A stretch of 64,000 nucleotides of DNA, from the NCBI GenBank assembly GCA_022823725.1, contig JAJEHL010000021.1, positions 1 to 64,000 of the forward strand, written 5' to 3'. This DNA is from Candidatus Latescibacterota bacterium (GTDB lineage: Bacteria > Latescibacterota > UBA2968). The translations under genes and the position numbers were made by a program. Below the pieces are notes generated by a model that had not been told where the DNA came from, ran no database searches, and was given only the letters and a program-made list of their open reading frames with translations. Each line of letters begins with the position of its first letter. The first letter of the stretch is position 1. This document shows positions 1 to 64,000 of this stretch, piece after piece.

Positions 1-135
1 GAGTATATTGAAGGGTGGTATAATCCTCACCGCAGACACTCTGCACTGAAGTATCAATCGCCCATCACCTATGAAAAACTGATGGCAAAAGGTGATTGGG
101 TTGAAAGTGCCACACTATCCACTAAAGCGGGGTAA
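1..135 (+). CDS. IS3-family transposase (OrfB), C-terminal end only
   Basis: The window opens inside this reading frame, which runs to a TAA at 133-135. The visible 44 residues begin EYIEGWYNPHRRHSALKY and continue SPITYEKL, the signature end of IS3-group integrase-type transposases (rve, DDE fold), where a Y-N-x-x-R-x-H-S-A-L motif follows the last catalytic Glu. The enzyme would cut and join IS ends. The catalytic Asp residues and OrfA lie outside the window, so activity cannot be judged. A DNA methyltransferase remnant follows almost at once, so the IS probably inserted into that gene. Confidence 0.85.
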   Translation, partial: EYIEGWYNPHRRHSALKYQSPITYEKLMAKGDWVESATLSTKAG

Positions 136-151
136 CTCCAAAATTGGATCA
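136..151. mobile_element. Probable right end of the IS3-like element
   Basis: The 16 bases between the transposase stop and the methyltransferase remnant read, on the other strand, TGATCCAATTTTGGAG. A TG(A)-starting terminus close to the OrfB stop is usual for IS3-family inverted repeats. The left end is outside the window, so the repeat and any target duplication cannot be confirmed. Confidence 0.35.
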
Positions 152-602
152 GAGAAAAAGCTCTATTTACAAAAACAAACCGCGTTTTTCTATCTTCGGC
201 ATAGGCGATTATTCCTTTGCCCAGTGGAAGGTAGCGATTTCCGGTTTATACAAAAAAATCCAATTCTCAATCATACCTCCGCTGGATGGAAAACCCGCAA
301 TGGTTGACGATACCTGTTATTTTCTTCCATGTACAAATCGAGATGAAGCAATTTTATTCGCCGACCTTCTCAACTCAAAAGCGGCACGAGAATTTTTGCA
401 TTCATTCATTTTTTGGGATGCCAAACGTCCGATCACAGCCGATATACTCAAGCGTTTGGATATAGTCGTACTGGCAGAAATACTTCACAAAGACCAGCAT
501 CTCGCGCGATATAGGCCACAACCTGATGTTAGCGAATCCCAATTTGTACTTTTCCCTGATGTTAAGCAGTATTCAGATAAGCCATTACAAAAAGCACCAT
601 AA
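144..602 (+). pseudogene. 3' remnant of an N6-adenine DNA methyltransferase (Eco57I/TaqI-like)
   Basis: About 150 codons are open with no credible start: the frame begins at a TTG beside the IS end. The text contains FSIFGIGDYSFAQWKVAISG, then DDTCYF and FWDAKRPIT, which are conserved in the C-terminal target-recognition part of large gamma-type N6-adenine methylases, including type II restriction-modification fusions. The SAM-binding and NPPY catalytic motifs would lie upstream and are replaced here by the IS3 transposase end. The protein is therefore most likely a truncated, inactive relic. The 5' half may sit on the other side of the IS, outside the window. The family call rests on recalled motif similarity. 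Confidence 0.7.
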
Positions 603-650
603 TCCCCGCCTTTCCATCCCGCAACACAACTTATCGATAAACCCCCGTGC

Positions 651-679
651 TTGATTTTCCCCTGTACGTACACTATATT
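651..679 (+). promoter_or_regulatory. Probable sigma-70-type promoter for parAB
   Basis: TTGATT (651-656), a 17-base spacer and TATATT (674-679) give a good -35/-10 pair about 50 bases upstream of the parA ATG. No other gene starts in between. Confidence 0.55.
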
Positions 680-727
680 CTACCGACTTGAATATCGCTA
701 TTTATACTTTAATTTTCGGGACTTCAG

Positions 728-1489
728 ATGTCTGCACGGGTCATTGCCATAGCCAATCAAAAAGGCGGCGTGGGCAAAACCACCACAGCCGTCAACCTAT
801 CTGCGTGTCTGGCTACTGCGGAAAAGAAAACCCTGCTGCTCGACATAGACCCACAGGCCAACGCATCCAGCGGATGCGGTATTGAAGTAGATGAACAAAC
901 GCCCTGTGTGTACGAAGTACTCCTCGAAGATATGCCCTTAATGGAAGTCATCCACGATAGCGACTTACCCTTTCTCAACATTGCGCCCTCTCACATTCGC
1001 CTCACTGGCGCCGAAGTGGAAATGGTCTCCGTCACATCGCGCGAACAACGCCTCAAAAATGCCCTTTTGCAAGCGCGTGAAACCTATGACTTCATCATCA
1101 TCGACTGCCCCCCCGCACTGGGATTGCTCACGCTCAACGCGCTGACGGCAGCCGACTCTGTACTCATTCCCATACAATGCGAATTCTACGCGCTCGAGGG
1201 CCTGAGTAAATTGCTCAACACCCTGCACCTCGTGCAACAACACCTCAACCCCCACCTCACTATTGAAGGCGTACTACTCACAATGTACGACGGACGTCTC
1301 AATCTGGCGCGCCAGGTTGCCGAAGAGACCAAATCGCATTTTGGGGACCGCGTCTATAATACAATTATCACTCGCAACGTCAAACTCGGCGAAGCGCCCA
1401 GTTTTGGCAAACCCATCATCCTCTACGATATTATATCTACCGGCGCGCAAAATTACATGAATTTAGCCGGGGAGGTCATCAATGGCTAA
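728..1489 (+). CDS. parA: ParA/Soj chromosome-partitioning ATPase
   Basis: A 253-residue ParA-type ATPase, the length of chromosomal Soj proteins without an N-terminal HTH. The deviant Walker A motif KGGVGKT lies at residues 12-18, Walker A' is DIDPQANAS, and Walker B is IIIDCPP near residue 120. By family knowledge it binds ATP and nonspecific DNA and moves ParB-parS complexes during segregation. The ORF ends inside parB: ATG and stop share the octamer ATGGCTAA, an 8-base overlap that implies translational coupling. No gidA, gidB or dnaA neighbours are present and no canonical parS palindrome was noticed, so an origin-proximal location cannot be inferred. Confidence 0.95.
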
Positions 1490-2384
1490 ACGCAATGCCC
1501 TCGGCAAGGGATTGGGCGCCCTGATTCCCGGTGCCGATGAAACCTCTGCCGAAAAAATCACATCGGAAACTACCCCTTCGCCCCTGGGGGAAAGCCAGCG
1601 GCAAATCATCGAAATACCCATTGATGATATTGAACCCAACCCCCACCAGCCACGCACGGAATTCGATCCCAAAGCCGTGAGCGAATTGGCGCAATCAATC
1701 CGCGAAAAAGGTATCATTCAACCTATTTCCGTACGCCGCTTTGGATCGGGCTATCAACTGATCGCAGGCGAACGCCGTTTTCGCGCCGCGCGTCAGGCCG
1801 AACTCGCGGTCGTACCTGCGATTGTTATGGATGTGGGAACAGATCAGGAAATGATGGAACTCTCGCTGATTGAAAACATTCAGCGGGAAAATCTCAACCC
1901 CATAGAAGAAGCCAAAGCCTATCGCATGCTCATAGATGAGTGTTTTCTCACCCAAGAGGAGATTGCCGAGCATGTGGGCAAAGACCGATCCACCATTGCC
2001 AACACCTTGCGCCTCCTCGCATTGGCATCCGAAGTACTCGACGCCCTGCAAGCCGGGCAGATATCCGCAGGTCACGCCCGCACACTCCTGGGCCTTGACA
2101 ACGCGGATCAACAAATTGCCTTATGCCAGCAGATTATTGCACAGGGACTATCGGTTCGCCGCACAGAGGCCCTCGTCAAAGCACTCAAAGAAGGCACCCC
2201 GGAAAAAAAATCCACGCCACCCAAAGACCCCAACCTGCTATTTCTCGAAGAAGATCTCCAGCGTTATTTTGGCACGGCGGTCAACATTAACCGCAGAGGC
2301 TCTCGGGGCAAAATCGAAATCGAATTTTACAGCAATGACGACCTCGAGCGCGTACTGGAATTATTGCGAAGCAGAGAATTTTAA
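1482..2384 (+). CDS. parB: ParB/Spo0J partition protein
   Basis: A 300-residue ParB with the full domain order. The N-terminal CTPase/sulfiredoxin-like domain has PNPHQPR near residue 52, GERRFRA near residue 88 and ENIQREN near residue 128. The helix-turn-helix region covers roughly [21 protein letters not shown] in two helices (residues 152-172), and a C-terminal dimerisation domain is followed by a lysine-rich linker. It loads as a CTP clamp at parS and is the partner of the overlapping ParA gene. The start at 1482 lies inside the parA 3' end, with GGGGAGG a few bases upstream as ribosome-binding site. Confidence 0.95.
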
Positions 2385-2395
2385 ATGGAGATATT

Positions 2396-4168
2396 ATGAA
2401 ACACCTCTTGTGTATCCTGTCCTGTCTCTTCATCGGCTGTTCTGACATTCCCGAAACCCCACAATCCGTGGATATTGTCGTGGATGATTTTGGCCTTTAT
2501 GACCAGAACGGCGAATTCCACACACTCTATGAACACTCAGACGCATCAGCCATCGTCTTATTCGTCCAGGGCAATGGTTGCCCCATTGCACGCAATGCAG
2601 TACACGACCTCAACGCAATACGCGATGAATACGCGCCCAAAGGCGTACGATTTTTAATGCTCAACGCCAATTTGCAAGACGACCGCGAAAATGTACGCGA
2701 GGAAGCTACCGCCTTCTCCATCGACTATCCCATCCTCATTGACGAAACACAACTCGTCGCCGAATCGGTCGACCTGCACCGCACGGCTGAAGCACTTGTC
2801 ATCGCCCCCAAAACCTGGCGCATCCTCTACCGGGGTCCCATCAACGACCGCCTGAATTACGAAGCGCAAAAACCCAGTGCATCCAACCACTATCTCGCCG
2901 ATGCACTCATCGCCCATCTCAAAAGCGAGGAAATTACAGTCAAAGCCGTAGCATCACCCGGCTGCCTGATTGCCCTGCCGGGCAAAGACCGCGCACAACA
3001 CAAACAGATCTCTTATGCCAGAGAAGTCGCGCCCATTCTTCAAAACAAATGCGTCACCTGTCACCAACCCGGCGGCATAGCCCCCTTTGACATGACCGAT
3101 TACAAAGAAGTCGCGGGCTGGTCGCCAATGATGCGCGAAGTCGTGCGCACGCGCCGCATGCCCCCCTGGCATGCAGATCCACACATAGGCACATTCAGCA
3201 ACGATCTGTCTCTCACACAACAAGAAGAACAAACCCTCGTCCATTGGATCGAAGCTGGATCGCCCCGCGGTGATGGGCCAGACCCCCTATCCGAAAACCC
3301 GACACAAGCCACAACCTGGGCTTATGGCGAACCCGACCTGGTCATCGCATTGGAACGGCAGGAAATTCCCGCGACCGGCATTATCGACTATCGCTATCTC
3401 AAAATTACCGTGCCCATAGACCGCGATGTGCAATTGCGCGGGACTGAATTTTTACCGGGAAATCGCGCCGCCATGCACCACGCACTCGCGCGTGTGATCT
3501 ATCCCAAAGGTCACAAAATGAAAACCGTCAAAAAGAACCGCTGGTTAGACGGCATCTTTGCCTCTTATGTACCGGGCATGGACGGTGTCATGTTGCCCAA
3601 AGGCACGGCGCAACTACTCCCCAAAGGGAGCAAAATCCAATTTCAAATCCACTATACGACCACTGGACGCCCCGAAGTGGATGAAAGCCGGCTGGGGTTG
3701 TATTTCACCGACGCACAAAACCTGCGCGAACACCGCGTGATCGGTCCCGCCAATCCGAAAATTAAAATCCCACCGCATGCGAGTGCCCATCGCGATTCAT
3801 CCATAAAAATCTTTGAACGAGATGTCACCCTCTACACCTTCTTCCCCCACATGCACTTCCGGGGTACAGGCTTCCGTTATGTTGCACATTATCCCAATGG
3901 AACCCGCGAAACCCTGCTCTCTGTGCCAAATTACACGTTCAACTGGCAGCGATTCTACGCCCTTTCAACCCCTAAATATCTACCTGCAGGAACGCGCATA
4001 GTCAGCCATGCCGTCTTTGACAACTCGGCAAAAAACAAACTCAATCCCGACCCATCCGCAACGGTTCGCTGGGGTGAGCAAAGTTTTGACGAAATGCTAA
4101 TTGGATACATGGGCATTGTCGATGGCAAGGTTGAACAAACCGCCCAACTTTCGGCACTGAACGAGTAA
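2396..4168 (+). CDS. Redoxin + cytochrome c + copper-monooxygenase-like lipoprotein
   Basis: A 590-residue exported lipoprotein; the lipobox LFIG-C places the lipidated Cys at residue 15. Residues ~25-185 are an AhpC/TSA-like redoxin domain with one candidate active Cys (GNGCPIAR, C62). A c-type heme site CVTCH follows at 219-223. The remaining ~330 residues resemble the PHM-like copper type II monooxygenase fold, with MHHAL and FPHMHFRG histidine motifs. Such three-part proteins recur in Planctomycetes, Acidobacteria and related genomes without an assigned substrate. A ribosome-binding site (GGAGATATT) fixes the ATG, 11 bases after parB. The convergent neighbour ends 14 bases downstream. The domain calls are good; the reaction is unknown. 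Confidence 0.8.
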   Translation: MKHLLCILSCLFIGCSDIPETPQSVDIVVDDFGLYDQNGEFHTLYEHSDASAIVLFVQGNGCPIARNAVHDLNAIRDEYAPKGVRFLMLNANLQDDRENVREEATAFSIDYPILIDETQLVAESVDLHRTAEALVIAPKTWRILYRGPINDRLNYEAQKPSASNHYLADALIAHLKSEEITVKAVASPGCLIALPGKDRAQHKQISYAREVAPILQNKCVTCHQPGGIAPFDMTDYKEVAGWSPMMREVVRTRRMPPWHADPHIGTFSNDLSLTQQEEQTLVHWIEAGSPRGDGPDPLSENPTQATTWAYGEPDLVIALERQEIPATGIIDYRYLKITVPIDRDVQLRGTEFLPGNRAAMHHALARVIYPKGHKMKTVKKNRWLDGIFASYVPGMDGVMLPKGTAQLLPKGSKIQFQIHYTTTGRPEVDESRLGLYFTDAQNLREHRVIGPANPKIKIPPHASAHRDSSIKIFERDVTLYTFFPHMHFRGTGFRYVAHYPNGTRETLLSVPNYTFNWQRFYALSTPKYLPAGTRIVSHAVFDNSAKNKLNPDPSATVRWGEQSFDEMLIGYMGIVDGKVEQTAQLSALNE

Positions 4169-4182
4169 TCCCCCTATACAGG

Positions 4183-6249
4183 TTATGGCTCAATCGCATA
4201 ACACTCAACCGCCGTATTTGCAGGCGTGCGCACTGACCACGATGCCATAGCGACGTCCGGCACATTCCGAAATGTATTGTGTACCAGCATAATCGAAGGC
4301 ATACTTCCGATTGTACCGATCACCCAGAGATTTTTCCGGTTCAGTTCTACAATCTCTCCAAACAGCCGAACCTGTTCGGCCTCGTCCGGTGTCTCCTCAA
4401 TCTGCCAGAACAGTTCAATACAGCGCCGCATATCTCCCGTGGGCATCTCCCCTCGTTTTCCATTGGTCAAAAGCCAGTGCGTGAACCCGATCGCGTGGCT
4501 CGAACCCACATTATAGGGGACAAACAGGCGCGGCTCCAAAAGTGGGTTTTGCACCTCACCCCCCGCAGTTGCCGCATCGTGTATCAACGCCTTTCTTCGC
4601 TCGTAATAAAGCTGTCGAGCTTCCTCTTTGATCTCCGTCTTCACCCCCACCGCCGTCCAATCATTCGCCACCAATTCCAGCACCCTGTTGTTGATCGACA
4701 TCGTTTCAATCGCCACCCTGATCGGCTTCCCATCCGGGCGCAATCGCATACCGGACCGATCTCTCTCCACCAGCCCCATTTCGTCCAAAAGCGAGTTGGC
4801 CTTATCCGGCTCGTAGTCGATATATGCTTTTTCAAATGCCTCTGAATAATGCACTGACGTCCGCAAAGGTGCCGGTTGCCTCGGCTGACCGATACCAAAC
4901 CCACCGACCTCGTTAATCGCATTTCGATCAATCGCGTGTGACAGCGCGATGCGGAACCGACGATCCCGGATAATTTCGCGCATCACCGGATCCTTGTGAT
5001 TCAAATTCAGCCCAACACACTCACCTCCTGTTCCCCCAGTAATCCAGTGCAACACCCGATACCCCCCGCGCGACTGATTCTCCATAAATAAGGAATAATT
5101 TTCGATCAGAATATGCCGCCCCTGCATCCCGATCTCCCCGTTAATCGCTTTGAGATTGATCGTCTCGCGGTCGTAAATCTCAAAAGTCATACGATCAATA
5201 TAAGGAAGCTGGTTCCCCTCTGGATCCACCTTCCAATAATAGGGATTTCGCTCGAACACAGAAGGACGGGCTGGTGGAGGTGCCACGACCACCCACGGCC
5301 ACAGCCTGGGAATATCCGGATTTCGCCAATCCCGCTTATCTTGAAAAAGCTGGTGCCAGAAATCAAAACCGTGCTCCTGGGCCATCGCTTCTAATTTCTC
5401 CAGCGGCACATACCGCGGATGAAACTGCGCCATATAATGGGCCGGATACCGCAACATTTCGTATCCGCGTCCCCACGCCAGCAATTTCAGGAAAAGACCA
5501 TTGGGTCGCTTGAAGCGAAAACGCACGGTGTACGCATCAACTTTTTCTATCGCCATCACCTCGCCTCCCCGCTGAAAATCCCGCGCGACCACCGGTGTCA
5601 ACTCCTCGTTACGCAACACATTTTCATGCCAGAAAAAAATATCCTCTACCGTAAAGGGATGCCCATCTGACCAGCGCACCCCCTTTCTCAGCCAGAACGT
5701 GTACGTCCGTCCCCCATCGGCTATCTCCCAGTACGTTGCCAGATTGGGAAGAATTTTTTGCCCCATCGGATCCCATCTCACCAGTCCCTCATAGGCAAAC
5801 CGCGCCTCCACAATACCTATATCTCTCGGTCCCGTTGCAAACCGCGTCCAGGTACCTCCATAAGGTCCATTCTGATGGGGCGGCACAATTACCAGAGGAT
5901 TCTCCGGCAGCCGTTCTCCAACCGGCGGCAGATCCCCTACCACCACCCTCTTTTTCAGCATTGGGGCTTCCCGAAACTGCCGTCCCCTTCTCTCTGGCCA
6001 CTCCATAACCCGATGCACGGCTTTTGCGGCCTTCGGATGTCGGTCTGGCACCACAACCTGGATAGCTCCCTCTGTGGGACTTTGCACCAGCCTGCCCATA
6101 ATCGCCTCAAACTCGGACGCCTGTTGCATCGACTCCGCATCTCTGGGCATCAGGTACCAGGTCACGTATCCCAGTAACTCCACCAGGGCGACCAGCCCCA
6201 GGAAAACCGCTCCCACGCCCATTCCTATGTGCAGAATATTCCGGATCAT
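4183..6249 (-). CDS. ABC-type extracellular solute-binding protein, family 5 (peptide/opine type)
   Basis: A 688-residue protein with an N-terminal membrane segment (about residues 11-33, no lipobox) and a large SBP_bac_5 domain. Recognisable stretches are WEIADGGRTYTFWLRKGVRW and FTVEDIFFWHENV near residues 185-225, the usual hallmark of DppA/OppA/NikA-like proteins. It would capture a peptide, opine or other small molecule in the periplasm for an ABC importer, but no permease or ATPase genes lie beside it. It is longer than the usual ~530 residues because of ~130 extra residues at the N-terminus. Start: ATG preceded by GAAGGTGAG. It diverges from the alcohol dehydrogenase gene across 154 bases. 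Confidence 0.85.
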   Translation of the reverse strand: MIRNILHIGMGVGAVFLGLVALVELLGYVTWYLMPRDAESMQQASEFEAIMGRLVQSPTEGAIQVVVPDRHPKAAKAVHRVMEWPERRGRQFREAPMLKKRVVVGDLPPVGERLPENPLVIVPPHQNGPYGGTWTRFATGPRDIGIVEARFAYEGLVRWDPMGQKILPNLATYWEIADGGRTYTFWLRKGVRWSDGHPFTVEDIFFWHENVLRNEELTPVVARDFQRGGEVMAIEKVDAYTVRFRFKRPNGLFLKLLAWGRGYEMLRYPAHYMAQFHPRYVPLEKLEAMAQEHGFDFWHQLFQDKRDWRNPDIPRLWPWVVVAPPPARPSVFERNPYYWKVDPEGNQLPYIDRMTFEIYDRETINLKAINGEIGMQGRHILIENYSLFMENQSRGGYRVLHWITGGTGGECVGLNLNHKDPVMREIIRDRRFRIALSHAIDRNAINEVGGFGIGQPRQPAPLRTSVHYSEAFEKAYIDYEPDKANSLLDEMGLVERDRSGMRLRPDGKPIRVAIETMSINNRVLELVANDWTAVGVKTEIKEEARQLYYERRKALIHDAATAGGEVQNPLLEPRLFVPYNVGSSHAIGFTHWLLTNGKRGEMPTGDMRRCIELFWQIEETPDEAEQVRLFGEIVELNRKNLWVIGTIGSMPSIMLVHNTFRNVPDVAMASWSVRTPANTAVECYAIEP

Positions 6250-6285
6250 CGCTCACCTTCTCGCGGACAAAACAGTACATTGGAT

Positions 6286-6295
6286 GATACGTATC
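6286..6295. promoter_or_regulatory. Perfect 10-bp palindrome in a divergent promoter region
   Basis: GATACGTATC lies between the divergent solute-binding-protein and alcohol-dehydrogenase genes, 37 bases from the former's start. It could be an operator half of a dimeric regulator, but it is short and unrepeated. Confidence 0.2.
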
Positions 6296-6325
6296 GCACA
6301 AGCTATAGGGCAAAACAAACAGTAA

Positions 6326-6354
6326 TTGCCTACCATATAAAGATTGTGCATAAT
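6326..6354 (+). promoter_or_regulatory. Probable promoter of the alcohol dehydrogenase gene
   Basis: TTGCCT (6326-6331), a 17-base spacer and CATAAT (6349-6354) lie about 50 bases upstream of the ATG at 6404. Confidence 0.4.
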
Positions 6355-6403
6355 AGCAAAGTACACGACCCCAAATATATATCCTTTGAACTGACCAAAT
6401 ACC

Positions 6404-7426
6404 ATGCGCGCTGTACGCAAACTAAAACCCGGCCCTGGACACATTGCCTTATGCGACATTCCAGAACCGGATATCGAACACCCCGACGACATTAAAATCG
6501 CCGTTCAGCGCGGCGGACTCTGCGGCACTGATCTCCACATCCGCCACGGCGGTTATGGCATTCATCCACCTGTCACGCTTTGCCATGAACTTTCGGGCGA
6601 AGTCGTCAAAGTCGGCACCAATGTCACCCGCATCAAAACAGGCGACCGCGTCACGGTCCTTCCCACAGCGAACGGGGCATGTGGGCACTGTCGCCATTGT
6701 CGAGCCAGCGAATTTTTCTTTTGCCCGCAGCGCAAATCCGTTGGCAGCATGCGCGACGGCGGGTTTGCCGAATACTGCGTCATCCCCCAAAACCTCGCCT
6801 TTCCGCTTCCCGAATCCGTCTCCTATGACACTGCCGCGCTCGTTGAACCCCTCGCCTGCTGCATCAAAGCCGTTCTTTTTCACACAAAAATCGTACCCGG
6901 CGACTGGGTACTCATCTCCGGTCCCGGTCCCATTGGCCTGATGTGCGCCGACCTCGCCAGACTCGCTGGCGGACGTGTTATTGTCTGCGGAACAGACCGC
7001 GACGCCCATCGCCTTGCTATGGCTAAAAACGCAGAACACACCGTAGATGTCACGCGCGAGAATATATCCGAATTTGTCCGCTCGATCACCAGCGACGGTG
7101 CTGACATAGTCATCGAATGTGCAGGTGCTGCGGCCTCCATCAATCAATGCCTCGACGCCGTGCGCCCCCTCGGTACATTCACACAGGTGGCTCTGGTCGA
7201 ACATCCGATTGAAGTGAACTGGGACAAAATCATCTACAAACAGCTTTCCGTGAACAGTTCTATTGCCCAGAACTGGCCCAGTTGGCAACGCGCCCTCGAA
7301 ATGGTCATTGCCAAAACAATAGACCCCTCGGCATACATATCCCACAGGCTGCCACTCGAAAATTGGGAACAGGCATTTGATGGCGCAGAGCAACAGGAGG
7401 GATTGAAATACCTCCTGTGTCCTTAA
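6404..7426 (+). CDS. Zinc-dependent alcohol/polyol dehydrogenase (MDR family)
   Basis: A 340-residue medium-chain dehydrogenase. The catalytic zinc site is recognisable as C40 (GLCGTD) and H61-E62 (LCHELSGEV). The structural zinc cysteines are C93, C96, C99 and C107. The Rossmann motif GPGPIG lies near residue 172. The family oxidises polyols or sugar acids with NAD(P); sorbitol-, threonine- and L-idonate-5-dehydrogenases are the closest themes, and the sugar-acid neighbours fit. The substrate cannot be fixed from sequence. The gene converges on the cupin gene and their stop codons overlap within the palindrome CTTAAG (7422-7427). Confidence 0.88.
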   Translation: MRAVRKLKPGPGHIALCDIPEPDIEHPDDIKIAVQRGGLCGTDLHIRHGGYGIHPPVTLCHELSGEVVKVGTNVTRIKTGDRVTVLPTANGACGHCRHCRASEFFFCPQRKSVGSMRDGGFAEYCVIPQNLAFPLPESVSYDTAALVEPLACCIKAVLFHTKIVPGDWVLISGPGPIGLMCADLARLAGGRVIVCGTDRDAHRLAMAKNAEHTVDVTRENISEFVRSITSDGADIVIECAGAAASINQCLDAVRPLGTFTQVALVEHPIEVNWDKIIYKQLSVNSSIAQNWPSWQRALEMVIAKTIDPSAYISHRLPLENWEQAFDGAEQQEGLKYLLCP

Positions 7427-7785
7427 GCCACGGGCACAGTCACCAAAATGTGTTCAATCCAATCATCGCTGTCATTGATCAACTGATGGTAGGTATGCGG
7501 CGGTAAATGCACGGCATCGCCTGGCTCCACGGGATAAATCTCGTCGTCGATTTTCATCTTGCCATGGCCGCGCGTAAAATAATAAATCTGTTCTTTGTCA
7601 TCGTGCATGTGGTAATCGCCCGCCTTGCGGCTCTGCATCATATGCAGGGTAAACCCCGATGCCGCCAACATCGGTGCTTCTTCCTCGCTCAAACCAGCAC
7701 TCCCTTTCTGCCTGAAAATCGACCAGATCAACGCCGTCTCATGGCCCACTGTGGGCGTGGCATCTTGCCAATTGCGAATCACCAT
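7423..7785 (-). CDS. Cupin-domain protein
   Basis: A 120-residue single-domain cupin. Motif 1 is HMHDDKEQIYYFTRG (His, His, Glu metal ligands) and motif 2 includes PGDAVHLPPHTYHQL. Small cupins bind a metal and serve as isomerases, dioxygenases or sugar-binding proteins; nothing here separates these. The ATG at 7785 is preferred because GGAGG lies 8 bases upstream; an ATG five codons earlier would bury that site. It begins 16 bases after the Gfo/Idh/MocA stop, so the two form an operon, suggesting a role in the same sugar or sugar-acid pathway. Confidence 0.82.
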   Translation of the reverse strand: MVIRNWQDATPTVGHETALIWSIFRQKGSAGLSEEEAPMLAASGFTLHMMQSRKAGDYHMHDDKEQIYYFTRGHGKMKIDDEIYPVEPGDAVHLPPHTYHQLINDSDDWIEHILVTVPVA

Positions 7786-7801
7786 CTGTATTTCCTCCAT
7801 T

Positions 7802-9043
7802 TTAAGTGTTGATATTCAACGCCGCATCGATCTCTGCCTGATATTCATACAACTTGCCGCTTTCTATCTCTGCTGCAGTCACAGTGCGACCTGCGCGAGC
7901 AGACTCGCAAATCGCATAAATCGCCGCAACATCCTTCATACCCTCAACACCATCGACCTCAATCGGCTCATCATTTAGAACAGCACAGGCGAGTTCGTAT
8001 TGTTCATAAGCGATCAATTTCCAATCCACTGCCTGATCGCCCACGCTGTTTTTGGTAGGAAAAAAATGATCTAAGAGAGGATGCAATTCAAAATCGTCAA
8101 CAGCACTCAGAATCGCATTCTGATCCCTCACTTCGCCATCTGTCGGCTGCCATATCGCCTGGCTTCCTCGGCTGCCATAGCTCTGCAAACACCCTTTATC
8201 GCCCAAAATCAACTGACTGCGGCAGGCACCGTGCCCCCCAATACCGATAATAAAACTCACCATCACACCGCTTTCCATCTTCATCATCGCCATCGCCGTA
8301 TCTTCTGCCGTAGCGGGAACTTCGCTGGGCATCGCTCGAAAACGCTGCTGATAAAATTCATACCGATCGCCAATGGACTGTTGTTTTTTTCGCACAGGCT
8401 CCACCAGGCGTGCATCGCCATACACCTCGACCACATCGCCGAGTTGATACCGAATCAGATCCGTATAGTGTACTCCCATATCGATCAACGGTCCCCCGCG
8501 ATCTTTCAAATGACGCCAGGGCGTGATAAAAATTTCATTACCGCCGCGCAGGGCGTGAAACGTCGCCATATAAGGCGTTCCGATCCGCCCTGTTTCCAAC
8601 AAATGGCGCGTTAACCGCGCCGAAGGATCGCGCCGATAATTTTCAGCAACCGACAGTTTTCGCCCGTTGCGCTCCGCCGCCTCATTCATAGCATGGCACG
8701 CTTTTACAGAAATAGCCATAGGTTTTTCAACCAGCACATGCAACCCCAGGTCCAGAGCCTCACACACCACCGTGTGATGCACCGAAGGATCTGTTACCAC
8801 ATCGACCGCCATCAAATCGGGAATTGCTTGCGCCATCTCTTCTATGGATGTAAATACAGGAGGTTTGAAACCGAGCAACTGCTCGGCCTCTCTCGCGGCC
8901 ATTTCTGCGTTATCTCGATTGAGATCGCACAAAGCGCACAATTCAATATTATCAAACGGCGTCTTCGCCAGTTCACTCAGCCCATACAAATGGCGCGTTC
9001 CCATACCGCCACAACCGATCAGGGCGAGTTTGAGTTTATCCAT
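7802..9043 (-). CDS. Gfo/Idh/MocA-family oxidoreductase
   Basis: A 413-residue NAD(P)-dependent oxidoreductase. The nucleotide-binding motif GCGGMG is at residues 10-15 and the family hallmark VEKPMAI is near residue 103, followed by the C-terminal substrate domain with GGPLIDMGVHYTDL. The family oxidises hydroxyls of sugars, inositols or N-acetylated sugars. The ATG at 9043 is chosen because AGGAGATGAC precedes it directly; an upstream in-frame ATG at 9067 lacks a site. It is the first gene of a two-gene unit with the cupin. The substrate is unknown. Confidence 0.88.
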   Translation of the reverse strand: MDKLKLALIGCGGMGTRHLYGLSELAKTPFDNIELCALCDLNRDNAEMAAREAEQLLGFKPPVFTSIEEMAQAIPDLMAVDVVTDPSVHHTVVCEALDLGLHVLVEKPMAISVKACHAMNEAAERNGRKLSVAENYRRDPSARLTRHLLETGRIGTPYMATFHALRGGNEIFITPWRHLKDRGGPLIDMGVHYTDLIRYQLGDVVEVYGDARLVEPVRKKQQSIGDRYEFYQQRFRAMPSEVPATAEDTAMAMMKMESGVMVSFIIGIGGHGACRSQLILGDKGCLQSYGSRGSQAIWQPTDGEVRDQNAILSAVDDFELHPLLDHFFPTKNSVGDQAVDWKLIAYEQYELACAVLNDEPIEVDGVEGMKDVAAIYAICESARAGRTVTAAEIESGKLYEYQAEIDAALNINT

Positions 9044-9119
9044 GTCATCTCCTAAAAAATGTCGCAAGAGACCCCGTAATTGAACACGGGAAAGAATGCG
9101 ACGTGTTTATAAATAGATA

Positions 9120-9148
9120 TTGACATCCATACCATTTATAAGTATAAT
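9120..9148 (+). promoter_or_regulatory. Perfect consensus sigma-70 promoter upstream of tnpB
   Basis: TTGACA (9120-9125), exactly 17 bases, then TATAAT (9143-9148): both hexamers match the bacterial consensus in full. It points toward the TnpB gene, whose ATG lies 98 bases beyond the -10 box. It may belong to the element, or be a host promoter that the element landed behind. Confidence 0.7.
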
Positions 9149-9205
9149 AAAGTATGAATAGAACAATAAAAAACAATATGTTATGTTTATTATCCTGCAT
9201 ACAAC

Positions 9206-9222
9206 AGTGTCGATTCGACACT
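9206..9222. repeat. Palindrome in the tnpB leader, possible left-end hairpin
   Basis: AGTGTCGA-T-TCGACACT, 8-bp arms around one base, lies 24 bases before the TnpB start. IS200/IS605-type elements carry a subterminal hairpin at each end, and the second TnpB element in this window has one in a comparable place. The left boundary itself is not defined. Confidence 0.4.
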
Positions 9223-9245
9223 ATATTCAGGACAGTTAGTTTTAA

Positions 9246-10484
9246 ATGCCATACTTGACAATAAAAGCCCATCTTCGCGGCACACCTGAACGCTTCACCA
9301 TTCTTCGCGACGCAATGTTGTCGGCGACCAAAGTCTATAATGGCTTGATCTTTCATCTGCGTCAAGAATACCAGCAGCATGGGAAAGTCTGTTATTCGGC
9401 TAGCCATCTCAACCGTATTGCCCGCCAGTTGCCACGCCACAAGGAATTGTATTCCGATGTGGTAGATACCACGCGGCAAGAGGTGAGATGGGCTTTTCAG
9501 GCATTCTTTCAAAAGCGCAAGCACGACAAGCAAGCACGACCTCCCGGATTCAGGAAGAAGACACGACTCTCTCCGCTGCGCTATTCCCACCCCAACAATG
9601 GCTCCATCAAGGTAATCCACAAGCGCGGAATGACATATCTCCGCATTTCCCTTGGCACCACCCGAAAGGACGGTGTGCGTCGCCTCGTCTTTCGTCTCCA
9701 CACCCGCCCAAATGTTGACCTTTCCCAGTTGAAGAACGTCCAGATCATCTACGATACGCACACACGGGATTTCCAAGCCCGTCTGGTGGTCGAAGTGGAT
9801 GTTCCTGATAAATCCGGAGAGGCCACAGTCGGTGTAGATATAGGCGAAGACTGGCTCATCGCCGCAGATTTCTGTGATGGCTCTCGGTATCTGGTCTGTG
9901 GACGCCTGCTCAAGGCCACACGCCGATACTGGCAGAAGGTCAGAGCAAAGGTCAAGCCACCCAGCCAAGATCATCCTATGATGTCGAGACGCTATCGCCA
10001 GATCGCCAGAAAAGAAGCCCGACAAATCACGCATGCCCTCCATATCGCCAGCAGACGGTTTGTGGATGTGTGTGCCGATAAGGGTGTGGGCACTATCATC
10101 CTGGGTGACTTGACTGGCATCCGACAGCGCATCGCCTATGGCACAAGGATGAATCAACGCCTGCACGCCTGGCCATATGCCAGACTCAGGGCGATGATTG
10201 AATACAAGGCTACGCTGCTTGGCATAAAGGTCAAAGTCGTCTGTGAGAAATATACCTCGCAGACTTGCCCGCAATGTGGTATAAGAAAGAAATCCAATCG
10301 CAAGCATCGTGGTTGGTATTCCTGCTGCTGCGGCTTTGAAGGCCAAGCAGACCTCGTGGGGGCTTTCAATATCCACCAAAAAGTATCTGGGATTCCCAGT
10401 AGTGGGCGTTCGGCGCGCCCTGTGGTCTTGGTGTTTGATCACCATACGGTCCACGAAGCTACAAGTTCTCGGGAGGCCGCCTGA
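9246..10484 (+). CDS. tnpB: TnpB-type RNA-guided nuclease with a shifted RuvC-II glutamate
   Basis: A 412-residue IS605/IS1341-group OrfB. RuvC-I Asp is D198 (GVDIG). At the usual RuvC-II Glu position the text is IILGDLTGIR, so the residue is G287. A Glu instead appears 47 residues later, E334 in CEKYTSQTC, where the second TnpB here has Asp. RuvC-III Asp is D369 (GQADL). The zinc finger uses CPQC (341-344) and the CCC group at 360-362. Comparative work on Fanzor and some TnpB proteins describes this relocated-Glu active site, so it is probably a competent nuclease. No tnpA transposase is adjacent, hence a non-autonomous element. The ribosome-binding site is weak. Confidence 0.9.
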   Translation: MPYLTIKAHLRGTPERFTILRDAMLSATKVYNGLIFHLRQEYQQHGKVCYSASHLNRIARQLPRHKELYSDVVDTTRQEVRWAFQAFFQKRKHDKQARPPGFRKKTRLSPLRYSHPNNGSIKVIHKRGMTYLRISLGTTRKDGVRRLVFRLHTRPNVDLSQLKNVQIIYDTHTRDFQARLVVEVDVPDKSGEATVGVDIGEDWLIAADFCDGSRYLVCGRLLKATRRYWQKVRAKVKPPSQDHPMMSRRYRQIARKEARQITHALHIASRRFVDVCADKGVGTIILGDLTGIRQRIAYGTRMNQRLHAWPYARLRAMIEYKATLLGIKVKVVCEKYTSQTCPQCGIRKKSNRKHRGWYSCCCGFEGQADLVGAFNIHQKVSGIPSSGRSARPVVLVFDHHTVHEATSSREAA

Positions 10485-10530
10485 TAAAGGTGCCCTCGGA
10501 ATCCCGTGACTTCAGTCAAGGGAGCACGTC
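10370..10530 (+). ncRNA. Probable omega-RNA/right end of the first TnpB element
   Basis: The 3' part of tnpB and the DNA after its stop end in a hairpin, TCCC-G-TGACT-TC-AGTCA-A-GGGA (10502-10523), followed by GCACGTC. A CCC(N)GACTtcAGTC(N)GGG stem just before the right boundary is a characteristic end of IS605-group elements and of the omega-RNA scaffold. The guide would be the host sequence right after the boundary, around 10528-10545. The 5' limit given here is approximate. Confidence 0.55.
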
Positions 10531-10848
10531 GATTGAATCGTGTAAAAAGGCATGTGCAAGGTGCAAAGTCTGAAGAGCAAAGTCAAATGTTCCCTCAACC
10601 CGTCTGAAGTCATCCCATTTTGAAGGTGAATGTGTTGGTAACAGAGTGAGGCTTCGTTCTAACCACCGATAAGATATCCACCGAACGGGTCAAGTCCACA
10701 CACTTTATCCGACACAGCACTCGTCACACTTACAAAATGGCTTGCTCAACACACCCATCTCGAATAAGTTTATTAATGCTATTATTTCTACGGTTGAAGA
10801 TCATGTTTCCATGGATGAGCCATTTAAATTTTCATGGGAGTTGTTGTT
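10524..10848. other. Intergenic stretch with a truncated reading frame before the ATPase gene
   Basis: No complete gene is seen. A frame open from 10673 to the TGA at 10850-10852 has a credible protein-like end (NKFINAIISTVEDHVSMDEP, then FKFSWELLL). Its stop overlaps the ATPase ATG as ATGA. It has no in-frame ATG except at MDEP (10811) and may be the tail of a gene lost when the TnpB element arrived. The part before 10673 contains nothing recognisable. Confidence 0.3.
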
Positions 10849-12003
10849 ATGATGATCAAACGTCTTATTGTAAAAAACTGGCGCAATTTTCGAGAACTCA
10901 ATGTTCCATTGCGCGAGCGTCAGTTTATCGTAGGTGCAAATGCGTCTGGTAAGTCCAACCTGCTCGATATTTTTCGCTTTCTTCGAGATATTGTAAAAGC
11001 AGAAGGAGGCGGATTACAGAAAGCGGTTAAAGACCGCGGAGGCGTATCTAAAATCCGTTGCCTGGCAGCGAGGCAAGATCCGGAAATCGAAATCGAAATT
11101 CACCTTGCAGACAATGCAGATTCCACTGAAACATGGAGATATGCGATAGGAATTAAGCAGCAACCTCGGGGTTATCGCCAGCCTTTTCTCACCCATGAAC
11201 GCGTGTGGAAAGATGGCAAACAGATTCTCGATAGGCCAGATGCAGACGATGCAGAGGATCAAGAACGACTCACACAGACCTTTCTTGAGCAAATCAATGT
11301 CAATGCAGACTTTCGAGAGATTGTCCTTTTCTTGCGAGACATTACCTATTTGCATCTGGTGCCTCAACTTTTGCGGTTTGCCGATTCGATTCAGGGAAGA
11401 ATTGTTGAGGATGATCCCTTTGGGCAAGGATTTTTGGAAAGAATTGCCACAGTCCCTGAGAGGACGCGCCGTTCCCGGTTACAAAAAATTGAACAAGCCC
11501 TCAAAATTGCCGTGCCCCAACTTGAGCAATTGGAATTTATTCGCGATGAAATCACGGGGAGATCCCATTTGCAAGCCCTTTATTCTCATTGGCGTCCAAA
11601 GGCGGGCTTGCAACGAGAAGATCAATTTTCCGATGGAACTCTCCGTCTTCTGGGCTTATTGTGGTCTCTTCTCGAGAGTGACTCCGTACTCTTATTGGAA
11701 GAGCCAGAGTTGTCATTAAATGCGGGTATTGTTTCCCAACTCGCACCGTTTGTTTCCAAGATGCAAAGAAGCCGACGCCCTCAAGTCTTTGTGAGCACAC
11801 ATAGCGATGCATTGCTTACAGAAAAAGGCATTGATGGCGGAGAAGTTCTGTTGCTTACACCAGCGAGGGAAGGGACAGCGGTAAAAATAGCCTCTGATAT
11901 TGATGAAGTACAGACGCTCCTCGAAGCCGGTTTTACAGTTGGTGAAGTCGTACTTCCAAGAACCAGACCTGAACATGCCGAACAATTGAGTTTTTTTGAA
12001 TGA
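10849..12003 (+). CDS. AAA ATPase (AAA_15/AAA_21, OLD-like), putative defence ATPase
   Basis: A 384-residue SMC/ABC-type ATPase. It starts IKRLIVKNWRNFRELNV, as such proteins do. Walker A GANASGKSN is at residues 29-37, a signature-like FSDGTLRLLG is near 265, Walker B SVLLLEEPELSLN is near 284, and the switch His sits in FVSTHSD near 325. There is no fused TOPRIM; that role seems to be supplied by the next gene, which overlaps it by ATGA. This layout parallels PARIS (AriA/AriB), Gabija and OLD-type systems. The ATG at 10849 follows GGGAG by 8 bases; one at 10834 is less likely. The DNA is visibly more AT-rich than the flanks. Function is inferred. Confidence 0.8.
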   Translation: MMIKRLIVKNWRNFRELNVPLRERQFIVGANASGKSNLLDIFRFLRDIVKAEGGGLQKAVKDRGGVSKIRCLAARQDPEIEIEIHLADNADSTETWRYAIGIKQQPRGYRQPFLTHERVWKDGKQILDRPDADDAEDQERLTQTFLEQINVNADFREIVLFLRDITYLHLVPQLLRFADSIQGRIVEDDPFGQGFLERIATVPERTRRSRLQKIEQALKIAVPQLEQLEFIRDEITGRSHLQALYSHWRPKAGLQREDQFSDGTLRLLGLLWSLLESDSVLLLEEPELSLNAGIVSQLAPFVSKMQRSRRPQVFVSTHSDALLTEKGIDGGEVLLLTPAREGTAVKIASDIDEVQTLLEAGFTVGEVVLPRTRPEHAEQLSFFE

Positions 12004-12605
12004 GATCAAACAAAGTAATCCTCGCCGTTGAGGATACACTCAGCGATGCCGTTTCGACTAAAATTCTCGAATACTTTGACCTCGAAATCGTAGGAAAAAT
12101 AGGATCTAAAGGCAATTCTTTCTTAAAAGAAAAGGCCCCTAACCTCAACCACGCAGCCAGGGGATTTTATAATGTCTTTTTATTAACAGATTTAGATTCT
12201 CCTAAAAATTGCCCACCAAAACTCATTCAATCCTGGATTAATGGACCTCTAAGTTCTGGTTTTCTCTTTCGCGTTGCAGTCATGGAAATCGAATCCTGGA
12301 TTATGGCGGATCGCAGAGGCATCGCAAAATTTTTATCGGTACCGCTCAATCGTATTCCATATAACACTGACGATATAGAAAAACCCAAAGAGTTTCTCGT
12401 TTCGCTTGCACGAAAGAGTAGAAAGAGAACCTTGAGACAAGAGTTGGTGCCCTCACAAGGCGCGACCACCGCAAAAGTAGGCCCTCTCTATAATACGCGT
12501 TTTACCGAATTTGTACGAGATCATTGGGATTTAGAACGCGCATCATCTGTGTCTGTAAGCTTAAAAAGAACATTGAACCGAATCAGCAATTTGTACTCTG
12601 CCTGA
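12000..12605 (+). CDS. DUF4276-like (TOPRIM-fold) partner of the AAA ATPase
   Basis: A 201-residue protein matching the DUF4276 pattern. It has an early acidic residue in ILAVEDTLSD (E11), the pair D64-L-D66 in LLTDLDS, and EIESWIMAD (E96, E98, W100, D104). PKEFL and a C-terminal SLKRTLNRI follow. The E...DxD...E layout is that of TOPRIM-like nucleases (DUF4276, DUF4435/AriB, RloB). Its ATG overlaps the ATPase stop (ATGA), so the two are translationally coupled and likely form one machine in which the ATPase senses and this protein cuts nucleic acid. No third gene is linked. Nuclease activity is inference. Confidence 0.72.
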   Translation: MRSNKVILAVEDTLSDAVSTKILEYFDLEIVGKIGSKGNSFLKEKAPNLNHAARGFYNVFLLTDLDSPKNCPPKLIQSWINGPLSSGFLFRVAVMEIESWIMADRRGIAKFLSVPLNRIPYNTDDIEKPKEFLVSLARKSRKRTLRQELVPSQGATTAKVGPLYNTRFTEFVRDHWDLERASSVSVSLKRTLNRISNLYSA

Positions 12606-12735
12606 ATGTATTTCTAAGGGACTATTTCCCAATACACTCTCCATCCAACCTCTATACACCTCGCCACGCTCAACACTCCCAAGATGCCAAAGCCCTATCC
12701 GCGGATCATAGACGCAGATCTCAAGCATGATATAG

Positions 12736-12760
12736 CCATATCCCACAGTGTAGGATATGG
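12736..12760. repeat. Inverted repeat after the ATPase/DUF4276 cassette
   Basis: CCATATCC and GGATATGG are perfect 8-bp arms around 9 bases, 131 bases after the DUF4276 stop. No U-run follows directly, so it is only a possible terminator or boundary mark. The rest of the 12606-12872 spacer holds no gene I can support. Confidence 0.35.
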
Positions 12761-12872
12761 ATGCAGGTTCTATTTTATACTATAAAAAAAATACCCTCTT
12801 GCATATTGAAACAAAATTGTGTAACTCTATCACTGACCACACACTGTTCAACCCGCAATTGCGGAGTGCATT

Positions 12873-13640
12873 ATGGTTATCGCAAAAAATATTGTCAAAA
12901 CCTTCAAATTATCTCGGCAGCAAAAACGCGAAATGGGAGATGGTTTTCAGGGCAACACCATCGACGCGGTATGCGACATCAGCTTCACCTGCCAGCCGGG
13001 TCGCGTCTTTGCCCTATTGGGACCCAATGGCGCAGGAAAAACCACCACATTGCGCATGATCGCCACCATGCTCAAACCCACTTCGGGCAGCATATCCGTC
13101 GCGGAATACGACACCGTAACACAAAGTCAAGCCGTGCGCGAAAACCTCGGCTTTCTCACCGGCAACACAGGCTTGTACGATCGCCTGACACCCAATGAAA
13201 TGGTGCGCTACTTTGCCGACCTGCACGGCATGAACAGCGTCGATTACAACACGCGGCGCGACCACCTCTTTGCCCTCCTCGACATGGAAGCCTTTGCAAA
13301 CCGCCGCATTGGCAAACTCTCCACGGGCATGAAACAAAAAGTCTCCATTGTGCGCACGATCATACACGACCCCGAAGTTATTGTATTCGACGAACCCACC
13401 GCCGGTCTTGATGTCGTCACCTCACGCAATATCGTACACCTCATTCGAGATTGTCGGGACGCGGGAAAAACCGTCATTTTTTCCACACACCGCATGGGTG
13501 AAGTCAGCCTGCTCAGCAACGACCTCGCCATCATCCACAAAGGCCAATTGCAGTTTAACGGGACCTTTGAAGACTTTCAGAACCAGATGCAAACCTCCAC
13601 GCTGGAAGACGAATTTATCCGCATCGTTGAACAGGCATAG
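12873..13640 (+). CDS. natA: NatA-like ABC transporter ATP-binding protein
   Basis: A 255-residue ATPase of the ABC-2 exporter class. Walker A GPNGAGKTT is near residue 50, the signature is STGMKQKVS near 151, and Walker B VIVFDEPTAGLD follows, then the H-loop STHR. It would power the permease encoded 20 bases downstream. The pair resembles NatAB, linked to sodium extrusion in Bacillus, but ABC-2 exporters vary and the substrate is not known. It heads a likely four-gene operon ending at the terminator at 15646. Confidence 0.88.
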   Translation: MVIAKNIVKTFKLSRQQKREMGDGFQGNTIDAVCDISFTCQPGRVFALLGPNGAGKTTTLRMIATMLKPTSGSISVAEYDTVTQSQAVRENLGFLTGNTGLYDRLTPNEMVRYFADLHGMNSVDYNTRRDHLFALLDMEAFANRRIGKLSTGMKQKVSIVRTIIHDPEVIVFDEPTAGLDVVTSRNIVHLIRDCRDAGKTVIFSTHRMGEVSLLSNDLAIIHKGQLQFNGTFEDFQNQMQTSTLEDEFIRIVEQA

Positions 13641-13660
13641 ATTTGCCATAAGAGGTCCCC

Positions 13661-14857
13661 ATGAAACCGATCCTCACCATTTTCAAAAAAGAATTTAAGG
13701 ACATCACGCGCGACCGGCGGTCGATGATGATGATGTTTATCATACCAATGCTGTTATTCCCACTGTTATTCACAATTGCGGCTGTCTTTACTGCTCGTCA
13801 GACCGAAAAGGTCAGGACCAAAACACTTGAAGTTGCCCTGATCACACAGGGCAATGCAGAGGCATTCCGCGAAATCCTGCTCAAACGCGACGATCTGAAA
13901 ATTCGAGAAGACATAACAGAAGACATCATCCCTCAGCTCATTCGCTCCGACAGCATAGATGCAGCCATTCGCATTGATGAGCAATTCGATGCCCAAATAT
14001 CCGACTTGCAACGCGGTCAAATTCATCTCTATTTCAAATCTTCCAGAGATATGGCTGCATCTCGCAATCGCCTGACAAGTCTGATTCGAGACTACGAAAA
14101 CCAGATTGTCAATGACCGATTCCAACGGCTTTCGCTCGACCGCACGATTGTGGATCCCGTGCAGGTCAGACGCCACGACATTGCTTCTCCGCGGGAAAGA
14201 ATTGGAAAAAGCGTGGGTGGTTTTCTGCCCTATATTTTTGTCTTAATGTGTTTTATGGGGTGTATGTATCCAGCCCTTGACCTGGGCGCGGGAGAAAAAG
14301 AACGCGCCACCCTTGAAACACTGCTCGTTGCCCCCGTCAGCAAAATTCAGATCTTGCTGGGCAAATGTGGCGTCATTGTGCTATCGGGATTTGCTTCAAT
14401 CGCCAATAGTTTTATCGGTTTTTTTATAGCTGTTATGTTACAACGAGAAATTGTCGCAAGAATCCTCGACGCACTACAGGGCATGTTCGAAATATCATCC
14501 ATCCTTCTGGTCCTCTCCCTGTGCCTGCCCTTAACCATCTTTTTTGCCGCCGCCTTAATGTCCGTCTCTATCTTTGCCAAATCTTTCAAAGAAGCCCAGA
14601 GCATTATGGCGCCCCTCAACATCATCATTATTATTCCCGTATTTATCGGCCTCTTGCCCGGCATCGAACTCAATGCCATCACATCGCTCATACCGGTCTT
14701 AAATGTCTCCCTTGCATCCAAAGAAATTTTCGCGGGAACCATCAAACTACCCCTCTTGCTCGAAGTCTATGCCTCACTCATCGCCCTCGCAGCCCTCAGC
14801 CTCTACGGCTGCGCCAGATGGTTTGAACGCGAAAGCACGATCTTTCGGGAGACTTAA
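13661..14857 (+). CDS. natB: NatB-like ABC-2 transporter permease
   Basis: A 398-residue membrane protein in the usual ABC-2 arrangement. One transmembrane helix near the N-terminus (after KKEFKDITRDRRSM) is followed by an extracytoplasmic domain of ~150 residues (about 40-190), then five or six helices toward the C-terminus, with the conserved GAGEKERATLETLL loop near residue 210. It forms the membrane channel for the ATPase encoded just upstream. The next ATG follows its stop codon with no gap. Confidence 0.87.
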   Translation: MKPILTIFKKEFKDITRDRRSMMMMFIIPMLLFPLLFTIAAVFTARQTEKVRTKTLEVALITQGNAEAFREILLKRDDLKIREDITEDIIPQLIRSDSIDAAIRIDEQFDAQISDLQRGQIHLYFKSSRDMAASRNRLTSLIRDYENQIVNDRFQRLSLDRTIVDPVQVRRHDIASPRERIGKSVGGFLPYIFVLMCFMGCMYPALDLGAGEKERATLETLLVAPVSKIQILLGKCGVIVLSGFASIANSFIGFFIAVMLQREIVARILDALQGMFEISSILLVLSLCLPLTIFFAAALMSVSIFAKSFKEAQSIMAPLNIIIIIPVFIGLLPGIELNAITSLIPVLNVSLASKEIFAGTIKLPLLLEVYASLIALAALSLYGCARWFERESTIFRET

Positions 14858-15115
14858 ATGGAACATCTCCTGGGTATCGCCATTTTTACACTTATCGCAA
14901 TTCTTCTCATCGGGTATGCAATTTACGCACTCGTAAAAGGCAGTCGCAAAGGTGCAGGTGGGTCGGCTACCACAATGCTCGGCGCAACAGACCTCATGCT
15001 CAACGAAGACAAAAAACGCGCAGCACAAGAAGTTGTTCAGCAACGCGCTGGAGAAATTCGCCACATTTCAGAGGATGATCAGGGTGAGGTTTCAAAGGAT
15101 GAGAGTGAACGTTAA
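14858..15115 (+). CDS. Small single-helix membrane protein linked to natAB
   Basis: An 85-residue protein with one N-terminal transmembrane helix (about residues 5-27) and a charged, soluble tail rich in Glu, Lys and Asp. Its ATG directly abuts the natB stop, so it belongs to the operon. I do not recognise a family; a regulatory or stabilising subunit of the exporter is possible but unproven. Confidence 0.6.
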   Translation: MEHLLGIAIFTLIAILLIGYAIYALVKGSRKGAGGSATTMLGATDLMLNEDKKRAAQEVVQQRAGEIRHISEDDQGEVSKDESER

Positions 15116-15144
15116 GTCACCTGCAAAACTTCAAGGGATAATGC

Positions 15145-15621
15145 ATGGATACTTTTACAATTTACCTGGACACAGAAGACCCTCGCCAGTCAAAGTGGTT
15201 TGTCGTTCTCTGTATTGGGATCATAATCAACAGCATATACCAGGGTTGGCGGACACTATCGCATGCACACAATGCCTTTGATTGGATAGCAGGCACGATT
15301 CTGCTACTCTGCAGTATTGCGCTCATCGTTGCAATGATCATTGCTCTCTATCTCCCCCAAAAACACGGACGACCACATGTGGTATTCAGCAATGAAGGGC
15401 TGGATATCAAAACAAAACGGCGCGGGCCTATTGAGAAGATATCGTGGGATGAAATCCAGGCGATGCACCTCAAAATCAACGGCGTAGAAATCATTCCGAA
15501 GGCTCAATCCGCACACCCCATCAAAATTCCAGCGGGTCATTGTTCATACACGCAGTTTCAGCAAATCAAAAAGAACCTGAAAGAATACTCTGCCGAATAC
15601 CATGTAGAATCAAATTTCTGA
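15145..15621 (+). CDS. Two-helix membrane protein with a PH-like cytoplasmic domain
   Basis: A 158-residue protein. Two transmembrane helices (about residues 19-35 and 46-68) are followed by a ~85-residue soluble domain with a VVFSNEGLDIKTKRRG strand pattern and ISWDEIQAMHL. These are typical of small bacterial PH-like domains in which a tryptophan precedes an E-I turn. It is the last gene before a strong terminator and is probably co-transcribed with natAB. No function is known. Confidence 0.6.
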   Translation: MDTFTIYLDTEDPRQSKWFVVLCIGIIINSIYQGWRTLSHAHNAFDWIAGTILLLCSIALIVAMIIALYLPQKHGRPHVVFSNEGLDIKTKRRGPIEKISWDEIQAMHLKINGVEIIPKAQSAHPIKIPAGHCSYTQFQQIKKNLKEYSAEYHVESNF

Positions 15622-15645
15622 GTATTTCCCAAAAGAGCCAAAAAC

Positions 15646-15679
15646 AAAAGCCGACGTTTATATGTCGGCTTTTGTTTTT
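15646..15679 (+). terminator. Rho-independent terminator after the natAB operon
   Basis: AAAAGCCGAC (15646-15655) pairs perfectly with GTCGGCTTTT (15664-15673) across an 8-base loop, and GTTTTTG follows. Confidence 0.85.
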
Positions 15680-15755
15680 GCCCACCGCTGTATATCTACT
15701 TATATTGACCAAAACGATCCGTCCAAAAGTCCAACCTAATCCTGAGAGGTCAGCT

Positions 15756-18695
15756 ATGCGTTTATGTCTTCTGTTTGTCCTCTTGTGTTTATCTTCATCC
15801 GTCTTTGCCCAGGAGAAAAAACCGTTGAATCACGACGCGTACGAAGTGTGGAATCGCACGCGTGCCAGCAATATTTCCGACAACGGACAATGGGCTTTTC
15901 TCTCCGTCGGCCCGGATGAAAAAGACACCGAACTCCGCATCATGAGCCTTGCGGATGACCGCTCTTACGCGATACCGCGCGGAGAAACCATTCGATTCAC
16001 AAAAGACTCGCGTTATATCGTCACCCTCATCAAAGCCTTTAAAGACTCGGTAAAACAGGCAAAACGCGACAAGAAAAAACCCGAAGAATCGCCCAAAGAC
16101 TCCATTGGCATCATCACCCTTGCCACGGGAGACATCTTTAAAGCCGCGCGCGTCAAATCCTTCAAACTGCCCAAAGAAAACGGAGGATGGGTCGCCTATT
16201 TGTTGGAAAAAGAAATCGCAAAAAAAGACAGTACAGCGAACAAAAAGAAAAAAGAAAAAATACCCGAACCTGAAAAAGAAACGCCTGAACCCGAAAAACA
16301 GCCCGAACAAAAACCCGGACCTGAAGAAACCAAAAAAGAAGAACCCAAAGACAGCAAAAAGAAAAAACGCAAAAAAGCCGAAGGCACCACACTCGTTCTC
16401 CGCAACCTCCAGACCAGTGCTGAAACGCGGTATAACCACGTAATCTCCTACGCCTTCACAGAAAGCGGTTCGTATCTCATTTTTGCCGCAGCCAACAAAG
16501 ACAGCACAGCCGACGGCATCTATGCCATTCGCACCAGCACGGGCGACACCACAGCCATACTCACGGGCGCGGGTGATTACAAAAAGATCACCACCGACGA
16601 ATCCAGCCTCCATCTCGCATTTATTGCCAACCGCGACAGCTTTAACGCAGAGCAACAGGAATACGCCCTCTATTACTGGCCCATTGGCTCGCGCAATAAG
16701 GCAAAAAAAATCGCCCGATCTGGAACAAAGGGCATACCACCGGACTGGTGGATCAGCGAACACGCCAACCTCTCCTTTTCCAAAGATGGCAAGCGCCTCT
16801 TCTTCGGTACCGCACCCAGACCAGAAACAGAAGAGGAGGACGACACGCCCGACGACGAAAAAGTCGCAGTTGATATCTGGAACTGGAAAGACCCCTACCT
16901 CCAACCCATGCAACTCAAAGATGCCAAAGAGGAACGCGAACGCACTTATCGCGCCGTCTTTCACCTCAACAATGGCAAAATCGTTCAACTCGCCACAGAA
17001 ACCATCCCCGATATTCGCCTGGGAAGCGAGGGCAATGCCGATGTCGCGGTAGGCACTTCGATTCTTCCCTATCGACAACTTATCTCCTGGGATTCGCCAG
17101 CTTATTACGACAGCTATTTGATCGACATAAAAACCGGTGAAGCAACGCGCGTACTCACCAAAATGCAGACGCGCCCCACCCTCTCACCCGAATCCAACTA
17201 CATCTACTGGTGGGATCGCACCCAGAAAAACTGGTATGTTCAGCATGTCAAAAATTTTATCCGCGTTAACATCAGCAGAAATATCCCCCATCCTGTTCAC
17301 AACGAATTGCACGACTGGCCGTATCCACCCAGCGCACACGGCAATGCCGGATGGACAAAAGGCGACAAAGAATTTCTCATATACGACCGCTACGATATCT
17401 GGCTCACCGATCCCAACGGGCGCAAAGCACCCGTCAACATCACCGAAGGGATTGGGCGCGAGACTGAAACGCGCTTTCGATATGTAAGCCTCGATCCCGA
17501 AGAACGGGCACGCGATCCCAAAGCCGATTTGCTCTTGTCGGGTTTCAATCTCAAAACCAAAGCCATGGGCTACTATCGGGATCGCCTTAAAAGCACCGAC
17601 AAACCCGCTGAACTCATCGCGCGCGACAAACGGTTTTCCAATCTCCAAAAAGCCAAAGACGCCGACGTCCTCCTCTTCAGACAATCCTCTTTTGAAGAAT
17701 ATCCCGATCTCTGGGCAACTGACCTCGATTTTCAGAATGCACAAAAAATAAGCGACGTCAATCCGCAACAAAAAGACTACCTTTGGGGCACCGCCGAACT
17801 CGTCGAATGGGCCTCGCTCGACGGCAACCTCCTGCAGGGCATTCTCTACAAACCCGAAAATTTCGATCCCACCCAGAAATATCCCATGCTGGTCTATTTC
17901 TATGAAAAAATGTCCCATCGGCTACACGCCCATCGAGCACCAGGAGCCTCGGGTGGCTCAATAAATTTCCCATTTTACGTCAGCCGTGGGTATCTGATCT
18001 TTATCCCGGATATCCCCTACAAAGTCGGCTTCCCCGGCGAAAGTGCCGTCAACGCCGTTGTCTCTGGCGTGACACACCTCATAAATCGGGGATTTGTCAA
18101 TCCCGACCGAATTGGCGTGCAGGGCCACAGTTGGGGCGGCTATCAAATCGCCTATATGATCACCCGAACCAGCATATTTCGGGCAGCCGAAGCTGGCGCA
18201 CCCGTCTCAAACATGATCAGTGCGTACGGCGGCATTCGCTGGGCTTCGGGACTGAGCCGCATGATGCAATACGAAAAAAGCCAGAGTCGCATCGGTGGTT
18301 CGCTCTGGGAAGCCCCCACGCGATTTATCGAAAACTCACCCATCTTCTGGGCAGACAAAATTCAAACGCCTTTGCTCATCTTGCACAACGACGACGACGG
18401 CGCAGTACCCTGGTATCAGGGCATCGAACTCTTTGTTGCCCTGCGCCGCCTGGGCAAACCCGCATGGCTCGTCAATTACAATGGAGAGGCGCACGGCATA
18501 CGCAAACACCACAACCGCAAAGATTGGAGCATTCGCCTGCAACAATTCTTTGACCACTATCTCAAAGACGCCCCCGCACCTGTATGGATGAGCGCGGGTA
18601 TTCCCGCCGTGGAAAAAGGGAAGACACTCGGATTGGAATTGGAAAAGAAAAAATCAAAAGCATCCACAGATGAACGCAGGGATGAACGCAGATAA
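15756..18695 (+). CDS. Prolyl-oligopeptidase-family (S9) serine peptidase, secreted
   Basis: A 979-residue protein with a Sec signal peptide (residues 1-19, ending VFA before QEKK). A beta-propeller region is followed by a C-terminal alpha/beta-hydrolase domain. Catalytic Ser lies in GHSWGG (~792), Asp in HNDDDGAVPW (~879) and His in GEAHGIRKH (~912). The protease cleaves oligopeptides, probably in the periplasm. An unusual insertion near residues 150-208 is made almost only of Lys, Glu and Pro and looks like a flexible linker within the propeller. The ATG at 15756 is preferred, with GAGAGG before it; longer versions would remove the signal peptide. Confidence 0.88.
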   Translation: MRLCLLFVLLCLSSSVFAQEKKPLNHDAYEVWNRTRASNISDNGQWAFLSVGPDEKDTELRIMSLADDRSYAIPRGETIRFTKDSRYIVTLIKAFKDSVKQAKRDKKKPEESPKDSIGIITLATGDIFKAARVKSFKLPKENGGWVAYLLEKEIAKKDSTANKKKKEKIPEPEKETPEPEKQPEQKPGPEETKKEEPKDSKKKKRKKAEGTTLVLRNLQTSAETRYNHVISYAFTESGSYLIFAAANKDSTADGIYAIRTSTGDTTAILTGAGDYKKITTDESSLHLAFIANRDSFNAEQQEYALYYWPIGSRNKAKKIARSGTKGIPPDWWISEHANLSFSKDGKRLFFGTAPRPETEEEDDTPDDEKVAVDIWNWKDPYLQPMQLKDAKEERERTYRAVFHLNNGKIVQLATETIPDIRLGSEGNADVAVGTSILPYRQLISWDSPAYYDSYLIDIKTGEATRVLTKMQTRPTLSPESNYIYWWDRTQKNWYVQHVKNFIRVNISRNIPHPVHNELHDWPYPPSAHGNAGWTKGDKEFLIYDRYDIWLTDPNGRKAPVNITEGIGRETETRFRYVSLDPEERARDPKADLLLSGFNLKTKAMGYYRDRLKSTDKPAELIARDKRFSNLQKAKDADVLLFRQSSFEEYPDLWATDLDFQNAQKISDVNPQQKDYLWGTAELVEWASLDGNLLQGILYKPENFDPTQKYPMLVYFYEKMSHRLHAHRAPGASGGSINFPFYVSRGYLIFIPDIPYKVGFPGESAVNAVVSGVTHLINRGFVNPDRIGVQGHSWGGYQIAYMITRTSIFRAAEAGAPVSNMISAYGGIRWASGLSRMMQYEKSQSRIGGSLWEAPTRFIENSPIFWADKIQTPLLILHNDDDGAVPWYQGIELFVALRRLGKPAWLVNYNGEAHGIRKHHNRKDWSIRLQQFFDHYLKDAPAPVWMSAGIPAVEKGKTLGLELEKKKSKASTDERRDERR

Positions 18696-18719
18696 AAAGC
18701 GAGAGGAAAGAGGAAAAAC

Positions 18720-19565
18720 GTGAGCGCGGAATTACAAAATCGGGTTGCACTCATAACTGGTGCTGCGCGAGGCATTGGAGCAGCCATAGCACAACACCTA
18801 TCGGATGCGGGGGCGAAAATCGCCATTGCCGACCTGGATGGCGATGGTGCAAAATCAACAGCAAAAACGCTCAAAACGCCCGCAATAGGGCTATCAGCCG
18901 ATGCATCTGATGAAACCGCCATGCGCTCGGCAGCGGATCGGGTTGTTGCCGAACTCGGCTCACTCGATATCCTCGTCAACAATGCGGGCATTGGAGGACC
19001 AGATACAAACGCAGCCAAAGCATCACTGGAAATCCCACTGACGGAATTATCCGTTGACGACTGGGACGCGCATCTACACACCAACCTCCGAACCGCCTTT
19101 GTCTCGTCCAGAGCAGCCATTCCACATCTCAGCCGCGGATCCAGCATCATCAACATCGCATCGATCGCCGCGTTAATGCCCAGCGTTTCCATGCCGGCTT
19201 ATGGCGCGGCCAAAGCTGGCGTGATTCATCTAACAAAAACCTTAGCCAGCCAACTCGCGGGACGCGGGATCAGAGTCAACGCAATATGTCCCGGCTACCT
19301 CTGGACGCGCGCATGGGAAATGATCGCATCTCAAATTAAAAACAACAACCCGGCATACAAGGAATATACCGCAAGAGAAATTTTTGAAGATGTAATCCGC
19401 AACAGCGTGCCTCTGGGAACCGAACAAACCCCCGAGGATGTGGGCCACATGGTCGTCTTTTTGGCGAGCGACAAAGGGAAAAATATCACCGGACAGGCAC
19501 TCACCATCGATGGCGGTGCCACATTGGGAGGACGAAGAGTAAAATCAGCAGATAACGATCAGTAG
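18720..19565 (+). CDS. Short-chain dehydrogenase/reductase
   Basis: A 281-residue classical SDR. The cofactor motif TGAARGIG is at residues 13-20, NNAG(IG) near 88, the catalytic Ser in NIASIAAL, Tyr-Lys in YGAAKAG near 161-165, and the C-terminal TGQALTIDGG. It would reduce or oxidise a small alcohol or sugar with NAD(P). The start is a GTG preceded by a purine-rich site (GAGGAAAG). It lies 24 bases after the S9 peptidase gene. The substrate is unknown. Confidence 0.87.
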   Translation: MSAELQNRVALITGAARGIGAAIAQHLSDAGAKIAIADLDGDGAKSTAKTLKTPAIGLSADASDETAMRSAADRVVAELGSLDILVNNAGIGGPDTNAAKASLEIPLTELSVDDWDAHLHTNLRTAFVSSRAAIPHLSRGSSIINIASIAALMPSVSMPAYGAAKAGVIHLTKTLASQLAGRGIRVNAICPGYLWTRAWEMIASQIKNNNPAYKEYTAREIFEDVIRNSVPLGTEQTPEDVGHMVVFLASDKGKNITGQALTIDGGATLGGRRVKSADNDQ

Positions 19566-19630
19566 AACCCACCTACTGCATCGCGGTATAAGTCAGGCCT
19601 CATATAGAAATGCACAGCAAAACCTTCTGG

Positions 19631-19655
19631 ATTGCGGCTAAAACCCTGCCGCAAT
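19631..19655. repeat. REP-like palindrome
   Basis: ATTGCGGC and GCCGCAAT form a perfect 8-bp stem around a 9-base loop, flanked by TTCTGG on the left and GACAA on the right. The CTGGATT...AATGACA frame resembles dispersed palindromic repeats found in many bacterial genomes. It sits in the 165-base gap before the DUF3500 gene. Confidence 0.45.
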
Positions 19656-19730
19656 GACAATCGCAAGTAAGATTGATATAGGTAGCTTCTTTTGCCGCGA
19701 TGCACTACACATTCACAAGGAGTTGAGAAC

Positions 19731-20711
19731 ATGAACCTCGAAGAACTTTATACTCAGATTGACACAGCCAAGCGCATGGCCGATGCTGCCACGGCATTTT
19801 TGGCATCGCTCCGTCCCGATCAGGCGGCGACCGCGCAACTGGGCTTTGGCGATGAAAATGCAAGACAGGACTGGCACTACATCCCGCGCGACCGATTGGG
19901 CCTCGCGCTCAAAGACATGGAAGCCCACCAGCGCGACAAAGCATTTGCCCTGCTCGATACCGGACTGAGCGAACAGGCGCGCACCAAAGCCAGAACAATC
20001 ATCAATCTGGAACCCATCCTCGCCGAAGTAGAAGGTCCCAGACGGCGGTTTCCGCGCGATCCCGATCTTTACAACCTCGTCATCTTTGGCACGCCCGGCA
20101 GTGACACCACATGGAGTTGGCGTTTTGAAGGCCACCACGTCTCGGTCAATTACACCATTGTCAACGGCACACTCGTCGCACCTACCCCCGTCTTCTTCGG
20201 CTCCAATCCCGCACAGGTTCGGCACGGCGAACACGAAGGGTTGCGCGCCCTCAACGAAGAAGAAGACCTTGCCCGCGACTTACTCGCCTCTCTGGACGGC
20301 GACCAAAAAAGAGTGGCAATCATCAGTGCCGAAGCCCCAGCAGACATCATCACCCGCAATGTTCCCCAGGTAAATGATGAAGTCCACATTGAGGGTCTGC
20401 AACTCAAGGACATGACCGCATCGCAACGCGAAGTCGTCACTGCACTCATCGATGTATATATTACCCGTTTACCCGAAAATATAGCAGAAGCCCAGCGTGC
20501 AAACCTCACCTCACTTGACACGGCTGCATTCGCCTGGGCTGGCGGTATTAATCGCGGCGAAGGCCACTACTATCGCGTGCTCGGCTCCACCTTCCTCGCC
20601 GAATACGACTGCACCCAGGACGAGGCCAATCACATCCACGCAGTCTGGCGCGACCTGACCAATGACTTTGGCAGCGATATTCTCAAGCAACACTATCGGG
20701 ATAGTCATTGA
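19731..20711 (+). CDS. DUF3500-family protein
   Basis: A 326-residue cytoplasmic-looking protein with DUF3500 features: a helical N-terminus (RPDQAATAQLGF), then WHYIPRDRLGL, a central FGTPGSDTTWSWRFEGHH, and FFGSNPAQVRHGEHEGLRAL. The family is widespread in environmental bacteria but has no assigned activity. The ATG at 19731 is fixed by AAGGAG 8 bases upstream; no signal peptide is present. It stands alone with the nucleotidyltransferase gene 25 bases downstream. Confidence 0.8.
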   Translation: MNLEELYTQIDTAKRMADAATAFLASLRPDQAATAQLGFGDENARQDWHYIPRDRLGLALKDMEAHQRDKAFALLDTGLSEQARTKARTIINLEPILAEVEGPRRRFPRDPDLYNLVIFGTPGSDTTWSWRFEGHHVSVNYTIVNGTLVAPTPVFFGSNPAQVRHGEHEGLRALNEEEDLARDLLASLDGDQKRVAIISAEAPADIITRNVPQVNDEVHIEGLQLKDMTASQREVVTALIDVYITRLPENIAEAQRANLTSLDTAAFAWAGGINRGEGHYYRVLGSTFLAEYDCTQDEANHIHAVWRDLTNDFGSDILKQHYRDSH

Positions 20712-20736
20712 GAGAATTAGTAGTCGGGAGAACTTT

Positions 20737-21453
20737 ATGCAAGCAGTTGTGCTGTTAGCCGGCAAGGGCACGCGGATGGCGATGGATTATGGGGGACCGA
20801 AGCACTTATTGCCGGTAGCGGGAAAGCCCGTAGTGGAGCACGCGCTGGATCGATTGCCGTGCGAGATACGCGAACTTGTATTCATTGTAGGAGGACCGCA
20901 CGAAGAGGCGATTCGCCAGCACTTTTCAGATGGTGCGTATGGAGGGCGACGCATTGTCTTTCTCGTTCAGAAAGAGCCATTGGGTATTGCCCATGCATTT
21001 CGAGTCGCTGCACCTGCAATCACCGGGCGGTGGCTCGGAATGGTTGGCGATGATATTTTTGGGCCGCGCAGCCTTCAAAAACTCGTCCAACAGCGGGACC
21101 TATCTCTAATTGGTTCGCGTGTGGCGAATCCTCAAAATTTTGGGGTTCTGGCGACGGATCATAGCGGATACCTCACGCGCGCCATCGAAAAGCCCCAGAC
21201 GTTTATTTCAGATTTGGTTTGGAACGGCGCAATGGTCATGGACAGAGATTTCTTTGACGCGAAAATCGCGCCATCCGCACGCGGCGAATACGAAACGCCC
21301 GATGTATGGATGAAACTGATTGCAGCAGGCCGAAAAATTAAAGTGATCGAAGCTGATTTTTGGCTGCCAATTAACGATAAGCAACAACTTGAGGAAGCCG
21401 AAAAATTACTCGGCTGTCAGAAATCAAACAACCCGGGAAAACAGCATGGCTAA
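20737..21453 (+). CDS. Sugar-phosphate nucleotidyltransferase
   Basis: A 238-residue NTP_transferase-type protein. The N-terminal signature LLAGKGTRM is followed by GPKHLLPVAGKPVVEHAL, the usual nucleotide- and sugar-phosphate-binding loop of GlmU/RfbA-like enzymes. GMVGDDIFGP near residue 105 supplies the metal-binding Asp. It would join NTP and a sugar phosphate to an NDP-sugar. The ATG at 20737 follows GGGAGAACTTT. The 3' end overlaps ettA by 8 bases in ATGGCTAA. The specific sugar is unknown. Confidence 0.82.
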   Translation: MQAVVLLAGKGTRMAMDYGGPKHLLPVAGKPVVEHALDRLPCEIRELVFIVGGPHEEAIRQHFSDGAYGGRRIVFLVQKEPLGIAHAFRVAAPAITGRWLGMVGDDIFGPRSLQKLVQQRDLSLIGSRVANPQNFGVLATDHSGYLTRAIEKPQTFISDLVWNGAMVMDRDFFDAKIAPSARGEYETPDVWMKLIAAGRKIKVIEADFWLPINDKQQLEEAEKLLGCQKSNNPGKQHG

Positions 21454-23125
21454 TGAGCCAAACAAAATCATCTATTCGATGGTGCGCGTGAGCAAATACA
21501 TCGACAAAAAACCCATCATCGAAGACATCTCTCTTTCCTATTTTTACGGCGCAAAAATCGGCGTACTCGGCCTGAATGGCGCGGGTAAAAGCACACTGTT
21601 GCGCATCCTTGCTGGTGTAGATGAAAAATTCAATGGCGAAACCCACCTCGCGCCTGGCCACACCATAGGGTATTTGGAACAAGAACCCCGCCTTGAACCG
21701 GGCAAAACCGTGCGCGAAATTGTCGAACAAGGCGTACAGAAACAGGTTGACCTCGTAAATGCATACAATGCGCTCAGCGCCAAATTTGCCGAACCCATGT
21801 CCGACGAAGAAATGAATCGTGTAATCGAACAGCAGGGCGAACTTCAAGAAAAGATCGACGCAGAGAACTTATGGGACCTCGATGCGCGTATTGAACAGGC
21901 GATGGATGCTCTGCGTTGTCCACCGGGAGATGCGCGCGTCAATCACCTTTCGGGCGGCGAATGCCGCCGTGTGGCACTTTGCCGACTGCTCCTTTCCAAA
22001 CCCGATATTCTCTTGCTCGACGAGCCGACCAATCACCTCGACGCCGAAACCGTTGGCTGGCTCGAACAGCATTTGCAGCGTTATGCGGGCACCGTCATTG
22101 CCGTCACACACGACCGCTATTTCCTCGACAACGTCGCCGGATGGATCCTCGAACTCGACCGCGGCAAAGGCATACCCTATAAAGGCAACTACTCGTCGTG
22201 GCTCGATCAAAAAGAAAAACGGCTGGCCAGTGAAGCAAACCGGGAAAGCCAGCGTCTAAAAACCCTTGCACGAGAGCGCGAATGGATCAACATGAACCCA
22301 CGCGGGCGACACGCAAAATCCAGAGCGAGGATTACCGCATATAATCAGTTGCTCGATCAGAGTGAAGAAAAAGAACGCGACCTCGAAATTTATATTCCGC
22401 CCGGTCCGCGCCTCGGCGATATTGTCATCGAAGCCCAGGGAGTTTCCAAGGAATATGGCGATACACTCCTCTTTGAAAACCTCTCCTTTTCCCTGCCACC
22501 CGGCGGCATTGTAGGCGTTATTGGGCCCAATGGCGCGGGAAAAACCACCCTCTTTCGCCTCATCACCGGCGAAGAACAGTCCGACGCGGGAACATTCCGC
22601 ATCGGCGACACGGTCAGCCTCGCCTATGTCGAACAAACCCGCGATGTCCTCAACCCCAATCACAATGTGTGGCAAGCCGTCTCAGATGGCGAAGATCTTA
22701 TCACCCTGGGCAACAGGGAAATCAATTCGCGTGCCTATCTCGCACGCTTCAACTTTACTGGAGCCGACCAGCAAAAACCCGTTGGTCAACTCTCTGGCGG
22801 CGAACGCAACCGCGTTCACCTTGCGCGTATCCTCAAAGAAGGTGCCAATGTCATATTGCTGGACGAACCGACAAATGACCTCGACGTAAACACAATGCGC
22901 GCCCTGGAAGACGCCCTTGAAAATTTTGGCGGATGCGCCGTAATCATCTCACACGACCGCTGGTTCCTCGACCGCATTGCCACGCATATCCTCGCCTTTG
23001 AAGGGAATAGTGAAGTCATCTACTTTGACGGAAATTATTCGCAGTACGAAGCAGATCGCAGACGCCGCCTCGGCACCGACGCAGACCAACCCCATCGGAT
23101 TAAATATCGACAATTTACGCGATAG
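21446..23125 (+). CDS. ettA: EttA-type ABC-F translation factor
   Basis: A 559-residue soluble protein with two ABC ATPase domains and no membrane segments. Walker A sites are GLNGAGKST (~42-50) and GPNGAGKTT (~358). Signatures are LSGGECRRVAL and LSGGERNRVHL; Walker B motifs are LLLDEPTNHLD and ILLDEPTNDLD. The length and the ending (HRIKYRQFTR) match EttA, the ABC-F that binds the ribosomal E site and couples translation start to ATP level. Its ATG overlaps the nucleotidyltransferase stop by 8 bases, implying coupled translation though the jobs seem unrelated. Confidence 0.93.
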   Translation: MANEPNKIIYSMVRVSKYIDKKPIIEDISLSYFYGAKIGVLGLNGAGKSTLLRILAGVDEKFNGETHLAPGHTIGYLEQEPRLEPGKTVREIVEQGVQKQVDLVNAYNALSAKFAEPMSDEEMNRVIEQQGELQEKIDAENLWDLDARIEQAMDALRCPPGDARVNHLSGGECRRVALCRLLLSKPDILLLDEPTNHLDAETVGWLEQHLQRYAGTVIAVTHDRYFLDNVAGWILELDRGKGIPYKGNYSSWLDQKEKRLASEANRESQRLKTLAREREWINMNPRGRHAKSRARITAYNQLLDQSEEKERDLEIYIPPGPRLGDIVIEAQGVSKEYGDTLLFENLSFSLPPGGIVGVIGPNGAGKTTLFRLITGEEQSDAGTFRIGDTVSLAYVEQTRDVLNPNHNVWQAVSDGEDLITLGNREINSRAYLARFNFTGADQQKPVGQLSGGERNRVHLARILKEGANVILLDEPTNDLDVNTMRALEDALENFGGCAVIISHDRWFLDRIATHILAFEGNSEVIYFDGNYSQYEADRRRRLGTDADQPHRIKYRQFTR

Positions 23126-23139
23126 AAGGGACACCCACT

Positions 23140-23895
23140 ATGCAACGCATATACAAAACCACGCCCCAGGGCGAACTCGCCATTCACATCTTTGAACCCG
23201 ATACTAACGATCAAACAGCCGCCATTGTCTTCTTCTTTGGCGGTGGCTGGACGGGAGGCAATCCGCAACAATTTTTCCCCCATTGCCAGTATCTCGCAAA
23301 ACGCGGAATATTGGCGGCATCGGCTGAATATCGCATCAAAAGCAAACACAACACCACGCCTTATGAATGTGTAGAAGATGGCAAATCAGCGGTTCGTTGG
23401 CTACGGACACATGCCGATGAACTCAACATCGATCCCAACCGCATCGCTGCGGGAGGTGGATCAGCTGGCGGTCACGTCGGCGCCTGTACAGGTACTGTCC
23501 CCGGACAGGATGCACCCGATGAAGATATGGCGATATCTTCCCAACCCAACGCAATGGTACTCTTTAACCCCGTCGTCGATGTCGCTGGACTAAAACGCCT
23601 CGCCGAACGTTTTCCAAAAGACCCACTGGAAATCTCGCCTTTTCAACACATCTGTGCCAACCTGCCGCCCACCATAATTTTTCACGGCACGGATGACACA
23701 ACCGTCCCTTATGAACAAGCCCAACGCTTCACTAAAGCCATGCGCGAAGCGGGCAATACCTGTGAACTCTGCGCGTACGAAGGCAAAGGACACGGCTTTT
23801 TTAACCACGGCCGTGGCGATGGATTAGACTACGAACGAACCGTCGTGCAAATGGATGACTTTCTCGTGCAATTGGGATATCTGGATCCAAAATGA
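23140..23895 (+). CDS. Alpha/beta hydrolase (BD-FAE/esterase-like)
   Basis: A 251-residue hydrolase. The oxyanion motif is [10 protein letters not shown] near residue 31, the nucleophile Ser in [10 protein letters not shown] near 107, Asp in [14 protein letters not shown] near 185, and His in GKGHGFFN near 215. The family cleaves carboxyl esters or acetylated sugars. No signal peptide is seen. The ATG follows AAGGGACACCCACT. It overlaps sthA by ATGA. The substrate is not assignable. Confidence 0.82.
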
Positions 23896-25262
23896 CCTGC
23901 GACTACGACATCATCGTAATAGGCACTGGCCCCGGCGGAGAAGGTGCGGCGATGAAATCCGCCAAGGAAGGCAAGCGCGTTGCCGTCATCGACAATTTCA
24001 AAAATGTGGGTGGCAACAGCACGCATAGAGCCACGATTCCGAGCAAAGCATTGCGTCAGTATGTGCAGCAAATCATCGACGCCAATACACATAGCGCAAC
24101 GAGTCTTCCCGAATTGCTCGACCGGGCCGCCGACCTCATCGAAGATCAGGTTGACCTCCGCACGGGCTATTACGAACGCAATGACGTCGATATTATCCTG
24201 GGCCGTGCATCTTTTGTCGATAAACACACCGTCGAAGTCGCGTTGCTCAACGGAGGATCTGAGCACTATACCGCCCGGGGATTTATTATCGCCACCGGGT
24301 CTCGTCCTTATCACCCGCCCGACATTGACTTTTCCCATCCCCGGATTCGCGACAGCGACTCCATCCTGGGCCTCAATGAAACGCCGCGCATCATTACCAT
24401 TTATGGCGCGGGGGTAATCGGCTGCGAATACGCATCCATATTCCGCGGCCTGAATATAAAAGTCAATCTCATCAACAGTCGCAACCAATTGCTCTCCTAT
24501 CTCGACGACGAAATCATCGACGCCCTCAGTTATCATCTCAGCCAAAACGGCGTACGTATTCGCCACAACGAAGAATACGACCGCGTTGAAGCCAACGACA
24601 AAGAAGCGCGCGTATTTCTGAAATCCAACAAACAAATTGTCAGCGATATCCTCCTCTGGGCAGAGGGTCGAACAGGAAACTCGGACAACATAGGATTGGA
24701 AAATATCGGAATCGAGACCGATGAACGCGGCTCCATTCTCATCAACGACGCGTACCAAACACTCGCCCAACCCCATATTTACGCTGTTGGTGATGTCGTC
24801 GGTTTTCCCAGTTTGGCAAGTGCAGCTTACGATCAAGGACGGTTTGCCGCCACCCATCTCATCTTTGGCGAATGCGAACAACGCCTCGTAGAAGACATCC
24901 CCACGGGCATATACACCATTCCCGAAATCAGTTCTATCGGATTTACCGAAAAAGAATTGACAGCCCAAAAAATCCCCTACGAAGTGGGGCACGCCTACTT
25001 TCGCCATATCGCGCGGGCACAGCTAACGGGAAGGCTCACCGGCATGCTCAAAATTATCTTTCATCGCGAAACCCTTGAAATTTTGGGCATCCACTGTTTT
25101 GGCTCTCAGGCATCTGAAATCATCCATATTGGACAAGCCATTATGGCACAAGAAGGTGAGGCCAATACACTCATGTACTTCATCAACACCACCTTCAATT
25201 ATCCCACAATGGCCGAGGCCTATCGCGTTGCCGCGCTCAATGGAATTAACAGAGTAAAATAA
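23892..25262 (+). CDS. sthA: Soluble (Si-specific) NAD(P)+ transhydrogenase
   Basis: A 456-residue flavoprotein close to E. coli SthA in length. The FAD motif is [10 protein letters not shown] (11-20). The region equivalent to the redox-Cys segment reads [17 protein letters not shown], where dihydrolipoamide dehydrogenases have a CxxxxC pair; its absence plus IPSKALR is diagnostic for SthA. The NAD domain starts at [14 protein letters not shown]. It transfers hydride between NADPH and NAD to balance cofactor pools. Translational coupling to the hydrolase gene (ATGA) is seen. Confidence 0.92.
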
Positions 25263-25354
25263 AAGTGCGTATTCGCACAACTTGCCCTATATTTACGCCA
25301 ACATTTAATTGCCCTCGCAGGGCACAACTTGTAACCTTTTTTTTGGAGACTCTC

Positions 25355-25771
25355 ATGGCCGACCAGTTGCCACTCGATCAGATCCAGGTTGATCAACAAA
25401 ACCTCTATCGAGAAGAATCCATCACCGATTTGCGCGTCGCCACAATTCGGCGCCTGATCCCCATCAACACCGATGGCACAGACGACACAAGTCGTCCCGT
25501 CCAATACATCGGCTCCACACAGATCATATCTCAAATGGGGCCTCTGCCAATCTCAGCACCTATTGAAGCAGCTTCGCTTCAAGAAGCAATAGAAAAATTT
25601 CCCCAGGCCATCAAAGATGCCGTTGATCAAATGGTTGAAGAGGCCAAAGAATACCGCCGTCAGGAATCTTCTCGCATCGTCGTTCCCGGCACAATGCCCG
25701 GCGGCCTGCCCGGACAGGGAGGCAGCCCAGGAGCGGGCGGTCCACCAAGCGGTGGCATCATCTCAAGCTGA
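25355..25771 (+). CDS. Small protein of unknown function
   Basis: A 138-residue protein with no membrane segment. Residues 1-75 contain a probable beta-rich region (ITDLRVATIRRLIP, VQYIGSTQIIS). A helix with Glu and Lys (about 75-105) follows, and then a Gly/Pro-rich tail (about residue 113 onward). I do not recognise a named family. The ATG follows TTTTTTTTGGAGACTCTC, a strong site. A hairpin (25790-25823) closes the gene. Confidence 0.65.
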   Translation: MADQLPLDQIQVDQQNLYREESITDLRVATIRRLIPINTDGTDDTSRPVQYIGSTQIISQMGPLPISAPIEAASLQEAIEKFPQAIKDAVDQMVEEAKEYRRQESSRIVVPGTMPGGLPGQGGSPGAGGPPSGGIISS

Positions 25772-25789
25772 TCAAGTAGATATAAAAAA

Positions 25790-25823
25790 TTAAAGCCGCG
25801 AGTGCATCTTCTCGCGGCTTTAA
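25790..25823 (+). terminator. Long perfect hairpin between the small protein and the dienelactone hydrolase gene
   Basis: TTAAAGCCGCGAG (25790-25802) pairs without mismatch with CTCGCGGCTTTAA (25811-25823) over an 8-base loop. It lies 19 bases after the stop and 10 bases before the next ATG. There is no downstream U-run on the + strand, but the T-rich arm can serve as one. It probably separates the two transcription units. Confidence 0.65.
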
Positions 25824-25833
25824 GGATAACGCC

Positions 25834-26601
25834 ATGATCGAAAAAACCATTGGAGTTACAACTTCAGACGGCACAATGCCCACCTGTGTCTTTCATCCAG
25901 AAGGCGAAGGACCGCATCCCGTTGTCATCTTCTACTTTGACATATTTGGCATTCGCGACGAAATAAAAAACATGTGCCGTCGTTTTGCTCGCGCGGGATA
26001 TTACGCTGCACTCCCCTCCCTATTTTATCGCATGGGCAATCCGTCTTACAACCCCGAAAAATTCATGAGCGGCGATCTCAATCTCGAAAACACGGATCCC
26101 CTGCACCCAATGAACCTCAACACCAGCACGACCAATGCCCTGGTCATCGACGACACGGGCACCCTACTTCGCCACCTCGACAAAGAAGAACCTCAAGCCA
26201 ATGCCCAACGGGTCGGCTCTATCGGCACCTGTATGGGCGGCCGCCACGCCCTCTTTGCAGCAGCGGAATATCCCGATCAGGTTCTCGCTTTCGCCTCCAT
26301 TCACGGCGGCAAACTCGTCACCGATGCATCGGACTCGCCCCATCTCGCCATTCCCAAACTCAGAGCCGAAGGCTACTTTGGTTGGGCAGACCAGGATGCC
26401 GGCGCGACCGAAGAACACTTACAACGCTACAAAGCCGAACTCACCCGCTGTAACGTTCCACATCGCATTGACTTTATGCCCGGCGCGCTACACGGCTATT
26501 TCTTTCCCCAGCGTCTAACGCACTACAACGAAGACGCCGCTGAAAAATCCTGGGATGCGGTTCTCGACCTATTCGCCCGCACTCTCAAAAGTAAAAAATA
26601 A
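25834..26601 (+). CDS. Dienelactone-hydrolase-family protein
   Basis: A 255-residue hydrolase of the DLH type. The nucleophile is Cys in GTCMGGRHAL (~133), typical for dienelactone hydrolases rather than the Ser of esterases. The final His is in GALHGYF (~219), with an acidic residue between (GWADQDAG). FYFDIFGIRDEIKNM matches the substrate-loop region. It would open lactone rings of aromatic or sugar-derived acids. The start lies 10 bases after the hairpin, with AAGGATAAC upstream. Confidence 0.82.
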   Translation: MIEKTIGVTTSDGTMPTCVFHPEGEGPHPVVIFYFDIFGIRDEIKNMCRRFARAGYYAALPSLFYRMGNPSYNPEKFMSGDLNLENTDPLHPMNLNTSTTNALVIDDTGTLLRHLDKEEPQANAQRVGSIGTCMGGRHALFAAAEYPDQVLAFASIHGGKLVTDASDSPHLAIPKLRAEGYFGWADQDAGATEEHLQRYKAELTRCNVPHRIDFMPGALHGYFFPQRLTHYNEDAAEKSWDAVLDLFARTLKSKK

Positions 26602-26602
26602 A

Positions 26603-26634
26603 AAGCCCGGTGATCTCACCGGGCTTCGATTTAG
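26603..26634. terminator. Bidirectional terminator between convergent genes
   Basis: AAGCCCGGTGA (26603-26613) and TCACCGGGCTT (26616-26626) are perfect arms. The hairpin lies between the DLH stop at 26601 and the opposing gene's stop at 26647. A-rich and T-rich flanks suit both directions. Confidence 0.75.
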
Positions 26635-26646
26635 AAATAGTGCGAT

Positions 26647-27069
26647 TTACCACAAATGCACATATACGGCGGGGCGCACCTTTTGGCCCGCTGTGCCAAC
26701 AGACAAAAGAGAATCCGCATAAGCTGCATCATTCACCATACGCTCTCGGCTGCCCCCCTTTAGAAACAGATGCAAATGCCGGTCGGGTTCTGCAACCAGA
26801 CCATTTACTGTTTTGCGAAACTCGCCTGGCCCTAAACTGCGTGTTGCAGATCGCCCATCTTCCGAAAACGCCAGACCTCTGGAAGTATATAAAATCACCA
26901 CATCCCCCGGCTCGGGATTGTGGTGATAGACGCGCCACACGGGCTGTGACACATTCAAAATCATAATCCCCAGACACAGCATCAGCATCATGATGCCCAA
27001 AAACAACTCTTTGCTCACATCGTGTGTTTCGGCTTCGGCCACCGCGCGCTGTAAAAAACGTCGCCTCAT
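26647..27069 (-). CDS. Small membrane-anchored protein of a TolQ-like trio (ExbD-like position)
   Basis: A 140-residue protein with a basic N-terminus (MRRRFLQ), one transmembrane helix (about residues 24-42) and a periplasmic domain of ~95 residues. This is the topology of ExbD/TolR, although the conserved Asp in the helix is not evident: the helix reads LFLGIMMLMLCLGIMILN. The ATG at 27069 overlaps the stop of the TolQ-like gene by ATGA; longer in-frame starts upstream would overlap further. It is therefore probably a partner of that channel. No family is recognised with certainty. Confidence 0.55.
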   Translation of the reverse strand: MRRRFLQRAVAEAETHDVSKELFLGIMMLMLCLGIMILNVSQPVWRVYHHNPEPGDVVILYTSRGLAFSEDGRSATRSLGPGEFRKTVNGLVAEPDRHLHLFLKGGSRERMVNDAAYADSLLSVGTAGQKVRPAVYVHLW

Positions 27070-27824
27070 TCTCTTTTCTCTCCCTCGCGCATATCCAACC
27101 ATTTGCGTTCCAGATCAGACATGCGATTCAGCAACATATCATAGCCCTTTCGAAGCGGCAAATAGGCCAACAACGCGACGAGCGTTGTCTGAAATGCCAG
27201 CACCAATCCACCTGCCATATCGCGCAACACCTTAAACGTCTCGGTCGCTTCATCCAGCCGAGTCAGTTCTTCAGCCATCAGCAAAATACCGCACACAGTC
27301 CCCAAATACCCATAAAACGGAATGCGACTCAAAGCGCGCTGCTCGGACAACAACCGCTCGCCAAACACAGCGAGTAACTCATCTACTGCCTCGTCATCGC
27401 GCGCTTTTAGGTCCGCATAATTCTCGCGGCTCTGGCGAAATTCATCCACCTGCCCCTGGCGCAATGCAGTCAAATTACCTGTTTCCGCACCTTCTGCGCC
27501 CAATCGCCGCCAAAAATGAATAAACGTGACCAGATGCACTGCCGAACTGCCCAAAACGAGCACATAAGCCGAACGCCCTGTCCACTCGACCCAACTCGCC
27601 GCTGCTGGTGCAAAAAAATAATAATAAATACCAATACTCGCCACGCCAGCACCACCCAATCCACCTATTATCGCACCAGGCCAATTGGACTCCGGCAGGC
27701 CAAACTGTTTTTCGTAACGACAAATAGCACTTAAGCGTTGCATCAAAATCAATGCACCTGCTATCGCACACACCACCCAAAAAAGACCCAACGACAACGA
27801 TTCAGACCAGTGTAATCCGTACAT
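27066..27824 (-). CDS. MotA/TolQ/ExbB-like proton-channel protein
   Basis: A 252-residue membrane protein with helices near residues 9-28, 47-65 and 78-100, and a C-terminal pair around FYGYLGTVCGILLMAEEL (~180) and MAGGLVLAFQTTLVALLAYL (~210). GTVxGI followed by a glycine-rich helix with T-T is the TolQ/ExbB/MotA signature. These channels use the proton gradient to drive a periplasmic partner. The ATG at 27824 shares one base with the preceding stop. The usual ExbD/TolR and TonB/TolA genes are replaced by unfamiliar ones. Confidence 0.75.
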   Translation of the reverse strand: MYGLHWSESLSLGLFWVVCAIAGALILMQRLSAICRYEKQFGLPESNWPGAIIGGLGGAGVASIGIYYYFFAPAAASWVEWTGRSAYVLVLGSSAVHLVTFIHFWRRLGAEGAETGNLTALRQGQVDEFRQSRENYADLKARDDEAVDELLAVFGERLLSEQRALSRIPFYGYLGTVCGILLMAEELTRLDEATETFKVLRDMAGGLVLAFQTTLVALLAYLPLRKGYDMLLNRMSDLERKWLDMREGEKRE

Positions 27825-29017
27825 CAATCACTTTCTCCCATTAACGATTGCCAGCGTATGGACACATACAACACATAAATTCCCACGATCAACGTGGGCA
27901 ATAACAATCCCAACCGCGTGGCCTGCGACTGCCCCCCCCCGCCACCGCGTCTCATTCCCTGCGGCTGCACCTGAGCATCGCCCCCCTCATCTTTCGTCTC
28001 ACTTTTCATCCCACCGCGTTCTTCGGGAGGACGATACGCCTGCTCGCGACTGCCGCGATCACTCGCGATGGGAACCGCATCACCCGTGGACGCAGTTACG
28101 GCACCCTCTCCTTTTAACGCCCGGCGGTCTGGATAAATCAACTGCTGCTGCACCGCCGGTAACTTCTCCGACCAGGACCGCACATTTTTTGCCACCTGTG
28201 CTGACACCTCTTCGATCAAAGGCGCGGCTTTCCCCAGTGTCAGCGATGCAGAACGGGCGCGCTCTGCATCGTAACGCGGCACACTCAGATTGCCCTGACG
28301 GGCTAAATCTGCTCTTAATTTTTCTCGTCGAGCCTGCAAAATAGCGAGTTGCTGGGCAAAGGTGTGATAATCCATCGCCTGTTGCTGCGCAGCCATTGGT
28401 CTTGCGGGTGTGGTTTCTGCAAGCGCGCGATCAATCGCACCCCGGTCAAATGTGACAGCCATATCGACAAACCCAAACATTCGCATGCCCCAAATCGGTT
28501 GCGCGCCGGGAATATCCGGCATCGGATGGGCATAAATAATTTCCGTTGCCCGTCCCCCCGCGGTCTCCCAGGCCCCATTGGAAACCACAATAGGGTACAA
28601 CCTTCCTGCACCATCTTTCAGATATAACCCACCCAGAAAACCACTCTCGACCCTATCCGTATCCCAGCACCGCACGCGCAGGCGATTTTGCCCTTGGAAA
28701 TACAAATCCGGAACGGTCACTTCCACGGGCGTCAACCGGGTCTCCCCCACGGGAAAATCATTGAGCCAAACCCGCGCTTCGTCATCTGCCCAAAAAATCA
28801 TCACAGCCGTCATCCCCTCGGGCAGCACGCGCTCGGGACGCGCTTCGGGCAGCTTCTTCAACACCTCGGCATCTGCCACCTGCATCATGCGCACGAGACT
28901 ATCTACGGCAGCGGACACATCGTTGTATTCCCGTCGGATTACCGTCACATCCCTCTCCATTGCCTCCACATAACCGCTGGCAAATAGCAACAGAATCACA
29001 ACGATCATCAAACGCAT
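27824..29017 (-). CDS. Secreted protein with C-terminal membrane helix, first gene of the TolQ-like trio
   Basis: A 397-residue protein. It has an N-terminal signal sequence (MRLMIVVILLLFASGYVEA), a beta-rich domain around residues 60-190 (including VWLNDFPVGETRL and LYFQGQNRLRVRCWD, similar to carbohydrate-binding or adhesin-like folds), and a helical linker. A disordered Gly/Arg/Gln-rich stretch with RRGGGGGQSQ follows, then a transmembrane helix close to the C-terminus (~370-390). The topology suits a periplasmic effector moved by the channel. The start at 29017 lies five bases after the preceding stop codon (4-base gap). The family was not recognised. Confidence 0.6.
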   Translation of the reverse strand: MRLMIVVILLLFASGYVEAMERDVTVIRREYNDVSAAVDSLVRMMQVADAEVLKKLPEARPERVLPEGMTAVMIFWADDEARVWLNDFPVGETRLTPVEVTVPDLYFQGQNRLRVRCWDTDRVESGFLGGLYLKDGAGRLYPIVVSNGAWETAGGRATEIIYAHPMPDIPGAQPIWGMRMFGFVDMAVTFDRGAIDRALAETTPARPMAAQQQAMDYHTFAQQLAILQARREKLRADLARQGNLSVPRYDAERARSASLTLGKAAPLIEEVSAQVAKNVRSWSEKLPAVQQQLIYPDRRALKGEGAVTASTGDAVPIASDRGSREQAYRPPEERGGMKSETKDEGGDAQVQPQGMRRGGGGGQSQATRLGLLLPTLIVGIYVLYVSIRWQSLMGESD

Positions 29018-29021
29018 TTTC

Positions 29022-30146
29022 TCAATAATCCGCAAAAGATCCGTCATCTTCATGCCAGAACATCCCGCGCAGGCGATAAGATTCATCGCGCAATGCCTCG
29101 AGCGCATCATCGTCCATATCCACACCCAAACCCGGCTCAGTTGGCAACTCAATAAAACCATCTCGAAAAATCAGAGGCGTCTCAAACAAACCCTCTCCAC
29201 GGTTATGACCGCCCTCGCAAATCAACAAATTTGGAATCGTTGCCATCACATGCACCGACGCTGCCACCCCCACCGGTCCGGCGGCATTGTGAGGCGCAAT
29301 CGCCATATTGTGAATCTCTGCCATCCCCGCGATCTTTTTCAATTCCAAAATACCCCCACAATGGCGAATATCCGGTTGCAAAATCGCGCACATCTCCCGC
29401 TCAATGAGTTCTCGGAAACCCCAGCGCGTCAAATGCCGTTCACCCGTGGCAATAGGCACAGTTGTGCTCCGGGACAGCGCCAATAACGCCTCGTTATTTT
29501 CCGGATGACACGGCTCTTCTGCGAACAGTGGACGCAGCGGCTCCAACTCCTTCACCAGAATCGCGGCCATCGCCGGACTCAACCGCCGATGTAAATCCAC
29601 CGCAATATCGACCGAATAGCCCACAGCTTCGCGCACCGCAGCAACGCGCGAAACCATAAAATCTATTTTCTCTGGCGTATCGACAAATCTCACAGGACTC
29701 GGTGAAGCCCCCATCTTCACAGCGCGAAAGCCCTCTGCCACCTTCTGGCTCGCATTCTCCGCGCACTCTTCCGGCGTCGTCCCCCCCGTCCCTGTGTACA
29801 CGCGGATGCGATCGCGAACCTTCCCACCCAAAAGTTTCCAAACCGGCAGCCCAACCATTTTGCCAAACACATCCCACATCGCCATCTCAATCCCACTCAG
29901 CGCACCGACCAGCACCGGCATACTCCGGCTATAACTCGAGCGATACATCGCCTGCCAGTGATCTTCGATATTCAGCGGATCTTTACCCACCAGATACTCG
30001 GCCATATCCTCTACAGCCTGCGCCACCACGCGCCAATGCTCGTAATTCATCGGCTCGCCATACCCCACCAATCCCTCATCAGTAAACATCTTCAAAACCA
30101 TCGCCCGACCCCGAATGGGAATCGTCTCAAAACCCGTAATTTTCAT
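29022..30146 (-). CDS. Enolase-superfamily sugar-acid dehydratase (mandelate racemase/galactonate dehydratase type)
   Basis: A 374-residue protein of the mandelate-racemase branch. The metal ligands are probably the Asp of VDLHRR, the Glu of AEEPCHP and the Glu of GERHLTR. A catalytic His lies in APHNAAG, and the Lys of VKMGAS is also conserved. Loss of water from galactonate, gluconate or related acids is the usual activity. The ATG at 30146 is preferred over a TTG two codons before. It follows the uronate-dehydrogenase-like gene after 12 bases, and the pairing suits a uronate/aldonate route. Confidence 0.85.
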   Translation of the reverse strand: MKITGFETIPIRGRAMVLKMFTDEGLVGYGEPMNYEHWRVVAQAVEDMAEYLVGKDPLNIEDHWQAMYRSSYSRSMPVLVGALSGIEMAMWDVFGKMVGLPVWKLLGGKVRDRIRVYTGTGGTTPEECAENASQKVAEGFRAVKMGASPSPVRFVDTPEKIDFMVSRVAAVREAVGYSVDIAVDLHRRLSPAMAAILVKELEPLRPLFAEEPCHPENNEALLALSRSTTVPIATGERHLTRWGFRELIEREMCAILQPDIRHCGGILELKKIAGMAEIHNMAIAPHNAAGPVGVAASVHVMATIPNLLICEGGHNRGEGLFETPLIFRDGFIELPTEPGLGVDMDDDALEALRDESYRLRGMFWHEDDGSFADY

Positions 30147-30158
30147 ATTCAAAACCCG

Positions 30159-31007
30159 TTATTCCTTTTTCTGTGCCCCTCGGATAATCTCTGCAATCTC
30201 CCCCGCAAACCGGATCTGACTATCATCCTCTGGCGCGTATCCCACAACGCGCCTTGCATTGTCGATATTCCAGAACCGGTGCGTATTCCCACTAATGCCA
30301 AAAAACACCTGAAACGGCACCCCATTTTCATCTTCAATATTCTCTGCCTCAATACTCTTGATCACCAGTTGCGACAAATCTCGCGCACTCAAATACGCGC
30401 CCAATTCGCGGTGCAACTGCTTCAAATCATCCGCCGACTGTCCTTCCATAATGGTATCTCGGGGCGCACCAATGCGAATGTGAACACTCTCCAACCGCTT
30501 GCCATCGGTCGCATTGCCCGTTGCAAACACAAAAGCCAGATGTTCGTACGACGACTTTGCCCAGCCGTAAAAATTATCGGACAAAGGCAACATATTAGTC
30601 GTGGCAAAATCCAATTGGTCAGACCAGATCAACCGCTCGTAAAAATCGCATGCGTGATTTGAACTCATCACCACAATGCGTCTCACACCCTCCTCGACAC
30701 ACGTTTGGTACACATTGTAGCACATCCGAATATTATCAGACTCCTTCCAATAATCCGTATGCTGCCAATTTACAGTCCCCTTAAATCCACTGTGTACCAC
30801 GGCATCGGCACCTTGAAAATGGGCGCGATATCCATCCCGATCTGGATTTTCCAAATCCACAACTTGCACGCCTTCAACGTCTTCACCCTCGCGGTTGGTC
30901 GTCTTCACATCCAGCAATGTCAGATCATACCTCTCGCGCAATGCGGGCAACATCCGCCCCGCCACATAGCCCGATGCACCTGTAAGAACAACCTTTTTCT
31001 TTGCCAT
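30159..31007 (-). CDS. NAD-dependent epimerase/dehydratase, uronate-dehydrogenase-like
   Basis: A 282-residue extended SDR. The NAD motif is GASGYVAGRM near residue 10. The active-site Ser is in SSNHACD and the Tyr-Lys in YGWAKSSYE near residue 150, a combination seen in uronate dehydrogenases. It would turn uronic acids into aldaric acid lactones with NAD. AAAGGAATGCGAT before the ATG at 31007 fixes the start; an upstream in-frame extension is low complexity and unlikely. It lies between the NagA and dehydratase genes. Confidence 0.75.
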   Translation of the reverse strand: MAKKKVVLTGASGYVAGRMLPALRERYDLTLLDVKTTNREGEDVEGVQVVDLENPDRDGYRAHFQGADAVVHSGFKGTVNWQHTDYWKESDNIRMCYNVYQTCVEEGVRRIVVMSSNHACDFYERLIWSDQLDFATTNMLPLSDNFYGWAKSSYEHLAFVFATGNATDGKRLESVHIRIGAPRDTIMEGQSADDLKQLHRELGAYLSARDLSQLVIKSIEAENIEDENGVPFQVFFGISGNTHRFWNIDNARRVVGYAPEDDSQIRFAGEIAEIIRGAQKKE

Positions 31008-31018
31008 ATCGCATTCCT

Positions 31019-32188
31019 TTATGCAGCCTGATAAACAACCTTCCCCCGCACCACCGTTGCCACCACGTCCAATTTCTCTTGCCCCTCTTCCCACCGGAAC
31101 AGAGACAGACTCGCCTCTTTGTCGACATCCACAGACCCCACGCGATTTTCGATCCCCAACAAACGCGCCGGGTTGCTCGATGTCATTTCAATCGCATCGG
31201 ACAACGAAGCATCTGTAAACCGCACAACATTGGGAATGCCACTGTCCAGAAACAAACCCGCACCCGCCAGATAAGGCGTTCCCGCCAGTGAAATTTTGCC
31301 ATTGGCGTGCAACTCGCTCTTTCCCAACCCGCTTTCACCGCCGTAAATACCCGGCGACAGACCAGCGATAGATGCCACATCGCTCACCAAACACAGGCGT
31401 TCTTTGCCTTTTGCGCGATAAAAACTCTTCAACACCGCAGGCGGCAGGTGAAACCCATCGGGAATAATCCCTGCCCACAACGCATCTGCCGCGAGTTGTT
31501 CCCATATATAATTGGGGTGGCGCGGCAACTCGGCATGCGCACCATTGCCCAGATGGGTTGACATTTGGGCACCGGCAGCAACCGCCTCCTGGATGCGCTC
31601 GGGACTCGCACCCGAATGACCAATCGAAACAATAACACCCGTTGCAGCCACCTTCTCAATAAATGCCAATGCGCCCTCTCGCTCGGGCGCAAGCGTAAAA
31701 ATCGCAATGCGTCCACCAGCCGCTTCTTGATACCGCTGAAATTCATCCCAATCCGGATCGCGCACATGTTCCAGGGGATGCGCCCCGCGTGGACCATCTT
31801 CAGATGCGATATAAGGTCCCTCAACGTGGAATCCTACAAAAGACGCACGCGCGACATCTGATTCCTCACACGCCTTTGCCAACAGCGCCAGGCCGTGAAC
31901 CGCATCTTCCTCAGACGAAGTCGTCACAGTGGGACACCACAAACCCGTGCCCGTCCTGTGCATCCACGCCGCTGTCTCCACAATTTTCTCCACCGTCAAA
32001 TCTTTGGCTTTGTAGTTGATCCCCCCCACGCCATTGACCTGCACATCAAAAATCGCCGGCGCAATCCACACATCGTCCCCACCAATCGCATCTTCCGTCC
32101 CCTCGCGATGAATAGCCGCGATCTGCTCGCCATCTGATTGCACGGTTACGACCTGTGACGTATCGACCAATTTACCTCTAAAATTCAT
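31019..32188 (-). CDS. nagA: N-acetylglucosamine-6-phosphate deacetylase-like amidohydrolase
   Basis: A 389-residue amidohydrolase closely following the NagA pattern. FDVQVNGVGG is near residue 48, GFHVEGPYIA near 120, IGHSGA near 193, HLGNGAH near 214 and LVSDVASIAGL near 274, where the catalytic Asp lies. It removes acetate from GlcNAc-6-P in amino-sugar use. The ATG follows AAGGAGATAAGGCT. It is the first gene of the minus-strand unit that includes the uronate-dehydrogenase-like and dehydratase genes. Confidence 0.87.
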   Translation of the reverse strand: MNFRGKLVDTSQVVTVQSDGEQIAAIHREGTEDAIGGDDVWIAPAIFDVQVNGVGGINYKAKDLTVEKIVETAAWMHRTGTGLWCPTVTTSSEEDAVHGLALLAKACEESDVARASFVGFHVEGPYIASEDGPRGAHPLEHVRDPDWDEFQRYQEAAGGRIAIFTLAPEREGALAFIEKVAATGVIVSIGHSGASPERIQEAVAAGAQMSTHLGNGAHAELPRHPNYIWEQLAADALWAGIIPDGFHLPPAVLKSFYRAKGKERLCLVSDVASIAGLSPGIYGGESGLGKSELHANGKISLAGTPYLAGAGLFLDSGIPNVVRFTDASLSDAIEMTSSNPARLLGIENRVGSVDVDKEASLSLFRWEEGQEKLDVVATVVRGKVVYQAA

Positions 32189-32295
32189 AGCCTTATCTCC
32201 TTTCTGCGCGCTAAACTACGCGATTTTCTGTACTTAATCAATAGCGAATCCATCTGCCCACAATTCATTTGTCCATCACCCCATGTCCCCTTATA

Positions 32296-33675
32296 ATGAC
32301 TAATATGACCCGATCTCAAACCATTGGCCTCATCCTCGGTCCCGCGCTGGCACTATTTATTTTTTTCTTTTCTGGCGACCTTGGCATATCAGCCCGCATG
32401 GCACTCGCTTTCACCGCGCTCACCGTTATTTTCTGGACCTTTGAACCCATCCCCATTTCCTACACCGCCATCCTCATCCTCACGCTCTTTCCGCTTCTCG
32501 ACATTCTCTCTTTTGAAACCACCTTTCAGGGCTTCTCTGGCAAAGCCGTCTGGCTCGTCTTTGCCGGAATGGCATTGAGCCTGGGCATTACCGAAACACC
32601 GCTGGGAGCGCGAATGGCCCAAAGCGTCCTCGGTCGCTTGAGTGGGTATAGGCAACTCGTATTTGGCCTGCACGTCCTGGGTCTCACAATGGCGCTGTTG
32701 ATTCCCTCTGGCGTCGTGCGCGTCCTCATCTTGATGCCGATGGTCGTATCTCTGCTCAAAACCCTCGGCGAAGCCCCCAACTCAAAAGTCAGTGCTGGTC
32801 TCGTCCTCTCACTAACCTGCGCCACATATTACAGCGGCACGGGCATACTGACGGCTGGCGTGCCCAATCTGGTCATTCTCGGCGTTCTGGAATCGCGCGA
32901 TATCACAATCTATTGGAGCGAATGGGCCTATTATCTCTTTCCCGTCATCGGTCTCCTGCGCGTTGGCCTGCTCTACGGTCTTATCCGTTTGCTCTTTCGC
33001 CCCTCGCGAGAACTCAATCTCTCGGCCCACTCCGCTATCGCTGATGTCCCCGCCCAAATGACCAGCCCCGAAAAAAAAATACTCGGCATTCTCATCGCAG
33101 GTGTTCTCCTGTGGACGACCGATGTTATACACGGCATTCATCCGGTCTATATCGGCCTGGGCCTCGTCCTCCTCTGCTACCTGCCCGGCTGGGGGCCCTT
33201 GCCCTTTGACACCATCAAAAAAGTCAATTTTCCCCTTCTCATATTCATCTCTGCAGTTTTTGCTATTGGTCACGCCCTCGAACAATCTGGCCTCAACCAC
33301 GCCCTCGCGTCCGTATTCATACACCATCTCCAAACAGTCGAAACCCCCATTGCCCAACTCGCCCTCATAGCGTATTTGGCCGTACCATTTGATTTTTTAA
33401 TGGACACCGCTGCGGTTGGCGGCGTGCTCGCCCCCTTTTTGCTCGACCTCGGCCCTCAACTCGGCCTATCACCCCTACCCATCGCCCTCAGTCTGGCAAT
33501 TGGCACGGGCGTGGTTTTCATCCCCTATCAGGGCGCGCCATTTATTGTCGCGTACAGCTTCCGATATGCCCGAATGGGACAATTCGTACTCGTGATGTCG
33601 CTGATTTCTCTGATAACGCTCATCGCACTGCTCCCACTGACCCTGTTATACTGGCGGATGATTGGCTTTATTTGA
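32296..33675 (+). CDS. DASS/SLC13-type sodium:anion (dicarboxylate) symporter
   Basis: A 459-residue membrane protein with about 12 hydrophobic helices and the DASS-type repeated architecture. SGFSGKAVWLVFAGMALSLG-like text (FQGFSGKAVWLVFAG) and a mirrored AVGGVLAPFLLDL and GTGVVFIPYQGAPF mark the two hairpins that bind substrate and Na+. It would import dicarboxylates, sulfate or a sugar acid. The ATG at 32296 has a weak ribosome-binding site; a TTG at 32269 is possible. It diverges from nagA. Confidence 0.82.
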   Translation: MTNMTRSQTIGLILGPALALFIFFFSGDLGISARMALAFTALTVIFWTFEPIPISYTAILILTLFPLLDILSFETTFQGFSGKAVWLVFAGMALSLGITETPLGARMAQSVLGRLSGYRQLVFGLHVLGLTMALLIPSGVVRVLILMPMVVSLLKTLGEAPNSKVSAGLVLSLTCATYYSGTGILTAGVPNLVILGVLESRDITIYWSEWAYYLFPVIGLLRVGLLYGLIRLLFRPSRELNLSAHSAIADVPAQMTSPEKKILGILIAGVLLWTTDVIHGIHPVYIGLGLVLLCYLPGWGPLPFDTIKKVNFPLLIFISAVFAIGHALEQSGLNHALASVFIHHLQTVETPIAQLALIAYLAVPFDFLMDTAAVGGVLAPFLLDLGPQLGLSPLPIALSLAIGTGVVFIPYQGAPFIVAYSFRYARMGQFVLVMSLISLITLIALLPLTLLYWRMIGFI

Positions 33676-33708
33676 TTTTATCCCATCGCCGTACAACCCT
33701 TTCTATGC

Positions 33709-33737
33709 TTGACAAATATACCTCCACACGCTTTAAT
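33709..33737 (+). promoter_or_regulatory. Promoter of the IorA-like gene
   Basis: TTGACA (33709-33714), a 17-base spacer and TTTAAT (33732-33737) lie 43 bases before the ATG, preceded by CTATGC. Confidence 0.65.
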
Positions 33738-33780
33738 ATTTCCATTGCTATCACCCGATTTTTCATTCAGGAGTACAAAA

Positions 33781-35391
33781 ATGACCCAAACCATTGATGG
33801 AGAACGCGCCCTGGCATGGGGTGCGGTAGAAGCGGGCGTCGGCGTTGTAACCGGGTATCCCGGTTCACCCGGCACAAATACTTTTAATGCCATGGCCGAA
33901 ATGGCCAAAGACCACGGACACCACGCCGAGTGGTGTATCAATGAACGCATTGCCCTGGACATGGCTGCCGGTGCATCACAGGGCGGCAAGCGCGCGCTCG
34001 TATGTCTCAAAAGCGTGGGCATGAACGTCGCACTCGATACCCTTATGGTGCTCAACATGACCGGTGTACACGCCGGACTCGTCATTGTCATGGGCGATGA
34101 CCCCGGCGCCTGGGGATCGCAAAACGAACAAGATACGCGCACCCTTGGCCCCCTGGCCGAACTTCCAATGCTCGAACCCGCCACGCCCGGGGAAGGCCGC
34201 GACATGATAAAATGGGCTTTTGAATACTCAGAAAGCCTGCAATCCATCGTGATATTGCGCCTGACCAGAAGTTACAGCGTCAGCACGCAAGCCCTTTCCG
34301 ACTTTCGCCCCGCAGCACAACACGCCACCCGCGAACCCGACCGCGAGCCAATGAGCTGGATATCGGCGCTTCGCACAACCGAAGGCAACCACACAGAATT
34401 ACACGAAAAAATCGCACGCGCCACCACACAATTCAGCGACCTGCCCTTCAATCGCGTAGATGGCGGTGGAAAGAAAGGCATCATCGCCTGTGGCATGGTA
34501 CATACCAAACTCCTCGAAGCACTTGAAGGGGCAGACACATCTGACCTCTCCATCCTCAAACTCAGTGCCCTGTATCCCCTCCCACAAAAACTCCTCGCAG
34601 ACTTTCTCGCAAAGTGCACCGAAGTACTCGTCGTTGAGGAAGTCGATCCATACATCGAAGACGCCATCAAAGCCATTGGCTACGACGCCGGTTTTACTCC
34701 GCCAATCCTGGGCAAGCGCACGGGACATCTCACCAGCGTGGGGGAACTCTTCCGCTGGCACATACAAAACGCACTCGATAACTATCTCCCCGGTTTCTCG
34801 CCAACCACGCGCTACACCGAAGAAAATTGGGAAAGCGAAAAACCCTTTCGCAAAAACCACTGCGCTGGCTGCCCCTTCACAGAAATCCTTACTGCACTAC
34901 GCGAAGAAGCCAATGCCCTCGGCCAAAACCCCTTTATATCTGCCGATCCGGGATGCGTGGTAATGGCCGCTCCCATGCTCGACACCAAACTTTCTATGGG
35001 ATCCGCTATTGGCGTAGCCTGTGGCCTGAGCAAAACGGACATTGCCGAACGCACCATTGCGATATGTGGTGACTCCGCCTTTTATCACGGCGGTATCAAT
35101 GCCCTCGTCCATGCGCGCGCCACGGGTGCAACACCCATTGTCATGGTACTCGACAATGGCGGCTCGCTCACCACCGGAGGACAAACCACACCCGATCGAG
35201 GCGTTGAAATAAATGGCGAAGCCGGACCGCAAGTCACCATGCGCGACCTCGCCCTTGCTTGCGGAGCGTCACGAGTCCGCGAAGTCCAGGAACAAGACAC
35301 CGACGACCAGATGCGCGCTGTCTTCAGAGACGCCCTTCAGGACCCCACCCTCAACCTCGTCATTGTGCGAAAACCGTGTCAAGAAGTATAA
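33781..35391 (+). CDS. Indolepyruvate:ferredoxin oxidoreductase alpha-subunit-like, without ferredoxin domain
   Basis: A 536-residue TPP enzyme of the IorA type. The N-terminal pyrimidine-binding domain starts at GYPGSPGTNTF with the INERIALDMAAGAS stretch. The C-terminal TPP-binding part has CGDSAFYHGGINAL and MVLDNGGS near residue 430. IorA usually ends in two 4Fe-4S ferredoxin motifs, but here the protein stops after IVRKPCQEV with no CxxCxxC. A CAGCPF motif in the middle (~362) is one potential cluster or metal site. No iorB is adjacent. It would decarboxylate an aryl or other 2-oxoacid. GGAGTACAAAA precedes the ATG. Confidence 0.8.
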   Translation: MTQTIDGERALAWGAVEAGVGVVTGYPGSPGTNTFNAMAEMAKDHGHHAEWCINERIALDMAAGASQGGKRALVCLKSVGMNVALDTLMVLNMTGVHAGLVIVMGDDPGAWGSQNEQDTRTLGPLAELPMLEPATPGEGRDMIKWAFEYSESLQSIVILRLTRSYSVSTQALSDFRPAAQHATREPDREPMSWISALRTTEGNHTELHEKIARATTQFSDLPFNRVDGGGKKGIIACGMVHTKLLEALEGADTSDLSILKLSALYPLPQKLLADFLAKCTEVLVVEEVDPYIEDAIKAIGYDAGFTPPILGKRTGHLTSVGELFRWHIQNALDNYLPGFSPTTRYTEENWESEKPFRKNHCAGCPFTEILTALREEANALGQNPFISADPGCVVMAAPMLDTKLSMGSAIGVACGLSKTDIAERTIAICGDSAFYHGGINALVHARATGATPIVMVLDNGGSLTTGGQTTPDRGVEINGEAGPQVTMRDLALACGASRVREVQEQDTDDQMRAVFRDALQDPTLNLVIVRKPCQEV

Positions 35392-35414
35392 TCGAATCGC
35401 TATTGATGACAAAT

Positions 35415-35455
35415 GCCCCTGTTTCATTTGCAGAAACGGGGGCGTTTTGTTTGTA
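35415..35455 (+). terminator. Rho-independent terminator after the IorA-like gene
   Basis: GCCCCTGTTTC (35415-35425) pairs with GAAACGGGGGC (35433-35443), with one G-T wobble, followed by GTTTTGTTTGT. Confidence 0.8.
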
Positions 35456-35492
35456 CTATTTTGATGGTTTCGGCGGGAAAAAGATTTTATAT

Positions 35493-36290
35493 CTAAAGAT
35501 TCAGAAGTTTTGCCGCCGTGCGGTATTTAATATCTTCGAGCGTCTCTTCATCCACGGGCAGGATAGCGAGTTTGACGAGTGCTGGGCCAGCATAAGAGAA
35601 AGGTAAATGCGTGCCAAAGAGTATATGACCCGCACCGCCTTCTTCAATCAAATATCCCAGATCCTTCATCGCATTGGTACTCTTGTGCAGACCATAGTGG
35701 ATTTCGGCCAGCGAGAGATCAAAGTACCAGTTCAAATCGCGCAGATCCTCTCGCATCCAGAGCGGTGACCGCGCAAGCGGACGGGCATTCGGTATAATAA
35801 TCGCGGCATCGGGTACAGCAGCAATCAAATTGGCGAGTTGTGTCAGATCGAGACTCTGGCCCGGATCCATCCAGTGATGCTGGCGCGTATCCTCAAGTCT
35901 ATGCGGGATAAAAACCGGAAGATTGCACTGAGCGCAGGCTTGAACAACGCTTCGGCTTTCAGCACCATCGGTCTGGTAATTGTGATATTGCGGAAACAGG
36001 CGAATCCCCTTCATACCGAGATCAATACAAGACGTCAAATCATCTTCCCAATGTGGCGACAGGGGATTGATTGTACCAACTGGAATAAGGCGATCACCAT
36101 GCGGTTCAACATCGCGGGCGAGCCGCTCATTCGCCGATTGCGGATGCCTGTGAAATGCGGCTTCGATATAAGAGACAACCGCTTTGTCAATACCCGAGCG
36201 ATCGAGACGTGCAACCAGCGTATCGGGTGTATTGTCCCGCAATGAGCGAAAAGGCCATGTGCCGAGCCAGGCATTTACATCTATAAGCAT
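35493..36290 (-). CDS. Amidohydrolase_2-type metal-dependent hydrolase
   Basis: A 265-residue TIM-barrel hydrolase. It opens MLIDVNAWLGTWPFRSL, where the usual HxH is replaced by NAW, so the first metal motif is altered. GMKGIRLFPQYHNY near residue 113, IPHRLEDTRQHH near 147 and the terminal ILFGTHLPF near 240 are typical of the ACMSD-like amidohydrolase_2 group. The enzymes decarboxylate or hydrolyse ring acids and lactones. Missing ligands raise the question of activity. It follows the next gene by 17 bases and is in the same operon. Confidence 0.72.
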   Translation of the reverse strand: MLIDVNAWLGTWPFRSLRDNTPDTLVARLDRSGIDKAVVSYIEAAFHRHPQSANERLARDVEPHGDRLIPVGTINPLSPHWEDDLTSCIDLGMKGIRLFPQYHNYQTDGAESRSVVQACAQCNLPVFIPHRLEDTRQHHWMDPGQSLDLTQLANLIAAVPDAAIIIPNARPLARSPLWMREDLRDLNWYFDLSLAEIHYGLHKSTNAMKDLGYLIEEGGAGHILFGTHLPFSYAGPALVKLAILPVDEETLEDIKYRTAAKLLNL

Positions 36291-36307
36291 TCGATTGTGT
36301 TCTTTCT

Positions 36308-37129
36308 TTAACTGGTACGAGGTTCCGTAGGCGTAGCCCCCTGTTGCGCGAGAATGCGCTCGGCATTGGTCCAAAAAATGTGTTCGCGTTCATCTTCGGT
36401 GAGATCTGCATCGAGAACTTTGCCCACCGAGCCAGCCATCGTGCCATCGGTACCAAAAAGCACGCGCTCAACGCCGAGTTCTGAAACCGCGTATTCGACC
36501 TGTCCATCGTCCAGGTTGCTACCCGACACATCGATATAAACATTGGGCGACGCCTGGCGCATTTCGCGCACCGTGTGTTCCCAGTCCCCTCCGCCGCCGA
36601 TATGGGCGTGAATGAGAATCGCATCGGGATATTTTTTACTGGCTTCGCTAAAATGAATACCGTGTGAAATGAGCGGCTGGCTCGCGCGGTGTTCGGGAAC
36701 GGGATATCCGGCGTGCTGAAGAATGGGCACGCGGCGTTCGCTCGCCAGTTCGAGAATGGGGTGTAAGACCGGATCGTCAATGCGGTACTGATTGTAGAGC
36801 TTAATGCCAATCATGCCCGCATCCAGACAGCGCTCGGCTTCGTCTATGGCGTCTTGAAAATGACCGGGAATAAGAAAACACCAGCCGCGAATGCGTTTGG
36901 GATGGCGCGCCATCGCGCTCAAAATAGTATCGTTGTGAGGGGGCACATCCTCAACAGGTGCCAGAATGCCCTGCTGGATAACGGAGGAACACCAGTATTC
37001 GGTAATGCCGAGCATGTCGCCCGAAGCGACGAGATGATCAGCGGACTGCTCCCACCCATCCATAAGCCAGACGTGACAGTGCATGTCAATTTTGGGGCAG
37101 CGAATGCCGGATTCAATATCTAAGGTCAT
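36308..37129 (-). CDS. Amidohydrolase_2-family metal-dependent hydrolase
   Basis: A 273-residue amidohydrolase with the intact metal motif DMHCHVW near residue 16. GMIGIKLYNQYRID near 118, LQHAGYPV near 148 and HAHIGGGGDW near 182 follow, and RVLFGTDG marks the last conserved Asp. This paralogue retains the HxH that its downstream neighbour lacks, so the pair may share a substrate in which only this one is a full enzyme. The ATG at 37129 is the best start; a promoter lies 38 bases above it. Confidence 0.78.
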   Translation of the reverse strand: MTLDIESGIRCPKIDMHCHVWLMDGWEQSADHLVASGDMLGITEYWCSSVIQQGILAPVEDVPPHNDTILSAMARHPKRIRGWCFLIPGHFQDAIDEAERCLDAGMIGIKLYNQYRIDDPVLHPILELASERRVPILQHAGYPVPEHRASQPLISHGIHFSEASKKYPDAILIHAHIGGGGDWEHTVREMRQASPNVYIDVSGSNLDDGQVEYAVSELGVERVLFGTDGTMAGSVGKVLDADLTEDEREHIFWTNAERILAQQGATPTEPRTS

Positions 37130-37166
37130 GGTTAGCTTTACCAGTTGTTGTAGATTTGCAATGGGC

Positions 37167-37195
37167 AATTTACTCAGTTCTTGGTGATAGGTCAA
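37167..37195 (-). promoter_or_regulatory. Probable promoter of the two-amidohydrolase operon
   Basis: Read on the minus strand: TTGACC (37195-37190), a 17-base spacer and TAAATT (37172-37167), 37 bases before the ATG at 37129. The -35 box is good, the -10 moderate. Confidence 0.45.
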
Positions 37196-37214
37196 GACAA
37201 CAAACAACATCTCA

Positions 37215-38438
37215 CTAAAAATAGTGCGCCCAAACCTTTTTTACCCCTGCGATCGTCTGATCGATATCCTCGTCGGTATAGCGTTCATTCACGGGAAGGC
37301 GCAGGCAAGTGGCTTGCAGGATATCGACATTGGGGCAGTCATCGGGATTGTACGCGGTATTTTGCCAGAATCTCGGAATATCGTCCGTCAAAGGATAGTA
37401 CTTGCGTTTTTGAATCACTTCCGTGCGGAGAATATTTTTCACTGCGGACATGCTCGTATTGATGGAAATGCCTTCGGCGCGAAAAACATCGACAAGTTCA
37501 TCCCGCGTTGGCGCGCTGCCCGTATAGCGAATGGCAAGGGGCCACCACGAAGGGTGGGCATTATCGGCAATTTTCGGAAAATCAAGATGAGGCAGATCCC
37601 CGAGTTCGGCATAGTATCGCCGAACAATCTGGTCGCGGCGGGCAACGAGGTGTTCGAGCTTGTGGAGTTGGGCAATGGCAACAGCGGCTTGCAAGCAAGT
37701 CGGACGCAAATTCGTACCAAAGAAAGGAATGGGTTGCACGCCGCGTTCGAGTTTCTGACCCCGCAAATAGGTTTTATCGCGGAAAAGGCGGGCGATTTCA
37801 GCAGTCTCATCGTCATTGGTCGTGACAAAACCGCCATCCCCAGTAGAAATCTGCTTGGATTCATTCATGGAAAATCCTGCGGCGTGTCCAATCACACCGA
37901 CAAAACGACCGCGATAAGTCGCGCCGTGTGCCTGCGCGCAATCCTCGAGAATTTTAACCCCTGTCTCCTTGCTGATATCCATAAACGCATCCATCTCACA
38001 GGGCATACCGGCCATGTGAACGGTAATAATAACCCTGGTCTTATCCGTGATTTTCTCGCGCACCTTTTTCGGATCGAGCAAGCGGGTTGACAAATCAATA
38101 TCAGCAAAAATCGGGATGGCGTGCAGCGCGAGAATAGCCGCAGTCGTGCCAAAATCTGTCATAGGTGTGGTAATAACCTCATCGCCCTCAGATACACCCA
38201 GCGCGGCAAGAGCCGTTTGCAGTGCAACCGTGCCAGATGTCACCATAATCGCGTGTTTGACATCGAATGCGCGACATACCTCATCTTCAAAATCCGCGAC
38301 TTTTCCGTCTGGTCCCATCAGCTTACCCGAATCGAGAACCTCGAGCAACAATTCGCGTTCTTCATCGGTGTATTTATTCGGTTGATTGTACGGAACGGTT
38401 TTGGCCTTTTCTCCACCGTTAATGGCGAGTTCTTCCAT
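37215..38438 (-). CDS. DegT/DnrJ/EryC1/StrS-family aminotransferase
   Basis: A 407-residue PLP enzyme of fold type I. GPDGKVADFEDEVCRAF is followed by MVTSGTVALQTAL. EDCAQAHGATYRG near 157 carries the cofactor Asp, and NESKQISTGDGGF near 185 carries the PLP Lys. The family transaminates keto-sugars during nucleotide-sugar synthesis or handles cyclitols. The ATG at 38438 overlaps the upstream SnoaL-like gene by 20 bases; CAGGAGATATG lies at the right distance. It is the last gene of a long minus-strand operon. Confidence 0.87.
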   Translation of the reverse strand: MEELAINGGEKAKTVPYNQPNKYTDEERELLLEVLDSGKLMGPDGKVADFEDEVCRAFDVKHAIMVTSGTVALQTALAALGVSEGDEVITTPMTDFGTTAAILALHAIPIFADIDLSTRLLDPKKVREKITDKTRVIITVHMAGMPCEMDAFMDISKETGVKILEDCAQAHGATYRGRFVGVIGHAAGFSMNESKQISTGDGGFVTTNDDETAEIARLFRDKTYLRGQKLERGVQPIPFFGTNLRPTCLQAAVAIAQLHKLEHLVARRDQIVRRYYAELGDLPHLDFPKIADNAHPSWWPLAIRYTGSAPTRDELVDVFRAEGISINTSMSAVKNILRTEVIQKRKYYPLTDDIPRFWQNTAYNPDDCPNVDILQATCLRLPVNERYTDEDIDQTIAGVKKVWAHYF

Positions 38439-38832
38439 ATTGCATATCTCCTGATTCAGGTACGCCGAGTGAGGCGTGGATCTGGACAAATTTCCACTGA
38501 TCATCTTCTTTTTCGAGAACACCCGTCAAACGCATAGCCAATTGTTCCCGCTGGCCCTGCCATTTGAGATTCCAGGTCTGACGAGTGTAAAACCATGCAA
38601 CTGCCTCGCGCTCTTGAACATCGAGATAATCACATGTAATGGCAAAATCCTCCGTACTATCCACATGATGGCGATAGTACTCGGGGATATTTTCACTACC
38701 CTCAATATATTCATCTTCATCTGTACCTATTTTGACATAATAGGGCGCACGCGACATAAGGCCAATCAATCTTCGGGCGTCCCCCAAAGTAAGCGCATCA
38801 AAATAGGCGTGTACAGTTTTACGTGCATCCAT
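38419..38832 (-). CDS. SnoaL-like (NTF2-fold) protein
   Basis: A 137-residue protein of the NTF2-like/SnoaL_3 type. The N-terminal helix TVHAYFDALTLGDARRLIGL and IPEYYRHHVDS are followed by strands ending in GVLEKEDDQWKFVQIHAS, the normal end of this fold. Members are ring-opening or isomerising enzymes or simple binding proteins. It starts three bases after the sulfatase stop and overlaps the aminotransferase, so it is part of the same operon. No precise role can be given. Confidence 0.75.
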   Translation of the reverse strand: MDARKTVHAYFDALTLGDARRLIGLMSRAPYYVKIGTDEDEYIEGSENIPEYYRHHVDSTEDFAITCDYLDVQEREAVAWFYTRQTWNLKWQGQREQLAMRLTGVLEKEDDQWKFVQIHASLGVPESGDMQYGRTRH

Positions 38833-38835
38833 ATT

Positions 38836-40173
38836 CTAAAATGTGCCGGGCCAGGGATACGCATTGGACCCTGCATTGTCATCAATCGGACCTTCGGGCA
38901 GGGCATCTTGCCAGGCGAGCACCCGATCAGCCATTTGCGCGACGCGCTCTGGCATATATTCTGCGCGGTTGTTGAGTTCCATCGGATCTCGCGGAATATT
39001 GAAAAGCTCGACGCGGCTGCGGTCGGGATTCAAAAGCAATTTCCAATCGCCTTCTCGGATAGAAAGCATGGGACTTTTGTGCAAACAGTGACCGGCAATA
39101 TTGAACCGCCATTCCCACAGGAGCGGTTTTCTTCTTTCTACACTGCGACCGCATAGAGCATCGGTCATATCTTCCCCATCGAGCATCAGGCCATCGGTCT
39201 CAACACCCGCCAGATTGCAAAAAGTGGGCAGAAGATCAACCGCACAAAGCGGCGTATCGTTATCAATGCGCCCGGCAGAACCGCCATTGGGCCAGCGAAT
39301 AATAAAAGGCGTACGCACACCGCCTTCGTAGAGGCTGCGTTTGCGACCGCGAAAAGGACCTGAAGAACCGACGCCGCTGTGCGTGGCATTGCGAATATGG
39401 ATATCTTCGGGACCGTTGTCCGCAGAAAAGATCACAATGGTATTATCGCTCAAATTCAATTCGTCGAGTTTATCCATCAAGCGACCAATGTGGCGGTCTG
39501 CATTTGTGACAACTGAGTAGTAAATCCGCAACGCGCCCTTGTGTTTGTCTTCCAGACCATTCGCCGTGAATTGTTTGTAGGGTTCCATCTGTTCTTCAGT
39601 CGGATCGAGAATCGCATGGGTATCGTTGAGCCATGCCTGAACAAAAAAAGGCTCGTCTTTATTGCGCTCAATAAAACCAATGGTTTCATCAATAATCACC
39701 TCTGTAGAGCGGCTGCGCCCCTCGCCAGTCTGCAAATCGGTAAAATTGAGCAACGGACCATTCCCCACATTGATTTTACTCTCGTCAATACCGTAATCAT
39801 AAGGCGCGGGCGCGCCCGCACCGCTACCGAGATGCCACTTGCCAAAGTGTCCCACCGCGTACCCGCTTTGTTGTAACAGACCAGTAACTGTAACCGCATC
39901 GGGATCGAGAAAATTGGGCATTCCCCGTGCCGCGTTTTGCTCGTGCTGTGCAAAATGCCCGTGTATGCCCCAGTGCGCTGGAAAACGCCCGGTCATAACA
40001 GCGGCGCGACTTGGGGAGCAAACCCCAGAGCAAACGTAGAACTGCGAAAAAAGGGTCCCCTGTGCGGCGAGGCGGTCCAGATTTGGCGTCCTGGCATGAG
40101 GATGTCCATAACAACTCAGATCGCCCCAGCCCCAGTCATCGGCGAATACAAAAACAATATTGGGTCGGCTCAT
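38836..40173 (-). CDS. Type I sulfatase
   Basis: A 445-residue arylsulfatase-type enzyme. The metal-binding start ADDWGWGDLSCYG is followed by CSPSR at residues 52-56, whose Cys is converted to formylglycine. TGRFPAHWGIHGH and SADNGPEDI (~260) complete the metal site. It hydrolyses sulfate esters, often of sulfated polysaccharides. No signal peptide is seen, so it may act on imported oligosaccharides. AAAGGAATTCTCC precedes the ATG. No maturase is in this window. Confidence 0.92.
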   Translation of the reverse strand: MSRPNIVFVFADDWGWGDLSCYGHPHARTPNLDRLAAQGTLFSQFYVCSGVCSPSRAAVMTGRFPAHWGIHGHFAQHEQNAARGMPNFLDPDAVTVTGLLQQSGYAVGHFGKWHLGSGAGAPAPYDYGIDESKINVGNGPLLNFTDLQTGEGRSRSTEVIIDETIGFIERNKDEPFFVQAWLNDTHAILDPTEEQMEPYKQFTANGLEDKHKGALRIYYSVVTNADRHIGRLMDKLDELNLSDNTIVIFSADNGPEDIHIRNATHSGVGSSGPFRGRKRSLYEGGVRTPFIIRWPNGGSAGRIDNDTPLCAVDLLPTFCNLAGVETDGLMLDGEDMTDALCGRSVERRKPLLWEWRFNIAGHCLHKSPMLSIREGDWKLLLNPDRSRVELFNIPRDPMELNNRAEYMPERVAQMADRVLAWQDALPEGPIDDNAGSNAYPWPGTF

Positions 40174-40185
40174 GGAGAATTCCTT

Positions 40186-41022
40186 TCACAAAACCAGAAG
40201 AACGGCGAGAACAGCGATCCCGACACCGGCAATAGCGGGTCGGGCGAGGCGTTCTTTCCAGTAGAAATGGGCAAAGAGATTATCCAGCACAACAACACTA
40301 CATCCCAATGTCGGAAAAAAGAGCGTGCCAGGCAACTTACTTAATGCGGTCATAATGACGCAAAGTGCCAGAACATTGTAAAAACCGATAAAAATACCGA
40401 GTTTGACCTCAGGCCGTTGTGGTCGGTGTTTTTTGAGAATGATGACAACACTGCCCATCAGTCCAGCGGTTGCTCCGATGAACGTCAAGATGTGCAGATA
40501 GACGGGATCGAGACCATTGTAGTGGACAGACCGCAAACACGTATGGCTTATGCCCTGGCAGAGACAGACCGCAATAAGCAAACCAAATGCTTTTATTCCT
40601 CTGACCTGCGCGGTACTGCCCGGATGAGAAGTCATAAGTACCAGAGCACCGAGCGCGAGAAGCAGCCCCACAAACTGCGTTGGGGCCATAGATTCGCCCC
40701 AGAGGTAAATACCCAGCACTATGGGCACGACAATGGACATTCGGAAAGCCGTAACTACAGAACCGATGGGCGCGAGCGTAAGCGCGTGATTCATCAGCAA
40801 CATGGAACTGATAAAAACCGTACCAGTTCCCAACCCAGTGTAAAGGGCAAGTGCGGGAAATGTCCACGCATCGGTAAAAAAAAGATAAAGGGCAAGTGCG
40901 AGAGATAGGACGAGGTAGTTGGTGGCGACGACCACTGGCGCGTAATAGCCGCGTCTTTGTCCGAGCTTGAAAAGCTGGACAAAACCGAAGTCGAGAATAA
41001 TAGAAAAAAAGAGCCAGTGCAT
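40186..41022 (-). CDS. EamA/DMT-superfamily transporter
   Basis: A 278-residue membrane protein with about ten hydrophobic helices in two related halves, as in EamA drug/metabolite exporters. The first half contains TGLGTGTVFISSMLLMNHAL and the second ALSKLPGTLFFPTLGCSVVV. It could move sugars, amino acids or nucleotide sugars. It lies 12 bases before the sulfatase gene and 70 bases after the ceramidase-like gene, inside the catabolic operon. Confidence 0.78.
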   Translation of the reverse strand: MHWLFFSIILDFGFVQLFKLGQRRGYYAPVVVATNYLVLSLALALYLFFTDAWTFPALALYTGLGTGTVFISSMLLMNHALTLAPIGSVVTAFRMSIVVPIVLGIYLWGESMAPTQFVGLLLALGALVLMTSHPGSTAQVRGIKAFGLLIAVCLCQGISHTCLRSVHYNGLDPVYLHILTFIGATAGLMGSVVIILKKHRPQRPEVKLGIFIGFYNVLALCVIMTALSKLPGTLFFPTLGCSVVVLDNLFAHFYWKERLARPAIAGVGIAVLAVLLVL

Positions 41023-41092
41023 AAAAATGATTACCGCCTCAGGCTATTCCGCCTACAGAACATTGGGTCTATCTGCCATATGAATCCCTCCG

Positions 41093-42442
41093 TTATGCCA
41101 CGACCTGCTGGAGCAGTGCCAAGCAATTATCGTTGACCATACCGCCTGCTTCGGGATCGACCTGGCAGGCGTGGGAGACTTCGTAACCCCCTTCTGGATA
41201 GGCTTCCACTGTAGGAACATATCCAATAGAACCATTGGTATAGCCCACGAAGAAAGTGTGATCAAATGGCGATTGGTTTTTCACAAGCGTCCCGTTTTCG
41301 GTAAAAATCTCTGCCGGAGCAGTCACAAAGGCGAGATCACCGATTCGCCATGCCTGCAATTCTGCCTCAACGGGATCGAGTGGAACGCCCGTCTCATAGC
41401 TTCTAATCGCTTCCCGCACCCGACTTTGCCTGAGCGTGGCCCAATGTCGCCGTCCATCGGAGAGATTTCTCGATTCCAACTCCTGGGCGAATTCTCCATC
41501 AAGCTGTTTCGCGCTTTCTAAGTCGCCGTACATGTAGCGAGGCAGACTGATGGTTTTAGAAGCGAGACTCAAACCTTGAGCCTCGCCAACTGTAATAGTT
41601 TCCCACACGCGCACCACTTCGCAGCCCAATCGAATGCCCAGACTATCCGATGGCTTGTGGAGATCTTCGGGCGGATGATCTGGTCGGCGGAATCCCAAAG
41701 CTGGATTGATATTTCCCGCCGCCCCCTGCAAAAAGAGACAATACGCGCCCGTAAGACCTTCTACCACCTGAGTCATCTTTCCCGGAAACCCGGCGGAAAT
41801 GGCGCGTTGCTGAGAAGTCTGTGCAACGGGATGCGTCGCAAAATTGACCAGACAGGCAATGGGATTTCCCTCTATATCTTCAATCCGCGCCACGCCGACC
41901 TCGCGGTCAACAGGCCCATCGTAGTTATTGCCGAGAATAATCCGCCCGTCAGAGGTCTTCTCCCTCCGATTGATACCAATATCAGAACTGCCCCAGCCAA
42001 TACCCATGCGCGCTGGCTTCAAATTTTGCTGTGCCTCCTGTACCAGACCCGCCATTTTGAATCCGAGATGAATCCGATAGGCATCGACCAACTCGGAGTC
42101 TTCGGGCGGACCCGGTCCCGGCGATGAGGATTGCTTACCTGCGCGATCGACATCAGGCCCGTAATGCGTATGGCTGCATGCCAGAGTAATCCGATCAGCG
42201 GGAATCCCCGATACTGCCTGAATGAGCTTGCGAAACTCGGCGACCGTTTCCGCCTTAAACTGGAGGAGATCCAAAGCAATCAATACGGCTTGCTCCCCCG
42301 CGAAGGAAACCGCCATAGCCGTGGCATATAACGGATCGTTTATACGTGTCGAAGGTCCCCGTCCTGCAAATCCGACCATGGGAATGCCCACCGCAGGGGT
42401 AATGTCAGCACGCGCAATACCGATTTCTATTGAATTTGCCAT
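41093..42442 (-). CDS. Neutral/alkaline ceramidase N-terminal-domain-like hydrolase
   Basis: A 449-residue protein following the pattern of ceramidase-N-domain proteins in environmental bacteria. GIARADITPAVGIPMVGFAGRG-type N-terminus (GIARADITPAVG) is near residue 8, ALDLLQFKAETV near 56 and SHTHYGPDV near 89 with a His pair for zinc. True ceramidases are longer (~650+) and end in a beta-sandwich not present here. The amide substrate is unknown. The ATG follows GAGAGGGACT, 12 bases below the Ldh-type gene. Confidence 0.8.
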   Translation of the reverse strand: MANSIEIGIARADITPAVGIPMVGFAGRGPSTRINDPLYATAMAVSFAGEQAVLIALDLLQFKAETVAEFRKLIQAVSGIPADRITLACSHTHYGPDVDRAGKQSSSPGPGPPEDSELVDAYRIHLGFKMAGLVQEAQQNLKPARMGIGWGSSDIGINRREKTSDGRIILGNNYDGPVDREVGVARIEDIEGNPIACLVNFATHPVAQTSQQRAISAGFPGKMTQVVEGLTGAYCLFLQGAAGNINPALGFRRPDHPPEDLHKPSDSLGIRLGCEVVRVWETITVGEAQGLSLASKTISLPRYMYGDLESAKQLDGEFAQELESRNLSDGRRHWATLRQSRVREAIRSYETGVPLDPVEAELQAWRIGDLAFVTAPAEIFTENGTLVKNQSPFDHTFFVGYTNGSIGYVPTVEAYPEGGYEVSHACQVDPEAGGMVNDNCLALLQQVVA

Positions 42443-42454
42443 AGTCCCTCTCTT

Positions 42455-43546
42455 TCATCTTACGACACACCGCTCGGCTTTCCATCGCTGGGGTTCCAGC
42501 CCGACGGCGCGCGCTTCCTCGCAGATCATCGACCAGGTCGTATCGTCCACCTCGATCCCCTCCACCTTCCGCTGCATCGCGCTGCGGAACTCCGGCTCTC
42601 CGGGCAACAGGATTTCCTCAAATCCAGGGGCCACGCGGCTCGACTTCACGTGCCGGATCAATGCTTCCACCTCGTCGTAGTAGGCCTCCCGGTCGGTAAA
42701 GTGCGCAATGTCGTACACCGTCAAAAGCACGCCGTTGCTGATCATCTGGCGCTCGCCGGCAGCGCATCCCTGCCCGCTGAGAGCGCCTCCCAAAAGCTCC
42801 ACCACCAGGCTCAACGCAAAGCCTTTGTGGGCAACCACGCCGCCCATAGGGAGAATTGCGCCCGGCGGATCGGCCGAAAAATCTCCCGGATCCACGGTCG
42901 GATTCCCCTCCGAATCGATCAGCCAACCCTCGGGGACCTGGCGTCCGCTGTTGATCGCCACCCGCACCTTCCCTTCTGCCACCACCGAAGTCGTCATGTC
43001 CACCAGAATCGGCTCTGCCTCCCGTCGGGGGGCAGCAAATGCGATCGGATTGGTGCTCAGGCGTCCGTCGATTCCCCCAAAAGGGGCGATCTGATAACCC
43101 AGGTGCCCGGCATTCACAAAGATCAGACCAATCAATCCTTCCCGGGCGGCCATGAGCGGATACGCACCAGCCCGGCCTATATGGCTGGTATTCCGCAGCG
43201 CGACGCAACCGACGCCGTGTATCCGGGCCTTCTCACTGGCCAGCTTTGCTGCAAAGGTCGCGCCCACCTGTCCCATCGCCCCCTTCGCATCCACAACAGC
43301 CAGGCAGGGATACTCCTCGACGACCACCGGAACCGCCCGAGGCTGGAACCGCCCTTCCCGGACCGCCCGGGCATACTCGTAGAACCGGATGGCGCCGTGA
43401 GAGTCGTGACCGAAGAGATTCGACTCGACAAGGTGGTCCACGACGGTCCGCGTGTCCTCGGGCGTACACCCGGCAGCTTCGAAAAGCTCGTAACCAATCC
43501 GGCGCAAAGCCTTCGCTTGAAATTTAGGCACGGCAAGTCCTTTCAT
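42455..43546 (-). CDS. Ldh/YlbC-type NAD(P)-dependent malate/lactate dehydrogenase
   Basis: A 363-residue member of the Ldh_2 family, which is not related to classical lactate dehydrogenases. The catalytic HDSHGAIRF is near residue 47. NTSHIGRAGAYPLMA is near 120, STNPIAFAAP near 165 and AHKGFALSLVVE near 243. Members reduce 2-oxoacids such as ureidoglycolate, sulfolactate or 2,3-diketogulonate. The DNA is clearly more GC-rich (strong G/C third positions) than both neighbours, which hints at recent transfer. Confidence 0.87.
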   Translation of the reverse strand: MKGLAVPKFQAKALRRIGYELFEAAGCTPEDTRTVVDHLVESNLFGHDSHGAIRFYEYARAVREGRFQPRAVPVVVEEYPCLAVVDAKGAMGQVGATFAAKLASEKARIHGVGCVALRNTSHIGRAGAYPLMAAREGLIGLIFVNAGHLGYQIAPFGGIDGRLSTNPIAFAAPRREAEPILVDMTTSVVAEGKVRVAINSGRQVPEGWLIDSEGNPTVDPGDFSADPPGAILPMGGVVAHKGFALSLVVELLGGALSGQGCAAGERQMISNGVLLTVYDIAHFTDREAYYDEVEALIRHVKSSRVAPGFEEILLPGEPEFRSAMQRKVEGIEVDDTTWSMICEEARAVGLEPQRWKAERCVVR

Positions 43547-43669
43547 CTGTCGGTCTGGACAACAAAATCAATATACGGTACACCGGGGAAAATGCTCTGT
43601 CTCCTATGGTATTGAGCAACCCCAGGGCTACACTCAATCATTGGCCAAAAAATCGCAGTCCATAAGAGA

Positions 43670-44563
43670 TCAAGGGACTGGTCGTTTACTGCGGAACAAT
43701 ATCCAATACATAATAGCTGCGGAGACGATGTAAGCAACCGTGCCTGACCAGACATTGACCTCATTTATTGTAAAGATGGCATTGGTAGATAGCGCGGAGT
43801 TTTTGTAATTGACGAGGACCGCCGCAAACATGTTATTCGCGGCGTGGATACCTATGGCGAGTTCCGCCCCATTATCCTTGAGCGTGACAAGGGCGAGAAA
43901 CGCACCGACGACAAAGTAGGAGACCAACATGGGCACTACGCCGTACGCCGCGATCTCGGGATTCATTAAATGAAACAAGGCAAAGGGCAGGGCATTGAGA
44001 ACAATGAGAACAATGGGATGGCGCGTGAAGTGACCGAGCATTTGCAAGAAGTAACTGCGCGTGAGCAATTCTTCGGTAGTGGCCTGGAAGGGCGTAAGGA
44101 GCAGGACGAGAATGGCGAATTTGTAAAAGCGTTCGGGGTCCAGGGTATAGGTGTAGTTATCGGGAAAAAGCAGAGCATCAATAGCTGCGAAAACAATACC
44201 CAGGCCCATCTGCAAACCAAAGCCCTGCAATATGCGGCCCCAGCGAATGTGATTGCGTGGTGTAATAAGCGTGAGTAAAGAGCGCTTATGTGCGTTGCAA
44301 ATGCCAATCCACAGGCCGATCAGCACCGTGACAAAGAGCAAGTTGAGGGCGATAAAATCCAGAAAAGGACTTGTGCCATCCATGGGAAAACCTTCGGGTT
44401 CAGGGCCATAAACAGCAAGCAGGACTGTGCCACTGCCCAAAGTCCAGGTAGCAATAATAATCAACAGCGTTAAAATATATCTCGTCCAGCGCGTTTCGCC
44501 CAAACTGACGAGATCGAGAAACGCCTTGCCCATTTTGTCGGTTTGTTCTGCTATTTCGTTCAT
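43670..44563 (-). CDS. CPBP/CAAX-family intramembrane protease
   Basis: A 297-residue protein with about eight transmembrane helices. The CPBP motifs are EELLTRSYF (EExxxR-type, near 165), FALFHLMNP (FxxxH, near 195) and IHAANNMF (HxxxN, near 245), the expected glutamate, histidine and second histidine. Members cut prenylated or hydrophobic peptides within membranes. It starts three bases after the dehydratase gene and precedes the Ldh-type gene by 123 bases. Confidence 0.85.
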   Translation of the reverse strand: MNEIAEQTDKMGKAFLDLVSLGETRWTRYILTLLIIIATWTLGSGTVLLAVYGPEPEGFPMDGTSPFLDFIALNLLFVTVLIGLWIGICNAHKRSLLTLITPRNHIRWGRILQGFGLQMGLGIVFAAIDALLFPDNYTYTLDPERFYKFAILVLLLTPFQATTEELLTRSYFLQMLGHFTRHPIVLIVLNALPFALFHLMNPEIAAYGVVPMLVSYFVVGAFLALVTLKDNGAELAIGIHAANNMFAAVLVNYKNSALSTNAIFTINEVNVWSGTVAYIVSAAIMYWILFRSKRPVP

Positions 44564-44566
44564 ATA

Positions 44567-45712
44567 TTACCAATCTGCAACACTGCCATCGGTTTCGTAA
44601 AAGTGTTCCCCGCCGAGTTCTTCTTCGTACATCCCTATATTTTGTTGGGCTTCTTTGGAAATAAGGTCAAAGCCCAGGCCGGGCCTGATAGGCAAATCAA
44701 TATGTCCATCCTTGACTACCCAGGGATCTTGCAGCAGGCCTTCGCCCAAACCCGCATCGACTTGCTCTTGAATGAGAAAATTGGGCACAGCGGCATCAAC
44801 CTGCATACAGGCCGAGAAAGCGACTGGTCCAATAGCGCAATGCGGCATGATGTGCATATAATACACTTCGGCCATGTTCGCAATGCGTTTGAGTTCGGAA
44901 ATACCGCCAGCATGCGATCCGTCTGGTTGAATATAAGCAACGGCATTTTTCTCAAAAACAGTGCGAAATTCCCAGCGCGAAAGCAGGCGTTCGCCCGTGG
45001 CAATGGGAAAAGGCACATGGTCGGAAACGTGTTTGAGCGCATCGACATTTTCCTGCGGCACGGGTTCTTCGACAAACATAGGCCGCATGCCTTTGATCTC
45101 GTGACAAATTTCCACGGCGAGCGAGGGCGTCATCTTGCCGTGAAAGTCAAAACAGAGTTCGCAGTCATCGCCAACCCACTCGCGCATGGTATAGGCACAT
45201 TTGACAAAGCGGTCAATCACCTCAGGAGGTTCATGGGCACGCCATTTGCCGCCGGGTCCCGATTTAAAAGCTTTGTAACCCCCTTTTTTCTGAAGCATTT
45301 CGAGACGCTCACGCGCAGCATCCAAAGCGCGTTCTGAACTATCGCGAATCCCCCAATGGGCATAGACGCGAATGCGGTCGCGCACCGGTCCACCAAGAAG
45401 CTGATAGGTCGGCACATTGAAGTACTTACCCGCAATATCCCAAAGCGCCTGATCAATACCCGAAAGAGCGGTCATAAGCACATTGCCCCCGCGATAAAAA
45501 GCGGATCGGTAAATGTGTTGCCAGTGGTGCTCAATGCGCAGGGGGTCTTTCCCAACGAGATAATCGGCAAGTTCTTCTACCGCAGCCCAGGTGCTCCTGG
45601 GTTTGCCCTCAAGAGTGGTCTCCCCCCAGCCGACAATACCGGTATCGGTCGTAATTTTGATCAACCGCATTCGACGGCGGGGAAAAAATTGTTCGATTTT
45701 GGCTATTTTCAT
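44567..45712 (-). CDS. Enolase-superfamily sugar-acid dehydratase (second copy, galactonate-dehydratase-like)
   Basis: A 381-residue mandelate-racemase-type enzyme. The base Lys is in FKSGPGG, the metal ligands in CFDFHGKM, VEEPVP and GERLLS, and the other catalytic His in MPHCAIGP. The layout is close to D-galactonate and related aldonate dehydratases. It differs clearly from the paralogue at 29-30 kb, so the two probably act on different sugar acids. GGAGGATTACTTTC precedes the ATG. It is the first gene of the long minus-strand operon. Confidence 0.85.
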   Translation of the reverse strand: MKIAKIEQFFPRRRMRLIKITTDTGIVGWGETTLEGKPRSTWAAVEELADYLVGKDPLRIEHHWQHIYRSAFYRGGNVLMTALSGIDQALWDIAGKYFNVPTYQLLGGPVRDRIRVYAHWGIRDSSERALDAARERLEMLQKKGGYKAFKSGPGGKWRAHEPPEVIDRFVKCAYTMREWVGDDCELCFDFHGKMTPSLAVEICHEIKGMRPMFVEEPVPQENVDALKHVSDHVPFPIATGERLLSRWEFRTVFEKNAVAYIQPDGSHAGGISELKRIANMAEVYYMHIMPHCAIGPVAFSACMQVDAAVPNFLIQEQVDAGLGEGLLQDPWVVKDGHIDLPIRPGLGFDLISKEAQQNIGMYEEELGGEHFYETDGSVADW

Positions 45713-45754
45713 GAAAGTAATCCTCCATTCTCTACATTCGCTATAGGGTGGTCC

Positions 45755-45783
45755 ATAATAGCCGTTTCATTTCACCAAAGCAA
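45755..45783 (-). promoter_or_regulatory. Promoter of the long minus-strand catabolic operon
   Basis: On the minus strand: TTGCTT (45783-45778), a 17-base spacer and TATTAT (45760-45755), 43 bases above the dehydratase ATG. Confidence 0.55.
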
Positions 45784-45886
45784 GGGGAACCCATGACCGC
45801 GATTATCTCAAATTGAGGTATTATTGCTTGACAGATGTTTTATATTCTAAAGCAAACAACACCAACCACCAATTCAAGGAGATAGA

Positions 45887-47200
45887 ATGGATAGGGAAAT
45901 AGTAAAAAAAAAAGTCGAAGCACTGGAAAGAAGAGCACGCTGGCAAATGCGGGCGATTATCGGATTGATCATTGTATTTCTTTTTAACACATCGCCTGCT
46001 TTCACGTCAAAGTGGTTTCACCGGCTACTTCCTCCCAAATTGACCTCTGTAAATGTGGAAAATGATACTGATTTTCGCAATATTGCATCGCACCGAGAAG
46101 AAATACTAACTCGTCGGATACAGGCACCAGAACTTGGCCCAGGTAGAGACAAGGCAGAATTTATCAACAATATTCTATTGCGCCAGAATGAGACACCGAG
46201 ATTGGGCAAACAAGCGCAAGCAGGACTACAGCAGATTTTATCCGACACATTACAGGTACAAACACTACAGGCAAGAACACTGCAGATTGTAAATGCAGCG
46301 GGAGAGGTCGTCGCCATAATCGGGTCGGATAACGTAGGAGACGGTCTTTTACTCGTAGGAAACGTGGCGGGTGCGGCAGTTGCGGCTATATCCGTTGACC
46401 AATCTGGCAATGGCGATATTAGTGTGATAGAAAATAACGCCTCTGTTGCAGGGATGGGCGTCGATCAATCTGGCAATGGTTTGGTAGCTTCATCAAATGC
46501 ATCGGGTTCGAGTTTTGCAGCTCTAAGATCCGATCAGGCTGGCAATGCGGGACTGATCGTAAGCAGCGGCTCTGAATCGGGTGGCGGTGCCGTAATCCTG
46601 GGCTTAGATGAAACGGGTAATGGCCTGGTGAGTACCGTCAGTAGTTCGGGTTCGCTCGCGCTTCTCGGCGCCGATGATTCCGGAAATGCGGGACTGATCA
46701 TAGGCAGTGGCTCCGAATCGAGTGCGGGAGCGATCATTCTGGGCGTCGATAATGTTGGCAATGGCTCAGTCAGTGCCGTCAGTGCTTCGGGTTCAATCGT
46801 TGGTCTGGGCGTTGATGAAGCTGGCGATGCATCCGTGTTGGTGACAAATAGAGAAGGTATTTTGACTTCCGTATTGGGTGTCGATGAAAATGGGCACGGT
46901 GTAATGGGCATCCTCAACGCCTCCGGACGGGCCATTGCAGCTATGGCAGCCGATGAAGCGGGCAACGGTGTATTGGGAATTGAAGGCGGCAAATTCCTGG
47001 CTCATGTAGATACTGTAGGTAACGGAGTCGCAGAGACCCGGGGACACAACCAGATCCTTCGATGGTCCTCAGAACTGACGCCTGTGGGCGGAGGTGGTGG
47101 CACGCCAAGCGGTTTAATAGGTAATTTGGATCAGGATGGCGACGTGGATTTTAACGACTTTTTGATATTTACCTCAAATTTTGGTAGGACAAGTGGATAG
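45887..47200 (+). CDS. Secreted beta-repeat protein with C-terminal dockerin-like EF-hand segment
   Basis: A 437-residue protein. A basic, then hydrophobic N-terminus (helix near 24-43) serves as anchor or signal. Residues ~145-385 are about ten short repeats of ~24 residues with the pattern xxGxxxAxLGVDExGNGxVxxx, for instance GVDQSGNGLV, GLDETGNGLV and GVDEAGDASV, which should build a beta-solenoid. After a glycine linker the protein ends with NLDQDGDVDFNDFLIFTSNFG, a single Ca-binding dockerin/EF-hand-like unit. The promoter region has CTTGACA (45827-45833). The function is unknown; surface display is likely. AAGGAGATAGA precedes the ATG. Confidence 0.72.
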   Translation: MDREIVKKKVEALERRARWQMRAIIGLIIVFLFNTSPAFTSKWFHRLLPPKLTSVNVENDTDFRNIASHREEILTRRIQAPELGPGRDKAEFINNILLRQNETPRLGKQAQAGLQQILSDTLQVQTLQARTLQIVNAAGEVVAIIGSDNVGDGLLLVGNVAGAAVAAISVDQSGNGDISVIENNASVAGMGVDQSGNGLVASSNASGSSFAALRSDQAGNAGLIVSSGSESGGGAVILGLDETGNGLVSTVSSSGSLALLGADDSGNAGLIIGSGSESSAGAIILGVDNVGNGSVSAVSASGSIVGLGVDEAGDASVLVTNREGILTSVLGVDENGHGVMGILNASGRAIAAMAADEAGNGVLGIEGGKFLAHVDTVGNGVAETRGHNQILRWSSELTPVGGGGGTPSGLIGNLDQDGDVDFNDFLIFTSNFGRTSG

Positions 47201-47228
47201 CAAGCGCAGAGAGGTATCGCGAACCTAC

Positions 47229-47256
47229 TTGACGCGCAAGAGGATTCGCGTATCTT
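47229..47256 (+). promoter_or_regulatory. Orphan promoter left of the second TnpB element
   Basis: TTGACG (47229-47234), 16 bases, TATCTT (47251-47256). The stretch closely follows the promoter at 48884: both show CTTGAC, GCA, ATTCG, GTAT and TT at matching spacing. No gene follows on the + strand until the desaturase remnant beyond the element. Confidence 0.45.
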
Positions 47257-47288
47257 GGTCGCTGATTTTGTTTCATCTCTACTGGCAT

Positions 47289-47420
47289 GTCAACCACCAC
47301 ACGCCTGAAGCGGTGGCTTGTGGCTCTCCCCGTTAAAACGGGGCGTCCGCTTTAGGCTTGTTGACACAAAGCCCTTGCTCGGATATTCCGAGCAGCGTTG
47401 CGATCTGCATGATCTTTATG
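47289..47420 (-). ncRNA. Probable omega-RNA of the second TnpB
   Basis: On the minus strand the 3' end of tnpB continues into CCCCGTT-TT-AACGGGG (47343-47328) and a final stem GCCACCGC...GTGGTGG ending in TTGAC. Two stacked stems at the right end are typical of an omega-RNA scaffold. The guide would begin at about 47288 and run downward (TGCCAGTAG...). The 5' limit is approximate. Confidence 0.5.
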
Positions 47421-48443
47421 ACCACACTGTTTGCACAGGAAGGATGCCTGGTTTTGTCTATTGTCTTTCTCACAGTGTCCGCATTCAGCACACGTCTGGC
47501 TGGTATATTTGGGGTCAACAGGTTCTATGCGGATACCAGCACGTTTTGCCTTATATTCGATAAAGCTACGTAGTTGGAAGAAAGACCATCCAGACATTTT
47601 AGCACGTTGAGGCTTGCGAAACCGTTTCTGGCTCTTGCGTATGCCTTCGAGGTCTTCAAGAGCAATCGCTTTGCCAGTGTCTTTAGCCTTCTCAACAATG
47701 CGCTTAGAGATGATATGGTAGGTGTTCCTGCGAAATCGGCTCTCCCTACCGGAGATGGCAGAGAGTTTTCTGCGAACATTCTTGGGTTTCTTCCCTTGCT
47801 TGACAAGATCGGACGCTTTCTGCTGAAGCGACTTCTTCAACTTGTGCATCTTCTGCCTGATGTTTTCAACGCCATCGCCGGAAAAAATCTCGCCGTCATC
47901 TGTAACCGCAAGGTTAGTCACGCCGAGATCAACGCCGATAAAGTCTGTCGTCGGAATAGGCGTGCCGTCTGGAACATCTACCGAAACAAGCAAGAACCAT
48001 TTACCGTCTTTACGAATCGCCAGGTCTGCTTGTCCTTTGGCATAGCCAAACTGCTCACGCTGGTAATTGCCCATAAGCATCGGCACAAGTACGCGCCCTT
48101 CAAGGGTGAGCAACGAAACACGATCTATGCCCTTAAAGCTATACAACCGTTGGTCATAAGGCACAGCAGCCTGGCGACGAAACGATGGTTGCACCTCTTT
48201 ATCGCGCTTATATGCCTCTACAACCTGGGCAATGCAGCGACACGCCATCTGGGACGAAAGACCAAATCGCTCACGCAACTCGTAGTAATACAGCTTGTGC
48301 AACGCGATGCCGTTTGCCAGCTTGCGCTCATAAGCCTTCGGTGCAAGCCAGTTGGCGGCCTCGTTGAATCGCTCAATGGTCTCACGCAACTTTCGAGCCG
48401 TGCCAACATCTGGCATCAGTTGTATTTGCAAAGTAAGTATCAT
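47352..48443 (-). CDS. tnpB: TnpB-type RNA-guided nuclease, canonical active site
   Basis: A 363-residue IS605/IS1341-group OrfB from the ATG at 48443. RuvC-I D172 (GVDLG), RuvC-II E263 (ALEDLEGIR) and RuvC-III D347 (HADRNAARN) are all present. The zinc finger is CAECGHC and CKQCG. VDPKYTSQTC carries Asp at 310, where the other TnpB here has Glu. Longer in-frame starts at 48461 or 48506 exist, but a promoter -10 box lies at 48456-48451, so the 48443 start would make a nearly leaderless message. It differs strongly in sequence from the tnpB at 9-10 kb, so the two belong to separate lineages. Confidence 0.9.
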   Translation of the reverse strand: MILTLQIQLMPDVGTARKLRETIERFNEAANWLAPKAYERKLANGIALHKLYYYELRERFGLSSQMACRCIAQVVEAYKRDKEVQPSFRRQAAVPYDQRLYSFKGIDRVSLLTLEGRVLVPMLMGNYQREQFGYAKGQADLAIRKDGKWFLLVSVDVPDGTPIPTTDFIGVDLGVTNLAVTDDGEIFSGDGVENIRQKMHKLKKSLQQKASDLVKQGKKPKNVRRKLSAISGRESRFRRNTYHIISKRIVEKAKDTGKAIALEDLEGIRKSQKRFRKPQRAKMSGWSFFQLRSFIEYKAKRAGIRIEPVDPKYTSQTCAECGHCEKDNRQNQASFLCKQCGHKDHADRNAARNIRARALCQQA

Positions 48444-48450
48444 ACTGACA

Positions 48451-48479
48451 GATATACTCATCAATACGTAGCCTGTCAA
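48451..48479 (-). promoter_or_regulatory. Promoter of the second tnpB inside the left end
   Basis: On the minus strand: TTGACA (48479-48474), 17 bases, TATATC (48456-48451), 8 bases above the preferred ATG. Confidence 0.5.
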
Positions 48480-48490
48480 GCATCCATTCA

Positions 48491-48513
48491 CCCCTGATAG
48501 AATCAATCAGGGG
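48491..48513. repeat. Left-end hairpin of the second TnpB element
   Basis: CCCCTGAT and ATCAGGGG are perfect 8-bp arms around AGAATCA, five bases inside the element's left tip. Confidence 0.65.
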
Positions 48514-48578
48514 TTGACTGCAAAAACTGCTAAAGCTGATGGCGCAGAGGCAGTGGTTTCAGACCAGGAAAATGGAAA

Positions 48579-48809
48579 ATGAACTACCACACCGAGCACC
48601 ACATGTACGCTGCGGTTCCGTGCTACAAACTCGGACGGCTACACAGGCTGATCAAACACGAGATGCCCCACTGTACCCGCGGCTTGCGCGAAACGTGGAA
48701 ACAAATTGCTGAGATTTTGGACAGACAGGCGCGTGATCCCAATTATCAGTATATTGCCGAACTGCCCGGTAATTGGGGTAATGCAGAACAACAGCCAGTA
48801 GATACTTAA
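48579..48809 (+). pseudogene. 3' remnant of a fatty-acid desaturase
   Basis: Seventy-six codons from an internal ATG: NYHTEHHMYAAVPCY is the last His-box of membrane fatty-acid desaturases, followed by the family's C-terminal HRLIKHEMPHC region. Earlier His-boxes and all four transmembrane helices are absent. The preceding ~60 bases stay open but do not resemble the protein, and the TnpB element ends there. The gene therefore lost its 5' part, perhaps by a deletion linked to the element. It is not expected to be active. Confidence 0.8.
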
Positions 48810-48883
48810 AATTAAAAAGTTGTGTATTGTATGCCAAACAAAGTAGATAATAATGTACAGTTTATATGAGCAAAACTTATTGC

Positions 48884-48911
48884 TTGACTCGCATATAGAT
48901 TCGTGTATATT
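48884..48911 (+). promoter_or_regulatory. Promoter of the act/cox respiratory operon
   Basis: TTGACT (48884-48889), 16 bases, TATATT (48906-48911), 62 bases before the actA ATG. It is nearly the same as the orphan promoter at 47229. Confidence 0.55.
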
Positions 48912-48972
48912 AAGCCCTCTGTAGGCTCGATCTGATCTCATTTTGTCTCATCTTACTTCACAGGATTCATAA

Positions 48973-49641
48973 ATGGCGCAGCTTTTTCCGCGTGGCAGTA
49001 ACGCGTTTGCCAGAATCAGTATTGTCGTGGTTCTGGTTGTTGTTGGAACGGGCCTCACCATTCTGCTCAACACCAACCGATTGCACTATACAACCGATGT
49101 CCAGGTCGCAAGAAAACAGCCGGTTCCCTTTAGTCACAAACACCATGTGACCGGCGTGGGCCTCGATTGTCGTTATTGTCACACCTCTGTTGAAGAATCT
49201 TCTTTCGCCAATATCCCTCCTGTTGAAACCTGCATGACCTGCCATTCTCAGATCTGGACAGAAAGCCCCCTTCTCGAACCCATCCGCGAAAGTTATCGCA
49301 CGGGTAATCCCATAGAGTGGGTTCGCATACACGATCTCCCCGATTTTGTCTATTTCAATCACAGCATTCACGTCCACAAAGGCATCGGATGTCAAACATG
49401 TCACGGGCAGGTCGATCAAATGCCCCTGATGTGGAAAGTGAACACCCTCAATATGGAATGGTGTCTGGAATGTCACCGGGAACCCGAGAAATTTGTGCGT
49501 CCCCGCGAAGAAGTTTTCAATATGGCCTGGACACCAATGGATGAACGCGGACATGCGGTCTCTCAAGCCTTGCTGGGCGCACAACTGGTTCAAGACTACG
49601 ATATTAACCCCTCCACGGATTGCTCGACATGTCATCGATGA
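48973..49641 (+). CDS. actA: ActA, pentaheme cytochrome c subunit of alternative complex III
   Basis: A 222-residue protein with an N-terminal transmembrane helix (~14-33) and five c-type heme sites: CRYCH, CMTCH, CQTCH, CLECH and CSTCH. This is the arrangement of ActA in alternative complex III, the quinol:cytochrome c oxidoreductase that replaces bc1 in many Bacteroidota, Chloroflexi and related groups. FSHKHHVTGVGLDCRYCH provides distal His ligands. The actB start overlaps its stop by ATGA. It leads a twelve-gene respiratory operon. Confidence 0.92.
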   Translation: MAQLFPRGSNAFARISIVVVLVVVGTGLTILLNTNRLHYTTDVQVARKQPVPFSHKHHVTGVGLDCRYCHTSVEESSFANIPPVETCMTCHSQIWTESPLLEPIRESYRTGNPIEWVRIHDLPDFVYFNHSIHVHKGIGCQTCHGQVDQMPLMWKVNTLNMEWCLECHREPEKFVRPREEVFNMAWTPMDERGHAVSQALLGAQLVQDYDINPSTDCSTCHR

Positions 49642-52634
49642 CACGCACAGCACATAAAGACGGTTTGGATCTCTCTGCGATTAGAGAACGCTTGGCTTCG
49701 CGCGAGGGACAGGACTATTGGCGCAGCCTGAATGAATTGGCCGATACGGAAGAATTTCGCAACTATTTGCACCGCGAATTTCCCGAAGGAGCCTCTGAAT
49801 GGGACGACAAAGTCGGTCGCCGCAAATTTCTACAGGTAATGGGTGCGTCTCTGGCATTTGCCGGTTTGACATCGTGTACTCGCCAGCCGCCAGAAAAAAT
49901 TGTCCCTTATGTGCGCGCGCCCGAGCAGATCGTTCCCGGCAAACCCCTGTTCTTTGCTTCGGCTCTCTCTCAAGGCGGATTCGCCCGGGGCGTATTGGTC
50001 GAAAGCCATGCGGGGCGCCCAACCAAAATAGAGGGCAATCCCTCACATCCGGCAACACCCCGATCGGGCAATGCGACTTTTGGTCCCACAGATGCAATTA
50101 CACAGGCTCAAATACTCGACCTCTACGATCCGGACCGCACGCAGGTACCCGTGTCAAACGGGCGTGCGAGTACATGGACGAGATTTTCTGCGACTCTTGC
50201 AACCGAAGTGGCAAAACTCGATTTAGACCAGGGAGAAGGATTGCGCCTGTTGACAGAAACGGTGACTTCTCCGGTTTTGATCAGCCAGATCCGCGCACTA
50301 TTAGAAAAATATCCCAATGCAAGATGGCATCAATTTGAGCCTGGTACACGCGACAATGTGCGCGAAGGTGCCAGAATGGCTTTTGGTGAGGTGGTCGAAA
50401 CGCAGTATCATTTCGAAGGTGCCAAACGCATCTTGTCTTTGGACGCCGATTTTATGGAAAGCGGTGCGGCAAGTGTTCGACACGCTCGTCACGTTGCTCT
50501 GGGCCGCCAAGTCATCGACGGTCAAAAGGCCGATATGAATCGGATCTATGTCGTTGAATCCACCCCATCCAACACGGGATCTTTTGCCGATCATCGCCTG
50601 CCACTGAAAGCCAGTCAAGTCGAGGGATTTGCGCGGGCAATAGCTGTTGCATTGGGGATAAACACGACAGGTGGCAATAGTGCTGGACACGATGCCTGGC
50701 TCAATGCACTGGTCAAAGATTTGACGGCACATCAGGGCGCATCGCTGGTGATTGCAGGCGATCATCAACCACCTGCTGTTCACGCCCTCGCACACGCCAT
50801 AAACAGTGCGTTGGGCAATGCGGGTAAGACCGTGACGTACACAGATCCAGTAGAAGCCGAACCGACCAATCAATACGCTTCCCTCAAAGATTTATCTGTT
50901 GATATGTCAGAAGGCAGAGTTTCACTGCTGGTAGTTTTAGGTGGCAATCCCGTCTATAATGCCCCGGCAGATATCAACTTTGCCGCCGCTTACCAGAAGG
51001 TGACAACGCGCATTCACCTGGGCCAGTCCCAAAATGAAACCGCGCAATTGTCTCACTGGCATTTGCCCGAAGCACACGCATTAGAAGCCTGGGGCGATAC
51101 ACGTGCTTTTGATGGCACTGTTTCTATCGTTCAGCCGTTGATTGAACCACTCTACGGTGGTAAGTCCGCCGCGGAACTGGTCGCTATGATGCAGGGAGAT
51201 GGACGCGCGGATTACGACCGGGTCAAAGAATATTGGCAAGAGCAATACAAAGACAGCGATTTTGAAACAGCCTGGCAAACTTATTTACACGACGGGTGGG
51301 TACCCGATACAACTTTGCCCGAGCGTTCTGTTAGCTTGACCGAAAATTACGGCACGCCATCGCAGGCGAATGAGGGTCTCGAAGTGAACTTCCGCCTGGA
51401 TCCCACAATTGGCGATGGACGATATGCCAACAATGGCTGGTTGCAAGAATTGCCCAAACCCCATACGCGCCTCACCTGGGATAATGCGGCTTTGATTGCG
51501 CCGGCAACGGCCGAGGTAATGGGGCTTCAAAATGGTGACGTGGTCGCGTTGCGTGCAAATGATCGCTCTGTGGAAGCACCTGTTTGGATCGCACCCGGGC
51601 ATCCTGCAAATGCCGTCACTGTACATCTCGGCTTTGGACGCACGGCCGCCGGGCGCGTGGGTAATGGCGTTGGCTTTAATGCCTATGCTCTTCAGACATC
51701 TGATTCTCCATGGGTTGCATCGAACGCGTCAATCACAAAAACGGGACAGACGTATCCCCTGGCCTGCACACAGGATCACCACAGCATGGAAGGCCGCGCG
51801 CTGGTGCGATCTGGCACGGTTGATGAATACGAAAAACATCCGCATTTTGTACACGAAATGGGACACGATCCCGGTCCCGATGCAAACTTTTTCGATGGCA
51901 TTCACGACAACGACGGCAAAGCCTGGGGCATGGCAATTGATCTGAATTCGTGCAATGGTTGCAATGCCTGCACAGTCGCCTGTCAGTCGGAAAATAATAT
52001 CCCGGTGGTAGGCAAAGATGAGGTGCTCAACGGACGCGAAATGCACTGGATTCGCATCGACCGCTACTACAAGGGCGATCTGGACAATCCAGAACTCTAC
52101 AACCAACCCGTACCCTGTATGCAGTGTGAGAATGCACCCTGCGAACTGGTCTGCCCCGTTGGCGCGACCGTACACAGTGCCGAGGGTTTGAACGATATGG
52201 CCTATAACCGCTGTGTGGGCACGAGGTATTGTTCAAATAACTGTCCCTATAAGGTGCGGCGCTTCAATTTCCTCCACTATGCCGATGAAGAAACACCGAG
52301 TTTCAAGTTGCAGCGCAATCCCAATGTGACAGTGCGCGGTCGTGGCGTGATGGAAAAATGCACCTATTGTGTGCAGCGCATCAGTGCTGCGCGCATTGAA
52401 TCCAGGGTTGAGGACCGCGAATTGAAAGATGGCGATATTACAACCGCCTGCCAGGGTGCGTGTCCTACAGATGCCATTGTATTTGGCGATATCAAAGACC
52501 CCAATAGCCGCGTGGCCAAGCTCAAAGCCCAACAGAGAAATTACGGCATTTTGACAGAATTAAATACCAAACCGCGCACCACGTATCTGGCGCGGTTGAC
52601 CAATCCCAATCCGGAGATTTCACAGCATGGGTAG
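49638..52634 (+). CDS. actB: ActB, molybdopterin-like/iron-sulfur subunit of alternative complex III
   Basis: A 998-residue fusion of a large molybdopterin-oxidoreductase-like region with a four-cluster ferredoxin domain. The Tat motif RRKFLQVMGAS is near residue 58. The Fe-S Cys groups are CNGCNACTVAC (~773), CMQCENAPC (~824), CVGTRYCSNNC and CTYCVQ, then CQGACP. In ActB no molybdenum cofactor is bound despite the fold. It sits at the periplasmic face and passes electrons from the membrane subunits to the hemes. The ATG at 49638 overlaps actA; another at 49629 is possible. Confidence 0.92.
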   Translation: MTRTAHKDGLDLSAIRERLASREGQDYWRSLNELADTEEFRNYLHREFPEGASEWDDKVGRRKFLQVMGASLAFAGLTSCTRQPPEKIVPYVRAPEQIVPGKPLFFASALSQGGFARGVLVESHAGRPTKIEGNPSHPATPRSGNATFGPTDAITQAQILDLYDPDRTQVPVSNGRASTWTRFSATLATEVAKLDLDQGEGLRLLTETVTSPVLISQIRALLEKYPNARWHQFEPGTRDNVREGARMAFGEVVETQYHFEGAKRILSLDADFMESGAASVRHARHVALGRQVIDGQKADMNRIYVVESTPSNTGSFADHRLPLKASQVEGFARAIAVALGINTTGGNSAGHDAWLNALVKDLTAHQGASLVIAGDHQPPAVHALAHAINSALGNAGKTVTYTDPVEAEPTNQYASLKDLSVDMSEGRVSLLVVLGGNPVYNAPADINFAAAYQKVTTRIHLGQSQNETAQLSHWHLPEAHALEAWGDTRAFDGTVSIVQPLIEPLYGGKSAAELVAMMQGDGRADYDRVKEYWQEQYKDSDFETAWQTYLHDGWVPDTTLPERSVSLTENYGTPSQANEGLEVNFRLDPTIGDGRYANNGWLQELPKPHTRLTWDNAALIAPATAEVMGLQNGDVVALRANDRSVEAPVWIAPGHPANAVTVHLGFGRTAAGRVGNGVGFNAYALQTSDSPWVASNASITKTGQTYPLACTQDHHSMEGRALVRSGTVDEYEKHPHFVHEMGHDPGPDANFFDGIHDNDGKAWGMAIDLNSCNGCNACTVACQSENNIPVVGKDEVLNGREMHWIRIDRYYKGDLDNPELYNQPVPCMQCENAPCELVCPVGATVHSAEGLNDMAYNRCVGTRYCSNNCPYKVRRFNFLHYADEETPSFKLQRNPNVTVRGRGVMEKCTYCVQRISAARIESRVEDRELKDGDITTACQGACPTDAIVFGDIKDPNSRVAKLKAQQRNYGILTELNTKPRTTYLARLTNPNPEISQHG

Positions 52635-54027
52635 TCCTGCACCTATAAAAGATCCGACGATGCCGGCGCCGGTGCTCGGTCCGGGGCAGACCTATACAAC
52701 GGTGACGCAAAGACTTAGCGCAATTATCACCAGTCGCACGCCTTTGGGGTGGATTGCAGCACTGTTGATTGCGGGTGGTATCCTGCAATTACTGATGTTG
52801 TCTGCGACCTGGTTGCTAATCAAAGGGACCGGTATCTGGGGTTTAAATATTCCCGTTGGCTGGGGCTGGGCAATTATCAACTTTGTCTGGTGGATCGGTA
52901 TTGGACATGCGGGCACGTTAATTTCGGCTATTTTGTTGCTTATGCGTCAGCAATGGCGCAATTCGATCAACCGATTTGCCGAAGCCATGACCATTTTTGC
53001 CGTCATGTGCGCCGGTATGTTTCCGCTGTTGCACACGGGGCGTCCCTGGGTAGCGGCTTACTGGCTGTTGCCCTATCCCAATACAATGTCTGTGTGGCCG
53101 CAATTCCGCAGTCCGCTGATATGGGACGTATTTGCCGTTGGCACCTACTTTACAGTATCTCTGATCTTCTGGTATCTGGGCCTGATTCCCGATTTTGCCA
53201 CCCTGCGCGACAAGGCCAAACACAAAATTTCACAGATCATCTACGGCGTGTTGTCAATGGGATGGCGCGGATCCGCCAAGCACTGGTTTAACTATGAAAT
53301 GGCCGCGCTTCTTTTGGCGGGCGTATCGACGCCGCTGGTGCTGTCCGTACACTCCATCGTGAGTTTGGACTTTTCCGTAGGACTGATTCCCGGCTGGCAT
53401 GCAACCATCTTCCCTCCCTATTTTGTGGCGGGTGCTGTATATGCTGGTTTTGCAATGGTGTTGACGTTGGGGCTGCCCATTCGCTACTTCTATGGATTGC
53501 ACGATTATATCACTGATCGCCATTTGAACAATATGGGCAAGGTGATGCTGGCCACCGGACTCATTGTGGCTTATGGCTATCTGATGGAGCAGTTTTTTGC
53601 CTGGTATAGTGCCAGCCCCTACGAAGGCTATATGATGCAAAATCGCACATTTGGCCCTTATTCCGGTACTTACTGGTCATTGATCTTGTGCAATGTGGCC
53701 ATTCCCCAATTATTGTGGATTAAACGGGTGCGCCTGAGTCCGATATGGCTGTTTATTATTTCAATGTTTATCAATGTGGGGATGTGGCTCGAGCGATTTA
53801 TCATTGTAGTGACGAGTCTGCACCGCGACTTTATGCCTTCGTCCTGGGATATGTATCACTCAACGCCGTGGGACTGGGGATTGTACGCAGGCACAATTGG
53901 ATTTTTCCTCTTTATGATGATCCTGTTTATTCGGGTGATGCCCGTCATTAACATTTTTGAAATCCGCCAGTTGGTGGCAAATAAAAACCGCGGAGAACAT
54001 GCGGAAACGGCTTCTGCCGATGATTAA
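52627..54027 (+). CDS. actC: ActC, NrfD-type quinol-binding membrane subunit
   Basis: A 466-residue protein with about ten transmembrane helices of the PsrC/NrfD type. Features are the quinol-site region WWIGIGHAGTLISAIL near residue 96 and HTGRPWVAAYW near 138. It oxidises menaquinol or ubiquinol and may move protons in ACIII. Its ATG overlaps the actB stop in ATGGGTAG (8 bases). Confidence 0.9.
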   Translation: MGSPAPIKDPTMPAPVLGPGQTYTTVTQRLSAIITSRTPLGWIAALLIAGGILQLLMLSATWLLIKGTGIWGLNIPVGWGWAIINFVWWIGIGHAGTLISAILLLMRQQWRNSINRFAEAMTIFAVMCAGMFPLLHTGRPWVAAYWLLPYPNTMSVWPQFRSPLIWDVFAVGTYFTVSLIFWYLGLIPDFATLRDKAKHKISQIIYGVLSMGWRGSAKHWFNYEMAALLLAGVSTPLVLSVHSIVSLDFSVGLIPGWHATIFPPYFVAGAVYAGFAMVLTLGLPIRYFYGLHDYITDRHLNNMGKVMLATGLIVAYGYLMEQFFAWYSASPYEGYMMQNRTFGPYSGTYWSLILCNVAIPQLLWIKRVRLSPIWLFIISMFINVGMWLERFIIVVTSLHRDFMPSSWDMYHSTPWDWGLYAGTIGFFLFMMILFIRVMPVINIFEIRQLVANKNRGEHAETASADD

Positions 54028-54039
54028 ACGGGTGTGATT

Positions 54040-54573
54040 ATGGCTGAAAATTTATACGGTCTTTTGGCTGAATTTGATGGTCCCGACGAATTGCTCAAAG
54101 CTGCGAAAGATTCATATGCAGAAGGGTATCGCAAGATGGACGCTTATTCTCCAATGCCGATACACGATTTGTCGGAATCAATGGGTTATGACAAGCACCG
54201 CGTGCCCTTCATTGTGTTGATCTGCGCGCTTCTCGGTGCCTGTTCAGGCTTTGGGCTTCAGTACTGGGTATCTGTAATCGACTATCCGCTCAACGTGGGT
54301 GGTCGGCCCCTTTTGAGCTGGCCCTCTTTTATTCCCGTGACATTTGAACTCGGTGTGCTATTTTCCGCTTTCGGTGCATTGATAGGCATGCTCATCCTCA
54401 ATGGTTTGCCTCGTCCCTATCATCCAGTTTTCAATGTTCCCAATTTTGAACGCGCCTCTGGTGATGGGTTCTTTTTGTGTATCGAAGCCGAAGATCCCAA
54501 ATTTGATATTACCGAAACCCGTGCATTTCTCGAGAGCCTGAAAGCAAAAAAGGTAGATGATGTCGAACCGTAA
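54040..54573 (+). CDS. actD: ActD, DUF3341 membrane subunit
   Basis: A 177-residue protein with two transmembrane helices (about 58-78 and 100-125) and a soluble N-terminus (LYGLLAEFDGPDELLKAA). ERASGDGFFLCIEAEDPKFD near the end matches DUF3341/ActD proteins. It is a structural membrane subunit of ACIII. The ATG at 54040 is preferred over a GTG at 54034. It overlaps actE by 17 bases. Confidence 0.88.
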   Translation: MAENLYGLLAEFDGPDELLKAAKDSYAEGYRKMDAYSPMPIHDLSESMGYDKHRVPFIVLICALLGACSGFGLQYWVSVIDYPLNVGGRPLLSWPSFIPVTFELGVLFSAFGALIGMLILNGLPRPYHPVFNVPNFERASGDGFFLCIEAEDPKFDITETRAFLESLKAKKVDDVEP

Positions 54574-55201
54574 ATTAGCGAGTGGAATAAAATTGCTCAG
54601 TGGCGTTGCCCATCCCGCGAGATGGCTTGTGGTGCTCGCACTCTTTATGGCAATAGGGTGTGAGGGCACGACAGATATCGAGCGTTTGCGGCAAGAAATG
54701 TACAACCAGTCGAGATTTGAACCGCTGGAAAAAAATTCTTTTTTTTCAGATAACCGGTCCTCTCGGCCCTGGATAAAAGGCACGGTTGCGCGCGGGCATT
54801 TGCGTACAGACGCGCATTTATATACCGGGATAGTAGATGATAAACCAGCAGAGACTTTTCCCTTTCCCATTACGCGCAATGTGATTCTCCGCGGCAAAGA
54901 ACGCTACAATATTTACTGCTCCCCATGCCATGGGTATGATGGTGATGGGCGCGGTATGGTGGTGCGCCGAGGCATGAAGCAACCCCCTTCATACCATATT
55001 GAACGGCTGCAAAATGAGACACCGGGTTACTTTTTTGATGTCATGACCAATGGTTTTGGCGCGATGTATAGCTATGCATCGCGTATTAAACCGCGGGATC
55101 GATGGGCTATTATAGCCTATATTCAGGCGTTACAACTGAGCCAAAACGCCACGCTGGACGATGTCCCTGCCGATGTGCGTCAGCGGCTTGAAAACGAGTA
55201 G
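54557..55201 (+). CDS. actE: ActE, monoheme cytochrome c lipoprotein
   Basis: A 214-residue protein with an N-terminal signal ending in the lipobox AIGC (C34 or thereabouts) and one heme motif CSPCHGYDGDG near residue 120. A Met in the later MKQPPSYH or GAMYSY segment may serve as the axial ligand. It accepts electrons from ActA within ACIII and hands them to the oxidase. Two adjacent ATGs (54557, 54560) can serve as start. Confidence 0.88.
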   Translation: MMSNRKLASGIKLLSGVAHPARWLVVLALFMAIGCEGTTDIERLRQEMYNQSRFEPLEKNSFFSDNRSSRPWIKGTVARGHLRTDAHLYTGIVDDKPAETFPFPITRNVILRGKERYNIYCSPCHGYDGDGRGMVVRRGMKQPPSYHIERLQNETPGYFFDVMTNGFGAMYSYASRIKPRDRWAIIAYIQALQLSQNATLDDVPADVRQRLENE

Positions 55202-55207
55202 GATATT

Positions 55208-56398
55208 ATGGCTACTAAATCCTTTGACCATCCATTTGTAGATAAAGTGCAGCAAAGAGGCCTTCTGGCAGGTGCCTGTGGTGTAGTGATTTTATTTATT
55301 CTTGCTTTTGCCGATTCTCAGCAATTTTTCCAATCGTATCTCGTTAGCTATATTTATTGGCTGGTCATATCTCTGGGCTGTCTGGGATTGTTGATGTTGC
55401 ACCATCTGGTCAGTGGGCGGTGGGGATTTGTCATTCGGAGATTATTGGAGTCGGGCGCGCGCACACTGTGGCTCATGGCTGTCCTGTTTATTCCCATTGC
55501 ACTTCTGGGTATGTACCATTTGTACGAATGGACGCATACAGATGTCGTAGCCAAAGATCCAATTTTGACCTTTAAGAAACCGTACTTGAATGAAACCGGA
55601 TTTTATATTCGCGCGGTCGTTTATTTTGCCCTGTGGCTACTCTGGATGTTTTTGCTAACGAAATGGTCGCGCGAGCAAGATGAAACTGGTGAACCGGGTC
55701 TAAAAAGCCGGATGATTAATCTGAGCGGCCCCGGGATTCCCATGTTTATCTTGACCGTTACATTTGCGGCAACAGATTGGGTTATGTCTTTGGAACCGCA
55801 CTGGTTTTCGACGATCTACGGCTTAATTTTTGTGATAGGTGGCGCACTGGGTGCCATGGCACTGTGCATCTTGTGGGTGATCAAATTAAAGGATGTCGAG
55901 ATCTATCGGGAAGTTGACGCATTCAAGTACTTGAGCGACCTGGGCACCCTGATGTTTGCATTTACATGTCTGTGGGCTTATGTGAGTTTTTCCCAGTTTT
56001 TGATTATATGGTCTGGCAACCTGGCTGAAGAAGCGCCCTGGTACATTCGTCGATCGCATGGCGGTTGGCAATATGTAGGGATAGCATTGATTATTTTTCA
56101 CTTTTTTCTACCATTCTTTTTACTATTGCAGCGGGCGATCAAACGCCGCGCCGCGCTGATGACGGTTATCGCAATTTTTATGTTGATTATGCGCTATGTC
56201 GATCTTTATTATTTTATTACACCGGCTTTTGGGCACGGTGGTGCCAGTGGACTGTATCGCTACGTCGCAGATGTGCTGACATTTGTCAGTATTGGCGGTT
56301 TGTGGTTGGGATTTTTTGCGATGCAGCTAAAAGGCGTGCCGCTGATGCCATTGCACGATCCGCGCATGGCAGAAACCTTTGCCGGAGAAGGTCACTGA
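55208..56398 (+). CDS. actF: ActF, membrane subunit of alternative complex III
   Basis: A 396-residue protein with about ten transmembrane helices, related to the NrfD-type ActC but lacking a clear quinol site. LWAYVSFSQFLIIWSGNLAEEAPWY near residue 260 is the family's most conserved stretch. It pairs with ActC in the membrane part of the complex. GTAGGATATT precedes the ATG. Confidence 0.88.
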   Translation: MATKSFDHPFVDKVQQRGLLAGACGVVILFILAFADSQQFFQSYLVSYIYWLVISLGCLGLLMLHHLVSGRWGFVIRRLLESGARTLWLMAVLFIPIALLGMYHLYEWTHTDVVAKDPILTFKKPYLNETGFYIRAVVYFALWLLWMFLLTKWSREQDETGEPGLKSRMINLSGPGIPMFILTVTFAATDWVMSLEPHWFSTIYGLIFVIGGALGAMALCILWVIKLKDVEIYREVDAFKYLSDLGTLMFAFTCLWAYVSFSQFLIIWSGNLAEEAPWYIRRSHGGWQYVGIALIIFHFFLPFFLLLQRAIKRRAALMTVIAIFMLIMRYVDLYYFITPAFGHGGASGLYRYVADVLTFVSIGGLWLGFFAMQLKGVPLMPLHDPRMAETFAGEGH

Positions 56399-56399
56399 T

Positions 56400-56777
56400 A
56401 TGGCAGAAAAGCACAATGCCCGCGAAAAGGGCTACGAAGACTATCATCTCAACATTGGTCCTATTCTCGCTGCCACTGCGGGAATCATAGCTATAGCCAT
56501 TCTGTCTTTCATCGCTATGTGGGCAATGTTTCTCGGTCTGGAACAAGCCGTGATTTATATGACAGATGATCCGCCGCCCATGGCTGCACATCAAAAACCC
56601 TATCAGGGTCCGCTGATCCAGACTGTACCTTCTGCTGAACTGACGCAGGTGCGTGCCGAAACCAATCGCACGCTTGCCGAATACGGTTGGATTGACAGGG
56701 ATGCCGGGATTGTGCATCTTCCAATTGAGCGGGCAATAGACCTGGTGCTCGAACGTGGGCTCCCGGTGCGAGAGTAA
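56400..56777 (+). CDS. Small single-helix subunit between ActF and SCO
   Basis: A 125-residue protein with one transmembrane helix (about 24-48) and a periplasmic tail ending YGWIDRDAGIVHLPIERAID-type text (GIVHLPIERA). Such small proteins recur after actF in ACIII operons. It may be an ACIII or oxidase accessory subunit. The start at 56400 follows GGAGAAGGTCACTGAT, directly after the actF stop. Confidence 0.7.
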   Translation: MAEKHNAREKGYEDYHLNIGPILAATAGIIAIAILSFIAMWAMFLGLEQAVIYMTDDPPPMAAHQKPYQGPLIQTVPSAELTQVRAETNRTLAEYGWIDRDAGIVHLPIERAIDLVLERGLPVRE

Positions 56778-56780
56778 AAC

Positions 56781-57584
56781 ATGCGCGTTTTATTTGCCTG
56801 TATGGTGCTGGTGTATCTGAGCAGCAATGTGCAGGCGCAGGACCTTACCCCAAATCCCACAGTGCTAGACTCCGTTGGGATTGAACAGAAATTGGGCGCA
56901 TCTGTGCCGGCAAATTTGAAGTTCCGCAATGAATCGGGGGCAGATGTTATGCTGGCGCGATATTTGAATGAGCATCCCGTTATTTTGGTGCCCGCATATT
57001 ATGAATGCCCCATGTTGTGTACACAAATTTTGAACGGTTTGTTGTCGGGGTTGCGGCCCGTTTCTCTCAATGCCGGACAAGATTTTGTGGTGGTGACATT
57101 TAGCATTGATCCCGACGAATATTCAGAACTGGCAGCGGCAAAAAAGGTGAATTACGTCGAGGGATACGGCCGAGAAGGCGGAGAAGATGGATGGCATTTT
57201 CTCACTGGAGACCAGACATCAATCAACGCATTAACCCAGGCTCTTGGATATCGCTATATATACGATTCCGATACAGACGAATACGTTCACGCCAGCGGGA
57301 TTGCAATTTTGACGCCCAATGGGAAGATCGCTCGGTATCTCTTTGGGGTCGAATTTGCGCCGCGGGATTTGCAACTGGGGCTTTTAGAAGCCTCGCAAGA
57401 CCAGATCAGCTCTCCGATTGATGCAATTCTGCTTTATTGCTTTCAGTACAATCCATTGACTGGCAAATATACGCTGGCAATTTATCGGTTGGTTCGCGTT
57501 GCTGGTGTGATTACTGTAATTTGTATTTTAGCATTTATTTTTATTATGGTGCGCCGGGAACGGTCGCCATTGCAGGCAAATTGA
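56781..57584 (+). CDS. SCO1/SenC-family copper chaperone
   Basis: A 267-residue exported protein. A signal peptide (MRVLFACMVLVYLSSNVQA) leads to a thioredoxin-like domain with YECPMLCTQIL (CxxxC near residues 75-79), the copper-binding pair. A His is expected near GVEF. A C-terminal transmembrane helix (about 235-258) is an addition found in some SCO proteins. It delivers copper to CuA of subunit II encoded next. Confidence 0.88.
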   Translation: MRVLFACMVLVYLSSNVQAQDLTPNPTVLDSVGIEQKLGASVPANLKFRNESGADVMLARYLNEHPVILVPAYYECPMLCTQILNGLLSGLRPVSLNAGQDFVVVTFSIDPDEYSELAAAKKVNYVEGYGREGGEDGWHFLTGDQTSINALTQALGYRYIYDSDTDEYVHASGIAILTPNGKIARYLFGVEFAPRDLQLGLLEASQDQISSPIDAILLYCFQYNPLTGKYTLAIYRLVRVAGVITVICILAFIFIMVRRERSPLQAN

Positions 57585-57629
57585 CGCTTCAAAAAAAGTC
57601 CATTGGACCTCTAACTTTTGAGTTGGCAC

Positions 57630-58580
57630 ATGCAGACTGATTTTCCTCTTTTTCCAGATCAAGCTTCGAGTTTTGCCCTTCAGGTTGACGCACTTTACTT
57701 TGGCATTTTGGCACTGTGCGTGTTTTTCGCGCTCTTAGTTGTCATCCTGGTGGTTATTTTTGCGATTAAGTATCAGCGCAAATCGGACGACGAAGTGCCG
57801 CGACAAATTGCGGGGCATCTCGGCCTCGAGATATTTTGGACCGCCATTCCAGCGGTACTCGCATTGGGTGTATTTGTGTGGGCAACCGTATTGTATTTCC
57901 ATCTCATTACCCCTCCGCCAAACGCTATGGAAATGTATGTGGTGGGCAAACAGTGGATGTGGAAATTACAACATCCAGAAGGCAAAAAAGAGATTAACGA
58001 ATTACACGTGCCTCTGGGGGAATCGGTGCGCCTGACTATGACATCGGAAGATGTGTTACACAGCTTTTATATTCCCGCTTTCCGCGTCAAAAAGGATGTG
58101 GTGCCCGGGCGATATACCAATTTGTGGTTTAAAGCGACGCAGGTCGGTTCATATCATCTGTTTTGTGCCGAATTTTGCGGCACCGAGCATTCGCGTATGA
58201 TTGGTACAGTACATGTCCTGGAACCTCAAGATTACGAAGCCTGGTTGACTGGCGGGACTGCGAATGAGCCAATAGAAGTGGCCGGAGAAAGATTGTTTGA
58301 ACAATACGCCTGTCACACCTGCCACAAGATGGACGGAACAGGACGCGGGCCATCTCTGGCGGGTCTCTTTGGCAAAACAGTTGCTCTGGAAGGCGGCGGT
58401 ACTGCATTAGTGGACGAAGCCTATATTCGAGAATCGATTCTGAACCCTTCCGCCAAAGTCATGGCGGGATACAAACCCATTATGCCAACATTCAAAGGTC
58501 AGATCAGCGAAGAAGGAATCATTCAGTTAATCGCCTATATCAAATCGCTGAAAGTCCCCGAACTCACGAGTATGGAGTGA
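57630..58580 (+). CDS. coxB: Cytochrome c oxidase subunit II with fused cytochrome c domain
   Basis: A 316-residue protein: two transmembrane helices (~20-45, ~70-92), a CuA cupredoxin domain with HSFYIPAFRVKK and FCAEFCGTEHSRM (both Cys, His and Met ligands), then a cytochrome c domain with CHTCHKMDG near residue 228 and a Met in PIMPTF. The fused heme takes electrons directly from ACIII and passes them to CuA. The ATG at 57630 is preferred over an upstream TTG. Confidence 0.92.
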   Translation: MQTDFPLFPDQASSFALQVDALYFGILALCVFFALLVVILVVIFAIKYQRKSDDEVPRQIAGHLGLEIFWTAIPAVLALGVFVWATVLYFHLITPPPNAMEMYVVGKQWMWKLQHPEGKKEINELHVPLGESVRLTMTSEDVLHSFYIPAFRVKKDVVPGRYTNLWFKATQVGSYHLFCAEFCGTEHSRMIGTVHVLEPQDYEAWLTGGTANEPIEVAGERLFEQYACHTCHKMDGTGRGPSLAGLFGKTVALEGGGTALVDEAYIRESILNPSAKVMAGYKPIMPTFKGQISEEGIIQLIAYIKSLKVPELTSME

Positions 58581-58586
58581 TGCGTC

Positions 58587-60218
58587 ATGGCAATCACTGA
58601 GCAAGATGTTCAAGCATCTGAAGATGCGCCGAGCGTCAATTATCTGAATAACGGTTATGGGTTGAAGTCCTGGTTGTTGACCAAAGACCACAAGCGCATT
58701 GCCGTTTTGTACATTATTTCGATTTCCATCTTTTTCGCCCTGGGTGGTTTATTTGCCAGTTTGGTTCGCTTTGAACTGATGACCCCCGAAGGCGATTTGA
58801 TGTCTTCGGATACTTATAACAAAGTTTTCTCAATGCACGGCATCATCATGGTCTTTTTCTTTTTGGTGCCATCCATTCCCGCGACCATTGGCAACTTTTT
58901 AGTCCCCATAATGGTCGGCGCGAAAGACCTGGCTTTTCCGCGCATCAATCTTCTGAGTTGGTATGTTTATGTGGTTGCAGGTATTTTGGGAACAATTGCC
59001 GTGGTTGGGGGCGGTGTTGATACGGGCTGGACTTTTTATACGCCATATAGCAGTACCTATTCAAACTCAAATGTGATTCTGGCCGCTATGGCCGCTTTTA
59101 TGGCGGGTTTCTCGTCCATCCTGACGGGACTCAACTTTGTGGTGACAATCCACACCATGCGCGCGCCGGGAATGACCTGGTTCCGCCTGCCGCTGTTTGT
59201 CTGGTCGCATTATGCCACCAGTATAATTATGCTATTGGGCACACCCGTTATCGCAATTACGCTGGTGCTGCTCATGCTCGAGCGCGGATTTGGATTTGGG
59301 TTTTTCGATCCGAACCTCGGTGGCGATCCCGTTTTGTTCCAGCATTTGTTCTGGTTCTATTCGCATCCAGCCGTTTATATCATGATCTTGCCTTCAATGG
59401 GCGTGATGAGCGAAATGGTGGCCGCTGTTGCGCGCAAGCGCGTCTTTGGATATGAGTTTGTCGCCTTCTCAAGTGTGGCCATCGCAATTTTGGGCTTCCT
59501 GGTATGGGGCCATCACATGTTTGTGAGTAGCCAATCGACTTATGCTGGCATGGTATTCTCCATCATCACATTTCTGGTAGCCGTACCCTCTGCGATCAAA
59601 ACATTCAACTGGACAGCGACCTTATACAAAGGGTCTATTGTATATGACACCTCGATGTTTTACGTGTATGGGTATCTGGGCTTATTTTTAGTCGGTGGTT
59701 TGACCGGACTATTTTTGTCGAGTATGGGTCTGGATATTCACTTGCACGACACGTATTTTGTGGTCGCGCACTTCCACTATATTATGGTTGGCGGTCAGGT
59801 GATGGGATATCTGGGTGGCATGCACTTCTGGTGGCCGAAAATTACGGGCAAAATGTTCCCCGATATTTGCGGAAAGATTTCAGCCCTGCTGGTCTTTCTC
59901 GGTTTTAACTTCACATTTTTCCCGCAGTTTATTCTGGGATATATGGGCATGCCGAGGCGTTATCACGTCTATCCCGAAGAATTTCAGATATTGAATGTGG
60001 CATCGTCTTTGGGTGCATCACTTCTGGCCCTTGGGTATTTGGTTCCCGGCGTGTATTTGACATGGTCAATTTTTAAGGGGCCCAAAGCACCTGATAACCC
60101 CTGGGGAGCCAAAGGACTGGAGTGGGAAACGACCTCCCCACCGCCCACATTTAATTTTGAAGAAACGCCTGTCGTGACAGAAGAAGCCTATCAGTACGGA
60201 CAAATTGAGGAGCACTAA
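58587..60218 (+). CDS. ctaD: Cytochrome c oxidase subunit I, A2-type
   Basis: A 543-residue protein with 12 helices. Heme and CuB ligands are in [11 protein letters not shown] (heme a His), WFYSHPAVY (CuB His with Tyr crosslink), WGHHMF (two CuB His) and VAHFHYI (heme His). The YSHPAV text replaces the Glu of GHPEVY, which is diagnostic for A2-type heme-copper oxidases using the YS pair in the D-channel. It reduces O2 to water and pumps protons. It begins six bases after coxB and abuts subunit III. Confidence 0.94.
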
Positions 60219-60892
60219 TGGCCGATCACGCACTACATCACGACCACCCGCACGGACTGGCTCACCAGTTCGAAGATATGCCGCAACAGAAGGAATCTGC
60301 TGTCATTGGCATGTGGAGCTTTCTAATTACGGAAATTCTGTTTTTTGGAGGCTTTTTTGCGACGTATCTGATTTACCGTTCCTATTATCCCGAGGCCTTT
60401 TTTGAAGGCAGTAGCCACCTGGACATTCCTATGGGAGCTTTTAATACCATCGTATTGATTGTCAGCAGTCTGACAATGGCGATGGCTGTACACAAGTCCC
60501 ACGAAGGCAATAAAAGAGGGATACTGGTCTATCTGACTCTGACCGGAATTTTAGGGCTTACTTTTTTGGTGGTCAAATATTTTGAATACTCCGCAAAGAT
60601 CGAATACGGTTTGGTCCCCGGCCTGGCCTGGCATCCGCACGGTGAAAATTCGCCCCAACTGGCTCTCTTCTACTCTCTGTATTTCGGAATGACCGGGATG
60701 CATGCCCTGCATATGATTATTGGCATTGGTCTGTTGATCTGGGTATTTGTTAAAGCTGCACAAGGGACGTACACGGCTGAATACAACGCCCCTGTTGAAA
60801 TTTTTGGTTTGTATTGGCACTTTGTCGATATTGTCTGGATCTTCCTATTTCCATTGCTCTACCTTCTGGGTACACAGGGAGGAGGACACTGA
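60218..60892 (+). CDS. ctaE: Cytochrome c oxidase subunit III
   Basis: A 224-residue protein with five to seven transmembrane helices. MWSFLITEILFFGGFFATYL near residue 32 and HALHMIIGIGLL near 165 and YWHFVDIVWIFLFPLLYL at the end are typical of CoxC. Its ATG shares one base with the subunit I stop. It stabilises subunit I. Confidence 0.92.
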   Translation: MADHALHHDHPHGLAHQFEDMPQQKESAVIGMWSFLITEILFFGGFFATYLIYRSYYPEAFFEGSSHLDIPMGAFNTIVLIVSSLTMAMAVHKSHEGNKRGILVYLTLTGILGLTFLVVKYFEYSAKIEYGLVPGLAWHPHGENSPQLALFYSLYFGMTGMHALHMIIGIGLLIWVFVKAAQGTYTAEYNAPVEIFGLYWHFVDIVWIFLFPLLYLLGTQGGGH

Positions 60893-61209
60893 TGGCTGAT
60901 GATCACCACGGCCCGACTGTACGCATCTATCTGGCGGTATTTGCCTCTTTGATGTTTTTGACCGCGCTAACGGTCTGGGTAGCTTTCCAGGATCTGGGCA
61001 TGTTCAATGACGTGGTAGCACTCGGTATTGCATGCACAAAAGCCACGATTGTGATTCTGTTTTTTATGCACGTCAAATACGCCAGCCGATTGACCTGGTT
61101 GCTCGCAGGTGCAGGCATCCTGTTCTTGCTGATCCTATTTGCCTTTGCAATGGCAGATTACGTCAGTCGCGGTTGGTTGGGCATGCCAGCGAGTCATTAT
61201 TTGCAGTAA
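60892..61209 (+). CDS. ctaF: Cytochrome c oxidase subunit IV (prokaryotic)
   Basis: A 105-residue protein with three transmembrane helices (about 14-32, 41-62 and 70-92). ACTKATIVILFFMHVKYASRL-type text (KATIVILFFMHVKY) is the family's hallmark. Its ATG shares one base with the subunit III stop. It is the last gene of the respiratory operon. Confidence 0.88.
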   Translation: MADDHHGPTVRIYLAVFASLMFLTALTVWVAFQDLGMFNDVVALGIACTKATIVILFFMHVKYASRLTWLLAGAGILFLLILFAFAMADYVSRGWLGMPASHYLQ

Positions 61210-61230
61210 CAATATCACAGATAAAAAGAG

Positions 61231-61266
61231 AGCGGAGATATTCACTGGATATCTCCGCTTTTTTTA
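61231..61266 (+). terminator. Terminator of the act/cox operon
   Basis: AGCGGAGATAT (61231-61241) pairs with ATATCTCCGCT (61249-61259), followed by a run of seven T. Confidence 0.9.
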
Positions 61267-61278
61267 TGGCTCTACTTA

Positions 61279-63246
61279 TTACAGCGGAGGTGTGTGCATG
61301 CGGTGACCCTGGCCCATGAAAAAGAAAATATCCAGAACAAAAGAAACCAGAACACCCAGCGTATAGCCCATGAGGACGCCAAAGATAAAGACCCGAGATC
61401 GGTTGAAAAGCTCAATACCGCCAACTTTGATTACAATTATTTTCATCAGCCAGGCGATAAATACCGAAAAAAAGGAAGCGCGGGTGGGATACTGGAGGGA
61501 AACGGTGAACCCCACCGGGTGAAGGGGCCACCAGGGAAACCGCTGGTTCAGAAAAATCAGCAGTAGAGTTATCGCCGCCCCAAAGGTTCCGAAACCCAAA
61601 TCCCACCATTGCCGTTCTGCATCTGGGCGCCCTTTGATATCCGACACGGTATAATTAAAAAAGGCCCGGTTACCCCGCGTATAACTGTAGTCTCCAAAAT
61701 TCTCAGCTCCTGGCCCGTAATAACCCAGAATAAGGGTGGTCATTACAAAAGCGAGGATTGAGAGGATTCCGCCAATGAGAATTGCGCCACCCAGCCGACG
61801 CCTTTGGGGATCGGAGTGGTCGCCTGCCCTGGCGGCATTGGCCGCGCCTGGCATAGCAAATCCCTTTGCGTTACCGTAAAGCGTACCCATCTGGTTCAGA
61901 GCCGCAATCGTCGTATCATCCATATTCCAGATGCCGATCAATCCCTTAACGGGTCCGGTAGGTCCCGAACCCCGTAGAGATACCAATCCGCTGAGCGCCA
62001 CAATCTTGGCCATCCCCAAATAGAGAATCAGGCTAAAAAACATAAATGCCACGGCCACCCCCGGATTCATCTGGGTTTTGCAGAGCCAAAAAAAAATGAA
62101 AAGGCTGGCAAGGATAAAACCGAAGGTCGCTGTGCGATAGGAGAGCAATTCGGTCGAATCATCAACCTCGGGACCTTTTCCAATTGCTTTGCGCCAGACA
62201 TCGCGGATGTGCCCGCGTGCGATCCAGAGGCTCCATAACACAAACACCATCAGGCCATAATTATTCTGAGAGATTACCCCCGAACCATAGCCTCTTGGGC
62301 CAAATCCGATACGGTTGGAAATGCCAGCCTGCAGCATGCCCAAAATGTGGAAAAGCCACATCGACAGGAGAATTTCCAGAGTAGTGAAATAAGCAAAACA
62401 AATAACATAAAAATCGAACTGGAGAAAGAAAGGCATAAATCCACGTCCGATGGGAAGCAGTGTTCTAATATTGAGAAATGCGAATGTGGGAAGGCCCGGA
62501 AAGAAGTGGCCTGCTGTATTCCAAAAAAGCATGATTGCTGGAATCGCAAACCCAATCCAGAAAAGGGGCAGACCAAAAAATTGGGGCAGATTCCGTCCGG
62601 GGCCGGGATTCTCTACGAGCATCAGAGAGAGTTCTACAAAGGGAAATGCCAGACGCTCGCTTTCCGACCACTGTTTTCTCAAAATGACTGAGAGACAGAA
62701 ACAGGCCAGCATGATCGCGATGAGCAGGCTAAACCACCAGAAGAGTGGGCCAACCCATATCTCCCAGGGTAGAGACGCACCGGGAACCAGCCCGCGATAG
62801 AACATTCCAACGCCATCTCCCGCATTGCTGGGAAACAACCAGCGCTGCAAATTGGGCAGTGTGTAGGTGGGCCATTCATTCTCCGGAGAAGCATAGTAAT
62901 CCGGAGCCGAGATCACGGCTACAAATCGCTGGGCGAGAGTGGGTATTGTCGTACCGAGAAATCCAATGGCGAGCACGGCAGCCATATCCCGCCGCGTCAA
63001 AGCGAGGCCGGGAAACCGCCCGCGAACGAGCGGATTGTATATATAGCCCAGGAGCAGAAGCCCCACCAGCAGGGCAAAAGGCATCTGGCTGTGTGTGAAC
63101 GAGGAAGAGTGAATCAAGTAGCGGGAGATAGGATCGAAGCCGTTGATACAAAAAGTGAGTACTACCCCCAGGATAATAGCGCCCGGGCGCACCGATGGCT
63201 CTCGCTCTCCCGCCGACAACTGGTGTGCTTGTAAAGGATTGCTCAT
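61279..63246 (-). CDS. Large polytopic membrane protein (DUF6785/DUF6784-like)
   Basis: A 655-residue protein with about 14 hydrophobic helices. Notable text: GFDPISRYLIHSSSF early, RRDMAAVLAIGFLGTTIPTL near residue 90, and RKQWSESERLAFPFVELSLML near 190, which is the best-conserved element of this planctomycete-rich family. Helix-flanking segments near the C-terminus include HPVGFTVSLQYPTR. The role is unknown; an OPT-like transporter fold has been suggested by topology only. The ATG at 63246 starts MSNPLQAHQL; longer frames upstream look non-coding. Confidence 0.65.
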   Translation of the reverse strand: MSNPLQAHQLSAGEREPSVRPGAIILGVVLTFCINGFDPISRYLIHSSSFTHSQMPFALLVGLLLLGYIYNPLVRGRFPGLALTRRDMAAVLAIGFLGTTIPTLAQRFVAVISAPDYYASPENEWPTYTLPNLQRWLFPSNAGDGVGMFYRGLVPGASLPWEIWVGPLFWWFSLLIAIMLACFCLSVILRKQWSESERLAFPFVELSLMLVENPGPGRNLPQFFGLPLFWIGFAIPAIMLFWNTAGHFFPGLPTFAFLNIRTLLPIGRGFMPFFLQFDFYVICFAYFTTLEILLSMWLFHILGMLQAGISNRIGFGPRGYGSGVISQNNYGLMVFVLWSLWIARGHIRDVWRKAIGKGPEVDDSTELLSYRTATFGFILASLFIFFWLCKTQMNPGVAVAFMFFSLILYLGMAKIVALSGLVSLRGSGPTGPVKGLIGIWNMDDTTIAALNQMGTLYGNAKGFAMPGAANAARAGDHSDPQRRRLGGAILIGGILSILAFVMTTLILGYYGPGAENFGDYSYTRGNRAFFNYTVSDIKGRPDAERQWWDLGFGTFGAAITLLLIFLNQRFPWWPLHPVGFTVSLQYPTRASFFSVFIAWLMKIIVIKVGGIELFNRSRVFIFGVLMGYTLGVLVSFVLDIFFFMGQGHRMHTPPL

Positions 63247-63283
63247 CGAATGCGCTCTTTGCACACAGGGTAAGGAATTATAC

Positions 63284-63310
63284 AAAAAGCCCCCAGTAAA
63301 AACTGAGGGC
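63284..63310 (-). terminator. Terminator after the NHL-repeat gene
   Basis: On the minus strand GCCCTCAGT and ACTGGGGGC pair with one G-T wobble around a T-rich loop and are followed by TTTTTG. Confidence 0.7.
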
Positions 63311-63331
63311 CTCCATATTCGACCGTTCAGC

Positions 63332-64000
63332 CTATTCCTGATGAAGCGTAGGCGAACGTCTCGGCGCGGAAAACTGCTCTTCTGTGAGCGGGATGGCCTG
63401 CTTCTGATAGACCTGCACTCGATAGGAGCCATTGTCCGCCACAAACATCAGCCCATCTCCATTCACAGCCACCCCTCCCGGACGCCGGAAATATTTTTGT
63501 GGCTCAAGGTCTGCCATATCCCTCAGGCGATTTGGACCGGCATTTGTCATCATATATTCAATTGCGACCGTTGACAGGGCTGCATCCCCCAGGAATTTCT
63601 GCACGTACCTCGACTCGGAATTGAACAATTGTACCCGGTCATTTCCCGAGTCCGAAACATAGACATCGCCATGCTCATCTACGGCCACACCCGTCGGTCT
63701 ATTTAGCTCGCCATTTCCGCTACCCGACTTGCCGAACGCGAAGATAAACTCCCCGTCACCGGTGAACTTCTGAACCCTGTCATTTCGCCAATCTGCGACA
63801 TAAACATCGCCCAGTTCATCCACTGTGAGCCCCCAGGGCATGTTAAACTCGCCCTCCCCATCGCCAAACCTCCCCCACTTTGAGATAAATTCACCATCTT
63901 TGGTAAACTTCTGGACTCTGTGATTCAGGCTGTCAGCAACATAGATATTCTCTTCTGCATCAAAGGCAATACCCGCCGGACCGTTCAGTTGTCCATCGCC
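63332..64000 (-). CDS. NHL-repeat protein, partial (5' end outside the window)
   Basis: The last 222 codons are present, open to the window edge. At least four NHL blades are visible: IYVADSLNHRVQKF, VYVADWRNDRVQKF, VYVSDSGNDRVQLF and MFVADNGSYRVQVY. They form a beta-propeller like those of PEP-CTERM-linked or secreted peptidyl-alpha-hydroxyglycine lyase-like proteins. A stretch ALSTVAIEYMMTNAG inserts between the last two blades. The N-terminus, including any signal peptide, lies outside. The binding partner is unknown. Confidence 0.82.
   Translation of the reverse strand, partial: GDGQLNGPAGIAFDAEENIYVADSLNHRVQKFTKDGEFISKWGRFGDGEGEFNMPWGLTVDELGDVYVADWRNDRVQKFTGDGEFIFAFGKSGSGNGELNRPTGVAVDEHGDVYVSDSGNDRVQLFNSESRYVQKFLGDAALSTVAIEYMMTNAGPNRLRDMADLEPQKYFRRPGGVAVNGDGLMFVADNGSYRVQVYQKQAIPLTEEQFSAPRRSPTLHQE

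Follow-up and report, generated by a model that had tools for sequence, protein, structure and literature searches.

By its sequence, the two-gene cassette in the window (the whole stretch of 64,000 nucleotides analysed here) is a member of HEC-01, an already catalogued candidate antiviral system. We are confident, short of certainty, that the cassette works in defence as a HEC-01 module whose effector is a TOPRIM protein, and on balance we favour a fuller explanation: a horizontally moving HEC-01 defence system, formed by a split relative of the OLD family and tethered to the replication clamp through the tail of its ATPase. Likely catalytic residues and a likely catalytic fold can now be assigned to the HEC-01 B protein, and the pair is linked to carriage by phages. 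What is new relative to HEC-01 as catalogued is a possible tether to the replication clamp.

Identity and coupling of the gene pair

The earlier note had described a cassette at 10849-12605 in which an ATPase gene (A) is followed by a small gene (B), and both reading frames are present there, coupled by an ATGA at 12000-12003 in which the start codon of B overlaps the stop codon of A. The product of A has 384 amino acids from the ATG at 10849 (a further in-frame ATG lies at 10834) and that of B has 201. In the regions retrieved from 64 genomes, B directly follows an A gene in 39 of 41 B reading frames, mostly overlapping it by a few bases. The cassette is AT-rich, as had been noted, with a GC content of 44.2% against 51.3% for the window, the second lowest value among 619 windows of equal size. 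The features discussed below are listed in Table 1.

Table 1. Positions of the features of the HEC-01 cassette and the neighbouring TnpB element in the window
Feature	Position	Strand	Basis
TnpB element (ORF 9246-10484)	9054-10532	+	Empty sites; NCBIfam guided_TnpB, E=4e-56
Cassette with HEC-01 pair, accessory, ~2.2 kb	10607-12786	+	blastn against the empty sites of G029, G030, G031 and G036
Gene A, OLD/SMC-head-type ABC ATPase, HEC-01A	10849-12003	+	PADLOC, AlphaFold2, Foldseek
Walker A, GANASGKSN, A residues 29-37	10933-10959	+	G-x-N-A-S-G-K-S-N invariant in alignment A3
ABC signature-like FSDGTLRL, A residues 260-267	11626-11649	+	Invariant in alignment A3
Walker B and start of D-loop, VLLLEEPE region	11686-11709	+	EEPE invariant in alignment A3
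QLSFF tail of A, putative beta-sliding-clamp-binding motif	11983-11997	+	Disordered tail, Q/L conservation, published consensus
Gene B, DUF4276-like TOPRIM-fold protein, HEC-01B	12000-12605	+	PADLOC, AlphaFold2, fold search
E11, first acidic residue of the TOPRIM-like site	12030-12032	+	Nearly invariant in 36 homologues; after strand 1 (5-10)
D64-L-D66, DxD after strand 3 (58-63)	12189-12197	+	D64 invariant, D66 at least 90%, in 36 homologues
E98-S-W100, ExW opening the helix after strand 4	12291-12299	+	E98 and W100 invariant in 36 homologues

The A protein matches the PADLOC HEC-01A model PDLC04180 over residues 1-381 of 384 (E=4.4e-156), and the B protein matches the HEC-01B model PDLC04194 over residues 1-199 of 201 (E=2.3e-55). 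Since both genes match PADLOC HEC-01 models, a new, undescribed system is ruled out, and the earlier view that this pairing is undescribed is not supported; its status as a candidate anti-phage system stands, HEC-01 being a candidate antiviral system. The HECs (Hma-embedded candidates) come from a study based on guilt by embedding (Payne et al., cited via PMC12988326 and PMC12111858), and several of them, including HEC-06 and HEC-04, are reported to act against phages (PMC12988326; PMC12111858). No statement on the activity or mechanism of HEC-01 was found in the literature searched. HEC-01 has also been recorded in Desulfovibrio piger by a genome survey (PMC12724379).

The B protein as a probable TOPRIM-like nuclease

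An AlphaFold2 model of B, built from seven sequences, reached a pLDDT of 85.7, and its top five PDB fold matches are OLD-family TOPRIM nuclease domains (probability 0.97-1.00, best E=5e-4), with low TM-scores (~0.4), so that the match rests on Foldseek probability. The weak viral fold matches include an RloB-like phage protein. The model shows the TOPRIM arrangement, a Rossmann-like fold in which successive strands are followed by E, by DxD and by another acidic residue, and the structure prediction that had been proposed as a check places a TOPRIM-like site (E11, D64/D66 and E98) beside these strands. The acidic pattern first read from the letters is upheld at E11, D64, D66 and E98 in an alignment of 36 homologues, most at ~20% identity, but less so at E96, which is A in one close homologue; broad B alignments are too divergent for pattern scans. 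With OLD TOPRIM domains at the top of the fold search and conserved acidic residues, the proposal that B is TOPRIM-like is sustained, and B is a putative metal-dependent nuclease.

The assignment of B to DUF4276 is right for the family and less so for this member: the window's B scores 13.9 bits against Pfam DUF4276 (PF14103), under the gathering cut-off of 30.2, while 30 of the 36 homologues match at E<=0.01 (best E=4e-32). Searches of NCBIfam and PHROGs gave no family for B, and a literature search on DUF4276 returned no result.

The ATPase and its C-terminal tail

Gene A encodes, as proposed, an AAA_15/21-type ATPase without a nuclease domain of its own: it matches Pfam AAA_21 (E=2e-36), has only generic ATPase matches in NCBIfam and PHROGs, and has no TOPRIM part. 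Its Walker B motif reads LLLEEPE, and an H-loop, STHS, is also present. The nearest folds to its AlphaFold2 model (pLDDT 82.3) are the SMC head, Rad50 and the defence ATPase PtuA (Foldseek, E~1e-12).

Residues 363-384 are disordered in this model (pLDDT <50), and it is here that the QLSFF motif lies. The disordered tails of close HEC-01A homologues retain a proline plus Q-L-x-[LF], with the endings QLSFF, QLSFL, QLSLL, QLSLSL, QLELF, QLDLF (twice) and QLALSL. Pairwise identity at the tail Q and L is 0.71 and 0.85, compared with 0.14-0.27 in adjacent columns. In a second HEC-01A clade (PDLC04178), the tails read QLNLF, QIGLF, QLSLF or degenerate forms. Copies from phages end in QLGLL, QLGLW, QLALV and ELGFI; the motif is missing in one viral relative (L082), and the tail Q is missing in two (L082 and L087).

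Such endings resemble the motif with which proteins bind the beta sliding clamp, for which QL[S/D]LF has been published as the consensus and, in a later revision, Q-aliphatic-x-[LM]-[FL] or a form of six residues, and which is often C-terminal (PMC4549789; PMC13254535). The tails QLDLF, QLELF, QLSLL, QLNLF and QLSLF of relatives fit this consensus, and the window's QLSFF is near to it, with F at position 4 where the revised consensus has L or M. The pattern Q[LIM]x[LFM][FLM] occurs in the last 30 residues of 11 of 39 HEC-01A-like proteins, which are related sequences and not independent, compared with 1 of 553 other ORFs from the retrieved regions. In the close group, the QLxL residues also gain 4-5 bits from the PADLOC profile, which does not depend on the sequence set used here. 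The window genome's own DnaE (QISMF) and MutS (QMPLF) carry clamp-type motifs, and the host clamp (DnaN, C2:285691-286857) should therefore read such tags. A ribosome-binding constraint was considered as the cause of the tail's conservation, but no Shine-Dalgarno-like sequence was seen in the tail DNA of the window copy.

Docking of the A tail on the beta sliding clamp through this putative motif is a lead, not proof, and we put it at slightly under even chances. Through such a clamp-docking-like tag, A may watch replication forks. Equally tentative is the wider proposal that the HEC-01 systems of the PDLC04180 and PDLC04178 groups are clamp-guided immune nucleases, in which a sensor ATPase would inspect forks by means of a C-terminal QLxLF tag. 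The literature searched held no description of the clamp-like tail of either group and no defence system described as sensing phages by riding the sliding clamp.

Two side observations concern the window genome (G000). A 477-aa ORF on contig C51 (L163:1033-2463, minus strand) joins an ECF sigma factor (Sigma70_r2, r4) to a C-terminal half weakly matching the DnaN beta-clamp model, and can be read as a sigma factor-clamp-like fusion. No Y-family polymerase (PF00817) was found in the whole genome, which is 98% complete.

Proposed mechanism

We propose that A is an SMC/Rad50-head-like ABC ATPase, probably dimerising around ATP, which would serve as sensor and gatekeeper, and that B is a small TOPRIM-fold metal-dependent nuclease, which A would hold or activate. 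The disordered QLxLF-type tail of A would probably dock on the beta sliding clamp and bring the complex to replication forks, a position from which phage replication or a disturbed fork could be noticed. Upon detection B would be released, nucleic acid, either DNA or RNA, would be cut and the infection would be stopped. If this is true, there is a group of OLD-like defence ATPases connected to the replisome, and a five-residue clamp tag would explain how so small a sensor is able to inspect DNA during replication.

The main alternative, which we consider unlikely but deserving of attention, dispenses with the clamp: A would sense a phage protein, as AriA of PARIS senses Ocr, and free B, which would cleave host tRNA in an abortive response, the tail binding B or being passive. 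PARIS has the same split ATPase/TOPRIM plan, and its AriB is a TOPRIM tRNase (PMC12409363). The A protein matches AriA models too (E=2e-32), far below its HEC-01A score, but no match of B to AriB or DUF4435 was found in PADLOC or Pfam. It also counts against this reading that the Q-L-x-L of the tail agrees with the clamp consensus and is shared by two clades with very different B proteins.

History and distribution of the locus

The cassette sits between genes, and four sister genomes (G029, G030, G031 and G036) lack it at the corresponding site; there, blastn places the equivalents of 10606 and ~12787 only 20-40 bp apart, which delimits the cassette. HEC-01 occupies the same site in G035 and G037, adjoining a reading frame which we take to be DUF418-like, and in G038 it lies across the Gfo/Idh gene from this site. 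Some copies are in decay: in G037 (L152, compared with 11867-12034 of the window) a deletion took the C-terminus of A and the N-terminus of B, and in G007 B is interrupted. Both genes are under constraint, as seen from dN/dS values among three genus copies of 0.07-0.12 (A) and about 0.17-0.27 (B); presence or absence at one genus site together with the decayed copies indicates an accessory, dispensable function. The locus is thus an accessory cassette that is constrained where intact.

The TnpB element beside the cassette is real but is an independent insertion: base 9053 of the window joins 10533 exactly in the four empty-site genomes, which delimits the element, its boundaries are exact and without duplication relative to these sites, and it is missing from all other genus copies of the site examined. 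For these reasons TnpB was rejected as a part of the system; TnpB-related copies occur elsewhere in three sister genomes. The truncated frame upstream was likewise rejected as a third component, being no gene but a stop-ridden leader that recurs in only two syntenic copies. The neighbours at the window locus are metabolic and transporter genes, with ABC transporter subunits directly after B. No known defence gene was recognised beside the window copy and 32 genes neighbouring other close copies included none. A defence island at this locus is therefore not supported.

Across the phylum, HEC-01B-like genes occur in 25 of 64 genomes, and the close A subfamily, which is bounded by a sharp gap (E=1e-139 vs 1e-41), in nine of the 64 and in four of 11 genomes of the genus. 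This sparse distribution bears on a second alternative, a housekeeping or repair module that works at replication forks and is not anti-phage, comparable to Cran1, an essential class 5 OLD protein from archaea. Cran1 shows that non-defence roles are possible for OLD ATPases (PMC12796447), and clamp motifs typify proteins of replication and repair, but the patchy occurrence of the close family, the empty sites, the decayed copies and the carriage by phages make this reading improbable. Slightly less probable still is a selfish toxin-antitoxin-like addiction pair on mobile elements, with A restraining a toxic B and defence incidental or absent, for which the tight two-gene coupling, the mobility and the inclusion of putative AbiEii-type toxins in the Pfam AAA_21 annotation can be cited, against the absence of the pair from four orthologous sites and the G037 deletion of parts of both genes.

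Relatives on phage contigs from IMG/VR share 48-62% identity in A. The pair lies near terminase, portal and HNH genes on one viral contig (L087), downstream of minor tail, lysozyme-like and Dam-type methylase genes on another (L081), and beside a CII-type regulator on a third (L082); L157 carries A only, at a contig end after a phage primase. B had no match among plasmids and annotated phages.

Several further arrangements of these genes were seen. On the viral contig L083 (8001-12132, plus strand), two tandem HEC-01A-like ATPases are followed by an Eco57I-like N6 methylase, and no HEC-01B was recognised beside them. In G053 (C74; L103:1483-2727, plus strand), a PDLC04178-group HEC-01A with a QLSLF end lies immediately downstream of a type III-like methyltransferase; it also overlaps another ORF, which belongs to no PADLOC family. 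The window genome itself has further HEC-01-type gene sets at C2:368088, C14:59648, C45:231076, C26:88666 and C41:2297, the last being a HEC-01A without a recognised B and with the tail QIGLF.

Comparison with known systems

The window's pair has the same gene families as HEC-01, near full length and in the same order and coupling, with no difference in composition. PARIS (AriA/AriB, class 4 OLD) likewise places an ABC ATPase and a TOPRIM nuclease on separate adjacent genes, but its partner is AriB/DUF4435, whereas the window's B is nearest to HEC-01B models. Membership of PARIS is ruled out by this partner, and the earlier description of the pair as similar to PARIS in logic with a different TOPRIM family is apt.

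The ATPase motifs of A align at the N-terminus with GajA (E=2e-6), and the fold of B matches OLD TOPRIM domains; OLD nucleases and GajA carry both domains in one protein, whereas the window's pair splits them and has no helicase partner. Gabija was rejected, as A has no fused TOPRIM and the ABC transporter subunits stand where a GajB helicase would follow. The fold of A is also near that of PtuA in Septu (PtuAB). There the partner of PtuA is an HNH nuclease, whereas here it is a TOPRIM-like protein. HEC-04/IbfA, a related ATPase-TOPRIM fusion that restricts phages (PMC12111858), follows the same ABC ATPase and TOPRIM logic but as a single fused protein. Lastly, clients of the beta clamp such as MutS and IS transposases carry a C-terminal or near-terminal QLxLF-type motif, as HEC-01A does, where it is putative (PMC4549789).
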